From Motiliproteus sp. (GTDB lineage: Bacteria; Pseudomonadota; Gammaproteobacteria; Pseudomonadales; Balneatricaceae): a DNA stretch of 47,308 nt. The translations under genes and the position numbers were made by a program. Every line of letters starts with the position of its first letter. Within the stretch, counting starts at the first letter, position 1. Positions 1-47,308 of the stretch are shown one piece after another. The notes beneath the pieces are model-generated. The model saw only the letters and a program-made list of their open reading frames with translations. It ran no database searches and was not told where the DNA came from. The DNA lies in NCBI GenBank assembly GCA_026196225.1, contig JAPHRD010000024.1, positions 1 through 47,308 on the forward strand, in the 5' to 3' direction.

Positions 1-908
1 CTGAGCTCGGGGTGGGTCAGGTCAACGCCAGTATCGATCACCGCCACCGGAATCTTGCCGCCGTCATACTGCACAGCCAAGCGGTCCGATTGGCTCAGTG
101 CCGGTCCATAGTTGAACGCAGCCAGAGGATCGGCCTCATCGGCCATGGTGAAGTAGGCGAACTCTTTTTGGACCTCCAGGGTGTTCTGGTCGGATTTCAG
201 AGTAATCACCCAATCATCCAGAGAGATACCCGGCTCAACCCGCAGCATCACAGCCAATCGGTCACCCGTGGATTTCAATTGGGTTTCGCTGATTAAACGC
301 AGGCCGTTGCGCTGTGCCAAAGCCTCTGCGGCTTCACCCTCAGCAGGTAATGACACCAACAACATATTGGCTCGCCAGTGGGGTTTCAGATACTCCGCAG
401 GTGTTTCTTCGCTCTGACAGGGCTGCAGCTGCTGAAGGTTCCAGCAAGCCGGATCACTGCCCTGCGGGAAACTTCCGTTAAAGGGTTGTGCCTGCAGATT
501 GCTGGGACAACTTTGCCCCTGGCCTGACAACGCCGCCTTCAGGTCCGGCGCTTTTGGAGTCAGCCAACGCTTTACCGGCTGCTGAGTCGCTGCGCGGACG
601 CCCTGACAAGTATCGACACTGCACTGCGGGCCAAAACCCCCGCTCTGACACTGCTGACTGAGTTGTTGCCATTGTTGGTCGTCCGCACGGAAGTTAATAA
701 ACTGCTTGCCGCCCTGACCTTGTTGAATCTGCCAATCTTTTAGCTGGTGTTGCTGGGCCCACTGTTTGGCATTCCAATTACCGGGCAGCTCGATGGAACG
801 CATCGGCTGCTGGGTTTGCTTCAGCAGGGGCGTTCCCTGCCAGCTCCATGACTGGATGGGCAAAGCAATCGTGCCGATCAGCAGTAAGATAGAAAATAAC
901 GGTTTCAT
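1..908 (-). CDS. Exported subtilisin-like serine protease (S8), partial, runs off the window
   Basis: About 302 N-terminal residues are visible; the 3' part lies beyond base 1. It opens with a signal peptide (Met-Lys, hydrophobic core, about 20 residues). A Gln-rich segment with six cysteines follows (roughly residues 65-165). Residues about 170-245 look like a fervidolysin-type S8 prodomain, with alternating strands and helices and a GISLDD turn. The catalytic domain then begins with the Asp motif VAVIDTGVDLTHPEL, Asp292. The His, Asn and Ser motifs would lie outside the window. The start ATG at 908 follows an AGAGGAA Shine-Dalgarno and sits 16 bases after the stop of the neighbouring S8 gene, so it is probably the fourth gene of the ECF sigma operon. 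Likely role: secreted or periplasmic proteolysis; the substrate is unknown. Confidence 0.85.
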   Translation of the reverse strand, partial: MKPLFSILLLIGTIALPIQSWSWQGTPLLKQTQQPMRSIELPGNWNAKQWAQQHQLKDWQIQQGQGGKQFINFRADDQQWQQLSQQCQSGGFGPQCSVDTCQGVRAATQQPVKRWLTPKAPDLKAALSGQGQSCPSNLQAQPFNGSFPQGSDPACWNLQQLQPCQSEETPAEYLKPHWRANMLLVSLPAEGEAAEALAQRNGLRLISETQLKSTGDRLAVMLRVEPGISLDDWVITLKSDQNTLEVQKEFAYFTMADEADPLAAFNYGPALSQSDRLAVQYDGGKIPVAVIDTGVDLTHPEL

Positions 909-924
909 GATTCTATTCCTCTGC

Positions 925-2481
925 TCACTTGGCTGCCGATTGTGGTAGTTGCAACTGCAGTCGGCTATGACGCAGGCCACCATCAAGATGCTCGACGGTC
1001 AGCCGCACCGTAACCAATCCGCCAGGCAATGTGGAGGGATCGAAGCGATACAGGGTCGACTCCACCATCCCTTGGCTCATGGGTTTCCCCAAGGGGTGCC
1101 ATTGGCTTGGCTGTTCACCTTGGCCGAATTGCAGATAGGCCTGAGCAAACAGATCCGCATCGGCGCTTCCGTTCAAGCTCAGCGTGCGGTCGTCGTTGAG
1201 CACAGCACCGGTAAGCTGGGCGTTTATATAACGCTGCGGATCGCTGGCTAATGCCTGCATCGCATCGACCGCCCCATAGCCGTGATTGCTATCGCTACCT
1301 TCTGGCCCCAGATCCCGGGCCGACTGAGTCAACATATGATTCAGGTTGCGAGGTTCCATCCAAGGATCACGTCCCAGCAGTAAAGCGGCCAGACCGGTAA
1401 CATAGGGGGCAGCGAAAGAGTTTCCGGTTGCCCGATAATATTCCCGATCCACAACAGCAGCTTCCGGTTGGTAATCTTTGCTGCCGTTCCGGCGCAGAAA
1501 GTCGCTGCCCCGTGCCCTTAACGAGAGGATCTCCACCCCCGGAGCTAACAGGTCCAAGTCCGCACCCCAGTTACTAAACTCTGCACGCTGACCATCGGGG
1601 CCCAGACTACCCACCACCAGCACGCCATCGAGGCTTTCGTAGCCGTTGGCATCACCACTGGCCTGATTGCCGGCAGCGGTCACCACCAGCACTTCCCGCT
1701 GCTGGGCATAAGCTAGAGCATCCTGCTCGGCAGCACCAGGAACTTGCCCGCCTAAACTGAGGTGGATAATCCGTACGCCTTTGTCGACGGCATAGCGAAT
1801 GGCACGGGCAATATCGCTACCGTTACCGTGGCCACTGCCATCAAGGGCTTTCAGCACCATCAACTGTGCGTTGGGAGCAACACCGGCAATACCGATGCTG
1901 TTATTGGTATCTGCGGCAATAATTCCGGCCACGAGGGTACCGTGGCCGTGATCATCCCAGGGCGCGTTGGTATCGTTGATAAAATTCCAGCCGATCAAGT
2001 CATCGATCAGGCCATTACCATCATCATCACGCCCGTTGCTGCGTTCACCAGGATTGCGCCATAGTTGCGAGGGAGGAAGATCGGGATGGGTATAGTCGAC
2101 ACCGGTATCGATCACCGCCACCACCACCGGTTCCAATCTTAACGGATAACCAGAACCGTACTCCGGCGCCACCATGCCCCGGTGCATACTAACCAGATTG
2201 AGGGCGTAGAGTCCCCATTGGTCTTGGTAGTCCTGTCCCCAACTGCCATAGCTCTGAGACAACGGATCGTTAACAGCTCGTCCCCGTGGACTGGCACCGA
2301 TCACCGAGATCGCTGTCACTGTTTCATCCTGCCGGCTGTTATCGATCTCCACCAGCACCTGATCGATCTGCTTGGGAGCAACCTGCAGCTCAGCACTACC
2401 GCCGGGTTGCCCTGCTGGCGGCTGGGCAAGCAACGGCATGGCTATGGCCATCGCAGTGACCGCCAAGACACTTCTGTTCAT
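925..2481 (-). CDS. Exported subtilisin-like serine protease (S8)
   Basis: 518 residues. A signal peptide spans residues 1-19 or so. The catalytic triad and oxyanion residue are all visible: Asp125 in VAVIDTGVDYTHPDL, His180 in DDHGHGTLVAGI, Asn272 in TAAGNQ and Ser355 in GNSFAAP. Between Asp and His is an Asp-rich calcium-type loop (DDDGNGLIDD, 152-161). Residues about 422-513 look like the beta-sandwich domain often found after S8 catalytic domains (…STLPGGLVTVRLTVEH…). Only about 50 residues separate the signal peptide from the segment leading into the catalytic domain, so a full inhibitory prodomain seems absent. The start codon overlaps the anti-sigma stop (ATGA), indicating translational coupling. 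The active site is intact; the substrate is unknown. Confidence 0.93.
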   Translation of the reverse strand: MNRSVLAVTAMAIAMPLLAQPPAGQPGGSAELQVAPKQIDQVLVEIDNSRQDETVTAISVIGASPRGRAVNDPLSQSYGSWGQDYQDQWGLYALNLVSMHRGMVAPEYGSGYPLRLEPVVVAVIDTGVDYTHPDLPPSQLWRNPGERSNGRDDDGNGLIDDLIGWNFINDTNAPWDDHGHGTLVAGIIAADTNNSIGIAGVAPNAQLMVLKALDGSGHGNGSDIARAIRYAVDKGVRIIHLSLGGQVPGAAEQDALAYAQQREVLVVTAAGNQASGDANGYESLDGVLVVGSLGPDGQRAEFSNWGADLDLLAPGVEILSLRARGSDFLRRNGSKDYQPEAAVVDREYYRATGNSFAAPYVTGLAALLLGRDPWMEPRNLNHMLTQSARDLGPEGSDSNHGYGAVDAMQALASDPQRYINAQLTGAVLNDDRTLSLNGSADADLFAQAYLQFGQGEQPSQWHPLGKPMSQGMVESTLYRFDPSTLPGGLVTVRLTVEHLDGGLRHSRLQLQLPQSAAK

Positions 2482-3143
2482 GGTTCCACTCTCTGTAGGT
2501 AGATCACGCCTTCACCGGCTTTCAGGGTAGCCAGAGCCTGATCCACATCGCTGCCCTGTGGCAGACTGATACGGTAGATACCCAAGCTATTGGGACCTGA
2601 AACGATCATCGCCTGCTGGGCTTTCAGCAGCGCCTGGAACTGGCCGATGGTTAGATCAGGTTTGACGCCAATATCCAACTGAATACCGGCATCAACCACC
2701 ACCGGATCACCGCCGGACAATACTTCGTAACCCTCATCCGCCGTCGGCATAATCAACACAGCGCCCAACGCCATCACTACGGCAAATTGAGACACCACCG
2801 CTACCTTGGCAAACTGGGGTGTCATGCCCCATTGAAAAGTCTCATTAAACCAGTTCTGCAGTCGCTCCATCATGGAGGGAGCCTGATCTCGCTGCAGCTC
2901 ATTGGCCGCTTGGGTTTCTTCAGTTTCAATGCGCTCTAACAGATCATCAAACAGATCTTCGCGCATCACCGCTTCCTGCTCCCCCACCTCGCTGACGGTT
3001 TCATTCAGAAACTCGATCTCAGCCAGCTGCAGTTGCGCCTCAGGATTATCCTCCAACCAGGCTTCCACCTGTTTGCGTTCGGACTCCTCTAGTGTGCCGT
3101 TTGCATACCAGGGCAGCAGTTCTTCTAAATTTCGGTCGCTCAT
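2478..3143 (-). CDS. Transmembrane anti-sigma factor with subtilase-prodomain-like periplasmic tail
   Basis: 221 residues. The N-terminus (LEELLPWYANGTLEESER, residues 6-23) matches the zinc-less anti-sigma domain pattern seen in RskA-type proteins and lacks the HxxxCxxC zinc motif. One transmembrane helix lies at about 113-133, placing 134-221 in the periplasm. That tail (153-221) has the order strand, helix, GPNSLGIYRISLPQGSD, an ALATLK helix and a VIYLQRV strand, the layout of S8 prodomains. It overlaps the sigma gene (ATGA) with an AGGAGGAG Shine-Dalgarno, and its stop overlaps the first protease start. Inferred role: hold the ECF sigma factor at the membrane until a periplasmic event, perhaps protease binding, releases it. 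Confidence 0.82.
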   Translation of the reverse strand: MSDRNLEELLPWYANGTLEESERKQVEAWLEDNPEAQLQLAEIEFLNETVSEVGEQEAVMREDLFDDLLERIETEETQAANELQRDQAPSMMERLQNWFNETFQWGMTPQFAKVAVVSQFAVVMALGAVLIMPTADEGYEVLSGGDPVVVDAGIQLDIGVKPDLTIGQFQALLKAQQAMIVSGPNSLGIYRISLPQGSDVDQALATLKAGEGVIYLQRVEP

Positions 3144-3727
3144 ATCACTCCTCCTGCATCTGCTACCGACACCCCCATGTTTTGCAGCCAGGGTTTTAAC
3201 TTAGCCCTGGCGTGAAACATTCGGGTTTTTACCGTGTTTTCGGGACACTGCAATATCTGCGCAATCTCCGGATAAGAATGGCCGTGGAAAAAAGTCAGCT
3301 CCATCACCTCCCGATGTTCATCGGAGAGTCTGTCCAGGGCGTTGCGTAACAGCCCCTTAAGTTGCTCTTGCGATTTCACCTGACTAAGATCCTGCTGTTC
3401 GTCTACCGCTTCCGGAGCTTCATCGAGTCCTACCGTATCCAGCTTTTTACCCCGCACCGCATTGAGGGTGCGAAAACGTGCGATACCTAGAATCCAGGTG
3501 GATGGCGAAGAACGTCCTTCAAAACTGGCCGCACTTTTCCACACTTCCATCATCACATCGTTCACCACCTCTTCTGCTTTGGCTTCATCGCGCATCATAC
3601 GGATGACAAAGCGAAAGATTCGGGTCGAGTAACGCGCATACAGTAGTCGCAATGCAGCCTTATCGCCTTTCCCGATACTATGGATCCAGGCAACCTCTTC
3701 GGCTGTACGCTGACTTGCTTCATCCAT
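3140..3727 (-). CDS. ECF-family RNA polymerase sigma factor
   Basis: 195 residues from the ATG at 3727, chosen because GGGAGGG (3735-3741) lies 7 bases upstream; the longer reading frame to 3799 has no such site. Sigma region 2 is near residues 25-95 (LRLLYARYSTRIFRFVIRMM, then the TWILGIARFRTLNAVR segment). Region 4 is near 130-185 with the helix-turn-helix SYPEIAQILQCPENTVKTRM. Regions 1.1 and 3 are absent, as expected for ECF factors. It is the first gene of the operon with its cognate anti-sigma factor and two S8 proteases. It probably directs transcription of its own operon, but I could not identify a convincing ECF promoter upstream. Confidence 0.93.
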   Translation of the reverse strand: MDEASQRTAEEVAWIHSIGKGDKAALRLLYARYSTRIFRFVIRMMRDEAKAEEVVNDVMMEVWKSAASFEGRSSPSTWILGIARFRTLNAVRGKKLDTVGLDEAPEAVDEQQDLSQVKSQEQLKGLLRNALDRLSDEHREVMELTFFHGHSYPEIAQILQCPENTVKTRMFHARAKLKPWLQNMGVSVADAGGVI

Positions 3728-3810
3728 TCCATAGCCCTCCCGGCAATTTGGATCAATTTCAGCAACAGATGCCCACCGCATTTTCGGCGTCAATATCAAT
3801 AATCCGTAAC

Positions 3811-3844
3811 CTGCTTACCTAGATGTCTATTATGTTGTAAGCAG
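3811..3844. repeat. Inverted repeat upstream of the ECF sigma gene
   Basis: Perfect 8-base arms CTGCTTAC (3811-3818) and GTAAGCAG (3837-3844) are separated by 18 bases, about 84 bases upstream of the sigma start. A second short palindrome, TGGTT-TAGG-AACCA, lies at 3891-3904. These could be operator sites or transcript hairpins. The remainder of 3728-4026 holds no gene that I can support. Confidence 0.4.
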
Positions 3845-4026
3845 CACGCAAAAATGGCGGCGGTAATTTTGACTGTAGTTGGCAAGGCACTGGTTTAGGA
3901 ACCAATCTCTGCGGTTATACAGTCTCTTCTCATCTTAGAAGCCCTGTCGCTGTTTGCCTACCTTATGCGCTGTTGTTTTCATTCATTTTTCGCCCTTTTT
4001 TCGATGCCTATTTAGTCGATATGGGA

Positions 4027-4227
4027 TCAGTCCGCTTCGATGGAAAGGATCAGGCCGCAATAACTGGGTAGAGGCTTGTTCAACTTAGCCAATGCCCGAC
4101 TACAGTTCATGGAGGTCAGTTCGCTATACAGTTGGCGAAAATCCGAGAGGCTCATGGGCAGAACTTCATTCATCTGACCTTGTGTACGACAACGGTGAGC
4201 TAACTCATAAATGCGTGTACTGATCAT
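4027..4227 (-). CDS. Small hypothetical protein (66 aa)
   Basis: I do not recognise this family. It has 66 residues, no signal peptide and no membrane segment. It opens with MISTRIYELAHRCR and contains three cysteines and a central LSDFRQLYSEL helix-like stretch. The reading frame is supported by a good Shine-Dalgarno (AAGGAGA) about 7 bases before the ATG. It is divergent from astC and stands alone, with 180 bases to astC and about 300 to the sigma gene. It is probably a real small gene, of unknown function. Confidence 0.55.
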   Translation of the reverse strand: MISTRIYELAHRCRTQGQMNEVLPMSLSDFRQLYSELTSMNCSRALAKLNKPLPSYCGLILSIEAD

Positions 4228-4398
4228 GACTTTCTCCTTGAGCGGTAATCAACTTTATTGCTGTTTCACCCAGTAGGTGGCGACCGCCAGAGAAAGGGTT
4301 CAATGTTTTTGCGAACTAAAGAGATCGGCTGGATAACTAACTGATCCGTCTTAACTTTGCTATTACTTACCCATACCGTATCTATTCTGCTTTGATAG

Positions 4399-5634
<1,236 letters not shown>

Positions 5635-5639
5635 CCCCT

Positions 5640-5668
5640 CCATCAAACACCGAGCTATTACTTGATGG
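5640..5668. terminator. Hairpin between convergent astC and SRPBCC genes
   Basis: CCATCAA (5640-5646) and TTGATGG (5662-5668) form a perfect 7-base stem with a 15-base loop at the junction of two convergent genes. No long T run follows on either strand, so termination activity is only suggested by position. Confidence 0.3.
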
Positions 5669-6656
5669 GAATATAGAGTCGGGTCATCCATTCATTGCTG
5701 TTTGATAGCGGGCGGGGATCGTTCTCGTAGACTTCCAGCGACGGGCGTCGGCCATCCAATGGCAACTTCAACATCTGGATATGAGCCACGGCAGAATACC
5801 AGGCCAGCTCCAAGAACTGATAGTTTCCCTGCAAAGTCACTTGATAATAGTGACCACCGTCGAAGGTTTTTAGTTGGTAGTCTCCCAATTCCATCTCCGA
5901 CGCTACCGGAGCCGCCATATCGCAGACAAAATACTTTTTGTCCATATCCACACGGTGGTAGACCACCCGCGGCGGCGCGCTTAACTCCGTGCGACTCTGG
6001 ACATAATCGATCAAGCGCGGAAAAGCGCTACCCATGGTCGGGACCATCGATTGCAGATCGCCTTCAAAGGGCTGACACAAGCACTGCTGCGCTGACAATT
6101 CGGTAGGGCCATCAAAGGAAAGACGGGGATGCTCAACATCGGGATTCAAGTGCCCCGCCAACATGGCTAAACCAAGATCGTAATCCTTAGTAATCATGGC
6201 TACGGTTTTGGCGGTCATAAAGCGGAACAGGAATGGCATCCGCCCCTGCATGCTCCAGGTCAATTCGGTGCCTTCATCCCGCTCGGTAAAATGAAAGCTT
6301 ACCTGACACACAGATTTGAATGGGCGGGTAAACTCGATCTCCTGCTCGATTCGCTGCGGTGTCTGAAACCTCAGATGGGTGAGTTTACCTGCTCCAACAT
6401 ATTGGCCATCCCAGCTGTAATAGCCCCCTTCCTGATCACAATCAGCACTGTATTCCAGATGAGTACCAGGCTCATGGATCAGCCAGGGACTCCATTGTGG
6501 CCAACTACGGAAATCGCGAATTTTATCAAACAGCTGTTGAGGCGAAAGATCATAGATTCGGCTGCGACTAATCTGATACTCACCGGGCAAATTGGCCAAA
6601 TAGGCTATACCGATTGCGCCGATCACCAGCACAACAATGACAATAATCCAGACCAT
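5658..6656 (-). CDS. Membrane-anchored SRPBCC domain protein with GyrI-like C-terminal domain
   Basis: 332 residues. Residues 2-23 form a very hydrophobic N-terminal helix (anchor or uncleaved signal). Residues about 28-165 fit the SRPBCC/polyketide-cyclase-like fold, a hydrophobic cavity domain, with the usual opening where the Leu-Ser-Pro-Gln-Gln-Leu-Phe stretch precedes WPQWSPW. Residues about 185-332 resemble the GyrI-like small-molecule-binding domain. The architecture suggests binding of a lipophilic ligand at the membrane; no enzymatic residues can be named. The start has a strong GGAGAGAGGGA Shine-Dalgarno. It lies on the opposite strand between astC and the M20 gene, so it is not part of the ast transcript. 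Confidence 0.75.
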   Translation of the reverse strand: MVWIIVIVVLVIGAIGIAYLANLPGEYQISRSRIYDLSPQQLFDKIRDFRSWPQWSPWLIHEPGTHLEYSADCDQEGGYYSWDGQYVGAGKLTHLRFQTPQRIEQEIEFTRPFKSVCQVSFHFTERDEGTELTWSMQGRMPFLFRFMTAKTVAMITKDYDLGLAMLAGHLNPDVEHPRLSFDGPTELSAQQCLCQPFEGDLQSMVPTMGSAFPRLIDYVQSRTELSAPPRVVYHRVDMDKKYFVCDMAAPVASEMELGDYQLKTFDGGHYYQVTLQGNYQFLELAWYSAVAHIQMLKLPLDGRRPSLEVYENDPRPLSNSNEWMTRLYIPIK

Positions 6657-6766
6657 GGTTTCTTCCCTCTCTCCTTAGCACTGCCTGTGCAGTCTAGGAC
6701 AGTTTTCAGGCTAAGATAAGTCTACTCTCACCTCCCTATCCTCCTAACTCTGCTTTACTTAAGGGT

Positions 6767-8026
6767 ATGTTGACTCTCTCTAACAACAGTGAAGTGACTG
6801 TTATGGCAGATCAATTCTCACCCTGGTTAGCCTGGATCGATAGTCAGTATCAGGAGATGCTGGATACCACCATCTCGCTAGCCAATATCAACTCAGACAG
6901 CCTTAACGCGGCAGGCGTTAACAGGGTTGGGGAAATGCTCGCAGAGTATTGTCAGCAGACCCTGGAGGTTCCAGTCGCCCCTGTAGAGCTTGCACCGCTG
7001 AAACAGGTGCTGGACAACGGTGAACAACAGCAGCTGCCTCTGGGCAAAGCGCTGCGACTCAGCCTGCGACCACAGGCACCATTGCGGATCTTCTTCTGCG
7101 CCCATCTGGATACGGTATTTGCCATCGACCACCCTTTCCAGCATTGCCGCTGGCTTGATGAAGAGACCTTGAACGGCCCCGGCGTCACCGATCTTAAGGG
7201 GGGTATTCTGGTAATGATCAAGGCGCTGCAGGCATTCGAACGAACTCCCTGGAGCGATCAGATTGGCTGGGAAATTTTATTTAACCCCGATGAGGAGATA
7301 GGTTCCCCCGGCTCCTCCGAACTGATTACCCAGGCGGCCCAAGGCTGCCAGCTGGGGATGATCTACGAACCCTGTTTTCCCGATGGCAACTTTGCCGGCG
7401 CGCGCAAGGGCAGTGGCAATTTCACCGTAGTGGTCCATGGCCGTGCAGCCCACGCAGGGCGAGAACACCATCTAGGCCGAAATGCCATTCGGGCGATGAG
7501 CGACTTTGTTGGCGCCCTGGATGATCTTAACGGCCGACGCCCTGGGCTCACGGTTAACCCCGGATTTATCCAGGGCGGTGGTGCGGTAAACAGCGTACCT
7601 GATCTATGCCTGTGCCGATTTAACGTGCGTCTGAAGCAGACCGGCGATGACCAATGGTTTCAACAACAATTAGATCGCTTGCTGGCAGACCTCAATCAGC
7701 GTGACGGCATCCAGGCCGAATTACATGGCCGCTTCAGTCGCCAACCCAAAATAATCAGTTCTTCCAATCAGCGACTGCTGGAACTGGCTATCGATTGCGG
7801 CAAACAGTTGGGAATGAAACTGGACTATCTGCCCACAGGTGGCTGCTGTGATGGCAACAATCTATCGGATCTGGGAGTTCCCAACATCGATACCCTGGGC
7901 GTCCAGGGGGGCGCCATCCACAGCAGCGAAGAGTTCCTCAAGGTATCCAGCCTGACCGAACGGGCCAAGCTTAGCGCCCTGCTATTGATGCGACTGGCTA
8001 ACGAGCCAGACTTAAAGTGGCTGTAA
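6767..8026 (+). CDS. M20-family zinc metallohydrolase in the ast cluster
   Basis: 419 residues as drawn. Metal and catalytic residues of the M20 family are visible: His113 and Asp115 in CAHLDTVF, Asp142 in GVTDLKGG, the Glu pair 176-177 in NPDEEIGS, and a late His in [10 protein letters not shown]. The dimerisation domain lies near 220-330 ([17 protein letters not shown]). The start is uncertain: an ATG at 6803 (MADQFSPW) is a natural alternative giving 407 residues, and the AAGGG before 6767 is too close to be ideal. It ends 19 bases before astD and is probably co-transcribed with it. M20 enzymes include carboxypeptidase G2, ArgE and the desuccinylase DapE, so action on an N-acyl amino acid of arginine catabolism is plausible but unproven. 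Confidence 0.85.
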
Positions 8027-8045
8027 TCCAACGGAGGCTATGGCG

Positions 8046-9524
8046 ATGACTGATTCACTGTATATCAACGGACAGTGGCAAGCCGGTCAGGCGGGGCCCT
8101 TCAGTTCATACAATCCGGCACTTCCAACACAGCAGCAATCGCCACTCTGGCAAGGCAACAGCGCTACCACCGAGCAAGTCGATCAAGCCGTGGGAGCAGC
8201 CGGTCAGGCATTTTTAGCCTGGTCAACACAGTCGCCGCAGAACCGCATTGATATCATCCACCAGTTTGGAGAACTGCTAAAAAGCCAACAGCATAAAATC
8301 GCGGAATTAATCTGCCTGGAAAACGGTAAACCTCTCTGGGAAGCCGCCACCGAAGTTGCTGCCATGTTAGGAAAAATCGATCTGTCGATCCGTTCGGCGA
8401 CGGAGAGGACCGGGCAACGACAGAGTGACCTGGGCGCCGCGCAGGCAGTACTGCGCCATCGTCCTCACGGCGTAGTCGCCGTGTTTGGCCCTTTTAATTT
8501 CCCCGGCCACCTGCCAAATGGCCATATCATTCCTGCGCTGCTGGCCGGTAATTGTGTGCTGTTCAAACCCAGTGAACAGACCCCTGCTGTCGCCGCTGAA
8601 GTGATGGCGTTATGGCAGCAGACCGACCTTCCCGCTGGCGTACTTAACCTGTTGCAAGGAGAACTGGAAACCGCAAAATCACTCGCCTGCCACGACGGGA
8701 TCGATGGTCTGTTTTTTACCGGCAGCTCCGCCACCGGGCACCGCTTGCACCAGCAGTTTGGCGGCCATCCGGACAAAATTCTGGCGCTTGAAATGGGAGG
8801 CAACAATCCATTGATTGTCGACCGGGTCGACAATATCGATGCCGCCGTCCACGAGATCATCCAGTCCGCCTTTATCACCTCGGGAGAACGCTGCACCTCC
8901 GCGCGCCGACTGTTATTACCGGACAATGAATTCGGCGACCAAGTACAATCCCGATTGATCGAAGCCAGCCAACAGATTGTTGTAGCCCCCGGGAACTCTG
9001 AGCCGCCGCCCTTTATGGGTGCCATGATCAGCGAGTCTGCTGCCGATGCTATTGTCGCTGCCGAGACCAACCTCAAAACTTTAGGCGGACAAGCCTTACT
9101 CTCTCCCAAAAAAATACATCTAGGTACCGCCCTGCTGTCTCCCGGCATTATCGACGTCAGCGGTATTGCCAAGCTACCGGATCAGGAGTACTTCGGACCT
9201 TTGTTGCAGCTGATTCGCTATCAGGATTTTGATCAGGCCATCGAGTTGGCCAACGCCACCCGCTACGGACTTTCAGCAGGCCTGCTCAGCGATAGTCGTG
9301 ACCGTTACCAACATTTTCTGGCCCGCATCCGCGCCGGCATCGTAAACTGGAACCGGCAAATCACCGGCGCTGCTGGCAGCGCCCCATTCGGCGGTATTGG
9401 TGCCAGCGGTAACCATCGACCCAGTGCTTACTACGCAGCCGACTACTGCGCCTACCCGGTCGCCAGCGTAGAAGTAGAAGAATTGCAGCTACCGGAAACC
9501 CTGTCGCCAGGTCTCAAGTTCTGA
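8046..9524 (+). CDS. astD: N-succinylglutamate 5-semialdehyde dehydrogenase
   Basis: 492 residues from the ATG at 8046. The GGAGG at 8033-8037 is 8 bases from this ATG but only 2 bases from the in-frame ATG at 8040. This is an aldehyde dehydrogenase superfamily member with general-base Glu249 in ALEMGGNNP and nucleophile Cys283 in [10 protein letters not shown]. The nucleotide-binding stretch is [17 protein letters not shown] (143-159), and FFTGSSATG lies at 223-231. [10 protein letters not shown] and the neighbouring astB identify it as AstD, which oxidises succinylglutamate semialdehyde to succinylglutamate with NAD in the cytoplasm. It is followed closely by astB. Confidence 0.94.
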
Positions 9525-9542
9525 GCCCGGGAGGGAGCGTTA

Positions 9543-10877
9543 ATGGCCCAGGAAGTAAACTTTGATGGACTAGTAGGACCGACCCATAACTACAGCGGTT
9601 TGTCCTTCGGTAATCTGGCGTCAGCAAAGAACCGAGCCCATAGAGCCAACCCCCGCCAAGCGGCACTTCAGGGTCTGGAGAAGATGAAACTGCTCGCTGA
9701 CATGGGACTCACTCAAGGCTTCCTGCCCCCCCATGAACGCCCTGATCTAAACACTCTGCGTCAACTGGGTTTTAGCGGATCTGACAATCAAGTGCTGAAC
9801 AAAGCCGCGAAACAATCGCCAGAGCTACTGGCCGCCTGCTGCTCCGCTTCCAGCATGTGGGCGGCCAATGCCGCAACAGTATCTCCAAGCGCTGATTGCA
9901 GTGACGGTCGGGTACACTTTTCGGTGGCCAACCTACAGAGTAATTTCCATCGCACTTTGGAGAGCGCGACTACTGCTCGGGTTTTGACTCAGGCTTTTCC
10001 CGATCCTAACCATTTTGTTCACCATCAAGCGCTTCCCGCCAGCCCCCAGTTTGGTGATGAAGGAGCTGCAAACCACAACCGTTTTTGTCGCCACCATGGA
10101 GACAGCGGAATCGAGCTCTTTGTCTACGGACAACCTGGTTCAGGGGAATCAAGGAACAGCCAGCGCTATCCGACTCGACAAAATTTGCTGGCCAGTGAAG
10201 CGATTGCCCGACGCCACGGTCTGAATCCCAAACGCACTCTTTTCGCTCAGCAAAACCCTGCGGTGATCGATCAGGGGGTGTTTCACAACGATGTTATTGC
10301 CGTCGCCAACACCAATTTATTGTTTTGCCATCAACACGCATTTGTTCACCAAGCGGCTCTGGTTAACCAATTGAATTCGTTATTGGAAGACGGATTACAG
10401 GTAATCGAAGTTGACGATCAGCAGGTCGACGTAGCTACTGCCGTGGACAGCTACCTGTTCAATAGTCAGCTAATCAATCTGAAAAACGGTGACATGTGCC
10501 TGCTGGTACCCGCCGAATGTGACCAGAACAATAAGGTTCGCCACTATCTGAAAGAGCTGGTTGCGGGAACAAATCCCATTGCCAGTTACCGGGCCGTAGA
10601 TTTACGCCAGAGCATGCGCAACGGAGGTGGGCCCGCCTGCCTAAGATTGCGCGTGGTGCTGACCGACCGAGAGCTGTCGGCAACCCATCCGACACTGCTA
10701 TTAAACGATCAAAACTACATGGCACTTAAATCCTGGATTGAGCAGCACTACCGCGACCAGCTCGATGAAACCGACTTAGCCGATCCTCAACTGCTGCTGG
10801 AAAGTCGAACAGCTTTGGACCAGTTAACCGAACTGTTGGATCTGGGATCCATCTACCCCTTCCAACAAATTTATTAA
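9543..10877 (+). CDS. astB: N-succinylarginine dihydrolase
   Basis: 444 residues, the usual length for AstB. The N-terminus VNFDGLVGPTHNYSGLSFGN is diagnostic. The catalytic groups of this amidinotransferase-fold enzyme are visible: GDEGAANHNR near residue 178, the QNPAVIDQGVFHNDVIAV block near 240-257, and Cys366 in GGGPACLRLR. It hydrolyses succinylarginine to succinylornithine, ammonia and CO2 in arginine catabolism. The ATG is preceded by GGGAGGGAG. It sits 18 bases after astD, so the two are co-translated from one transcript. astE does not follow as it does in Pseudomonas. Confidence 0.95.
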   Translation: MAQEVNFDGLVGPTHNYSGLSFGNLASAKNRAHRANPRQAALQGLEKMKLLADMGLTQGFLPPHERPDLNTLRQLGFSGSDNQVLNKAAKQSPELLAACCSASSMWAANAATVSPSADCSDGRVHFSVANLQSNFHRTLESATTARVLTQAFPDPNHFVHHQALPASPQFGDEGAANHNRFCRHHGDSGIELFVYGQPGSGESRNSQRYPTRQNLLASEAIARRHGLNPKRTLFAQQNPAVIDQGVFHNDVIAVANTNLLFCHQHAFVHQAALVNQLNSLLEDGLQVIEVDDQQVDVATAVDSYLFNSQLINLKNGDMCLLVPAECDQNNKVRHYLKELVAGTNPIASYRAVDLRQSMRNGGGPACLRLRVVLTDRELSATHPTLLLNDQNYMALKSWIEQHYRDQLDETDLADPQLLLESRTALDQLTELLDLGSIYPFQQIY

Positions 10878-11031
10878 GCCTCCTTGAGACTGCTCAAAAA
10901 ACGTTCAATACTATAGTTAGAGCCTAGGAGCGGGCTCAGGGAACGGCTTGGAACCAAAGTCATTTCAAGTAGTCTGAATAACAGCCGATAGGCTGTAGCA
11001 TACAGACCAAGATGATCGGGAGTGATCAACG

Positions 11032-11484
11032 ATGATACCAAAGCCCATCTACGAGGCATTACCCTTCTGTTACTTCTTCGCCGGAAGCGCCCTTTGGCTT
11101 TACAGTGATTCTCCGACGCAAATAATTGCAGGGGTACTGCTGTTTTGTGCCAGCGCTTTACAATGGATTTTCAGAACCAATTATCGTCGTCGTGATCGCG
11201 TAGCTGCCAATATTATTGGTCGCACCCAGAACCAGAAGATCAATCCGAAGAATCGATTGATTCTGCCCCGATGGCTCTATGAAGTTCTGCCATTTAGCTA
11301 CATTGCCTTGGGATACATCCTGTCCAATCTCACTCAACTCAGCCAGTGGCAGCTTATTTACTCCCTGGATCTGGCATTGCTGTCCTCATTTATGCTCTGC
11401 ACCGCTGGCTTTTTGGTACTGCTTTTACGGGGCGTTCACCGGTTGGCAAAGATGCCGGTGGAAGTATTTAACAAACAACCTTAA
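11032..11484 (+). CDS. Small integral membrane protein, internally repeated (copy 1)
   Basis: 150 residues; I do not recognise the family. It has four hydrophobic segments arranged as two repeats. Each repeat begins with the same signature: PIYEALPFCYFFAGS at residues 5-19 and WLYEVLPFSYIALGY at about 80-94. A basic loop (RTNYRRRDR) follows the second hydrophobic segment. The start ATG follows GGGAGTGAT. The next gene downstream encodes a diverged relative with the same layout. Function is unknown; it is presumably an inner-membrane protein. Confidence 0.72.
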   Translation: MIPKPIYEALPFCYFFAGSALWLYSDSPTQIIAGVLLFCASALQWIFRTNYRRRDRVAANIIGRTQNQKINPKNRLILPRWLYEVLPFSYIALGYILSNLTQLSQWQLIYSLDLALLSSFMLCTAGFLVLLLRGVHRLAKMPVEVFNKQP

Positions 11485-11651
11485 TCGAACAAAAAGCGCT
11501 ATCCCATTGATTATCAATCGATCGCTGCAATGGCGATGGATTGCATTGCCTAAACAGCTTCAACTAGCACCAATCAGATACTGGCCAACCTCACCAACCG
11601 CTGCTTAACTTAATAGTTCCAGAGACCATTAAGATTTTGCAGGTGGTCAAG

Positions 11652-12107
11652 ATGATAAAAAAATACGCTTACGAATCAACACCCTATGCATATTTGGCGA
11701 TTAGTTCGGTTCTATTACTGACAACCCATTCGGCACTACTGCTGTTTGGTGCTTTAGCCCTGTACATCGCCGGTGCATCCATCTGGGTTAGCCGCTCGAT
11801 GGCACGGAGTCGTCAGAGCCGCCACCACCCAGCCAGCGCCTATCTCAATCACGATATATACAGTGGAGAGCCCTTGGATCATTACCGCCGGGTCAATCGT
11901 ATACCCAGACGTGTTTACGAATACCTGCCCTTTATTTGTCTGCTGACCGCTTTTTGGTGCTATCGCTATCAGCTGACGGTGGATGAATCAGTGCTAATCT
12001 GGCCATCCATGATACTGTTCACCATCGCCGGTCTATGGATCTGGACCATGCGAGCCTATTTTCGGGGATATCATCGATCTCATTCGGTTTCACAATTATT
12101 GAGCTGA
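11652..12107 (+). CDS. Small integral membrane protein, internally repeated (copy 2)
   Basis: 151 residues from the ATG at 11652, which follows AGGTGG (11641-11646) by 5 bases; the in-frame TTG at 11637 lacks such a site. It has four hydrophobic segments in two halves. Each half starts with the signature shared with the upstream protein: YAYESTPYAYLAI near residue 5 and RVYEYLPFICLLT near 87. Between them is a basic, polar loop (SRSMARSRQSRHH). Its stop is 7 bases before the gamma-glutamylcyclotransferase-like gene, so the two are probably coupled. Function unknown. Confidence 0.72.
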   Translation: MIKKYAYESTPYAYLAISSVLLLTTHSALLLFGALALYIAGASIWVSRSMARSRQSRHHPASAYLNHDIYSGEPLDHYRRVNRIPRRVYEYLPFICLLTAFWCYRYQLTVDESVLIWPSMILFTIAGLWIWTMRAYFRGYHRSHSVSQLLS

Positions 12108-12114
12108 TAAAGCG

Positions 12115-12687
12115 GTGAGGACTGTTATCGAAAACACAGATATCTATCTTGCCTACGGCTCCAATCTACACCCACACCGATTACTTCAGCGTCTGCCTGG
12201 AAGCGAACTGATAGGAACGTTGAGCATCCCAGGATTCACCCTGCGTTTTCACAAACGGGGACAAGATGGTTCGGGCAAGTGCAATCTTATTCCTGCGGCC
12301 TGGAGTTGCAGCTACGGGGCGCTTTATCGACTCTCTGTAGAACACTGGCCGATATTGGATGAGCTGGAAGGAGGCTATAGGCGGACGGAATTGCTGTTGG
12401 AATTTCGGGGACAAACACTGCCGGCTTTTACTTATCTTGCTGAACCTGAATTGGTTGATGACGCCATCAAGCCGTTCGATTGGTACTTGCAGCTAGTACG
12501 GTGCGGCGTCGATTATCTACAACTGCCACTACCGAACGGACTGGATCTGGACCAGATACCCACAATCGAAGATGAAGACAGTAAACGCTACCAACACAAC
12601 CAGCAGTTAGTTAGTGAGTTGAAGGGATATAAAGAACCGGTCGCCACCTTGACCAGAGGGTCACTGATCGGAGTTACTGGCGGCTGA
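12115..12687 (+). CDS. Gamma-glutamylcyclotransferase-fold protein
   Basis: 190 residues starting at GTG. The hallmark substrate-binding loop YLAYGSNLHPHRL lies at 11-23, and the catalytic glutamate is likely Glu85 in LDELEGGYRR. Family members cyclise gamma-glutamyl groups, releasing 5-oxoproline, or act on gamma-glutamylamines; the substrate here is unknown. It lies 7 bases downstream of the second membrane-protein gene. The Shine-Dalgarno for the GTG is weak, but the YGSN motif close to the N-terminus fits this start. Confidence 0.82.
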   Translation: MRTVIENTDIYLAYGSNLHPHRLLQRLPGSELIGTLSIPGFTLRFHKRGQDGSGKCNLIPAAWSCSYGALYRLSVEHWPILDELEGGYRRTELLLEFRGQTLPAFTYLAEPELVDDAIKPFDWYLQLVRCGVDYLQLPLPNGLDLDQIPTIEDEDSKRYQHNQQLVSELKGYKEPVATLTRGSLIGVTGG

Positions 12688-12716
12688 CCGGACAGATGGT
12701 ATTAGGCAAGCGAGTG

Positions 12717-13127
12717 TTATTCGCCCGCTTCAACGATCTCGTAGCTATGGCTGATCTCAACACCACCACGTTCCAGCATCAACGATGCGGAGCAAAATTT
12801 CTCTGCTGATAAACGCACGGCTTTGCTGACCTGGGGTTCTTTCAGATTACGACCGGTCACCACAAATTTAACGTGGATCTTGGTAAAAACCGCTGGTACC
12901 TCATCGGCCCTTTCGGCATCGATTTCAGCAACACAGTCCACCACATCCTGACGAGACTTCTTGAGAATATTGAGCACGTCGTAACTGGTACAACCTCCCA
13001 GCCCCACCAGCAGCAGCTCCATCGGACGCGGACCAGCTTTCTGCTCGCCGTCCACCATCACTTCAAATCCGGAACCGGTTGTTGCCTTAAAACGGACGTC
13101 CCCATCCCATGCTATCTTTGCCTGCAT
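12717..13127 (-). CDS. OsmC/YhfA-family protein
   Basis: 136 residues, typical for the single-domain OsmC family. The two conserved cysteines are present: Cys46 in LVGLGGCTSYDV and Cys112 in EKFCSASLML, separated by the family's usual helix and strand. OsmC proteins are thiol-dependent peroxidases; the YhfA subgroup, with MELLLVGLGGCT, is less well characterised. It lies immediately downstream of trpC (17 bases) on the same strand and may be read with the trpGDC transcript. This placement is also seen in Pseudomonas-like genomes as far as I recall. Confidence 0.88.
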   Translation of the reverse strand: MQAKIAWDGDVRFKATTGSGFEVMVDGEQKAGPRPMELLLVGLGGCTSYDVLNILKKSRQDVVDCVAEIDAERADEVPAVFTKIHVKFVVTGRNLKEPQVSKAVRLSAEKFCSASLMLERGGVEISHSYEIVEAGE

Positions 13128-13144
13128 TTTACGTTTCTACCTTG

Positions 13145-13951
13145 TTAACTAAATAGTTGCTGCAACTGTTGACCTGGATCTTCAGCGCGCATAAAGGCTT
13201 CACCCACCAAGAAGGCGTTGACCTGATGATCTCGCATTGCCTGAACGTCCTCACCACTAACGATACCGCTTTCGGTCACGACAATGCGATCCTCAGGAAT
13301 CTGATCCAGCAATTTGAAGGTATTTTCGAGACTGACTTCAAAACTGTGTAGATCACGATTGTTGATTCCAATCAGACGGGTGTCCAGCTTAAGGGTACGC
13401 TGCAGCTCTTCCTGATTGTGAACTTCGATCAGCACATCCATACCCAACGACACCGCCAGGTCATTTAGCGCTGCCATATCAGCATCGTTAAGCGCAGCGG
13501 CGATCAACAAAATGCAATCGGCACCCATGGCCCGAGCTTCATAGACCTGATAAGGATCGATAATAAAATCTTTACGGATCACCGGTAGACTGCAAGCTGC
13601 TCGTGCCTGGCGCAGATAATCGGTGCACCCCTGGAAGAAATCCACATCGGTCAGCACCGACAGACAACAGGCGCCACCGCTCTCATAGCTACGTGCGATC
13701 TCCGCAGGATCAAAATGTTCACGGATCACCCCTTTGCTGGGAGAGGCTTTCTTCGCCTCGGCGATAACCGCTGAACGTCCTGCAGCCAAAGCACGCTCCA
13801 TAGAGGCGATAAAACCCCGTGGGGCCCATTCACCACTGCGATTCGCTTCGATCTGAGCCTGAAGATCTTCCATGGATTGAACAGCAGAATTTTCTGCGAT
13901 CTCTTCGCGTTTACGTTGCAGGATCTTCAATAAGATTGTTGGTGTATTCAT
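13145..13951 (-). CDS. trpC: Indole-3-glycerol-phosphate synthase
   Basis: 268 residues, a monofunctional TrpC barrel. Diagnostic motifs in order are [13 protein letters not shown] (catalytic Lys and phosphate region), [36 protein letters not shown] and [13 protein letters not shown]. It converts carboxyphenylamino-deoxyribulose phosphate to indole-3-glycerol phosphate in tryptophan synthesis. It is not fused to TrpF, unlike in E. coli. It lies 17 bases after trpD in the order trpG-trpD-trpC, as in Pseudomonas. Confidence 0.97.
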
Positions 13952-13968
13952 GAAAAATAGTATTCCCG

Positions 13969-14988
13969 TTACGCCAGCGACTGAGTATAGGTCACCAGCT
14001 GATCCAGTTTGGCTAGCGCCTCACCGGATTGCAGCAGTTGCGCCGCTTGTTGCACGCCATCGGCAAGGCTATCTGCCAGACCACTGACATAGATCGCCGC
14101 ACCGGCATTGAGTTTAATAATATCTGCCGCAGCCCCCGGCTCTCCCGCCAAAGCTTGCCGGATCAACACCAGACTGGCCTCGGAATCAGCCACCACCAGA
14201 CCATCCAGCGGTGAGACATCCAGTCCGAACTGTTGCGGCTCAAGCTGGTATTCGCGGATCTCTCCATCGACCAGTTCCGCCACATAGGTCGCACCGGAAA
14301 CGGTAATCTCGTCCAGTCCATCTGCCGCATGCACCACCATCACGTGATGGCTGCCTAATCGCTGCAAGACCTCAGCGATAGGACGCACCAGTTCGCGCTT
14401 AAATACCCCCAGCACCTGATTGGGAGCACCAGCAGGGTTAGTCAGGGGACCCAGCACATTGAAAACCGTGCGAACCCCCATCTCTTTGCGAGGACCGATA
14501 GCATGTTTCATAGCGCTGTGATGAGCCGGCGCAAACATAAAGCCAACGCCAATCTGCTCCACACAGCTGGCCACTTGTTCAGGTTTCAGGGCCAGATTGA
14601 CGCCAGCAGATTCCAGCACGTCCGCACTACCGGTGGAACTGGAGATCGAACGGTTACCGTGTTTCGCCACGGAACCACCGGCAGCGGCAACGACAAAAGC
14701 CGAAGCGGTAGAAACATTGAAGATGCCAGCCCCATCACCACCGGTACCACAGGTATCAACCACGTGATCGCCAACAACTTTGACGCCGGAAGCCAGCTCT
14801 CGCATCACCTGTGCTGCGCCAGCAATCTCTTCAACGGTCTCACCTTTGATACGCAGCGCCACCAGAAAACCACCAATCTGTGCCGGGGTTGCTTCACCGG
14901 TCATGATTTGACGCATAATCCCTTGCATCTGCTCGCTATTAAGGTCGTGGCCATCTATCAAATGCTGAATCGCGGATTGGATGTTCAT
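13969..14988 (-). CDS. trpD: Anthranilate phosphoribosyltransferase
   Basis: 339 residues. The phosphoribosylpyrophosphate-binding signature [17 protein letters not shown] is present, followed by [19 protein letters not shown] and [18 protein letters not shown]. These are the classic class IV phosphoribosyltransferase motifs. The enzyme joins anthranilate to PRPP in the second step of tryptophan synthesis. It is separate from TrpG (not fused as in E. coli) and lies 34 bases after it. Confidence 0.97.
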
Positions 14989-15022
14989 TGATGATCTCCA
15001 GTAATGAGATAACTAATTCGGC

Positions 15023-15601
15023 TTAACGTTGGAGGAAGTTACGCAGCATATCGTGACCGTGTTCAGTCAAAATCGACTCGGGGTGAAACTGCACCCCTTC
15101 GATATCCAGACTCTTGTGACGCACCCCCATAATTTCTTCGATCTCTCCATCCTCGGTCTGGGTCCAGGCGGTGACTTCCAAGCACTCAGGCAGAGTTGCT
15201 TGATCGATAACAAGGGAGTGGTAACGAGTGGCTTCAAAAGGGTTGTTCAGGCCTTTAAAAACACCGCTGTCACGGTGATAAACCTTGGAAATTTTACCGT
15301 GCATCACGGCACCGGCACGGACAATATCACCACCAAATGCCTGACCGATACTTTGGTGACCTAGGCAGATCCCGAGAATCGGTAACTTGCCAGCAAAATG
15401 CTCGATGGCAGCAACGGATATACCCGCTTCATTAGGAGTACAAGGGCCAGGAGAAACCACGAGATGATCGGGTTTCATATCCTCGATCTGTTGGACGGTT
15501 ATTTCGTCGTTTCGAAAAACCCGAACGTCGGCACCCAGTTCACCAAAATACTGGACGACGTTATAGGTAAAAGAGTCGTAATTATCGATCATCAATAACA
15601 T
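15023..15601 (-). CDS. trpG: Anthranilate synthase component II (glutamine amidotransferase)
   Basis: 192 residues from the ATG at 15601 ([14 protein letters not shown]), the conserved family start; the longer frame to 15640 adds an unlikely 13 residues. This is a class I glutamine amidotransferase with nucleophile Cys79 in LGICLGHQS and the His/Glu pair in GVQFHPESI near residue 170. It supplies ammonia to TrpE. trpE is not in the window, which fits the split trp layout of pseudomonads. The close relative PabA cannot be excluded by sequence alone, but the trpDC context favours TrpG. The 240 bases upstream hold no gene that I can see. Confidence 0.93.
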
Positions 15602-15841
15602 AACTGAATTTCCCGGAGCTGCTCTGTAACTGAAAGACAAACAAGGTTGAGGGGCGCGATAGACTATCGCCAGCAGTAACTATCCGCCGACAGCAAATGC
15701 TGGTGAAAGATGGATTCTGACCTTGTTTTCATCGCTCCAGGCTCCTGCTTCTTCCAATTGAGCACGGCAGTATATCACCGACCCGACAGATCCGGCACCT
15801 CCAAGGTTATGGCGGCGAATAATTAACGCAATCGCCTTGGT

Positions 15842-16855
15842 TCAGGCGTAGAACAGCTCCATATCTAGTGTCGACTCCCGGCCTACCCTCATTGCGTTGT
15901 CCTGCAACCACCTTTCAGTATGACTGCGCCCCAGCGCTTTGAGATTAAGGAGAAAATCCAGCCGGGTGTTGTACTTGCTGGCTCGAGGAAGCTGGGCCAT
16001 GGTTTTATCGGATTCGATCAGGTGAAAGTTCAGTGACTTCAGGCGACGTTCCACCCCTCCCTGAAACCAGCGTCGACGGCCCTCAAGTTGGCGGCCATGG
16101 GCGATCGCCCGCATCTCACGTAAAAAAGTGCTGTTGAAGCCAAATTCGCTGATCCGTTCGGCGATAGAATGAGCAGAGGTGGGCAGCTGATCCCGTTCCA
16201 GGGGCTGCAGCATTACGATCAAAATATCCCGGTTATCGCACTCATGAACCAATGGGTAGATGGCCGGGTTGCCCGAATAACCGCCATCCCAATAGAATTC
16301 TCCATCTACCTCAATTGCCTGGTGAATCGTCGGTAGACAGGCCGAGGCCAGCATTCGAGCCTCATCGAGCTCCCACTCCCGGAACAACTTGATCTTCCCA
16401 GATCGAACCGATGTTGCTGCAATAAACAGTTTGAAGGGACTTTCACGCCGAATCTGTTCGAAATCGACCATATCACTTATCAAACGCCGCAATGGATTTA
16501 TATCGAGTGGATTCAGGTTATAGGGGGATGCCTGGTTGCAAACCTGTAACAAAGTCTGTCCCATGGCATGATTGAGCCTATTACCTAGCTCGCTTGAGGT
16601 CGGTTCTATCCATTGAGTCAGAGATTTTTCTGCCACGCGGTGCCAAAATTCCGCTAGTTTGCTCTGGGCGCCCTGATGTTTATCCAGCAACCAGCCCTGA
16701 GTCAGCATCAAGGCATTCATGGCTCCAGCACTAGTACCGCTGACCGCTTCAAAACTTATTGCTGACTCTTCCAACAGACGATCCAGAACACCCCAGGTAA
16801 AGGCGCCATGGGCACCGCCACCCTGTAATGCCAGATTAAGATGCTGAACGCTCAT
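15842..16855 (-). CDS. Patatin-like phospholipase
   Basis: 337 residues from the ATG at 16855, preceded by AAAGGAGG; the longer frame to 16900 is less likely. Patatin motifs are complete: the oxyanion loop GGGAHG (12-17), the nucleophile Ser42 in GTSAG, and Asp190 of the dyad in DGGYSGNPA. There is no signal peptide or membrane segment, so it is probably cytoplasmic or delivered by another route. Family members hydrolyse acyl chains from phospholipids. It stands between the LysR gene and trpG with about 200 bases on each side and is likely its own transcription unit. Confidence 0.9.
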   Translation of the reverse strand: MSVQHLNLALQGGGAHGAFTWGVLDRLLEESAISFEAVSGTSAGAMNALMLTQGWLLDKHQGAQSKLAEFWHRVAEKSLTQWIEPTSSELGNRLNHAMGQTLLQVCNQASPYNLNPLDINPLRRLISDMVDFEQIRRESPFKLFIAATSVRSGKIKLFREWELDEARMLASACLPTIHQAIEVDGEFYWDGGYSGNPAIYPLVHECDNRDILIVMLQPLERDQLPTSAHSIAERISEFGFNSTFLREMRAIAHGRQLEGRRRWFQGGVERRLKSLNFHLIESDKTMAQLPRASKYNTRLDFLLNLKALGRSHTERWLQDNAMRVGRESTLDMELFYA

Positions 16856-17056
16856 CCTGTGCCTCCTTTCAATTTGTGCACTGCACAAACTTAGCGACAA
16901 TGGAGGTAACCTGTCAACCTTTGGGGAAGATATTAACCTAGTCGTAACATAGGAAATAAGTCTTTGTATTTACTGAACTTAAGTGAGAACCGAATAAATA
17001 CTCGTAACTTAACCAACTGAAAGCAAAGCACAATTTTTGATCAAAACAATTATCCG

Positions 17057-17989
17057 CTAAGAAGGAGGCTGAGAAAGCGGTAATAGATCGTCGTCCTCCT
17101 CACCAGCCCCTTTGATCGCCTCCAAAATCCACTCCCTAAACACCGTCATACCGTGGCTCATGGGGCGAGATTCAGGCAACACCAGATAAAAGGCGCTGTG
17201 GGTATCCAAAGAGATATCAAAGGGCACAGTCAGGGCGCCGGAGCGAAGCTCCTTCGACACCAGGTGCTTGTCGGCCAGGGCGATCCCGAGCCCTTCTACA
17301 GCGGCGGCTGTGGCCAGAGAGGTGCTGGAGAAACGCAGCTCCTTACCAAATCCGACTTCGTCAATGCCCGCCGAACGCAGCAGAACCCGCCACTCATCAA
17401 GACGGGTATTCACCTGGATCAGCGTATGGTGGCGAAGATCATCAATCGCTTTTAGTGGGTGCTTCCCCTGCAACAGTGCCGGACTGCACACCGGTACAAC
17501 GGTCATCCCCAACAAGAAATCAAATTTAACCCCTAACCAATCTCCGGTACCGAAACGCACTGCCATATCAATATCCGTGTGCTCGAAATCAACCGCATCC
17601 ATGGAGGCACTGAGTCTCAGCTCGACTTCAGGAAACTGTTCCTGGAACTGGGAAAGGCGCGGCATCAGCCAACGGGTTAGAAACGCAGGAGCGACACTCA
17701 GGGTGACAGCACCAGAATTGGGATTGGCTACCAGGCGGCGGGTGGCGGCATCGATTTCATCCAGAGCATGCTGGATCGATGGCAAATATTTTTCACCTGC
17801 ATTAGTCAGATCGACCCGCCGTTTGTTACGCCGAAACAGCTTGAGATCAAGAAACTCTTCCAGTGACTTAATCTGATGACTGATAGCCGAAGGAGTCACG
17901 TACAACTCCTCAGCCGCTTTGTTAAAGCTACCGTGGCGAGCAGCAGCCTCGAATGCTCTAAGGGCGTTAAGTGGGGGAAGACGTCTCAT
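17057..17989 (-). CDS. LysR-family transcriptional regulator, GcvA-like
   Basis: 310 residues. The N-terminal winged helix (LPPLNALRAFEAAARHGSFN, with AAEELYVTPSAISHQIKSLE following) matches the GcvA subgroup. A periplasmic-binding-protein-like effector domain covers about 90-295. GcvA itself controls glycine cleavage, but many paralogues have other targets. It is divergent from the small gene at 18238, the usual arrangement for a LysR regulator and its target, with a 248-base shared intergenic region. The effector is unknown. Confidence 0.92.
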   Translation of the reverse strand: MRRLPPLNALRAFEAAARHGSFNKAAEELYVTPSAISHQIKSLEEFLDLKLFRRNKRRVDLTNAGEKYLPSIQHALDEIDAATRRLVANPNSGAVTLSVAPAFLTRWLMPRLSQFQEQFPEVELRLSASMDAVDFEHTDIDMAVRFGTGDWLGVKFDFLLGMTVVPVCSPALLQGKHPLKAIDDLRHHTLIQVNTRLDEWRVLLRSAGIDEVGFGKELRFSSTSLATAAAVEGLGIALADKHLVSKELRSGALTVPFDISLDTHSAFYLVLPESRPMSHGMTVFREWILEAIKGAGEEDDDLLPLSQPPS

Positions 17990-18237
17990 GACACAAAAAC
18001 CTAAGATGAATTAATCTCACCATTTTGCTGAAAAAGCGTCGTTTGTGCAATACACCATCGATCCCTAGTATGGCATCCCGAAAGGCACAGAAATCTCAGC
18101 AACCATCAGACATATTGCGATTTATCATAAAAGTACCGATATTCGCTGAGATATATGAAAGCCCTATGACGAAATATGAAACATTTAGTTTCAGCAAGAT
18201 TATCTCAACTGTTTAATGAATTTATTTGGTGAATAAG

Positions 18238-18480
18238 ATGTACGACAACAGCAACTTGGTAGAGCAAACTGATCTGGACGTTAAATTTAAAGCTGACGGC
18301 AGCATCGATGTAGATTATTACCTCACCAAGGCAAAGGCAGAGCGTTCCGCCTTTATCGTCGATGCCATTCGCTCCCTGTTCGTTTCTAAGGACAAGCAGG
18401 AAGAAAAAGTAACTCTCGGTTCCTTTGCACGTGAGCGCATTCAGGTTCTGGGTTACCAGAAGATGACTCTGGAGTTCTAA
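18238..18480 (+). CDS. Small hypothetical protein divergent from the LysR gene (80 aa)
   Basis: 80 residues from the ATG at 18238 (GGTGA 5 bases upstream); an in-frame TTG at 18226 would add four residues. I do not recognise the family. It is soluble, with an acidic start, the stretch DGSIDVDYYLTKAKAERSAF and an amphipathic helix (FIVDAIRSLF). The C-terminus ends MTLEF. It resembles in size and setting the short proteins often divergent from GcvA-like regulators, but it lacks a clear DUF1127 motif. A hairpin follows its stop. It is likely a real single-gene unit, possibly controlled by the adjacent regulator. Confidence 0.68.
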   Translation: MYDNSNLVEQTDLDVKFKADGSIDVDYYLTKAKAERSAFIVDAIRSLFVSKDKQEEKVTLGSFARERIQVLGYQKMTLEF

Positions 18481-18500
18481 TAGAACCCCAGTGCGACAAC

Positions 18501-18537
18501 GCCAGCCTCTATCGACATCTGCGCCACCGAGGCTGGC
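18501..18537 (+). terminator. Hairpin after the 80-residue protein gene
   Basis: Perfect 9-base stem GCCAGCCTC (18501-18509) and GAGGCTGGC (18529-18537) with a 19-base loop, 20 bases after the stop codon. The T run normally expected of an intrinsic terminator is poor, so it may be a terminator or a stability hairpin. Confidence 0.45.
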
Positions 18538-18648
18538 ACCATTATCCAACACAGATTTCCCTAACATCCCACGTTTTCTAGCTCCTCTGACGTTTTCCAA
18601 TCCCCGTGCCATACTCTAGTAAGTCACAAGCGACTTCGGAGAGAGCTA

Positions 18649-19188
18649 ATGAAACGGCTTTACTACCTGACCCAGGATCTGCAACTCACCCGCAAGATTT
18701 CCGATGATATCCATCAGGCCGGCATCACTGACTGGCACTTCCGGGTCGTCTGCAAAGACCCCAGCGGTCTTTACCAACAGCAGATTCATTCTGCTAGCCC
18801 CTTTATTCGACTCGATATTATCCACACCGCTGAACGTGGAGGGATGATAGGCACCCTGTTTGGAGGTGTCCTGGCAGGCTCCTTACTACTGCTCAATCCA
18901 CCGGGATTCCCAATGGATCTGAAGATGTTCTCACTGATTATTGCAATTTGCTGCCTGGGTGGGTTTTGGATGGGCGCCAGCGCTGGAACTTCCCGCGAAA
19001 ACTATAAGATCGCGCCTTTTCACGATCAGATAGAAGCGGGCCAGTATTTGATTATTATCGATGTCAGCAAGTCTCAGGAAAGCGCCGTTCGAAATGCCAT
19101 AAGTCATTACCCGGAAGCCAAGCTCGAAGCCGAAGGCACCAGTACGAGCAACCCCTTTCGCAACCAGGAGCCGACCCAGCAAACTTAA
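18649..19188 (+). CDS. Hypothetical inner-membrane protein
   Basis: 179 residues; the family is not named with certainty. It has an N-terminal soluble part starting MKRLYYLTQDLQLTRKISDD, two glycine-rich transmembrane segments at about 66-83 and 91-112, then a soluble domain with HDQIEAGQYLIIIDVSKSQE. The layout recalls small DUF1269-like or stress-associated membrane proteins whose HxQIExGxYLxxIDV stretch is conserved. It has a good Shine-Dalgarno (GGAGAGAG) 5 bases before the ATG. No functional residues can be named. Confidence 0.7.
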   Translation: MKRLYYLTQDLQLTRKISDDIHQAGITDWHFRVVCKDPSGLYQQQIHSASPFIRLDIIHTAERGGMIGTLFGGVLAGSLLLLNPPGFPMDLKMFSLIIAICCLGGFWMGASAGTSRENYKIAPFHDQIEAGQYLIIIDVSKSQESAVRNAISHYPEAKLEAEGTSTSNPFRNQEPTQQT

Positions 19189-19302
19189 AACCTGCAGAAA
19201 ACAACCTTCACGACACAACGCTACCGGCCTACAAACAGATTCGGGTTATAATCCTGTGTTCCTTTTGCAAACCTGCAGCAAACGTCTGTTAACCGGTAAG
19301 CC

Positions 19303-21294
19303 ATGTCAGAATCACAACCTATTGCCCAGGCCAACATCCGCTGGGATGAAACGGGACTACCTCTTTCCGAACACTTCCAGGATTTTTACTTCTCCAAGCT
19401 TAATGGCCTAGAGGAAACCCACTATGTGTTTTTGGAGAACAACAAAATCCCGCAACGTTGGAAATCTCTGGCACCAAACGCGAGTTTCACCATTGCCGAA
19501 ACCGGATTCGGTACCGGCCTTAACTTTCTCGCCACCTGGCAATCCTGGCAGCAGCAGGCCCCCGCAGACGCACGTTTGCACTATCTTTCGGTGGAAAAGT
19601 ATCCTCTCGCACTCCAGGATCTACAAAAAGCGCTAGCACTATGGCCTCAGCTCGCCCCTCTAGCTGACCAATTGACAGCATCCTACCCCATCTCTTGCGA
19701 CGGTTTTCATCGCCTTCACTTCGATCAAGGGCGTGTCACCCTCACTCTGATGCTGGGAGACGCTGACAGACTTTTTGATCAACTCGAAGGACAGGTCGAT
19801 GCCTGGTATCTGGACGGATTCTCGCCGGCAAAAAACCCTGACATGTGGACCGAATCCCTTTTTTCTGCCATGGCGGAGCACAGCCATGGGGAATCGACCT
19901 ATAGCACCTTTACCGCCGCTAGCATTGTCAGCCGGGGATTAACTCAGCACGGATTCTCAGTGGAAAAGCGTCCTGGTTTCGGGCGTAAACGGGAGATGCT
20001 GCGGGGACAGTATCAAGCCGACGAACAGCCCGCTAAAATGATTGATAAACCCTGGTTTACGCCACCCCAGCCGATCCTCGCCAGCAAACGCGAAGCGATG
20101 GTTATCGGCGCAGGCATTGCCGGTTGCTCAGCTGCACGATCCTTGGCCAATCGAGGCTGGAAGGTCAGTTTAATCGACCGGCACTCCCAGGTTGCCGAAG
20201 AAGCCTCCGGCAACGATCAGGGTATCCTCTACGCGAAACTGCCTGCAAAACCGACCCTTGCCAGCCGGATCCACCTAGCTGGGTATCTCTATAGCCAACA
20301 ACTTTTACAGCAACTACTACCCGGCGCCGATAGTTGGTCAGACTGCGGCTTATTGCAACTGGCACTGTCACCTAAAGAACATCAAAAACAGTTAAAACTG
20401 TTGGATCTTCAGAACTACCCACCCGAGCTGGTTACCGGCGTCGATACTGAAGAAGCTAGCAGAATTGCAGGTTGTCAGTTGCAGCACCCCGCGCTTTACT
20501 TCCCTAGCTCTGGCTGGATTAACCCACCCAGCCTCTGTCGTGAATTGGTTTCGCATCCCAATATCCGACTTGTGAATAATCAAGAGGTCGATCGTCTACA
20601 ACAATCCCCCTCGGGGACATGGTCTGCCCTTGATCAAAATGGCGAGATCATCAGCCAAGCCTCGGTTGCCGTGATCGCTACTGCCCACCACACCACCCAG
20701 TTTTCGCAACTACAGTGGTTGCCGCTAAAATCGATTCGCGGCCAGGTAAGCAGCTTGCCACAACCATCTGGCAGCAACCTAAACACCGTCATTTGCGGAA
20801 ACAGCTACATCTCACCACCTTGGCGTGGGCGCTTCTGCTTTGGTGCCACTTTTAATCTAAGAGACGATGAACAATCGGTCCGGATTGAAGATCATCATCA
20901 CAATCTGGAAAACACCCAACAACTGGTCGCTGAACTTACAGAACAATTGAAAAGCAGCGATCCAGCACAGTGGCGTGGACGGGTGGGATTTCGCTGTACG
21001 ACTCCAGACTACCTGCCGATAGTGGGTGCGATCCCCGATCAACAGCAGTTTATCGATGCGTATGCCGAACTAAGCTTTGATGCAAAAGCCAAAATTGATC
21101 ATCCACCGCAGCATTTAAGCGGCCTCTATTGCAGCTTAGGGCACGGTTCCAAAGGGATGATTACCGCACCATTGGCCGGCGAAACCATTGCCAGCATGGT
21201 AGATGGGGATCCCTTGCCACTACAACGCCCACTGCTGCATGCACTCAATCCCGCACGTTTTATCATCAAGGATTTAATCCGTCGGGCGATATAA
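19303..21294 (+). CDS. mnmC: Bifunctional tRNA 5-methylaminomethyl-2-thiouridine biosynthesis protein MnmC
   Basis: 663 residues, close to the E. coli length (668). The N-terminal methyltransferase (about 1-240) carries the SAM motif IAETGFGTGLNFLATW and the catalytic-site stretch WYLDGFSPAKNPDMW. The C-terminal FAD-dependent oxidoreductase starts at about 265 with the dinucleotide motif VIGAGIAGCSAARSL and contains EEASGNDQGILYAKL. The oxidase half converts cmnm5(s2)U34 to nm5(s2)U34 and the methyltransferase half makes mnm5(s2)U34 in tRNA. It is a single gene with its own upstream region and a start preceded by CCGGTAAG. Confidence 0.96.
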   Translation: MSESQPIAQANIRWDETGLPLSEHFQDFYFSKLNGLEETHYVFLENNKIPQRWKSLAPNASFTIAETGFGTGLNFLATWQSWQQQAPADARLHYLSVEKYPLALQDLQKALALWPQLAPLADQLTASYPISCDGFHRLHFDQGRVTLTLMLGDADRLFDQLEGQVDAWYLDGFSPAKNPDMWTESLFSAMAEHSHGESTYSTFTAASIVSRGLTQHGFSVEKRPGFGRKREMLRGQYQADEQPAKMIDKPWFTPPQPILASKREAMVIGAGIAGCSAARSLANRGWKVSLIDRHSQVAEEASGNDQGILYAKLPAKPTLASRIHLAGYLYSQQLLQQLLPGADSWSDCGLLQLALSPKEHQKQLKLLDLQNYPPELVTGVDTEEASRIAGCQLQHPALYFPSSGWINPPSLCRELVSHPNIRLVNNQEVDRLQQSPSGTWSALDQNGEIISQASVAVIATAHHTTQFSQLQWLPLKSIRGQVSSLPQPSGSNLNTVICGNSYISPPWRGRFCFGATFNLRDDEQSVRIEDHHHNLENTQQLVAELTEQLKSSDPAQWRGRVGFRCTTPDYLPIVGAIPDQQQFIDAYAELSFDAKAKIDHPPQHLSGLYCSLGHGSKGMITAPLAGETIASMVDGDPLPLQRPLLHALNPARFIIKDLIRRAI

Positions 21295-21441
21295 TAAGGA
21301 ACGACAACAGCAGAGAATCTGCAAACAATTCCAACACATTCTCTGATTTTCTCCGCTTTTAGGGCACAATTGGATAAATTACCGGTCAGACAGGTAGATA
21401 CCCACCCGTTAGGGTAAGCAACCTAGACCAGGAGTATGGTA

Positions 21442-22101
21442 ATGGCTTTGGTGATATACGATCACGGATATCGTATTCAAACCCCTGTCAGCTCGGTGCT
21501 GCCAAACCGCACCGTTGAGCAGATGACAGAGATGCACAGTGGCCGCGGCATTCCCTCCAGCGAACACCAGGTCACCCCACCAGAAAGTGAAATCCCGGCG
21601 CAGCAACGTAAACGATCTCAGGGTAACAAAGCCAAGCAAGCCTATGCCGACACCGCCCAATTAAACCGTCGCCAGACCGATAGACCCAACTTTGCCGTCA
21701 ATCGAATCATGACCCGACCGGTGATTACAGTCACCATGGATGCAAGCCTAAATGACGCCTGGAACCAGATGACGAGGTATCAGATTAAGCATTTGGCAGT
21801 AATCGCTGCAGCAGGCAGGTTGATGGGCGTACTAACCGAGCGGGATCTATTGCGCAGAAGCGCTAATCGTCCCCACCAGGGACCGGTGATCGACCGCAAC
21901 GATATCCGTGGAGGCTATTCCACCCAAATGGTGGTTGCCAGCCCAGACACCCCTGTACGGCAGATCGCCTTAGTGATGTTTGATCATAAAGTCAGTTGCA
22001 TCCCCATCGTAGAGGACAACGGCCACCTTGTTGGCATGGTCACCCGCAGCGATATGCTGCCATTAATTGCCAATGATCGTAGATTTGAACAGTGGATTTA
22101 A
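21442..22101 (+). CDS. CBS-domain pair protein
   Basis: 219 residues from the ATG at 21442, which is 7 bases after AGGAG (21430-21434); the ATG at 21436 is only one base from it. Residues about 1-85 are polar and likely disordered. A tandem CBS pair follows: IMTRPVITVTMDASLNDAWN through GVLTERDLLRR, then MVVASPDTPVRQIALVMFDH through GMVTRSDMLP. CBS pairs bind adenine nucleotides and report energy status or regulate a partner. No catalytic domain is attached. The gene converges with the DUF4126 gene and their stops overlap by 4 bases. Confidence 0.88.
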   Translation: MALVIYDHGYRIQTPVSSVLPNRTVEQMTEMHSGRGIPSSEHQVTPPESEIPAQQRKRSQGNKAKQAYADTAQLNRRQTDRPNFAVNRIMTRPVITVTMDASLNDAWNQMTRYQIKHLAVIAAAGRLMGVLTERDLLRRSANRPHQGPVIDRNDIRGGYSTQMVVASPDTPVRQIALVMFDHKVSCIPIVEDNGHLVGMVTRSDMLPLIANDRRFEQWI

Positions 22102-22784
22102 TGCTGCTGCTTATTCAGATCAGCATTACTGTTGGACGGTAAGGGTTGAGGTTTCGGCGGAGGAATAGATTCATCCGAGCCGCCGGTAATTAATCGGGCC
22201 AGAAAACCAAATACCTTTTTCACTCCGCGCCAAATCTTCGGCAACAACCAGATCAGCAGTAAGATAAACACCACCAACATACCCAGGAACACATATGGCT
22301 GCTGTAGCGCCGCCCAAATACCGGCGATTACCGCAACGTCCTCACCAATTGAGGCAATCCAGTTACTCACCGGTTCCGGCGAGGTATTGATCATCACCCG
22401 CCCCCCAGCTTTGGCGGCATGTGAGCCCGCAGCCAAACCACCACCAACAATGGCAGCAGCTAACTCCACAGCAATATTCATATCGCCTACCGCACCGGCA
22501 GCGAGAGCAGCACCTGCGGGTATTCGAATAAAGGTATGCAAGGTATCCCAGCCGGTATCCACACCCGGCACCTTGTCTGCAAAGAACTCCACCGCATACA
22601 TAAATCCAGCGGCGGCTATAACTAAGGGATTAGCCAGTACTTCAAGATCAGGGGGTAGATCGATATTGCCGGTATTTGCCATAAAGCCCAGCATCAACAG
22701 GGTAGCGTAGAGATTGATACCACTGGCCCAACCCACACCCATAGTCAGAGCAATCATCGCAACGACTGAATCTAGCTGTTCCAT
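22098..22784 (-). CDS. DUF4126 family membrane protein
   Basis: 228 residues with several hydrophobic segments: about 5-35, 52-68, 88-120 and 150-185. The glycine/alanine-rich stretch AAIVGGGLAAGSHAAKAGGR is characteristic of DUF4126. The C-terminal 35 residues are polar and proline-rich (IPPPKPQPLP). The role is unknown. It is convergent with the CBS protein gene and upstream of nothing on its own strand, so it is probably monocistronic. Confidence 0.82.
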   Translation of the reverse strand: MEQLDSVVAMIALTMGVGWASGINLYATLLMLGFMANTGNIDLPPDLEVLANPLVIAAAGFMYAVEFFADKVPGVDTGWDTLHTFIRIPAGAALAAGAVGDMNIAVELAAAIVGGGLAAGSHAAKAGGRVMINTSPEPVSNWIASIGEDVAVIAGIWAALQQPYVFLGMLVVFILLLIWLLPKIWRGVKKVFGFLARLITGGSDESIPPPKPQPLPSNSNADLNKQQH

Positions 22785-22881
22785 AAAATAGTCTCATATA
22801 GTGGCCAAGCTTGATTATGAACCCCGCAACCTTAACCCCAGCTTAACTTAACGCTGTCACTGAATTGGCCACTAATTCTTT

Positions 22882-23105
22882 TTAATTCATATCGTTAAGC
22901 TGATCTTTGGGAATAATATTGCAGGTATTCATGTAGCTATCAAAATGAATAATAGCCTCGCCGCGCTGTAATTGCCGTAAAACTGCGGCCACTTTATCTG
23001 CCAAACTGTAGTTGGCGTGACCATAATCGGTGCCTTCACGGGTGACATACTCTTCGATCAGGCCCTGAAGCGCCTCTTCACTGAGCTGTTGGTAGGGTAT
23101 TTCCA

Positions 23106-23106
<1 letters not shown>
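22882..23106 (-). CDS. yheU: YheU family protein (UPF0270)
   Basis: 74 residues, the usual size of YheU. Conserved opening IPYQQLSEEALQGLIEEYVT, then REGTDYG and a C-terminal NIIP motif. The start overlaps the ligA stop (TGATG), so translation is coupled to ligA. Function is unknown; members are small, cytoplasmic and conserved in gammaproteobacteria. Confidence 0.88.
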
Positions 23107-25190
<2,084 letters not shown>

Positions 25191-25203
25191 TCAGCCCGCT
25201 GAA

Positions 25204-26976
25204 TCAGGCGCGCTTGGCCAGTCGACGGCGCTCGAAGTCTCGGATCTGTTGCCGATAGTGCTCAATTGTCTGAGTCCGCATCACGCTGCGGCCCTCGTCC
25301 TTCATGACACCGCCCAAATTATCAGCGACTGCTTGTGCGGTACCCAACATGCAATCAAAGGCGTTCATCAGATCTTTCGGCTGAGTCATCTCCAGGAAAA
25401 AAGTAACCGCTGGCGTGTTGAATTGCTCTTTCCCTTCCATTTCGAAATAGCCGGGTTTCATAGCATTGGCCATACTGAACTGAACCGCACCAGCTTGAGG
25501 GCCATCTTCATAGCGATGAAAGATCTTCATATCACCATATTCCATGCCACAGGCTTCCACCAACTTAAACAGCGTACCGCCATTGAAGGGTTGCCGCCCA
25601 GCGACACTAATCACCAAAACTGGGCTCTGTTCCGGCTCTTCGACGACGGGTTCTAGAGCTTTGGCTGATTTCAGTGGAGCCGTTTCTGTTTTGGCAGCGT
25701 TCTTTTTGGCAAGACGCTTGGACTTACGTTTCTTAAGCTTTGGCGCCGGTTTCTCTTCGGGTTCAGGAGCGAGCTCAGGATCAAGGTCAAAAAAGCTGGT
25801 CTGAATCTCTTCTCGCAAGCGCCGCATGCGCGACTTTTTCTTAGCTGGTGGTTTTTCAGCAACTGGCTTTTCGGCTTGGATCTGGTGTTGCTCCAGTTCC
25901 TCTGCCTGAACACCACCCAGAGATTCTAAGGCAGCTTCCAAGGCATCTGCATCTTTATCGATTTGGTTATCCGAAGACAAAGGCGCTTCAGTTGCCGATT
26001 CAGGAGATATGAGCTTTTCCGGCTCAGTCAGCACAGATTCCACTTGCACAGACTCTGCCTGCTTTTCACTGGCCACCTGACTTTGTTCTGGTTCAGGCTG
26101 GGAACGTCCGTACATCTGATCCATCAGTACGGTGACCGGCTTGCTCAGGTCGAGTTCCTCTTCACTCTCCTCTACAAGAGCAACCTGGGGACGGGAATGA
26201 TCTTGCTGCGGAGCGGATGACGCAACGGGGTCAGCGACGAAGGTTGATGGGTCCAGTTCAGAAATATCTGGCTCGAACGATTCAGTCGGAACAGAAACGG
26301 GTTGCTCGACTTTCTTAACCCGCACCGGGCTAATAATACCTTCACCGGAGAAATCACTCTCCCATGAGTTCGAAGATGCTTCAGGGCTGCCATTTTTTTC
26401 GGCCAAGACCGATTCAGCATCAGCCTGAAGTAGATCGAGATCAGCAAAATCAGGCTCTCGACGGCCCGACTCTTGTGCAGACTGCTGCTGGTATGGTTTT
26501 GGCTGTTTTGCGGCGGGAATGTCCAGGTAATTTTCAGATAAGCGGTTGGTCCCGGCGACAGCAGATTGCACAAAAGCTTCTTCACTGAGAGGCTCATCAA
26601 CCTGGCGCTTTTCAACCAGATTATCTTCTGCTGGAGCTACCCGTTGCCGACCATCTGAATCTTTCAGCCATTCATGGGCACCTTCACCCACGCCCTTGAA
26701 ATCACCCTGAAGTAACAGGTCAACGTCATCGTTTGCTGTTTGATCCAGTTTGGCTTGCGGCTCCGACTCGCCCTGCTGGTCGGGAGAGAGCGTGGTTGCG
26801 ACTCTGGCACCACCATTCGGTAGTTCGCTACTCAGATCAACTTCCGGAAAGTCTTTAAACTGATTATCGATATCGAGGCTCAATTTACCTCGTTTTTTCA
26901 CCCGCCGAATTCCGTCGGCGATGATGATCACCAGAGCCAACACGCCTCCAATGATCAACCAATCACGTAAGTCCAT
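25204..26976 (-). CDS. zipA: Cell division protein ZipA, long-linker form
   Basis: 590 residues against about 330 in E. coli. One N-terminal membrane helix (WLIIGGVLALVIIIADGIRR, 6-25) precedes a basic stretch. The long linker (about 45-450) is rich in Glu, Pro, Gln and Ser with a strongly basic patch near 380-430 (KKKSRMRRL and KLKKRKSKRLAKK). The C-terminal FtsZ-binding domain runs 451-590 (SPVLVISVAGRQPFNGGTLF at its start). ZipA tethers FtsZ to the inner membrane at division. The extra length is all in the linker. The ligA neighbour supports the assignment. Confidence 0.93.
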   Translation of the reverse strand: MDLRDWLIIGGVLALVIIIADGIRRVKKRGKLSLDIDNQFKDFPEVDLSSELPNGGARVATTLSPDQQGESEPQAKLDQTANDDVDLLLQGDFKGVGEGAHEWLKDSDGRQRVAPAEDNLVEKRQVDEPLSEEAFVQSAVAGTNRLSENYLDIPAAKQPKPYQQQSAQESGRREPDFADLDLLQADAESVLAEKNGSPEASSNSWESDFSGEGIISPVRVKKVEQPVSVPTESFEPDISELDPSTFVADPVASSAPQQDHSRPQVALVEESEEELDLSKPVTVLMDQMYGRSQPEPEQSQVASEKQAESVQVESVLTEPEKLISPESATEAPLSSDNQIDKDADALEAALESLGGVQAEELEQHQIQAEKPVAEKPPAKKKSRMRRLREEIQTSFFDLDPELAPEPEEKPAPKLKKRKSKRLAKKNAAKTETAPLKSAKALEPVVEEPEQSPVLVISVAGRQPFNGGTLFKLVEACGMEYGDMKIFHRYEDGPQAGAVQFSMANAMKPGYFEMEGKEQFNTPAVTFFLEMTQPKDLMNAFDCMLGTAQAVADNLGGVMKDEGRSVMRTQTIEHYRQQIRDFERRRLAKRA

Positions 26977-27045
26977 AACTCAACCATTTGTGCTTCGGTC
27001 CGAATGAGTGCTGACGACGTCTACCAGGCATAAAGCCTAACCAAA

Positions 27046-27537
27046 CTATTGGTCGCCCTTATCTTTATCTCCAAGCAGGCGCTTCAGCCGTTCTTGCTCG
27101 TTATCGGCAAGCCCCTGCTCAGGTTTATGTTCTTTTGTCTTTCGCTTTTTCGCAACAACAAACACCACCAAGGCGCCAAAAGCCAACAATGCAATGGGAC
27201 CGTACCAGAGCAGAGCCGTCGTTGAATCACGCTTGGGGCGGTAACGAACGAAATCACCGTATCGAGCAACCATAAAATCAACCACCTGCTGATTAGATTG
27301 CCCCTCCTCAACCATTCGATGGATTTCGCGGCGCATATCCGACGCGATAGGAGAATTTGAATCCGATAGGTTCTGATTTTGACACTTTGGACAGCGCAAT
27401 TCCTCAGTCAATAACTTAAATTGACCGCGGTTCTCATCATCGGTAAACAGATACGTATCGATGGCAGCATGGGAAACGGCAGATAGCAGCATGCCGAACA
27501 TGCATCCACAAATAAATTGCCAAGGTTTTCTAAACAT
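27046..27537 (-). CDS. ccmH: Cytochrome c maturation protein CcmH
   Basis: 163 residues from the ATG at 27537, because AAGGAGG lies just upstream, overlapping the ccmD stop; the frame to 27579 lacks this. It has a signal sequence or N-terminal membrane helix. The redox motif is LRCPKCQNQN (Cys49, Cys52), followed by the RREIHRMVEEGQSNQQ region and a C-terminal transmembrane helix near 108-128. CcmH helps reduce the apocytochrome heme-binding cysteines in the periplasm. It is directly joined to ccmD with no ccmE, ccmF or ccmG between. Confidence 0.94.
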   Translation of the reverse strand: MFRKPWQFICGCMFGMLLSAVSHAAIDTYLFTDDENRGQFKLLTEELRCPKCQNQNLSDSNSPIASDMRREIHRMVEEGQSNQQVVDFMVARYGDFVRYRPKRDSTTALLWYGPIALLAFGALVVFVVAKKRKTKEHKPEQGLADNEQERLKRLLGDKDKGDQ

Positions 27538-27547
27538 ATGAGCCTCC

Positions 27548-27739
27548 TTAGCTTTTACTGTTGGAGATGCGTTGTTCACGCTTTAAGCGACGCGTCTGTT
27601 CATCAAAGAACTGTTTCTTCGACAGCAGCGGGCTAACAATATTATAAATCAGGATCGTGGCGGCGATAGCATAACAGGTCCATACATAGGGGCCGTGGCC
27701 ACCCATCTCGATCAAATCGCTGAATGATTCAAAATGCAC
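27548..27739 (-). CDS. ccmD: Cytochrome c maturation protein CcmD
   Basis: 63 residues from a GTG at 27739, 8 bases after GGAGGG and one base after the ccmC stop; the longer frame to 27787 lies inside ccmC. The signature MGGHGPYVWTCYA is followed by one transmembrane helix (to about residue 36) and a basic cytoplasmic tail. CcmD is needed to release holo-CcmE from the CcmABC complex. Its stop codon overlaps the Shine-Dalgarno of ccmH. Confidence 0.92.
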   Translation of the reverse strand: MHFESFSDLIEMGGHGPYVWTCYAIAATILIYNIVSPLLSKKQFFDEQTRRLKREQRISNSKS

Positions 27740-27740
27740 C

Positions 27741-28496
27741 TTACTTTCCCTCCACCAACTGCTGTACCCAACTACTGCGTTTTTCACGTTGCAGAATCTC
27801 AGTGCGGGTACGCAGCATCAAAGCTACCGCAAAGAAACAGTAGAAGCCGATCACCATCACCAATAACGGCACCCACATTTCCGGCACCATCTTGGGCTTC
27901 TCGGTAATCGTAAAGGTGGCAGGCTGATGCAGCGTGTTCCACCACTCGACGGAATACTTGATGATAGGAATATTGACCAAGCCCACCAGCGACAATACCG
28001 CGCCCGCCTGGCCTGCATTGACCTCATTATCAATGGCACTGTGCAGGGTATAGACGCCGATATAGAGGAACAATAGGATCAACATCGAGGTCAACCGCGC
28101 ATCCCAGACCCACCAGGCACCCCAGGTTGGCTTACCCCAGATTGCACCAGTAGCCAGAGCCAAAATAGCGATAGTCGCACCGATAGGGGCACAGCTTTTG
28201 GCCACCATATCGGCCACTTTCATCTTCCAGATCAAGCTGATGGCCCCAGCAACCGCCATCAACATATAACAAGACTGCGCCAATACAGCGGCGGGAACAT
28301 GAATATAGATAATCCTGAAGCTATTACCCTGCTGATAATCGGGTGGCGCAAACGCCAGCCCCCAGGCAGCGCCCAGCACCAGTAATAATACCGCTGCGAC
28401 AGCAAACCAGGGAAGTAAACGGCTACTGATATCATAAAACCAACGGGGGGATCCCAATTGATAAAACCACTTTGGCATTTTCCAGCTTTTTGCCAT
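27741..28496 (-). CDS. ccmC: Heme exporter/handling protein CcmC
   Basis: 251 residues with six transmembrane segments. The tryptophan-rich heme-handling motif WGAWWVWDARLTS is present near the middle, and the two flanking histidines are visible in YIHVPAAV and near NTLHQP. CcmC attaches heme to CcmE at the periplasmic face. It is placed between ccmB and ccmD in the standard order. Confidence 0.96.
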   Translation of the reverse strand: MAKSWKMPKWFYQLGSPRWFYDISSRLLPWFAVAAVLLLVLGAAWGLAFAPPDYQQGNSFRIIYIHVPAAVLAQSCYMLMAVAGAISLIWKMKVADMVAKSCAPIGATIAILALATGAIWGKPTWGAWWVWDARLTSMLILLFLYIGVYTLHSAIDNEVNAGQAGAVLSLVGLVNIPIIKYSVEWWNTLHQPATFTITEKPKMVPEMWVPLLVMVIGFYCFFAVALMLRTRTEILQREKRSSWVQQLVEGK

Positions 28497-28522
28497 ATTC
28501 CTGCTCGTTATCGATAACTCAA

Positions 28523-29224
28523 TTAATTGCTGACACTAATCCGCAGAGCCGCTGCCACGGCGATTGGTGCCAATACGACCCCTAACGCCAGAATAGCACC
28601 CAATATTGCCAGATATCCATTGATTGGCAATCCCGATGCGGCGGCCTGTACGGCGCCGGTTCCAAAGATAAGCACGGGAATATAGAGGGGAAGCACCAGC
28701 AGCGTAATCAACACTCCGCCTTTACGTAAACCTACAGTTAAACCTGCACCAATAGCACCAATCAGACTCAGGGTCGGAGTACCGATCAACAAGGTCACAA
28801 CTAATGCCCCCATGGCACCATCGGGCAAAAACAGCATCACAGCCAGCAGTGGCGACATGATAGTCAGCGGTAATCCGCTAATCATCCAGTGGGCACAAAT
28901 TTTTGCGACAACCAATAACGCCAATGGCTGCGGGCTTAATAACATCTGCTCTAGAGAACCATCATCGAAGTCGGTTCGAAACAGACCATCCATCGACAAC
29001 AGGGTCGACAGCAAAGCAGCCACCCAGACAACACCCGCCGCCACTTCGGATAAAAACTTAGGTTCCGGACTAACACCTAGTGGGAAAAGCGTCGCCACCA
29101 TCAGGAAAAACACCAATGGACTGACCAGATCATTTCGACGCCGAAAGGCCAATAACAGATCCCGCTTCAGGGTGATCCAAAATACCGCGCCCAAACCCAG
29201 ATCAGATGTCGTGGAGTTAGTCAT
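28523..29224 (-). CDS. ccmB: Heme exporter protein CcmB
   Basis: 233 residues from the ATG at 29224, preceded by AGGGAG with 7-base spacing; the frame to 29254 is inside ccmA. It has about six transmembrane segments and the conserved RRRNDLVSPLVFFLMVATLF and DGSLEQMLLSP stretches. It is the membrane partner of the CcmA ATPase in the complex that releases holo-CcmE. The start overlaps the ccmA 3' end by 8 bases. Confidence 0.94.
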   Translation of the reverse strand: MTNSTTSDLGLGAVFWITLKRDLLLAFRRRNDLVSPLVFFLMVATLFPLGVSPEPKFLSEVAAGVVWVAALLSTLLSMDGLFRTDFDDGSLEQMLLSPQPLALLVVAKICAHWMISGLPLTIMSPLLAVMLFLPDGAMGALVVTLLIGTPTLSLIGAIGAGLTVGLRKGGVLITLLVLPLYIPVLIFGTGAVQAAASGLPINGYLAILGAILALGVVLAPIAVAAALRISVSN

Positions 29225-29879
29225 TGGGCTGCTCCCTAAGTTCCGCGGTTTCAATGCGCCCCAAGTTAACCTGACGGAGATTTTTGATGGCCAATTCGTG
29301 ATGGGTAGTCAGGATAACACTGCCCCCGGCAGCAGCATGCTTTTCAATCAGTGCTTCTTTGGCGGCGACACCCTTTTTGTCGATGGCAGTAAAGGGTTCA
29401 TCCAAAATCCAAAGCGGTGCATGACTCAGATACAGCCGAGCCAGACTGACGCGTCGGTTCTGACCGGCAGACAGCGAATGACAAGGCACATCTTCGTAAC
29501 CAAACAGGCCGACATTTTCCAGCGCTTCTAGAATTCGTTCACGCATGGTATCGGTTTCAGGATGCAGCGCCGCGTACCAGCGCAGATTTTCTTCAGGAGT
29601 GAGAGTTGCTTTGACGCCCGGTAGGTGGCCAAAGTAGAGCAGAGATTGCAGAAAATTATCCCTCACCTCAGAAACCGGTTCACCCTGAAAAAAGATATCT
29701 CCTTCAAAAGCACTGGAGAGCCCGCTGAGGATGCGCAGCAAAGTGGTTTTACCGCTTCCATTAGGACCTTCAACCTGCAGCACCTCGCCAGCATTGAGGG
29801 CGAAATCCAGACCTTCAAACAGAACCCGTTCGTCGCGTTCGCAAAAAAGTTGTTTTGCCTCTAACAGGGGGGTCGACAA
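29217..29879 (-). CDS. ccmA: Cytochrome c maturation ABC ATPase CcmA
   Basis: 220 residues. Walker A GPNGSGKT at 38-45, ABC signature LSAGQ at 136-140 and Walker B LWILDE at 156-161 are intact, as is the switch histidine in LTTHHE. ATP hydrolysis by CcmAB drives release of heme-loaded CcmE. It is the first gene of ccmABCDH and is divergent from the fliK-like gene. Confidence 0.95.
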   Translation of the reverse strand: MSTPLLEAKQLFCERDERVLFEGLDFALNAGEVLQVEGPNGSGKTTLLRILSGLSSAFEGDIFFQGEPVSEVRDNFLQSLLYFGHLPGVKATLTPEENLRWYAALHPETDTMRERILEALENVGLFGYEDVPCHSLSAGQNRRVSLARLYLSHAPLWILDEPFTAIDKKGVAAKEALIEKHAAAGGSVILTTHHELAIKNLRQVNLGRIETAELREQPND

Positions 29880-30031
29880 GTTCCAGCTCCCATTGCACTA
29901 CAGAAAATCAAAAATATGGCGTTAACAAGATAGATCAGCCACGCTTTCTATACATCCGAAATCAGCGCATTATATACGAATAATCTGGGACTGGGGCGAA
30001 TTCTTAGGCGTTTGCAGGGGCTATTATTCAC

Positions 30032-30053
30032 CCTGATCAAGAAATGGATCAGG
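30032..30053. repeat. Inverted repeat in the ccmA/fliK divergent intergenic region
   Basis: CCTGATC (30032-30038) and GATCAGG (30047-30053) form a perfect 7-base inverted repeat with an 8-base spacer, 75 bases upstream of the fliK-like start. It could be an operator or a leader hairpin; nothing else in 29880-30128 looks like a gene. Confidence 0.35.
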
Positions 30054-30128
30054 TCGTTTCCCAGGGGATGAATTCAGCACTCCCTATTGCTGATCAACCC
30101 AAACGAATTCACTCCCAGAGGAGCCACC

Positions 30129-32303
30129 GTGATTGACCAATTAAACAGTGCGGGCATCCAAAAACTACAGGCGGAACTGGCATCCGGTCGACTGGAGTCG
30201 CTACTGCGCATCGGTCAGACCCAAACGGCTAAAGTGATCGAAGTTACCACTCAACCCGTTCGCAGCAATACCGGAACCCAAACCTCTAAACCCAGCTCCA
30301 GCCCATCAACGCCAACAACATCCACAGCCACCGCGACCAAAGCCGTGGGGGCTAACAGCGCGACCTCCAGCAATACCAGTACAATTCGAACCTCAGAGGC
30401 GCTACCCACACAGCGCCCCACTGCTAGTAGCTCTGGAGCCAAACCTGCCACCACCAACCCTGCAACTACCAGCACCACTTCTTCAACGCCAAGTACAATA
30501 AATAACAACCCGGTACGGGCTTCCAGATCAGATACGATTCAAAGTAGCCAGCAACAATTACCAACGCGGGCAGAACGCCCATCAACACCGAACACACCCA
30601 CTCAGTCCGCAACCGCTTCAACATCGCAAAGCACCAACTCCTCCACAAATGCAGCCACCAGCGATCAGGTATATCGTGCGAAACTAAATCTACAGGGCCG
30701 ACTGGTCGAAGTAGTCACTCCTCGTCCCCTGACGGTGGGCAGCGAAGTACAGATCAGCCGTGACGCCAACAACCAGATATCCTTAAGAGTGCCGTCGGAA
30801 AGAACACCGTCCGAAAGGGTACCATCGGCCACGACGAGGGAATCCTCCTCCCAGGCAACCACAGGCTCCGACAACCGCCCTGCTAACACAACAGCCCCGG
30901 GGCCACAAACAGCAGCCTCCAGAGCCAATAGCGGCGGAAATGAACTACCGATCCGCCCAGGACAGCAGCTAACGGCCACGGTCGTAAAAGTGGTACCAGA
31001 TAGACCCGCACCAGCTTCCACCACAGCCACTGTGGCCCAAACAGGAACGTCACCAATAGCGAGTAGCGCTCAGGGGAATAGCGGACAAACCCAAGCGACG
31101 CCTCCTCAAACCTATGCCCCTGCCAGCCAGACCGGAAATACCCCGTCATCAACAGCCGCTCAAATACAGCCTCCTATAGCAGGAACATCTAGCCCCGCAG
31201 CAACACAAGGCCAAGCCCTGCTACAAGGCGGCACCCGAGCTCCGGCCACCGAACTGACCACCCGCACCGCTACGCAAACAGCTACGCCTGCAGCCGGTAC
31301 TCGAGGCGACACGCTAACACCACAGCCCACCGCCAACACCACAGCAGCTCAATACCGTGTCACCCTGGACTTACAGGGCCGCAGTGTCGATGTGCTAATT
31401 CCTCGCCCATTGCCTGTTGGCAGTGAAGTACAGCTACGCCAAAGCTCCCAGGGCCAACTCTCTCTCAATGTACCCAGCGGCCAACCCCAGACATTGGAAA
31501 ACGCCCTTCGTCAGCATCTCCCGCAGCAGCAACCACCGGTCCAGCTGCTTAATTTTCTAGCAGAGCCTCAAACCCTGGCTCAGCTTGCCAAAGGCGAACC
31601 TCTAGTACAGGGTTTAATTCAGCTACTATTAGGTCGCTCATTGGCCAACCCTCAAAAAACTGATGCAGGCAGCGTTCAACAGCAACTCCAGAACAGTGGA
31701 ACTTTGCTGGAGAACCGCCTCGCCCGTGGTGACACACAAGCCCTGCAGAGCGATCAAAAATCACTGCTACTTAAACTGGAACAACAGCTGACAAACACAC
31801 CCCGCACTATCCCCCAACCCTTAGGCCAGCGGATCACCCAGATGACTCAGCAGGCGATCAGTCGAGTGCTGGTCAATCAACTAGCCAGCCTACCGCAGCA
31901 GACCCAGGAACTAGGCACCGAGAGTAACCGTCAACTGCAACTGGATATTCCGGTACTGTGGCAGGGCCGTAACGAAAACCTACAGCTAAAAATCAGCGCT
32001 GAAGAACGCAGCGGCGGCTTCGATCCAGACGACTATCAGCGCCGCTGGCAGGTTCAACTACGGTTTGAAATGGAGCAGATACCTCCAATGGCGGCCAGTG
32101 TAGCCCTGGAAGGGGATCAGATCAGCGTACTCTGGTACGGGGATCAACAGATCCGAGAGATGCTGGAACCTAAGCTCCACGAACTTCAACAACTACTGGA
32201 AGGCGTCGGATTGGAAGTGGATACCCTGGCCGTGCGAGAAAAAGAACCACCTGAACAGACCATACAGCCGCTTCGGCAGCGACTGATCGATGTGAAAACA
32301 TGA
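30129..32303 (+). CDS. fliK: FliK-like flagellar hook-length control protein
   Basis: 724 residues from a GTG at 30129, about 6 bases after AGAGGAG; the TTG at 30087 is less likely. The first 500 residues or so are dominated by Thr, Ser, Ala, Pro and Gln, as in secreted FliK rulers. Within them a block occurs twice: LNLQGRLVEVVTPRPLTVGS near 183 and LDLQGRSVDVLIPRPLPVGS near 410. The C-terminal domain (about 600-724; QLDIPVLWQGRNENLQLKIS at its start) matches the FliK hook-switch domain. It overlaps the following FlhB-like gene (ATGA), suggesting the two work together. Whether it is the main hook ruler or a paralogue cannot be decided here. Confidence 0.82.
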   Translation: MIDQLNSAGIQKLQAELASGRLESLLRIGQTQTAKVIEVTTQPVRSNTGTQTSKPSSSPSTPTTSTATATKAVGANSATSSNTSTIRTSEALPTQRPTASSSGAKPATTNPATTSTTSSTPSTINNNPVRASRSDTIQSSQQQLPTRAERPSTPNTPTQSATASTSQSTNSSTNAATSDQVYRAKLNLQGRLVEVVTPRPLTVGSEVQISRDANNQISLRVPSERTPSERVPSATTRESSSQATTGSDNRPANTTAPGPQTAASRANSGGNELPIRPGQQLTATVVKVVPDRPAPASTTATVAQTGTSPIASSAQGNSGQTQATPPQTYAPASQTGNTPSSTAAQIQPPIAGTSSPAATQGQALLQGGTRAPATELTTRTATQTATPAAGTRGDTLTPQPTANTTAAQYRVTLDLQGRSVDVLIPRPLPVGSEVQLRQSSQGQLSLNVPSGQPQTLENALRQHLPQQQPPVQLLNFLAEPQTLAQLAKGEPLVQGLIQLLLGRSLANPQKTDAGSVQQQLQNSGTLLENRLARGDTQALQSDQKSLLLKLEQQLTNTPRTIPQPLGQRITQMTQQAISRVLVNQLASLPQQTQELGTESNRQLQLDIPVLWQGRNENLQLKISAEERSGGFDPDDYQRRWQVQLRFEMEQIPPMAASVALEGDQISVLWYGDQQIREMLEPKLHELQQLLEGVGLEVDTLAVREKEPPEQTIQPLRQRLIDVKT

Positions 32304-32587
32304 TGACAGATGACACTCAAAAACCAGCCCTTGCGGTGGCTCTGACCTACGACGAGCAAAGCCCACCCCATGTTGCTGCCAGCGGACGAGGCCTGATTGC
32401 CGAGGAAATCCTACGTATCGCCCGCGAACACGGCGTCATGATCCACGAAGATCCAGCCTTGGTGGAGTCTTTAATTCAGTTGGAGTTAGGACAGGAGATC
32501 CCTGAAAATCTATACAAAGCGATCGCTGAAGTAATCAGTTTTGCTTACAGCCTGAGGGATGGGGAGCTGCAACGCTCCGATGACTAA
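32300..32587 (+). CDS. FlhB C-terminal-domain-like protein (EscU/YscU/FlhB family)
   Basis: 95 residues, corresponding only to the cytoplasmic C-terminal domain of FlhB. It contains ALAVALTYDEQSPPHVAASG, then an AEEILRIAREHGVMIHEDPA stretch that matches the FlhB region after the NPTH autocleavage site, and LGQEIPENLYKAIAEVISF at the end. The membrane domain and the NPTH motif are absent. Such FlhB-like fragments exist as separate genes next to FliK-like genes in many gammaproteobacteria. It probably modulates export-substrate switching. Its stop overlaps the convergent DUF2802 gene by 4 bases. Confidence 0.85.
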   Translation: MMTDDTQKPALAVALTYDEQSPPHVAASGRGLIAEEILRIAREHGVMIHEDPALVESLIQLELGQEIPENLYKAIAEVISFAYSLRDGELQRSDD

Positions 32588-33000
32588 GTGTTTTCCAGTG
32601 CCGGCACCGATTTGATTTCACGATGTAGCAACGCCATCAATTCGGCTTCCGGTCGGGCAATGCCACAGCTGCTGACCAGGTCATCAACTTCCGCGCCCAT
32701 CTCCATGAGTTTCGCTGCCTGATTGTAAGCCAGCGTGCCGGGATCGCGATTCTCCAGCTCCTGCTGCTTCTCAGCAGTGATATTCAGCTTCGATTCCACC
32801 TGCTTAAGACGGCGCCCTACGCCGAAAGAACCGCTATTCATCACCCGAATTTCATTGCGCAGTACATTGACCAAGGCCTGGTAGCGCTGTTCGCTCTGCT
32901 GCAGCTGTCGATTGACCTTCAGCGCCAGCAACAGCGCGGCGATCGCCACCAAAGCGATGCCAAATAAACAGATCCAATAGAGCAACGGGGTCATGGTCAT
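32584..33000 (-). CDS. DUF2802 domain protein of the chemotaxis cluster
   Basis: 138 residues. One N-terminal transmembrane helix (about 5-26) is followed by a coiled-coil-like stretch (about 28-85; VNRQLQQSEQRYQAL) and the DUF2802 signature AAKLMEMGAEVDDLVSSCGI, then ARPEAELMALLHR. It always seems to follow cheW in Pseudomonas-type flagellar clusters. Its role is unknown; position suggests a connection with motility or polar array function. The start may be the ATG at 33000 or 32994; neither has a strong Shine-Dalgarno. Confidence 0.85.
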   Translation of the reverse strand: MTMTPLLYWICLFGIALVAIAALLLALKVNRQLQQSEQRYQALVNVLRNEIRVMNSGSFGVGRRLKQVESKLNITAEKQQELENRDPGTLAYNQAAKLMEMGAEVDDLVSSCGIARPEAELMALLHREIKSVPALENT

Positions 33001-33017
33001 AGGAAGGTCGACAACGC

Positions 33018-33497
33018 TTAAAGCATAGCGATGTCAGACCACTCCTCATCAGTAAGCATTTTATCCAGTTCCACCAAAATCAGCAGACGATCATCTTTGT
33101 GGCAGACACCCTGGATAAACTTGGCGCTCTCTTCAGTACCAATATTTGGCGCCGACTCGATCTCTGACTGATTTAGATAAACCACCTCAGAAACCGCATC
33201 AACCAATATACCCAGCACCTGTTTCTCGACTTCGATAATCACGATACGGGTATTGTCGGTCACATCAGCAGTCGGTAGACCAAAGCGGGCGCGGGTATCG
33301 ATAACCGTCACCACATTTCCGCGGAGATTAATGATACCCAGCACATAGCTCGGAGCACCAGGAACAGGAGCGATCTCGGTGTAGCGCAGAACTTCCTGCA
33401 CCTGCATCACATTGACACCATAGGTTTCATCTTCAAGACGAAACGTTACCCACTGAATAACAGGATCTTCGCTACCGCCAGCGGTTTTGATATCCAT
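33018..33497 (-). CDS. cheW: Chemotaxis coupling protein CheW
   Basis: 159 residues, a single CheW domain. Characteristic stretches are WVTFRLEDETYGVNVMQVQE, IAPVPGAPSYVLGIINLRGN and VVTVIDTRARFGLP. CheW couples chemoreceptors to CheA in polar arrays. The ATG has a clear AGAGGAAAG site. It follows the ParP gene by 26 bases. Confidence 0.95.
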   Translation of the reverse strand: MDIKTAGGSEDPVIQWVTFRLEDETYGVNVMQVQEVLRYTEIAPVPGAPSYVLGIINLRGNVVTVIDTRARFGLPTADVTDNTRIVIIEVEKQVLGILVDAVSEVVYLNQSEIESAPNIGTEESAKFIQGVCHKDDRLLILVELDKMLTDEEWSDIAML

Positions 33498-33523
33498 GAA
33501 CTTTCCTCTGTATGAAACGTTGT

Positions 33524-34372
33524 CTAGGTCGCGCTAGGATAGTGCCGGGTCCATTGTGGCGCTTTAATCTTCAGGCTGTCTTCACTAAGCAGATCCACCA
33601 GCGCAGATACATCCATTATGGCACACATGTGTTCGATCACGGTCCCCGCCAACCAAGGGCGCTGACTACGCTCGCCCCGCCAACGTACCTGGTCCGGTTG
33701 CAGGGTGATCGCTTCTGCCACCTCGTGGCAGGCCATGCCCCAATCAGTGCCTTCCATCAGGATCACGTATTTGAGCCCCTGACGGGTCTCTTCAGTGTAC
33801 TTTTCCGGCATTACCCAACGGGCAGTATCAATAGTCTTGACTGTACCTGCGGTTTTTGAAGGCAGCAAGCCCAAAAACCATTCTGGCTGTCCAAACAAGG
33901 GGTTAAGGTCATCTTCCATGGTCAGCACGCCACCCAACTCCACCAAAGGCACAGCCAAGGTCAACCCGGCAACTTTAAACAGCAGACACTCGAAAGCCTC
34001 CTGCGCCCATCCGGGGCGCCCCTCTTTCCAGGCACGCAGTTGCTCAGTTTCCGCCTGGTCGAGGGCGATTTCCTGAACTTCAGCCGATTTAACCAGTGGC
34101 TGGGCAGGTTCTGCAACCGGAGCCTCAACAACTTCTTCTATTGGTGCAACCACCGGAGTTACGACCGGAGAGGCTTCAGCCATCTCGACTTTGTCTTCAA
34201 CTTCGGGAACAGTCTCAACCACAGTAGTGGTTGACACCGGCTCAGCTATCGCCTGTGCAGTCGCATCCTGCAACAGTGCATCCAGATATTCCTGCACCGC
34301 ACGCTGCGGAGCCGGAGTCTGGGTCGCTACCAGTTGCGGCTGGGAGGATTCTTTTCTGCGCTGACTAGACAA
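33524..34372 (-). CDS. parP: ParP-like CheW-domain protein for polar chemotaxis arrays
   Basis: 282 residues. The N-terminal half (1-110) is a low-complexity Val/Pro/Glu/Ala linker with an early helix (VQEYLDALLQDATA). The C-terminal half is a divergent CheW-like domain (ECLLFKVAGLTLAVPLVELG, then WFLGLLPSKTAGTVKTIDTA). In Vibrio the gene in this position, between parC and cheW, encodes ParP, whose CheW-like AIF domain inserts into the arrays and binds ParC. The assignment rests on domain layout and synteny. Confidence 0.85.
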   Translation of the reverse strand: MSSQRRKESSQPQLVATQTPAPQRAVQEYLDALLQDATAQAIAEPVSTTTVVETVPEVEDKVEMAEASPVVTPVVAPIEEVVEAPVAEPAQPLVKSAEVQEIALDQAETEQLRAWKEGRPGWAQEAFECLLFKVAGLTLAVPLVELGGVLTMEDDLNPLFGQPEWFLGLLPSKTAGTVKTIDTARWVMPEKYTEETRQGLKYVILMEGTDWGMACHEVAEAITLQPDQVRWRGERSQRPWLAGTVIEHMCAIMDVSALVDLLSEDSLKIKAPQWTRHYPSAT

Positions 34373-34389
34373 GCTCCATTAACCTCGTG

Positions 34390-35208
34390 TTATTGCGGCT
34401 GCGGCTGCTTTTGCTTTTGCTTTTGCTTTTGCTCATGCTTCTCGATAGCCAACAGAGAACGCATCAGCATTGCGTAAGCCCTGACACCATGGGTGCTGGG
34501 ATCCAAGGCAGACGGCACGACACCTTTGGTACTTGCGTTCCTGAATTTGGTGTCGATGGGAATAACTGCCTGGGCAATCTCGTTGGGATAGTTACGTTTG
34601 ATCAAGCGCAGACTCTGCAGTGAAGCCTGAGTCCGGCGATCAAAAAACGTCGGCAGTATATAGTAGTTAAGCTTTCGGGTCCTGGCTTTGTTGATCATCG
34701 CCAAGGTGCGGACCATTCGCTCTAGTCCTTTGATCGCCAAAAACTCGGTCTGAACCGGCACGATAAGACGTTCACAGGCTGCTAAGGCGTTCACCATCAA
34801 TACCCCTAATACCGGAGGGCTATCGATCAGCACGTAGTCAAAACGATCCCATAAATGGGCCAGAGAACGGGAAATAACCAACCCCATGCCATCGCTACCC
34901 ACAGCCCGACGCTCAAGCGTCGCCATAGCGGTTGAGGCGGGAATCAGATTGATGCGGTCGTGACTGGTGTTCTTCAGCAACCTGGCTGGCAGGTTTTCAT
35001 CAACCTGGCCATTGCTCTGGAATAGGTCGTAGCCGCTTTGCTCGAGACTATCCGGATCGTAGCCGAAATAACTGGTTAGCGAACCGTGCGGATCCAGATC
35101 TAACAGCAATACGTCAAATCCCTGGTCCGCCAACAAACCAGCCAGGGAAACCACCGTGGTGGTCTTACCTACCCCGCCTTTCTGATTTGCTACCGTCCAA
35201 ATATGCAC
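34390..35208 (-). CDS. parC: ParA-like ATPase ParC, polar localisation of chemotaxis arrays
   Basis: 272 residues. Deviant Walker A KGGVGKTT at 10-17 with an early Asn-Gln-Lys; DLDPHGS follows as the A' region, and DYVLIDSPPVLG is the Walker B. ParA-family ATPases dimerise with ATP; in Vibrio, ParC recruits chemotaxis proteins to the cell pole. Position directly before parP and after motD supports this rather than a plasmid or chromosome partition role. The last 16 residues are a Lys-Gln/Pro-Gln run encoded by hexamer repeats. Confidence 0.88.
   Translation of the reverse strand: MHIWTVANQKGGVGKTTTVVSLAGLLADQGFDVLLLDLDPHGSLTSYFGYDPDSLEQSGYDLFQSNGQVDENLPARLLKNTSHDRINLIPASTAMATLERRAVGSDGMGLVISRSLAHLWDRFDYVLIDSPPVLGVLMVNALAACERLIVPVQTEFLAIKGLERMVRTLAMINKARTRKLNYYILPTFFDRRTQASLQSLRLIKRNYPNEIAQAVIPIDTKFRNASTKGVVPSALDPSTHGVRAYAMLMRSLLAIEKHEQKQKQKQKQPQPQ
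34394..34435. repeat. Hexanucleotide repeats at the 3' end of parC
   Basis: On the plus strand TGCGGC occurs twice (34394-34405), then TGCTTT four times (34406-34429), then the near-copy TGCTCA. Read in parC they encode alternating Lys-Gln and Pro-Gln at the C-terminus. The unit length is a multiple of three, so copy-number changes would not shift the frame. Confidence 0.85.
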
Positions 35209-35237
35209 CGTCCAATACTCCTAGAGCCTGTTAACTA

Positions 35238-36152
35238 TCAACCGTCTGGGTCCTGAGTAAACAGCACTCCCTGCTCCGTTTCAATCTCTTTTACTTCGCC
35301 AGACGTACTAGGCTTGATCTTCTCTTTAAGAATAGTTTCTACAACGTCATCACTGACGTAGTCGCTGCCATAGCTAGTCAACGCCTTCCGCACTCGTTCA
35401 TCGCGCGCAACAATAATCTTAACCCGTCGATTAATGCTACGACCGCGAGCGGATACATTGCTAACCTTGGGCTGATACTGCCCAAACCCAACAGCCGCCA
35501 TACGCTCGGGAGCAACCCCAAAATGGGCCAGTACGCGGACGATTCCAGCAGCCCGTGCTGCCGAGAGTTCCCAGTTTGAGGGGAAGATTCCCTGCTGAAT
35601 GGGACGATCATCGGTAAAGCCTTCAACGTGCAGCGGGTTTTCGTAATTTTTCAGAATCGTTGCCAGCGCTTCAAGTATGGGATCCGCATCGATTCCCGGC
35701 TGGGCACTACCGCTGGCAAACAGCAGACCAGACTGGATCTCAATCTCCATCCACAGTCGATTGGAGGAAACCGACAATTCACCATCGGCGATCAATTCCT
35801 GGAAACGCTTGGTGGCATCCCGTTCTATCTCTTTGAGTTCTTTTGCTTCTTCGTCCGCCAGTGTTTTCGGCACCGTGCTGGCATCGACAGAAGGAGTCTG
35901 ATCAATCAGACCAATATCTCTGCGGTCCCGGCGGGCTCGGATATCGCCCAGTTGAATCGGATCGAAAGAGTGGTCAACGCCGCGAAAGATCCCTTCCAAA
36001 GACTGAGAAAGCACCCGGAACTTGCCGTCATTGACCGAAGAGATGGAGTACATGACGACGAAGAACGCCAGCAGCAAGGTGATGAAATCAGCGTATGAGA
36101 CGACCCAGCGGTCTGAATGCTGCTCGTCGCGGGTCCTACGACGCCTGGTCAT
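35238..36152 (-). CDS. motD: Flagellar stator protein MotD (MotB-like)
   Basis: 304 residues. The single transmembrane helix (about 18-40) contains the proton-binding Asp22 in SYADFITLLLAFFVVMYS. A periplasmic OmpA-like peptidoglycan-binding domain follows (LLFASGSAQPGIDADPILEA, then FTDDRPI, then ELSAARAAGIVRVL and GRSINRRVKI). Pairs with MotC to form a second stator set, as in Pseudomonas. It begins 15 bases after motC. Confidence 0.93.
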   Translation of the reverse strand: MTRRRRTRDEQHSDRWVVSYADFITLLLAFFVVMYSISSVNDGKFRVLSQSLEGIFRGVDHSFDPIQLGDIRARRDRRDIGLIDQTPSVDASTVPKTLADEEAKELKEIERDATKRFQELIADGELSVSSNRLWMEIEIQSGLLFASGSAQPGIDADPILEALATILKNYENPLHVEGFTDDRPIQQGIFPSNWELSAARAAGIVRVLAHFGVAPERMAAVGFGQYQPKVSNVSARGRSINRRVKIIVARDERVRKALTSYGSDYVSDDVVETILKEKIKPSTSGEVKEIETEQGVLFTQDPDG

Positions 36153-36167
36153 CGGTCTCTCCGCTTA

Positions 36168-36908
36168 TCACTTGAGATATCCTTCCAGCTTGACCCGAAT
36201 GGCAACCGGATTGTGCCCTTGAGCGATGGATAACATCCCCTCCAGCATCATCTCCCGATACTGATAGCCGGAAAACACGATGGCTCTTAATTTGCTGGCG
36301 ATTGGCAATAACAACAAGTTGGCGATCGCCACCCCGTAGATGGTAGCAACAAAGGCGGTGGCAATACCTGACCCCAGAGAAGAAGGATTGGCCAGGTTAG
36401 TCATCACATGAATCAACCCCATGACCGCACCGATAATACCGATAGTCGGTGCGTAGCCACCCATACTTTCAAAGAATTTGGCCGCCTGAAGATCACGCTG
36501 CTCCCGTACATGCAGCTCGACCTCCATAATATCTCGAATCGCTTCAAGCTCACTGCCATCAGCAATTAACTGCAGGCCTTTCTTGAGGAACTCGTCATCT
36601 TCCACTTCGGCCTGCTTTTCCAAACCCAGCAGACCGTAGCGTCGAGCGTGCATGCTCCAGCCGACCACTTTTTCGATACCTTGATTGAAATCCAAGTCGG
36701 GCGGTCTGAACACCCAGGGAGCAATACTCAATGCGCGTCGCATATCAACGGCGGGAGTTTGCAGCAAACCTGCGCCTAACGTACCGCCAAAGACAATGAC
36801 CGCTGCTGCACCATTGATGAGGGTGTCAACTGCGCCACCCTCAATGTAATTTCCTCCAAAGATCGCCACCAGCGCAAACAGAGCTCCAAATAGGCTGAGG
36901 CGATCCAT
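36168..36908 (-). CDS. motC: Flagellar stator protein MotC (MotA-like)
   Basis: 246 residues with four transmembrane segments (about 4-20, 30-48, 150-172, 180-203). The cytoplasmic loop carries the charged rotor-contact region, and the third-segment motif GGYAPTIGIIGAVMGLIHVM is diagnostic of the MotA/PomA family. It forms the ion channel with MotD. The start directly abuts the cheB stop, implying coupled translation. Confidence 0.94.
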   Translation of the reverse strand: MDRLSLFGALFALVAIFGGNYIEGGAVDTLINGAAAVIVFGGTLGAGLLQTPAVDMRRALSIAPWVFRPPDLDFNQGIEKVVGWSMHARRYGLLGLEKQAEVEDDEFLKKGLQLIADGSELEAIRDIMEVELHVREQRDLQAAKFFESMGGYAPTIGIIGAVMGLIHVMTNLANPSSLGSGIATAFVATIYGVAIANLLLLPIASKLRAIVFSGYQYREMMLEGMLSIAQGHNPVAIRVKLEGYLK

Positions 36909-38042
36909 TTAACACCCCAGCGCCGATGTGAGCGTTGCACTGACTTCGCTGAGATCAAGCACCTGGTCGGCTAACCGAGCTTGAACAATCGCTTGCGGCA
37001 TCCCATAGATAACACAGCTGGCCTCGTTCTGTGCCCAAACAGTCGATCCACTGTTTTTCAACATTCGGGCACCTTCTCGACCATCCGCACCCATTCCAGT
37101 CAGGACAATACCCAATACCTTGCCGGGATAGTGTTTGGAAGCAGAACCAAAGGTTATATCCACGCTAGGTTTATAATTCAGGCGTTCGTCACCGGCAATA
37201 ATACGCACCTGACCACCGTTACGATTCTCTACCATCATCTGTTCACCACCGGGAGCCAGTAACGCCAAACCCGGCCGCAGACGGTCACCATCCTTGGCCT
37301 CTCGAACCTCTATTTTGCACTGCTGATTAAGGCGCTCGGCAAAGGCACCGGTAAACGCCTTCGGCATATGTTGAACGATCAAAATGGGCACCGGAAAATT
37401 AGCCGGTAAAGTAGTTAGTATCTTCTGTATAGCAACCGGCCCACCGGTAGAAGTACCGAAAACCACCAGAGAGCATTTACCGCCCAGCTGAGGCACTTTC
37501 CGAGGTCGACCGGTAGCTGCGGGAGTAGATCTTGGCGCAGTAGTTCTTAGCTCTGAACGGGCACCGATCGGAGTTCGCGCTGGTGCCGTTTCCTGTCTGG
37601 CTTTAGACGCAGGACCGGTCACCGCCCCATCGGATGAGCGGTTTTTAGTTTTTGCGACAGCCAGAATCCGCTCGATCAAGACCTGTTCCAAACGACCTTT
37701 GCCCGGCGTCATCTGCTCATAGCTTTTTGGCAGAAAATCCACCGCACCGGCTTCCAGCGCTTCCAGTGTGACGCGGGCACCTTCATAGGTCAGGGACGAA
37801 AACATCAACACAGGGGTGGGACAGCTACGCATAATTTCAGACAGCGCTGCGATACCGTTCATGACCGGCATCTCATAGTCCATGGTGACAACATCAGGCT
37901 TCAGCTGCATGGCTTTTTCAACAGCCACCTGCCCGTTTTCGGCAGTACCCACCACAGTGACGCGAGGGTCTGAATTGATAATGCTGCTGACACGCTGTCG
38001 GAAAAACGCGGAATCGTCGACAACCAGTACGGTCACCGCCAT
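36909..38042 (-). CDS. cheB: Chemotaxis response regulator protein-glutamate methylesterase CheB
   Basis: 377 residues. The receiver domain (1-125) has phospho-acceptor Asp55 in VTMDYEMPVMNG. A Pro/Ala/Arg-rich linker (about 130-185) leads to the methylesterase domain with the nucleophile motif FGTSTGGP, the catalytic His in VQHMPKAFTGAFA and the catalytic Asp in TGMGADGREGARML. It demethylates chemoreceptors for adaptation, activated by CheA phosphorylation. It is 62 bases after cheA; no cheR is in the window. Confidence 0.97.
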   Translation of the reverse strand: MAVTVLVVDDSAFFRQRVSSIINSDPRVTVVGTAENGQVAVEKAMQLKPDVVTMDYEMPVMNGIAALSEIMRSCPTPVLMFSSLTYEGARVTLEALEAGAVDFLPKSYEQMTPGKGRLEQVLIERILAVAKTKNRSSDGAVTGPASKARQETAPARTPIGARSELRTTAPRSTPAATGRPRKVPQLGGKCSLVVFGTSTGGPVAIQKILTTLPANFPVPILIVQHMPKAFTGAFAERLNQQCKIEVREAKDGDRLRPGLALLAPGGEQMMVENRNGGQVRIIAGDERLNYKPSVDITFGSASKHYPGKVLGIVLTGMGADGREGARMLKNSGSTVWAQNEASCVIYGMPQAIVQARLADQVLDLSEVSATLTSALGC

Positions 38043-38105
38043 ATAAAAACTCCTGCTACCACTCCCGGTCTGTGGCCGACCCGGGTATTTTAGCCGATAC
38101 CGGCC

Positions 38106-40298
38106 TTACGAGGTGTAGTTCTTTAACAAGTTCGGTATGTCCAGAATCAATGCAATACGACCATCACCGGTAATGGTTGCGCCCGACATTCCTGGCGTAC
38201 CCAACAACATTTTACCCAACGGTTTAATCACCACTTCTTCCTGGCCGACCAGTTGATCAACAATAAAGCCAACGCGTTTGGTACCGATGGTGACAATGAC
38301 CACGTGACCATTCTCGGGCAGAGGTTCATGGCTGCAGCCTTCAACCAACCATCGCTTGAGATGAAACAGTGATAGCGCCTTCTCCCGGACAACCACGACT
38401 TCTTGTCCGTCGACCACGTTGGTCTGGGTTAGATCCAGGTGGAATATCTCGTTGACGTTCACCAGAGGTAGAGCGAATGCCTGATCTCCAAGCATCACCA
38501 TCAAGGTTGGCATAATGGCCAACGTCAGCGGCACTTTGATTTCGATTCGTGAACCCTGCCCTGGCACTGAATCAATGTTCAAAGAGCCATTTAGCTGGGT
38601 AATTTTGGTCTTCACCACATCCATGCCGACGCCACGGCCAGACACATCAGAAATCTCTTTCTTGGTGGAGAAACCAGGGGCAAAAATCAGATTGAAGCAC
38701 TCGTTGTCGGTTAGACGCTCGGCAGCATCTTCATCAAGAAGCCCCTTCTCCACAGCGATGCCACGCAACTTATCCGCATCCATTCCGGCACCATCATCAT
38801 CGATGGACAAGAGGATATGATCGCCTTCCTGTTCTGCGGCCAGAATCACATGACCCATTCGGGACTTGCCGGCTGCTTCGCGCTCCTCAGGACTCTCAAC
38901 ACCATGGTCTACCGCGTTGCGCACCAAGTGAACCAGCGGATCTGCCAGTGCTTCTACCAAGTTTTTATCCAGATCGGTGTCTTCACCGCGCAGCTCCAGA
39001 TTAACTTCTTTCTTAAGCGCCCGCGCCAGGTCTCTTACAACACGAGGGAAACGACCAAACACTTTTTTGATTGGCTGCATGCGGGTTTTCATCACCGACA
39101 TCTGCAGATCAGCGGTAACCATATCCAAGCTGCCAACAGCTTTGCTGACCTCTTCATCACCAACTTTGTGCCCCAGACGCACCATCCGATTACGCACCAA
39201 CACCAGCTCACCGACCATATTCATGATCTCGTCCAGGCGCTGAGTATCCACTCGCACCGTAGTCTCAGCGGTACTGGCTTTTTCAGCTCTAGGCTTTTTC
39301 GGTGCTTTGGGCTTGGCTGCTGATTTTTTCGGCTCTATTGCAGCTGCAGGCGCCGCCGCTGGCGCAGCAGGTTTTATAGCAGGCTGAGGTTCAGGCTTCG
39401 GTGCTGGAGCAGCCGGAGGTTCGGGTGGCGTTACCTCCGCCGCTGGGGGGGGAGCGGTTGAAGGGGCTGATTGCTCAGCAGTATCTTCGGAAAATGCGCC
39501 TTTACCCTGCTGTTGCAACTCGTCCAACAGCTTCTCAAATTCATCTTCGGTAATCAGATCTTCGTCTGTGGCCGCCGCTGGCTCTGCGTCTGCAACTCGA
39601 GCTGTCGGCGTAGCAGGCGGTGTTTCAGCGGCAAGACCACCACCGTGCTTTCCTTCACCATGGAGCTGATCCAGTAGCGCTTCAAACTCTTCCGGGGTTA
39701 TCTCATCATCGTCGACCGGTGCTGTGGCTGTATCGACTGCCTCGCTGGGCACATCTGCGACAGGGGGTTGAACCTCTGCTTCAGTGCCTAGGGAACTGAG
39801 CATCTCTTCAAATTCAGCGTCTGCCCGATCATTAGACGATACGGAGGGCTCCTCTGGAACGGGTTCCGGCTCCGCGACTGCTTCTGCAGGTGCTTCAGCC
39901 GCAGGAACTTCTCCGCGAGCTATAGCTGACAAAGCTTCCAACAATTCTGGATCAGCGGGTTCAGGTTCTTCACCAGCACGCACTGCGTCAAACATCTCGT
40001 TGACCGCATCCAGGGACTGCAACACCACATCCATCAGATGAGTACCGACCTGAAGCTCGTTATTGCGTAACTTATCAAATACGTTTTCGGCAATGTGGCA
40101 GCAGTCTACCAACGGCGTCAACTGCAGGAACCCAGCACCACCCTTAACGGTATGAAAACCGCGAAAGATCGCATTCAGTAGGTCGGTGTCTTCTGGACTG
40201 TGCTCAAGATCGACTAACTGCTCCGACAATTGCTCTAGAATTTCACCAGCTTCTACCAGAAAGTCCTGTAGTATCTCTTCATCTACATCCAGACTCAT
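38106..40298 (-). CDS. cheA: Chemotaxis histidine kinase CheA
   Basis: 730 residues. The Hpt domain P1 carries the phosphorylated His49 in FRGFHTVKGGAGFL. A long linker (about 110-345) holds three acidic LxxL-type segments at about 161-171, 200-212 and 249-262 and an Ala/Pro-rich tract; I see no folded P2 domain. Dimerisation P3 starts at about 348 (VRVDTQRLDEIMNMVGELVL). The kinase domain has HLVRNAVDHGVESPEERE, DDGAGMD and GRGVGMDVVK. The C-terminal P5 domain binds CheW. CheA phosphorylates CheY and CheB. Confidence 0.97.
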   Translation of the reverse strand: MSLDVDEEILQDFLVEAGEILEQLSEQLVDLEHSPEDTDLLNAIFRGFHTVKGGAGFLQLTPLVDCCHIAENVFDKLRNNELQVGTHLMDVVLQSLDAVNEMFDAVRAGEEPEPADPELLEALSAIARGEVPAAEAPAEAVAEPEPVPEEPSVSSNDRADAEFEEMLSSLGTEAEVQPPVADVPSEAVDTATAPVDDDEITPEEFEALLDQLHGEGKHGGGLAAETPPATPTARVADAEPAAATDEDLITEDEFEKLLDELQQQGKGAFSEDTAEQSAPSTAPPPAAEVTPPEPPAAPAPKPEPQPAIKPAAPAAAPAAAIEPKKSAAKPKAPKKPRAEKASTAETTVRVDTQRLDEIMNMVGELVLVRNRMVRLGHKVGDEEVSKAVGSLDMVTADLQMSVMKTRMQPIKKVFGRFPRVVRDLARALKKEVNLELRGEDTDLDKNLVEALADPLVHLVRNAVDHGVESPEEREAAGKSRMGHVILAAEQEGDHILLSIDDDGAGMDADKLRGIAVEKGLLDEDAAERLTDNECFNLIFAPGFSTKKEISDVSGRGVGMDVVKTKITQLNGSLNIDSVPGQGSRIEIKVPLTLAIMPTLMVMLGDQAFALPLVNVNEIFHLDLTQTNVVDGQEVVVVREKALSLFHLKRWLVEGCSHEPLPENGHVVIVTIGTKRVGFIVDQLVGQEEVVIKPLGKMLLGTPGMSGATITGDGRIALILDIPNLLKNYTS

Positions 40299-40310
40299 GC
40301 ATCTAGCTCC

Positions 40311-41138
40311 CTAAAACCCTAGACTAGAAAGAAGATCATCAACATCGTCCTGCCCGGACACTACATCAGAAACCTCTTCTGCGTGTACCTGCGGACCATG
40401 CCCTTTAACCAGTTTTTCTTCGGCCTCCTCGGCCTTCTCTTCAGAGCTGGGTTCCACCAACTCCTCTTGGCTCCGTCCAGTAATACTGTCCACTTTACCG
40501 GCGACCTTAACCAAATTGACTAAGTTCGACTCTACATCGTTGACCAGACCAATCACTCGTGTAATCAGCTGCCCGGTAAGATCCTGAAACCCCTGCGCCA
40601 GCAGTATTTCAGTAAAATTTTTGTGAAGAATATTGGTACCGTTTTCAATTTCCTGCAAAAACGCTTCGGTACTGCGACCCAGGTCCTTAATCTCTGCCAG
40701 AGTACTCTTGGAATCAGACATCTTTTTCCAATCTTCTCTGAGCAATCGTGCCTGCTCGCCAATTTCCTCAGCCACCGGCATGCTGGCATCGACCATATCC
40801 ATGGTGGTATTGGCAGCACCTTCGGTCAGCTCCAATACGTAGTTCAATCGCTCGTTGGCATTGGCCACTTCGCTAATTTCTGTATCGCTCGCAGATGTCT
40901 GAAATGCGGTGCTGTTCTCAACGTCAATATTGAACGCTTTGATCGCCTCATGGAGACCACGGGTGAGTCGACCAACTTCCTGATAAAGTAGCTGGTTACG
41001 AGCCTCGCTCAGCTCGGCCAATCGTGCCATTGCACCACTGAGGTCGCCGTTTTCCAAGGAGGTGGAAAGTTCTTTGACCCGGCCCTGCAACTGGTCTTCA
41101 AAACTATTCAGGTCGGTAAATTCTTCCAGACCAGCCAT
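40311..41138 (-). CDS. cheZ: CheY-P phosphatase CheZ
   Basis: 275 residues. Long helices form the four-helix bundle; the catalytic Gln is in FQDLTGQLITRVIGLV. The extreme C-terminus (262-275, GQDDVDDLLSSLGF) is the CheY-binding peptide, separated by a flexible acidic linker. CheZ dephosphorylates CheY-P to end the signal. It lies 9 bases after cheY and 12 before cheA. Confidence 0.95.
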   Translation of the reverse strand: MAGLEEFTDLNSFEDQLQGRVKELSTSLENGDLSGAMARLAELSEARNQLLYQEVGRLTRGLHEAIKAFNIDVENSTAFQTSASDTEISEVANANERLNYVLELTEGAANTTMDMVDASMPVAEEIGEQARLLREDWKKMSDSKSTLAEIKDLGRSTEAFLQEIENGTNILHKNFTEILLAQGFQDLTGQLITRVIGLVNDVESNLVNLVKVAGKVDSITGRSQEELVEPSSEEKAEEAEEKLVKGHGPQVHAEEVSDVVSGQDDVDDLLSSLGF

Positions 41139-41147
41139 ATGCGCCCC

Positions 41148-41531
41148 TTATCCGATTCGCTCGAAGATCTTCTCAATCTTCTCTTTAAGGACGGCTGCAG
41201 TGAATGGCTTGACCACGTAACCGTTTACACCAGCCTGGGCAGCACGAATAATCTGCTCCCGTTTTGCCTCGGCGGTAACCATCAAAACTGGCAACTTATT
41301 TAGCGCCGGATCTGCCCGGACCTGCTCCAAAAGCTCCAGTCCCGACATACCAGGCATATTCCAGTCGGTCACCAGGAAATCGATGCCGCCGTTTTTCAAC
41401 ACCGGCAATGCCGTTGAACCATCGTCTGCCTCGACCGTATTGTTAAATCCGAGGTCTCGAAGTAGGTTTTTGATAATCCGACGCATCGTTGAGAAGTCAT
41501 CAACGATCAGGATCTTCATGTTTTTATCCAA
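41148..41531 (-). CDS. cheY: Chemotaxis response regulator CheY
   Basis: 127 residues from a TTG at 41531, chosen because GGAGG lies 5 bases upstream; the next ATG ([14 protein letters not shown]) is too far from that site but remains an alternative giving 123 residues. It is a stand-alone receiver. The acidic pair is DD at 11-12, phospho-acceptor Asp56 in [10 protein letters not shown], switch Thr in [10 protein letters not shown] and Lys in VVKPFTAAV. CheY-P binds the flagellar switch FliM. It is first in the cheY-cheZ-cheA run. Confidence 0.96.
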
Positions 41532-41635
41532 GGCGACCTCCGTCTAGCCTGATTTTACTACTAGTGATAATACCTAACGTCTTCTTTTCCACCAATTTAA
41601 TCGGCAGATCTAGATCAATAAACAGTGTCAATATA

Positions 41636-42352
41636 CTACGCAGCCCGCCAACTTGCTAAACGAGAACGTAACCGCAGAGCTGCCTGGCTGTGAATCTGAC
41701 TAATTCGGGATTCACTCACTCCCAACACCTGGCCAATCTCCTTTAAATTTAGCTCTTCATCGTAATAAAGCGAGAGCACGAGTTGCTCACGCTCAGGAAG
41801 AGTCTTTATCGCTGCCGCCAATGCCTTCTTGAAGGAGTGGTACTCATGCTCATCATCGGGAGCAGGACCATCATGGGAAACCTCTTCGCCCATGGCGTCA
41901 TCTCGACCTTCGAGCATCTCATCAAAGCTGAAAAGTCGACTGCTGGCAGCATCTTTAGCCAGCACATAGTATTCATCTAGAGTGACACCCATATCACGTG
42001 CCACTTCTATATCTTGCGCATCGCGCCCCGTGCGCGCCTCAACAGCCTGTATACTGCTGGAGATACGTCTACAGTTTCGATGCACCGATCGAGGAGTCCA
42101 ATCCCCCTTGCGCACTTCATCGATGATTGCGCCGCGGATCCGAATACCAGCATAGGTTTCAAAGCTGGCGCCTTTACTGGCGTCATATTTACGCGCAGCC
42201 TCGAGCAAACCGATCATCCCTGACTGAACCAGATCTTCAAGAATCACGCTTGAAGGCAAGCGCGCCAGCATATGATGGGCGATACGCTTTACCAGCGGCG
42301 CGTGACGCTCAACCATCTCTGTCTGCGAATCTGTCTCTAAAAGGTTGTACAT
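41636..42352 (-). CDS. fliA: Flagellar sigma factor FliA (sigma-28)
   Basis: 238 residues. Region 2 is at about 20-95 (SSVILEDLVQSGMIGLLEAA, then FETYAGIRIRGAIIDEVRKG). Region 3 starts at about DWTPRSVHRNCRRI. Region 4 is at about 185-235 with LPEREQLVLSLYYDEELNLK and SRISQIHSQAALRLR. It directs late flagellar and chemotaxis gene transcription; FlgM is its known inhibitor in the family. It lies 14 bases after flhG with a 104-base gap before cheY. Confidence 0.96.
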   Translation of the reverse strand: MYNLLETDSQTEMVERHAPLVKRIAHHMLARLPSSVILEDLVQSGMIGLLEAARKYDASKGASFETYAGIRIRGAIIDEVRKGDWTPRSVHRNCRRISSSIQAVEARTGRDAQDIEVARDMGVTLDEYYVLAKDAASSRLFSFDEMLEGRDDAMGEEVSHDGPAPDDEHEYHSFKKALAAAIKTLPEREQLVLSLYYDEELNLKEIGQVLGVSESRISQIHSQAALRLRSRLASWRAA

Positions 42353-42366
42353 AAATGCATTAGTTA

Positions 42367-43212
42367 CTAACGTTGATTGGATGCCCGAACTAAACGTTCA
42401 ACAAAAAATTCCAAATGCCCTCGAGGCGATGACAGTACCGGCCAGGCCATCACTTTCTTTGCCAACTGCGAAAACGCAATTGCAGACTTACTCCGCGGAA
42501 ACGCCTTAAAAACAGGCAGTTGCTTCTGCACAGCTTTACGTACCGATTCATCATAAGGTATCGATCCGACATATTGAAGAGCTACATCCAAGAAGCGATC
42601 GGTTACTGTAGTCAGTTTAGTAAACATATTGCGCCCTTCATGCTCTGAACGCACCATATTAGCCAGAACACGGAATCGATTCATCCCGTAATCCCTGTTC
42701 AGCAACTTGATTAATGCATAGGCATCGGTGATTGATGTCGGCTCGTCACAAACTACAACCAACACCTCTTGAGCCGCCCGAACGAAATGCACCACCGATT
42801 CCGATATACCCGCAGCAGTGTCGATCACCAGCACATCTAACTGTTCTTCAATATCAGAAAAGGCATGCACCAGTTCCGCATGCTCATGGGCACTGAGTGA
42901 AACCAGGGACTGGGTTCCCGAGGAAGCTGGCACCACCTTTAAACCACCAGGACACTCCACCAGAATATCTTCAAGCGAACACTCGCCCGCCAATAGATCC
43001 GCGATTGTTTGCCGCGGCCTTACACCCAGCAGGACATCAACATTGGCAAGCCCCAGGTCCGCGTCCATCAACACCACTCGCTGACCGGCTTCTGCCAATG
43101 CGGTACCGAGATTGACTGATACGTTGGTCTTGCCAACACCACCTTTACCTCCGGTAACGGCGATGACTTGGACCGGATGAGTGGGTTTCATTGGCAAGAT
43201 CCGAGCTCCCAT
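42367..43212 (-). CDS. flhG: Flagellar number regulator FlhG/FleN (MinD-like ATPase)
   Basis: 281 residues. Deviant Walker A TGGKGGVGKTN at about 20-30, DADLGLANVDVLLG after it, and Walker B VLVIDTAAGI. The C-terminal stretch GHLEFFVERLV is typical of FleN. It limits flagellar number and antagonises the master regulator FleQ in polar flagellates. The start ATG shares a base with the flhF stop (TAATG); an internal ATG at 43191 is possible. Confidence 0.95.
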   Translation of the reverse strand: MGARILPMKPTHPVQVIAVTGGKGGVGKTNVSVNLGTALAEAGQRVVLMDADLGLANVDVLLGVRPRQTIADLLAGECSLEDILVECPGGLKVVPASSGTQSLVSLSAHEHAELVHAFSDIEEQLDVLVIDTAAGISESVVHFVRAAQEVLVVVCDEPTSITDAYALIKLLNRDYGMNRFRVLANMVRSEHEGRNMFTKLTTVTDRFLDVALQYVGSIPYDESVRKAVQKQLPVFKAFPRSKSAIAFSQLAKKVMAWPVLSSPRGHLEFFVERLVRASNQR

Positions 43213-44792
43213 TAACCCACGTTTCCAAGATCAGCCAACGAAGGCGACTGTTTCTCTACCCGCTCAGCCTGATTGCGAGCACGCTCTAACTTAGCCTGCT
43301 CCTCCGCCAACACTACAGCCCGACTAACCAAGGTATTGGCCCTCGCCACTTCGATATTATCGGGAATCTTCTGGCCATCTCCGAGATAAGCCACCGGCAG
43401 ACGCTGCTCAACCACCATACTGATCGCTTCGCCGAGACTCACAGATTCGTCAATTTTGCTCAAGATCGCACCATTCAAACCTAAATCTTTAAAACTATCA
43501 TAGGCCACTTGCAGGACACGCTGCTGAGCAGTGCAAGGCAGAACCAGATACTTCTTAATGCGATAGGAGCTGGCATTGAGCATATCCAGCTGTTCTTGGC
43601 GCAGATTCGGCGAAGTACTTAAGCCGGCTGTATCCACCAAAACAAGGCGCTTATCCCTAAGCGAGTGTAGCGCATCATCAAGCGCGCGCGCCTCATCCAC
43701 CACCCGAACCGGGATATCCAAAATACGACCAAAGGTGCGCAACTGCTCATGAGCCGCTATTCGGTAGGCATCTGTGGTGACCAGCGCCACACTGCTGCTA
43801 CCATGCTTAAGCACATACTGAGCAGCCAACTTACCGATAGTGGTGGTCTTACCAACACCGGTCGCTCCGACAAACGCCAGAATTCCGCCGCGATCAGCAA
43901 TATTCTCGCCAACCGTCGGCAAGGCATCCACCAGCCGCGATAAAGCAATTTTCCAGGCTCTATCTACCTCTGCATCGGGCTCAATCGCCTGAACCAGCCG
44001 CTCAGCCAGTGACTCCACCAACCCCAACCTCAGCAGACGCTTATAGATTCGATCACGAAGAGGATTCCCCAGCCGCTGCTGTGCAACTGGCGCCTCATTG
44101 ACTGCCTGGCGACGCAACAATGTTTTGAGCTCATCAATCTCGCTACGCATCTGCTGCAGGCTTTGCTGACTAACGGCATCGCTTCCAGCCACTGCATTTG
44201 CAGCAACCGACTTTTCACCGCTTGCGCCAGCTCCGTTTCCAGAAAAAGTTTCAGCCTTGGTTGCTACAGCAGAAGGCCGCTTACGATTAAGAATGCCGGC
44301 CGGCACCGCTTTATCACTACTTTTAACGGGCCGCCTTACCCCAGGCTTTCCATACAGACGAGCCTGCTGCTCTGCTACTTCCGCATTCTCGGAATAGTTT
44401 CGCTTTTTCTCCAAGGATGCCAGCACATCATCCCAAACGGCATCATCAAGACCCAATTGCCCGTCCTTTTTGGCGGACAGATAGGGCGGCTCACTAACCG
44501 CCTTCTGCTCCTGCCCGGACGCCAGAGCCGCACGAGTGCGCCCCATCTCCGTACGCAACCGCTGCGGCTTGCGAGTACCCACAAGCGCCGTAACCTGGCG
44601 ATCCCTGCGACCATCAGCCCGGGCTTCAGCTTGACGCTGAGGAACGGTCTCACTGTACTCCAGCGCCACCACAACCTCGACACCGCCAGCAACGCTGCTA
44701 TTGGAAAGAATTACCGCATCAGGACCGACTTCGTCACGAACCAGCCGCATCGCGCTACTCATATCTGGAGCAAAAAATCGCTTTACCTTCAC
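43212..44792 (-). CDS. flhF: Flagellar placement GTPase FlhF
   Basis: 526 residues from a GTG at 44792, 8 bases after GGAGGG; this gives the family N-terminus MKVKRFFAPDMSSAMRLVRD, whereas the longer frame adds 16 unlike residues. The basic, low-conservation B region (about 60-240) precedes the NG domain. SRP-type GTPase motifs: P-loop GATGVGKT at 309-316, TTDAYRIAAHEQLR, and VLVDTAGLS. FlhF marks the pole for flagellum assembly. It lies 77 bases after flhA. Confidence 0.95.
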   Translation of the reverse strand: MKVKRFFAPDMSSAMRLVRDEVGPDAVILSNSSVAGGVEVVVALEYSETVPQRQAEARADGRRDRQVTALVGTRKPQRLRTEMGRTRAALASGQEQKAVSEPPYLSAKKDGQLGLDDAVWDDVLASLEKKRNYSENAEVAEQQARLYGKPGVRRPVKSSDKAVPAGILNRKRPSAVATKAETFSGNGAGASGEKSVAANAVAGSDAVSQQSLQQMRSEIDELKTLLRRQAVNEAPVAQQRLGNPLRDRIYKRLLRLGLVESLAERLVQAIEPDAEVDRAWKIALSRLVDALPTVGENIADRGGILAFVGATGVGKTTTIGKLAAQYVLKHGSSSVALVTTDAYRIAAHEQLRTFGRILDIPVRVVDEARALDDALHSLRDKRLVLVDTAGLSTSPNLRQEQLDMLNASSYRIKKYLVLPCTAQQRVLQVAYDSFKDLGLNGAILSKIDESVSLGEAISMVVEQRLPVAYLGDGQKIPDNIEVARANTLVSRAVVLAEEQAKLERARNQAERVEKQSPSLADLGNVG

Positions 44793-44869
44793 AGCCCCAT
44801 CCCTCCATCTGCCGCCAGAACATATCCGTTCGATTGCCAACCCATGCGCTTAATCATCCCGTCCCCGGC

Positions 44870-46978
44870 TTAGCTCGCCCCACCAACGGTGGCAACAATG
44901 GTTATCTGTTTATTCTCTGGAATCTCCTGGTACGACAGCACGTGTATTTGCTGACTACCATAACGTACAAACTTGGCCATCAAAGGCCGAACCGGCGCCG
45001 CCACCAGTAATACTGCCGGCTTTCCGGCAGCTTCTTGCCGCTGAGCAGCTTCAACCAAGGACTTCTGCAGCCGTTCAGCCATGCCCGGCTCAAGCATCAA
45101 CCCTTCCGAACCGCCAGATTGTTGACTCTGCTGATAAGACTTAAGCAACATCTGTTCCAGCTGAGGATCCAATGTCATCACCGGCAACTCAGCTTCGCTG
45201 CCATTTATCTCTTGGATAATCATTCTAGAAAGCGAAATACGCACCGCCGCCGTCAACACTGTAATATCCTGACTGGTAACAGAGATATCCGCCAAAGTTT
45301 CGGCGATGGTACGAATATCCCTGATCGGCACCTGCTCCATCAATAGGTTCTGCAGCACTTTAAGCAGCTGACTGACCGACAGCTTCGAAGGCAACGCCTC
45401 TGCAAGCTTGGGCGAACTGCTACCCAACAGTTCCAGAAGCTGCTCCACCTCTTCATGACCCAACAACTCATTAGCATGCTGAGACATAACCTGATTCAGA
45501 TGAGTAGCCACAACAGTACTGCCATCAACCACCGTATACCCCAGAGTCTGAGCTTGCTCGCGCTGCCCCATCTCAATCCACACGGCTTCCAGCCCGAAGG
45601 CCGGATCACGGGTCTCTATCCCTTTCAAGCTCCCGAAAACCTGACCCGGATTAATTGCCAACTCTCGATCTGGATAAACCTCTGACTCACCGACAGAGAC
45701 ACCCATTAGGGTAATGCGATACGCACTAGGCATCAGATCAAGGTTGTCGCGAATATGTACTGCCGGCACCAGAAAACCAAGATCCTGCGAGAGCTTCTTA
45801 CGCACACCCCTAATGCGCCCCAGCAGCTGACCTCCCTGAGCCTTATCCACCATAGGAATCAACCGATAACCAACCTCAAGGCCGATCATATCTACCGGCG
45901 AGACATCATCCCAACCCAAGTCTTTGGATTCCACTTCCGGCGCCGGCCGCACCTCTTCTTCCTGCTCCAACTGCTGCAACTGCAGTATTTTTTTCTCGTT
46001 CTTGCGCTGAATCAGGTAAGCGCCACCGCCGCAAATCGCACCCAACCCCAAGAAAGCCACATGAGGCATTCCGGGAACCAACCCCATCACCACCAGAATG
46101 CCGGTTGCTACATACAACGCCCGCGGAGAAGCAAACAACTGAGCAAGAACCTGACCACCCATATCTTCAGAGGTGTTTACTCGCGTCACCATGATCGCCG
46201 CGGCAGTAGATAACAACAGCGAAGGTATCTGCGCCACCAAGCCGTCGCCGATAGTTAACAGTGAATAGTTGCGCACTGCCTCTTCAAAGGAGAGGTCATG
46301 CTGAGCCATACCAATACCCAGACCACCAAAGATATTGATCACTAGAATCAGAATACCAGCTACCGCATCACCACGGACAAACTTGCTGGCACCATCCATC
46401 GAACCGTAAAAATCCGCTTCGCTGGTCACTTCTTGGCGACGCTGTTTAGCCTCTTCCTGATCAACAAGACCGGCATTCAGGTCTGCATCGATAGCCATCT
46501 GCTTGCCCGGCATCGCATCCAGGGTAAAGCGAGCACTTACTTCCGAAATCCGCCCGGCACCTTTGGTAACTACCACAAAGTTGATAATAACCAAGATTGC
46601 AAACACAACCAGACCGACGACATAGTTACCACCGATAACCACCTCACCAAAAGCCTCGATCACCTTACCTGCAGCATCACCACCGGCATGACCTTCAAGC
46701 AACACCACCCGTGTTGAAGCCACGTTCAACGCCAATCGCAGCAACGTAGCGACCAGCAATATGGTGGGAAAAACCGCAAACTCCAATGGCCGCAAGGTAT
46801 ACACCGCTACCAACAGCACCACCAAAGACAGCGCGATATTAAAGGTAAAGAGCACATCCAGCAGAAACGGTGGCATCGGCAATGTCACCATCGCCAACAC
46901 AATCAGCAGCAACAGCGGGATCCCCAGATTCCCCTGACTCAAACTGCGAAAATTACTCAACACCGCGGCTCTATCCAC
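44870..46978 (-). CDS. flhA: Flagellar export gate protein FlhA
   Basis: 702 residues from a GTG at 46978; AAGGG is 6 bases upstream of it and only 3 from the in-frame TTG at 46981. About eight transmembrane segments lie in residues 15-325, with the conserved cytoplasmic loop FVVVTKGAGRISEVSARFTL and MPGKQMAIDADLNAGLVDQE. The cytoplasmic nonamer-ring domain (about 350-702) follows. It is the central gate of the flagellar type III export system. It is the first gene of the cluster in this window; flhB would lie beyond the right edge if the Pseudomonas order holds. Confidence 0.97.
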   Translation of the reverse strand: MDRAAVLSNFRSLSQGNLGIPLLLLIVLAMVTLPMPPFLLDVLFTFNIALSLVVLLVAVYTLRPLEFAVFPTILLVATLLRLALNVASTRVVLLEGHAGGDAAGKVIEAFGEVVIGGNYVVGLVVFAILVIINFVVVTKGAGRISEVSARFTLDAMPGKQMAIDADLNAGLVDQEEAKQRRQEVTSEADFYGSMDGASKFVRGDAVAGILILVINIFGGLGIGMAQHDLSFEEAVRNYSLLTIGDGLVAQIPSLLLSTAAAIMVTRVNTSEDMGGQVLAQLFASPRALYVATGILVVMGLVPGMPHVAFLGLGAICGGGAYLIQRKNEKKILQLQQLEQEEEVRPAPEVESKDLGWDDVSPVDMIGLEVGYRLIPMVDKAQGGQLLGRIRGVRKKLSQDLGFLVPAVHIRDNLDLMPSAYRITLMGVSVGESEVYPDRELAINPGQVFGSLKGIETRDPAFGLEAVWIEMGQREQAQTLGYTVVDGSTVVATHLNQVMSQHANELLGHEEVEQLLELLGSSSPKLAEALPSKLSVSQLLKVLQNLLMEQVPIRDIRTIAETLADISVTSQDITVLTAAVRISLSRMIIQEINGSEAELPVMTLDPQLEQMLLKSYQQSQQSGGSEGLMLEPGMAERLQKSLVEAAQRQEAAGKPAVLLVAAPVRPLMAKFVRYGSQQIHVLSYQEIPENKQITIVATVGGAS

Positions 46979-47106
46979 CAAACACCCTTACAACACTCCT
47001 TATGCGTCAAAAAAACAGCAGTAACAATAGAGAATACACTGCCACGCACTTTACTCAACAAAAACGTCAAATTATTGAACAAAAAAAGCCTTTAACTTTA
47101 GCTTCT

Positions 47107-47123
47107 TGCAAGATCCCTTCCAA
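47107..47123 (-). promoter_or_regulatory. Candidate sigma-54 (RpoN) promoter for flhA
   Basis: On the minus strand the sequence reads TTGGAAGGGATCTTGCA. It has the -24 GG and -12 GC exactly 10 bases apart and matches TTGG and TTGCA of the sigma-54 consensus. It lies about 130 bases upstream of the flhA GTG in the correct orientation. In Pseudomonas, flhA belongs to the RpoN/FleQ-dependent class, which supports the call. Confidence 0.6.
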
Positions 47124-47178
47124 CACAAGGAAATAGAACAACAACAAGCCAGCCAAACAGCAAAGCAGGGACATTAGT

Positions 47179-47217
47179 GGGTTAGCTGTAAAAATGGAGT
47201 GTATTACTAGCTAGCCC
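47179..47217. repeat. Hairpin in the region upstream of flhA
   Basis: GGGTTAGCT (47179-47187) pairs with AGCTAGCCC (47209-47217) with one G-T wobble and a 21-base loop. A TTTTT run follows on the plus strand. It resembles an intrinsic terminator in that direction, but no plus-strand gene precedes it in the window. Confidence 0.35.
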
Positions 47218-47308
47218 GCATTTTTCATGAGCCGCTCTGATACCGATATTTTCAGTTGTGCGTTATGGATTTAGGGCCAGCAGCCTTACTGGATACCTAA
47301 AAAACCCA

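What the first reader, a model, noticed from the sequence alone, without database searches (positions are those of the whole stretch)
1..3727. ECF sigma / anti-sigma / double subtilase operon with a prodomain-mimic anti-sigma tail
Seen: four coupled minus-strand genes (ATGA overlaps at 3140-3143 and 2478-2481; 16-base gap before 908). The anti-sigma periplasmic tail (residues 153-221) has the strand-helix-strand, LPQGSD turn, ALATLK helix and final strand arrangement of S8 prodomains. The first protease has only about 50 residues between its signal peptide and catalytic region. Known: S8 prodomains fold, inhibit and bind their protease. Inference: the anti-sigma factor may bind the exported proteases through a prodomain-like module, so protease abundance, folding or target engagement sets sigma release. 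It could also act as a chaperone or inhibitor in trans.
Basis: partly seen in the sequence, partly recalled or inferred. Interest (0 to 1): 0.82.

Follow-up and report, generated by a model that had tools for sequence, protein, structure and literature searches.

The report
Anti-sigma factor with subtilase-prodomain tail
A bacterial gene switch carries, on its outward-facing end, a domain of the family that normally folds and restrains subtilisin-type proteases, and it is usually encoded right next to such a protease, so the cell may read the state of its own exported protease directly.

Summary
Window 3-3727 (minus strand) holds an ECF sigma factor, an anti-sigma factor and two exported S8 subtilases, with ATGA overlaps. 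The second subtilase is cut by the contig end; synteny puts its other half and a fifth gene on another contig. The anti-sigma tail (residues 155-219) is predicted as beta-alpha-beta-beta-alpha-beta. Scanned alone it passes the cut-off of Pfam's subtilase-prodomain family PF22148 (21.9 vs 21 bits); 53 of 95 tails (window included) match that family. Of 80 fetched relatives, 74 have the tail and enough sequence downstream: 64 are followed directly by an S8 gene, 6 by a caspase (C14) gene, 4 by neither. Of 37 tail-less anti-sigmas, 1 is followed by S8. Binding to the protease is unproven, and three points restrain it: at least three swaps to caspases, two genomes with the tail but no S8 or C14 match, and a tail that in the window and in 56 of 83 S8-linked relatives seems too short to reach the active site. 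Most likely the tail docks the operon's peptidase near the membrane, leading to anti-sigma cleavage. I found no description in print.

The parts
3140..3727 (-). ECF sigma factor (195 aa)
   Evidence: Pfam Sigma70_r2 54.8 bits, Sigma70_r4_2 58.6 bits; NCBIfam PRK12515 192.8 bits, under its own cut-off of 236
2478..3143 (-). Anti-sigma factor (221 aa): N-terminal helical domain, one hydrophobic helix, C-terminal tail
   Evidence: NCBIfam anti-sigma models about 33 bits and Pfam zf-HC2 14.9 bits, all below cut-off; 26 of 28 aligned members (window included) match zf-HC2 at E<=1; model mab8e8639bcfd
2751..2819 (-). Hydrophobic helix, residues 109-131, presumed membrane span; a low-confidence stretch follows (about residues 131-150)
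   Evidence: AlphaFold2 helix 109-131, mean pLDDT 58 in residues 131-150; membrane span read by eye, no predictor run
2487..2681 (-). Prodomain-family tail, residues 155-219, beta-alpha-beta-beta-alpha-beta
   Evidence: PF22148 21.9 bits for the tail alone; models; S8 prodomains among the matches
925..2481 (-). Exported S8 subtilase A (518 aa), catalytic triad motifs present, no recognisable prodomain
   Evidence: Pfam Peptidase_S8 E 2.7e-55, residues 119-403, nothing else at E<=5; motifs; signal peptide by eye
3..908 (-). Exported S8 subtilase B, N-terminal 302 residues only (contig end); by eye a prodomain-like region at about residues 170-250, then the Asp motif
   Evidence: aligns to residues 4-359 of the L092 subtilase B, while the C30 fragment aligns to 371-592; no Pfam family over cut-off

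Best explanation
The operon is a self-regulating secreted-peptidase module. The ECF sigma factor is held at the membrane by an anti-sigma factor whose periplasmic sensor is a domesticated subtilase-prodomain-family domain. SHOWN by computation: the operon, the family and predicted fold of the tail, its close linkage to a peptidase gene. INFERRED: the tail docks onto the operon's exported peptidase through the surface that real prodomains use. Where the tail is too short to reach the active site, as in the window, that site stays free, and the docked peptidase cuts, or exposes to cutting, the disordered stretch between membrane helix and tail. Regulated intramembrane proteolysis then frees sigma, which transcribes its own operon. 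Thus the amount, folding or release of mature protease sets sigma activity. In the caspase versions another peptidase class fills the same slot.
For: The tail scanned alone passes PF22148; 53 of 95 tails (window included) match it at E<=0.1, the next family (ACT_4) 3 of 95. Fold. Linkage: 70 of 74 tail-bearing loci have S8 (64) or C14 (6) directly downstream, against 1 of 37 tail-less controls (Fisher p 1.7e-23). A tail-first phylum sample gives 22 S8 and 2 C14 downstream and 2 S8 upstream of 27. The tree forces at least three changes to C14. None of six operon subtilases scanned (window A and B part; L092 A and B, L003, L025) has a PF22148 hit of its own. 56 of 83 S8-linked tails have fewer than 6 residues after the last strand. 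The linker is predicted at low confidence, read as disorder.
Against: No direct evidence of contact. Genomes G382 and G603 keep the tail but have no S8 and no C14 match. The fold is common: ribosomal S6 and ACT domains score as well. 27 of 83 S8-linked tails have 6 or more residues after the last strand, enough for an active-site peptide. Mirror-tree test inconclusive: partial correlation tail-S8 0.12 (anti-sigma N-domain-S8 0.02), but tail-sigma 0.23, and 0.47 for the presumed contact pair N-domain-sigma. A sigma that simply controls a protease gene would give the same gene order.
Confidence: 0.45

Rival explanations
1. The tail is an independent envelope sensor (a ferredoxin-like domain of prodomain ancestry) that binds some other ligand or itself; the peptidase is merely an output gene of the sigma factor and never touches the tail.
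For: Tail present where no S8 or C14 is found; partner swaps leave the tail in place; sigma and S8 distances correlate at 0.85, as an output gene inherited with its sigma would show.
Against: The family match is to subtilase prodomains rather than to ligand-binding families: 53 of 95 PF22148 against 3 ACT_4 and 1 AsnC. 36 of 37 tail-less anti-sigmas lack the peptidase gene directly downstream, so tail and peptidase go together more closely than a generic sensor needs.
Confidence: 0.3
2. The tail is a prodomain acting in trans: it helps the prodomain-less subtilase A fold after export, and/or inhibits it, as the ORF2 chaperone does for the propeptide-deficient Aeromonas subtilase; sigma release is coupled to folding load.
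For: Subtilase A has no recognisable prodomain in the window or in the ortholog L092. The ORF2 complex is among the Foldseek matches (3wqb_B, rank 15, E 0.016). ORF2 is encoded beside its subtilase, is needed for its maturation and inhibits it (PMC5638518, passages read).
Against: In the 60 other subtilases where the pattern placed the Asp motif it lies at residue 158 or later, leaving room for an own prodomain. The window tail lacks the terminal residues that in ORF2 reach the active site, and 56 of 83 S8-linked tails look short.
Confidence: 0.15
3. The resemblance is superficial: a ferredoxin-like fold reached independently, with the family match due to a generic pattern.
For: Foldseek gives no match below E 1e-3 and many unrelated ferredoxin-like proteins; the tail against the operon's own subtilase prodomain regions is only 47% and 81% probable; profile search of PDB sequences found no subtilase.
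Against: PF22148 is the only family hit repeatedly (53 of 95, best 2.6e-8); column shuffles of the own-prodomain alignments reach the observed score in 0 of 200 and 1 of 200 cases, the one being a 12-column end match.
Confidence: 0.1

Closest known systems
RsiV, lysozyme-receptor anti-sigma factor of sigma-V, Bacillus subtilis (PMC5014341, abstract and outline seen)
   Same: Anti-sigma factor whose outer domain binds an enzyme; in RsiV binding triggers site-1 cleavage and inhibits the enzyme
   Different: RsiV senses lysozyme; here the presumed partner is the operon's own exported peptidase, the domain is of the subtilase-prodomain family, and binding is not shown
ORF2, external chaperone of Aeromonas sobria subtilase ASP (PMC5638518, passages seen; complex 3wqb)
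   Same: Module encoded beside a propeptide-deficient subtilase; chaperone and inhibitor in trans
   Different: ORF2 is a protein of its own encoded downstream of the protease; here the module is the C-terminal domain of an anti-sigma factor encoded upstream, and the window's lacks the active-site peptide
ECF54 sigma factors with subtilase, carboxypeptidase and CHAT genes in context (review PMC8999054, passages seen)
   Same: ECF sigma genes linked to subtilases and caspase-related domains
   Different: ECF54 is proposed to be controlled without an anti-sigma factor; here an anti-sigma factor with a prodomain-family tail is the conserved part
PF22148 Fervidolysin_NPro-like prodomains
   Same: Sequence profile and predicted fold of the tail
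   Different: By the family's name those stand N-terminal to the protease; here the domain is C-terminal in a regulator

Membership tests
PF22148 Fervidolysin_NPro-like | Profile score over the curated cut-off (21 bits) | tested here: met
   Tail alone 21.9 bits, E 2.3e-4; whole protein 19.7 bits, just under
PF22148 Fervidolysin_NPro-like | Beta-alpha-beta-beta-alpha-beta fold of subtilase prodomains | tested here: met
PF22148 Fervidolysin_NPro-like | N-terminal to an S8 catalytic domain in the same chain (recalled) | tested here: not met
   The domain ends the anti-sigma factor; the S8 is a separate gene. So: member by sequence profile, not a prodomain by architecture
PF22148 Fervidolysin_NPro-like | Binds, folds or inhibits a subtilase | not testable with these tools
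   No complex prediction or assay available
ECF sigma / class I anti-sigma pair | Sigma with regions 2 and 4 | tested here: met
ECF sigma / class I anti-sigma pair | N-terminal zf-HC2-type domain in the anti-sigma | tested here: inconclusive
   Window protein 14.9 bits against 22.2, zinc ligands missing by eye; 26 of 28 aligned members match the family at E<=1
RsiV-like enzyme-receptor anti-sigma | Outer domain binds an enzyme and binding triggers site-1 cleavage | not testable with these tools
   Needs binding and cleavage assays
ORF2-like external subtilase chaperone | A protein of its own, PF18492 profile | tested here: not met
   Tail is part of an anti-sigma factor; PF18492 was hit only by subtilase B, E 0.27, below cut-off
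ORF2-like external subtilase chaperone | Encoded beside a propeptide-deficient subtilase | tested here: met
   Subtilase A in the window and in L092; not so in the 60 other subtilases with a placed Asp motif

The most novel reading that the evidence does not exclude
A whole class of anti-sigma factors, found in several phyla, has taken over a protease prodomain as its sensor, so that bacteria measure the state of their own exported subtilase (or, after partner swaps, caspase) by direct docking. In the window's lineage the anti-sigma factor would also serve as the missing prodomain of subtilase A.
Probability: 0.3. Interest if true: 0.85.

Novelty: new variant of a known kind. Interest (0 to 1): 0.66.

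Why it matters
What most ECF anti-sigma factors sense is unknown (recalled). Here the sensor domain itself names a candidate partner, encoded next door in dozens of genomes, so the question becomes testable with two purified proteins and one reporter strain. If true, a protease prodomain has become a signalling receptor, and the same slot has been re-used for caspase-type peptidases.

Tried and rejected
A PDB sequence search with the tail found only designed repeat proteins, and the 95-row profile found no subtilase at E<=5. Foldseek and VIA do not single out prodomains: ribosomal S6, ACT and AsnC-type domains rank equal or higher. The claim rests on PF22148, not on the fold.

Tail against the operon's own subtilase prodomain regions: detectable but weak (81% and 47%), so I do not claim that the tail is a recent copy of the neighbour's prodomain. 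In the phylum search with the tail profile, 29 of 30 matches lie in frames that also match the anti-sigma profile, and L208 was not resolved: the profile did not reach a clear subtilase prodomain.

Mirror-tree test for contact on 61 loci: inconclusive (tail-S8 partial 0.12, 0 of 500 permutations as high, but tail-sigma 0.23). Lipobox search: 31 of 89 S8 genes show a lipobox-like motif, several false by eye; no weight given. Zinc or redox sensing by the anti-sigma N-domain was set aside for the window, which by eye lacks the zinc ligands.

Seven literature searches showed no paper on an anti-sigma factor with a subtilase-prodomain domain. They show only the top of the lists (for example 12 of 161 papers, 15 of 438), judged from titles and abstract starts; beyond that I saw passages of PMC8999054 and PMC7406223. 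The 2021 ECF reclassification (DOI recalled) is not held; its context tables could already list this S8 linkage.

A co-fold of tail and protease was not attempted: the folding tool takes single unchanged proteins.

Full report
The region is as described. Four minus-strand genes run sigma (3140-3727), anti-sigma (2478-3143), subtilase A (925-2481) and subtilase B (3-908, open at the contig start), with two ATGA overlaps and a 16-base gap. Pfam confirms the sigma and subtilase A; subtilase B has only its N-terminal 302 residues here. This genome gives two S8 matches: subtilase A and a 5'-open fragment at the end of contig C30.

A relative, L092 (record titled Pseudomonadales bacterium, a metagenome genome), holds the complete operon: sigma, anti-sigma, subtilase A without prodomain, subtilase B with a long N-terminal part, and a fifth gene. 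The window's subtilase B part aligns to residues 4-359 of the L092 protein, the C30 fragment to 371-592, and the gene after it on C30 matches the L092 fifth gene (35.5% identity over 276 columns). So the operon very probably has five genes, split over two contigs; the pieces were not joined. On the tree the window and L092 anti-sigmas are sisters (100/98).

Linkage, first sample. A search with the window protein in 293 genomes of the order found 10 with matches, its own included. In 7 of the 9 others (L003-L009) the match is a tail-bearing anti-sigma; six have S8 directly behind it, L008 374 bases on. L010 and L011 are no members.

Second sample. The scan of genome contigs used only an N-terminal motif of the anti-sigma, so the tail did not steer the pattern, although confirmation and ranking used a tail-bearing query (182 confirmed, best 80 kept). 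Of these 80, 77 have the tail at 20 bits or more; L100, L106 and L124 do not and have no S8 or C14 directly downstream. Three of the 77 lack 600 bases downstream (L047, L096, L105). Of the 74 left, 64 have S8 directly downstream, 6 have C14 (four by the rule; L101 and L118 by eye, because a longer reading frame hides the start), and 4 have neither (L063, L072, L076, L078). Of those 4, L076 and L078 have an S8 elsewhere in the locus, and L072 looks broken and lies near L088, which has S8. The 80 include close relatives (for example five Dyella, four Massilia), so they are not independent.

Controls. Forty loci were picked by hand from the weaker matches, which had not covered the tail. One (L126) proved to have the tail, and S8. 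Of the 39 tail-less ones 37 have 600 bases downstream; one (L129) has S8 there. By eye its C-terminus looks like a divergent tail, but no prodomain family hits it. One more (L144) has an S8 on the other strand. Fisher's test for 70 of 74 against 1 of 37 gives 1.7e-23. The two sets were drawn differently and hold relatives, so the p-value describes rather than proves.

Third and fourth samples. The class search (loci up to L044, window included, partly the same genomes as the 80) gives, of 28 tail-bearing loci with room, 22 S8, 1 C14 and 5 neither; of 7 loci under 20 bits, two weak-tail ones (15-16 bits) have S8 and 5 have nothing. One of the 5 'neither' (L021) is followed by an open frame cut by the contig end that resembles a subtilase N-terminus by eye. 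The phylum search with the tail alone found 30 matches in 28 of 299 genomes, several from the same two genera. Leaving out the window itself, one at a contig edge (L196) and one without a readable frame (L208), 27 remain: 22 S8 downstream, 2 C14 downstream (L207 weakly, 40 bits), 2 S8 upstream (L186, L187), 1 none (L210).

Exceptions matter. A caspase partner scanned is a genuine Peptidase_C14 (117.9 bits for L087), and the seven C14 loci on the tree need at least three separate changes. Of five caspase-linked tails scanned, one matches PF22148, weakly (E 0.088), so these tails have drifted. Genomes G382 and G603 (completeness 100 and 99) carry the tail between unrelated genes and have no S8 and no C14 match. 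The related G503 has such an orphan plus a normal operon with S8. A fourth orphan, L036 in G590, lies in a genome with nine S8 matches elsewhere. The tail therefore can live without a peptidase gene beside it.

Subtilases. The Asp-motif pattern was placed in 62 of 91 neighbouring S8 proteins and missed 29. It lies at residue 125 in window subtilase A and 76 in L092 subtilase A, and at 158 or later in the other 60 (misplaced in L081 and L082; start codons are the first in frame, so lengths may be too long). Subtilase A thus looks propeptide-deficient only in the window's lineage. None of six subtilases scanned has a PF22148 hit. Profile comparison of tails with the own prodomain regions gives 81% (group 2, 0 of 200 column shuffles as high) and 47% (group 1, 1 of 200, a 12-column end match).

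Mechanism. In VIA the model's residues 153-221 pair with residues 7-73 of the 77-residue subtilisin propeptide 1spb_P, so its last four residues, which occupy the active site in the complex (recalled), have no counterpart in the window's protein. By that measure a tail needs about 6 residues after the last strand to reach; on one alignment of 102 tails (with near-duplicates) 56 of 83 S8-linked ones have fewer and 27 have 6 or more. A docking module that leaves the active site free therefore fits the window and about two thirds of the family, not all. With the low-confidence linker, and with a peptidase gene directly downstream in 70 of 74, I favour docking followed by cleavage near the membrane, as in the RsiV-lysozyme system, where enzyme binding is required for site-1 cleavage (abstract of PMC5014341). 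The in-trans prodomain reading has a precedent in ORF2 of Aeromonas (PMC5638518 passages) and is the rival for the window's lineage. Contact itself is untested; a mirror-tree test was inconclusive.

Novelty. ECF genes near subtilases and CHAT proteins are known for ECF54, proposed to be controlled without an anti-sigma factor (PMC8999054 passages). I found no paper on a prodomain-family anti-sigma sensor (judged from capped listings), and the main ECF classification paper was not held. I rate it a new variant of a known kind.

Noticed in passing
L015:10096-11361 (contig C30 of the same genome) and L092:10101-11114: A fifth operon gene after subtilase B, no Pfam family over cut-off, matched only between the window's genome and L092 among the loci then held.
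   Followed up: partly
L032, L067, L087, L101, L109, L118, L121, L190, L207: Same anti-sigma tail directly followed by a caspase-domain (C14) gene instead of S8; the first seven need at least three changes on the tree.
   Followed up: partly
L021:2034-2873, L028:3-833, and by eye upstream of sigma in L004, L007, L008, L012: A similar gene upstream of the sigma gene in several S8 versions, with weak Ig/fn3-like matches below cut-off; not seen upstream of sigma in the window.
   Followed up: no
L072:6001-6717 (Methylotetracoccus oryzae): Anti-sigma copy that by eye seems split into frames, near an intact copy with S8 (L088) on the same contig.
   Followed up: no
L165, L166, L168: Tail-bearing anti-sigma and its sigma between other genes (in two of three a Gfo/Idh-like gene, dapB-like gene upstream; names by eye), with no S8 or C14 in the fetched stretch; two of the three genomes have neither at all.
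   Followed up: partly
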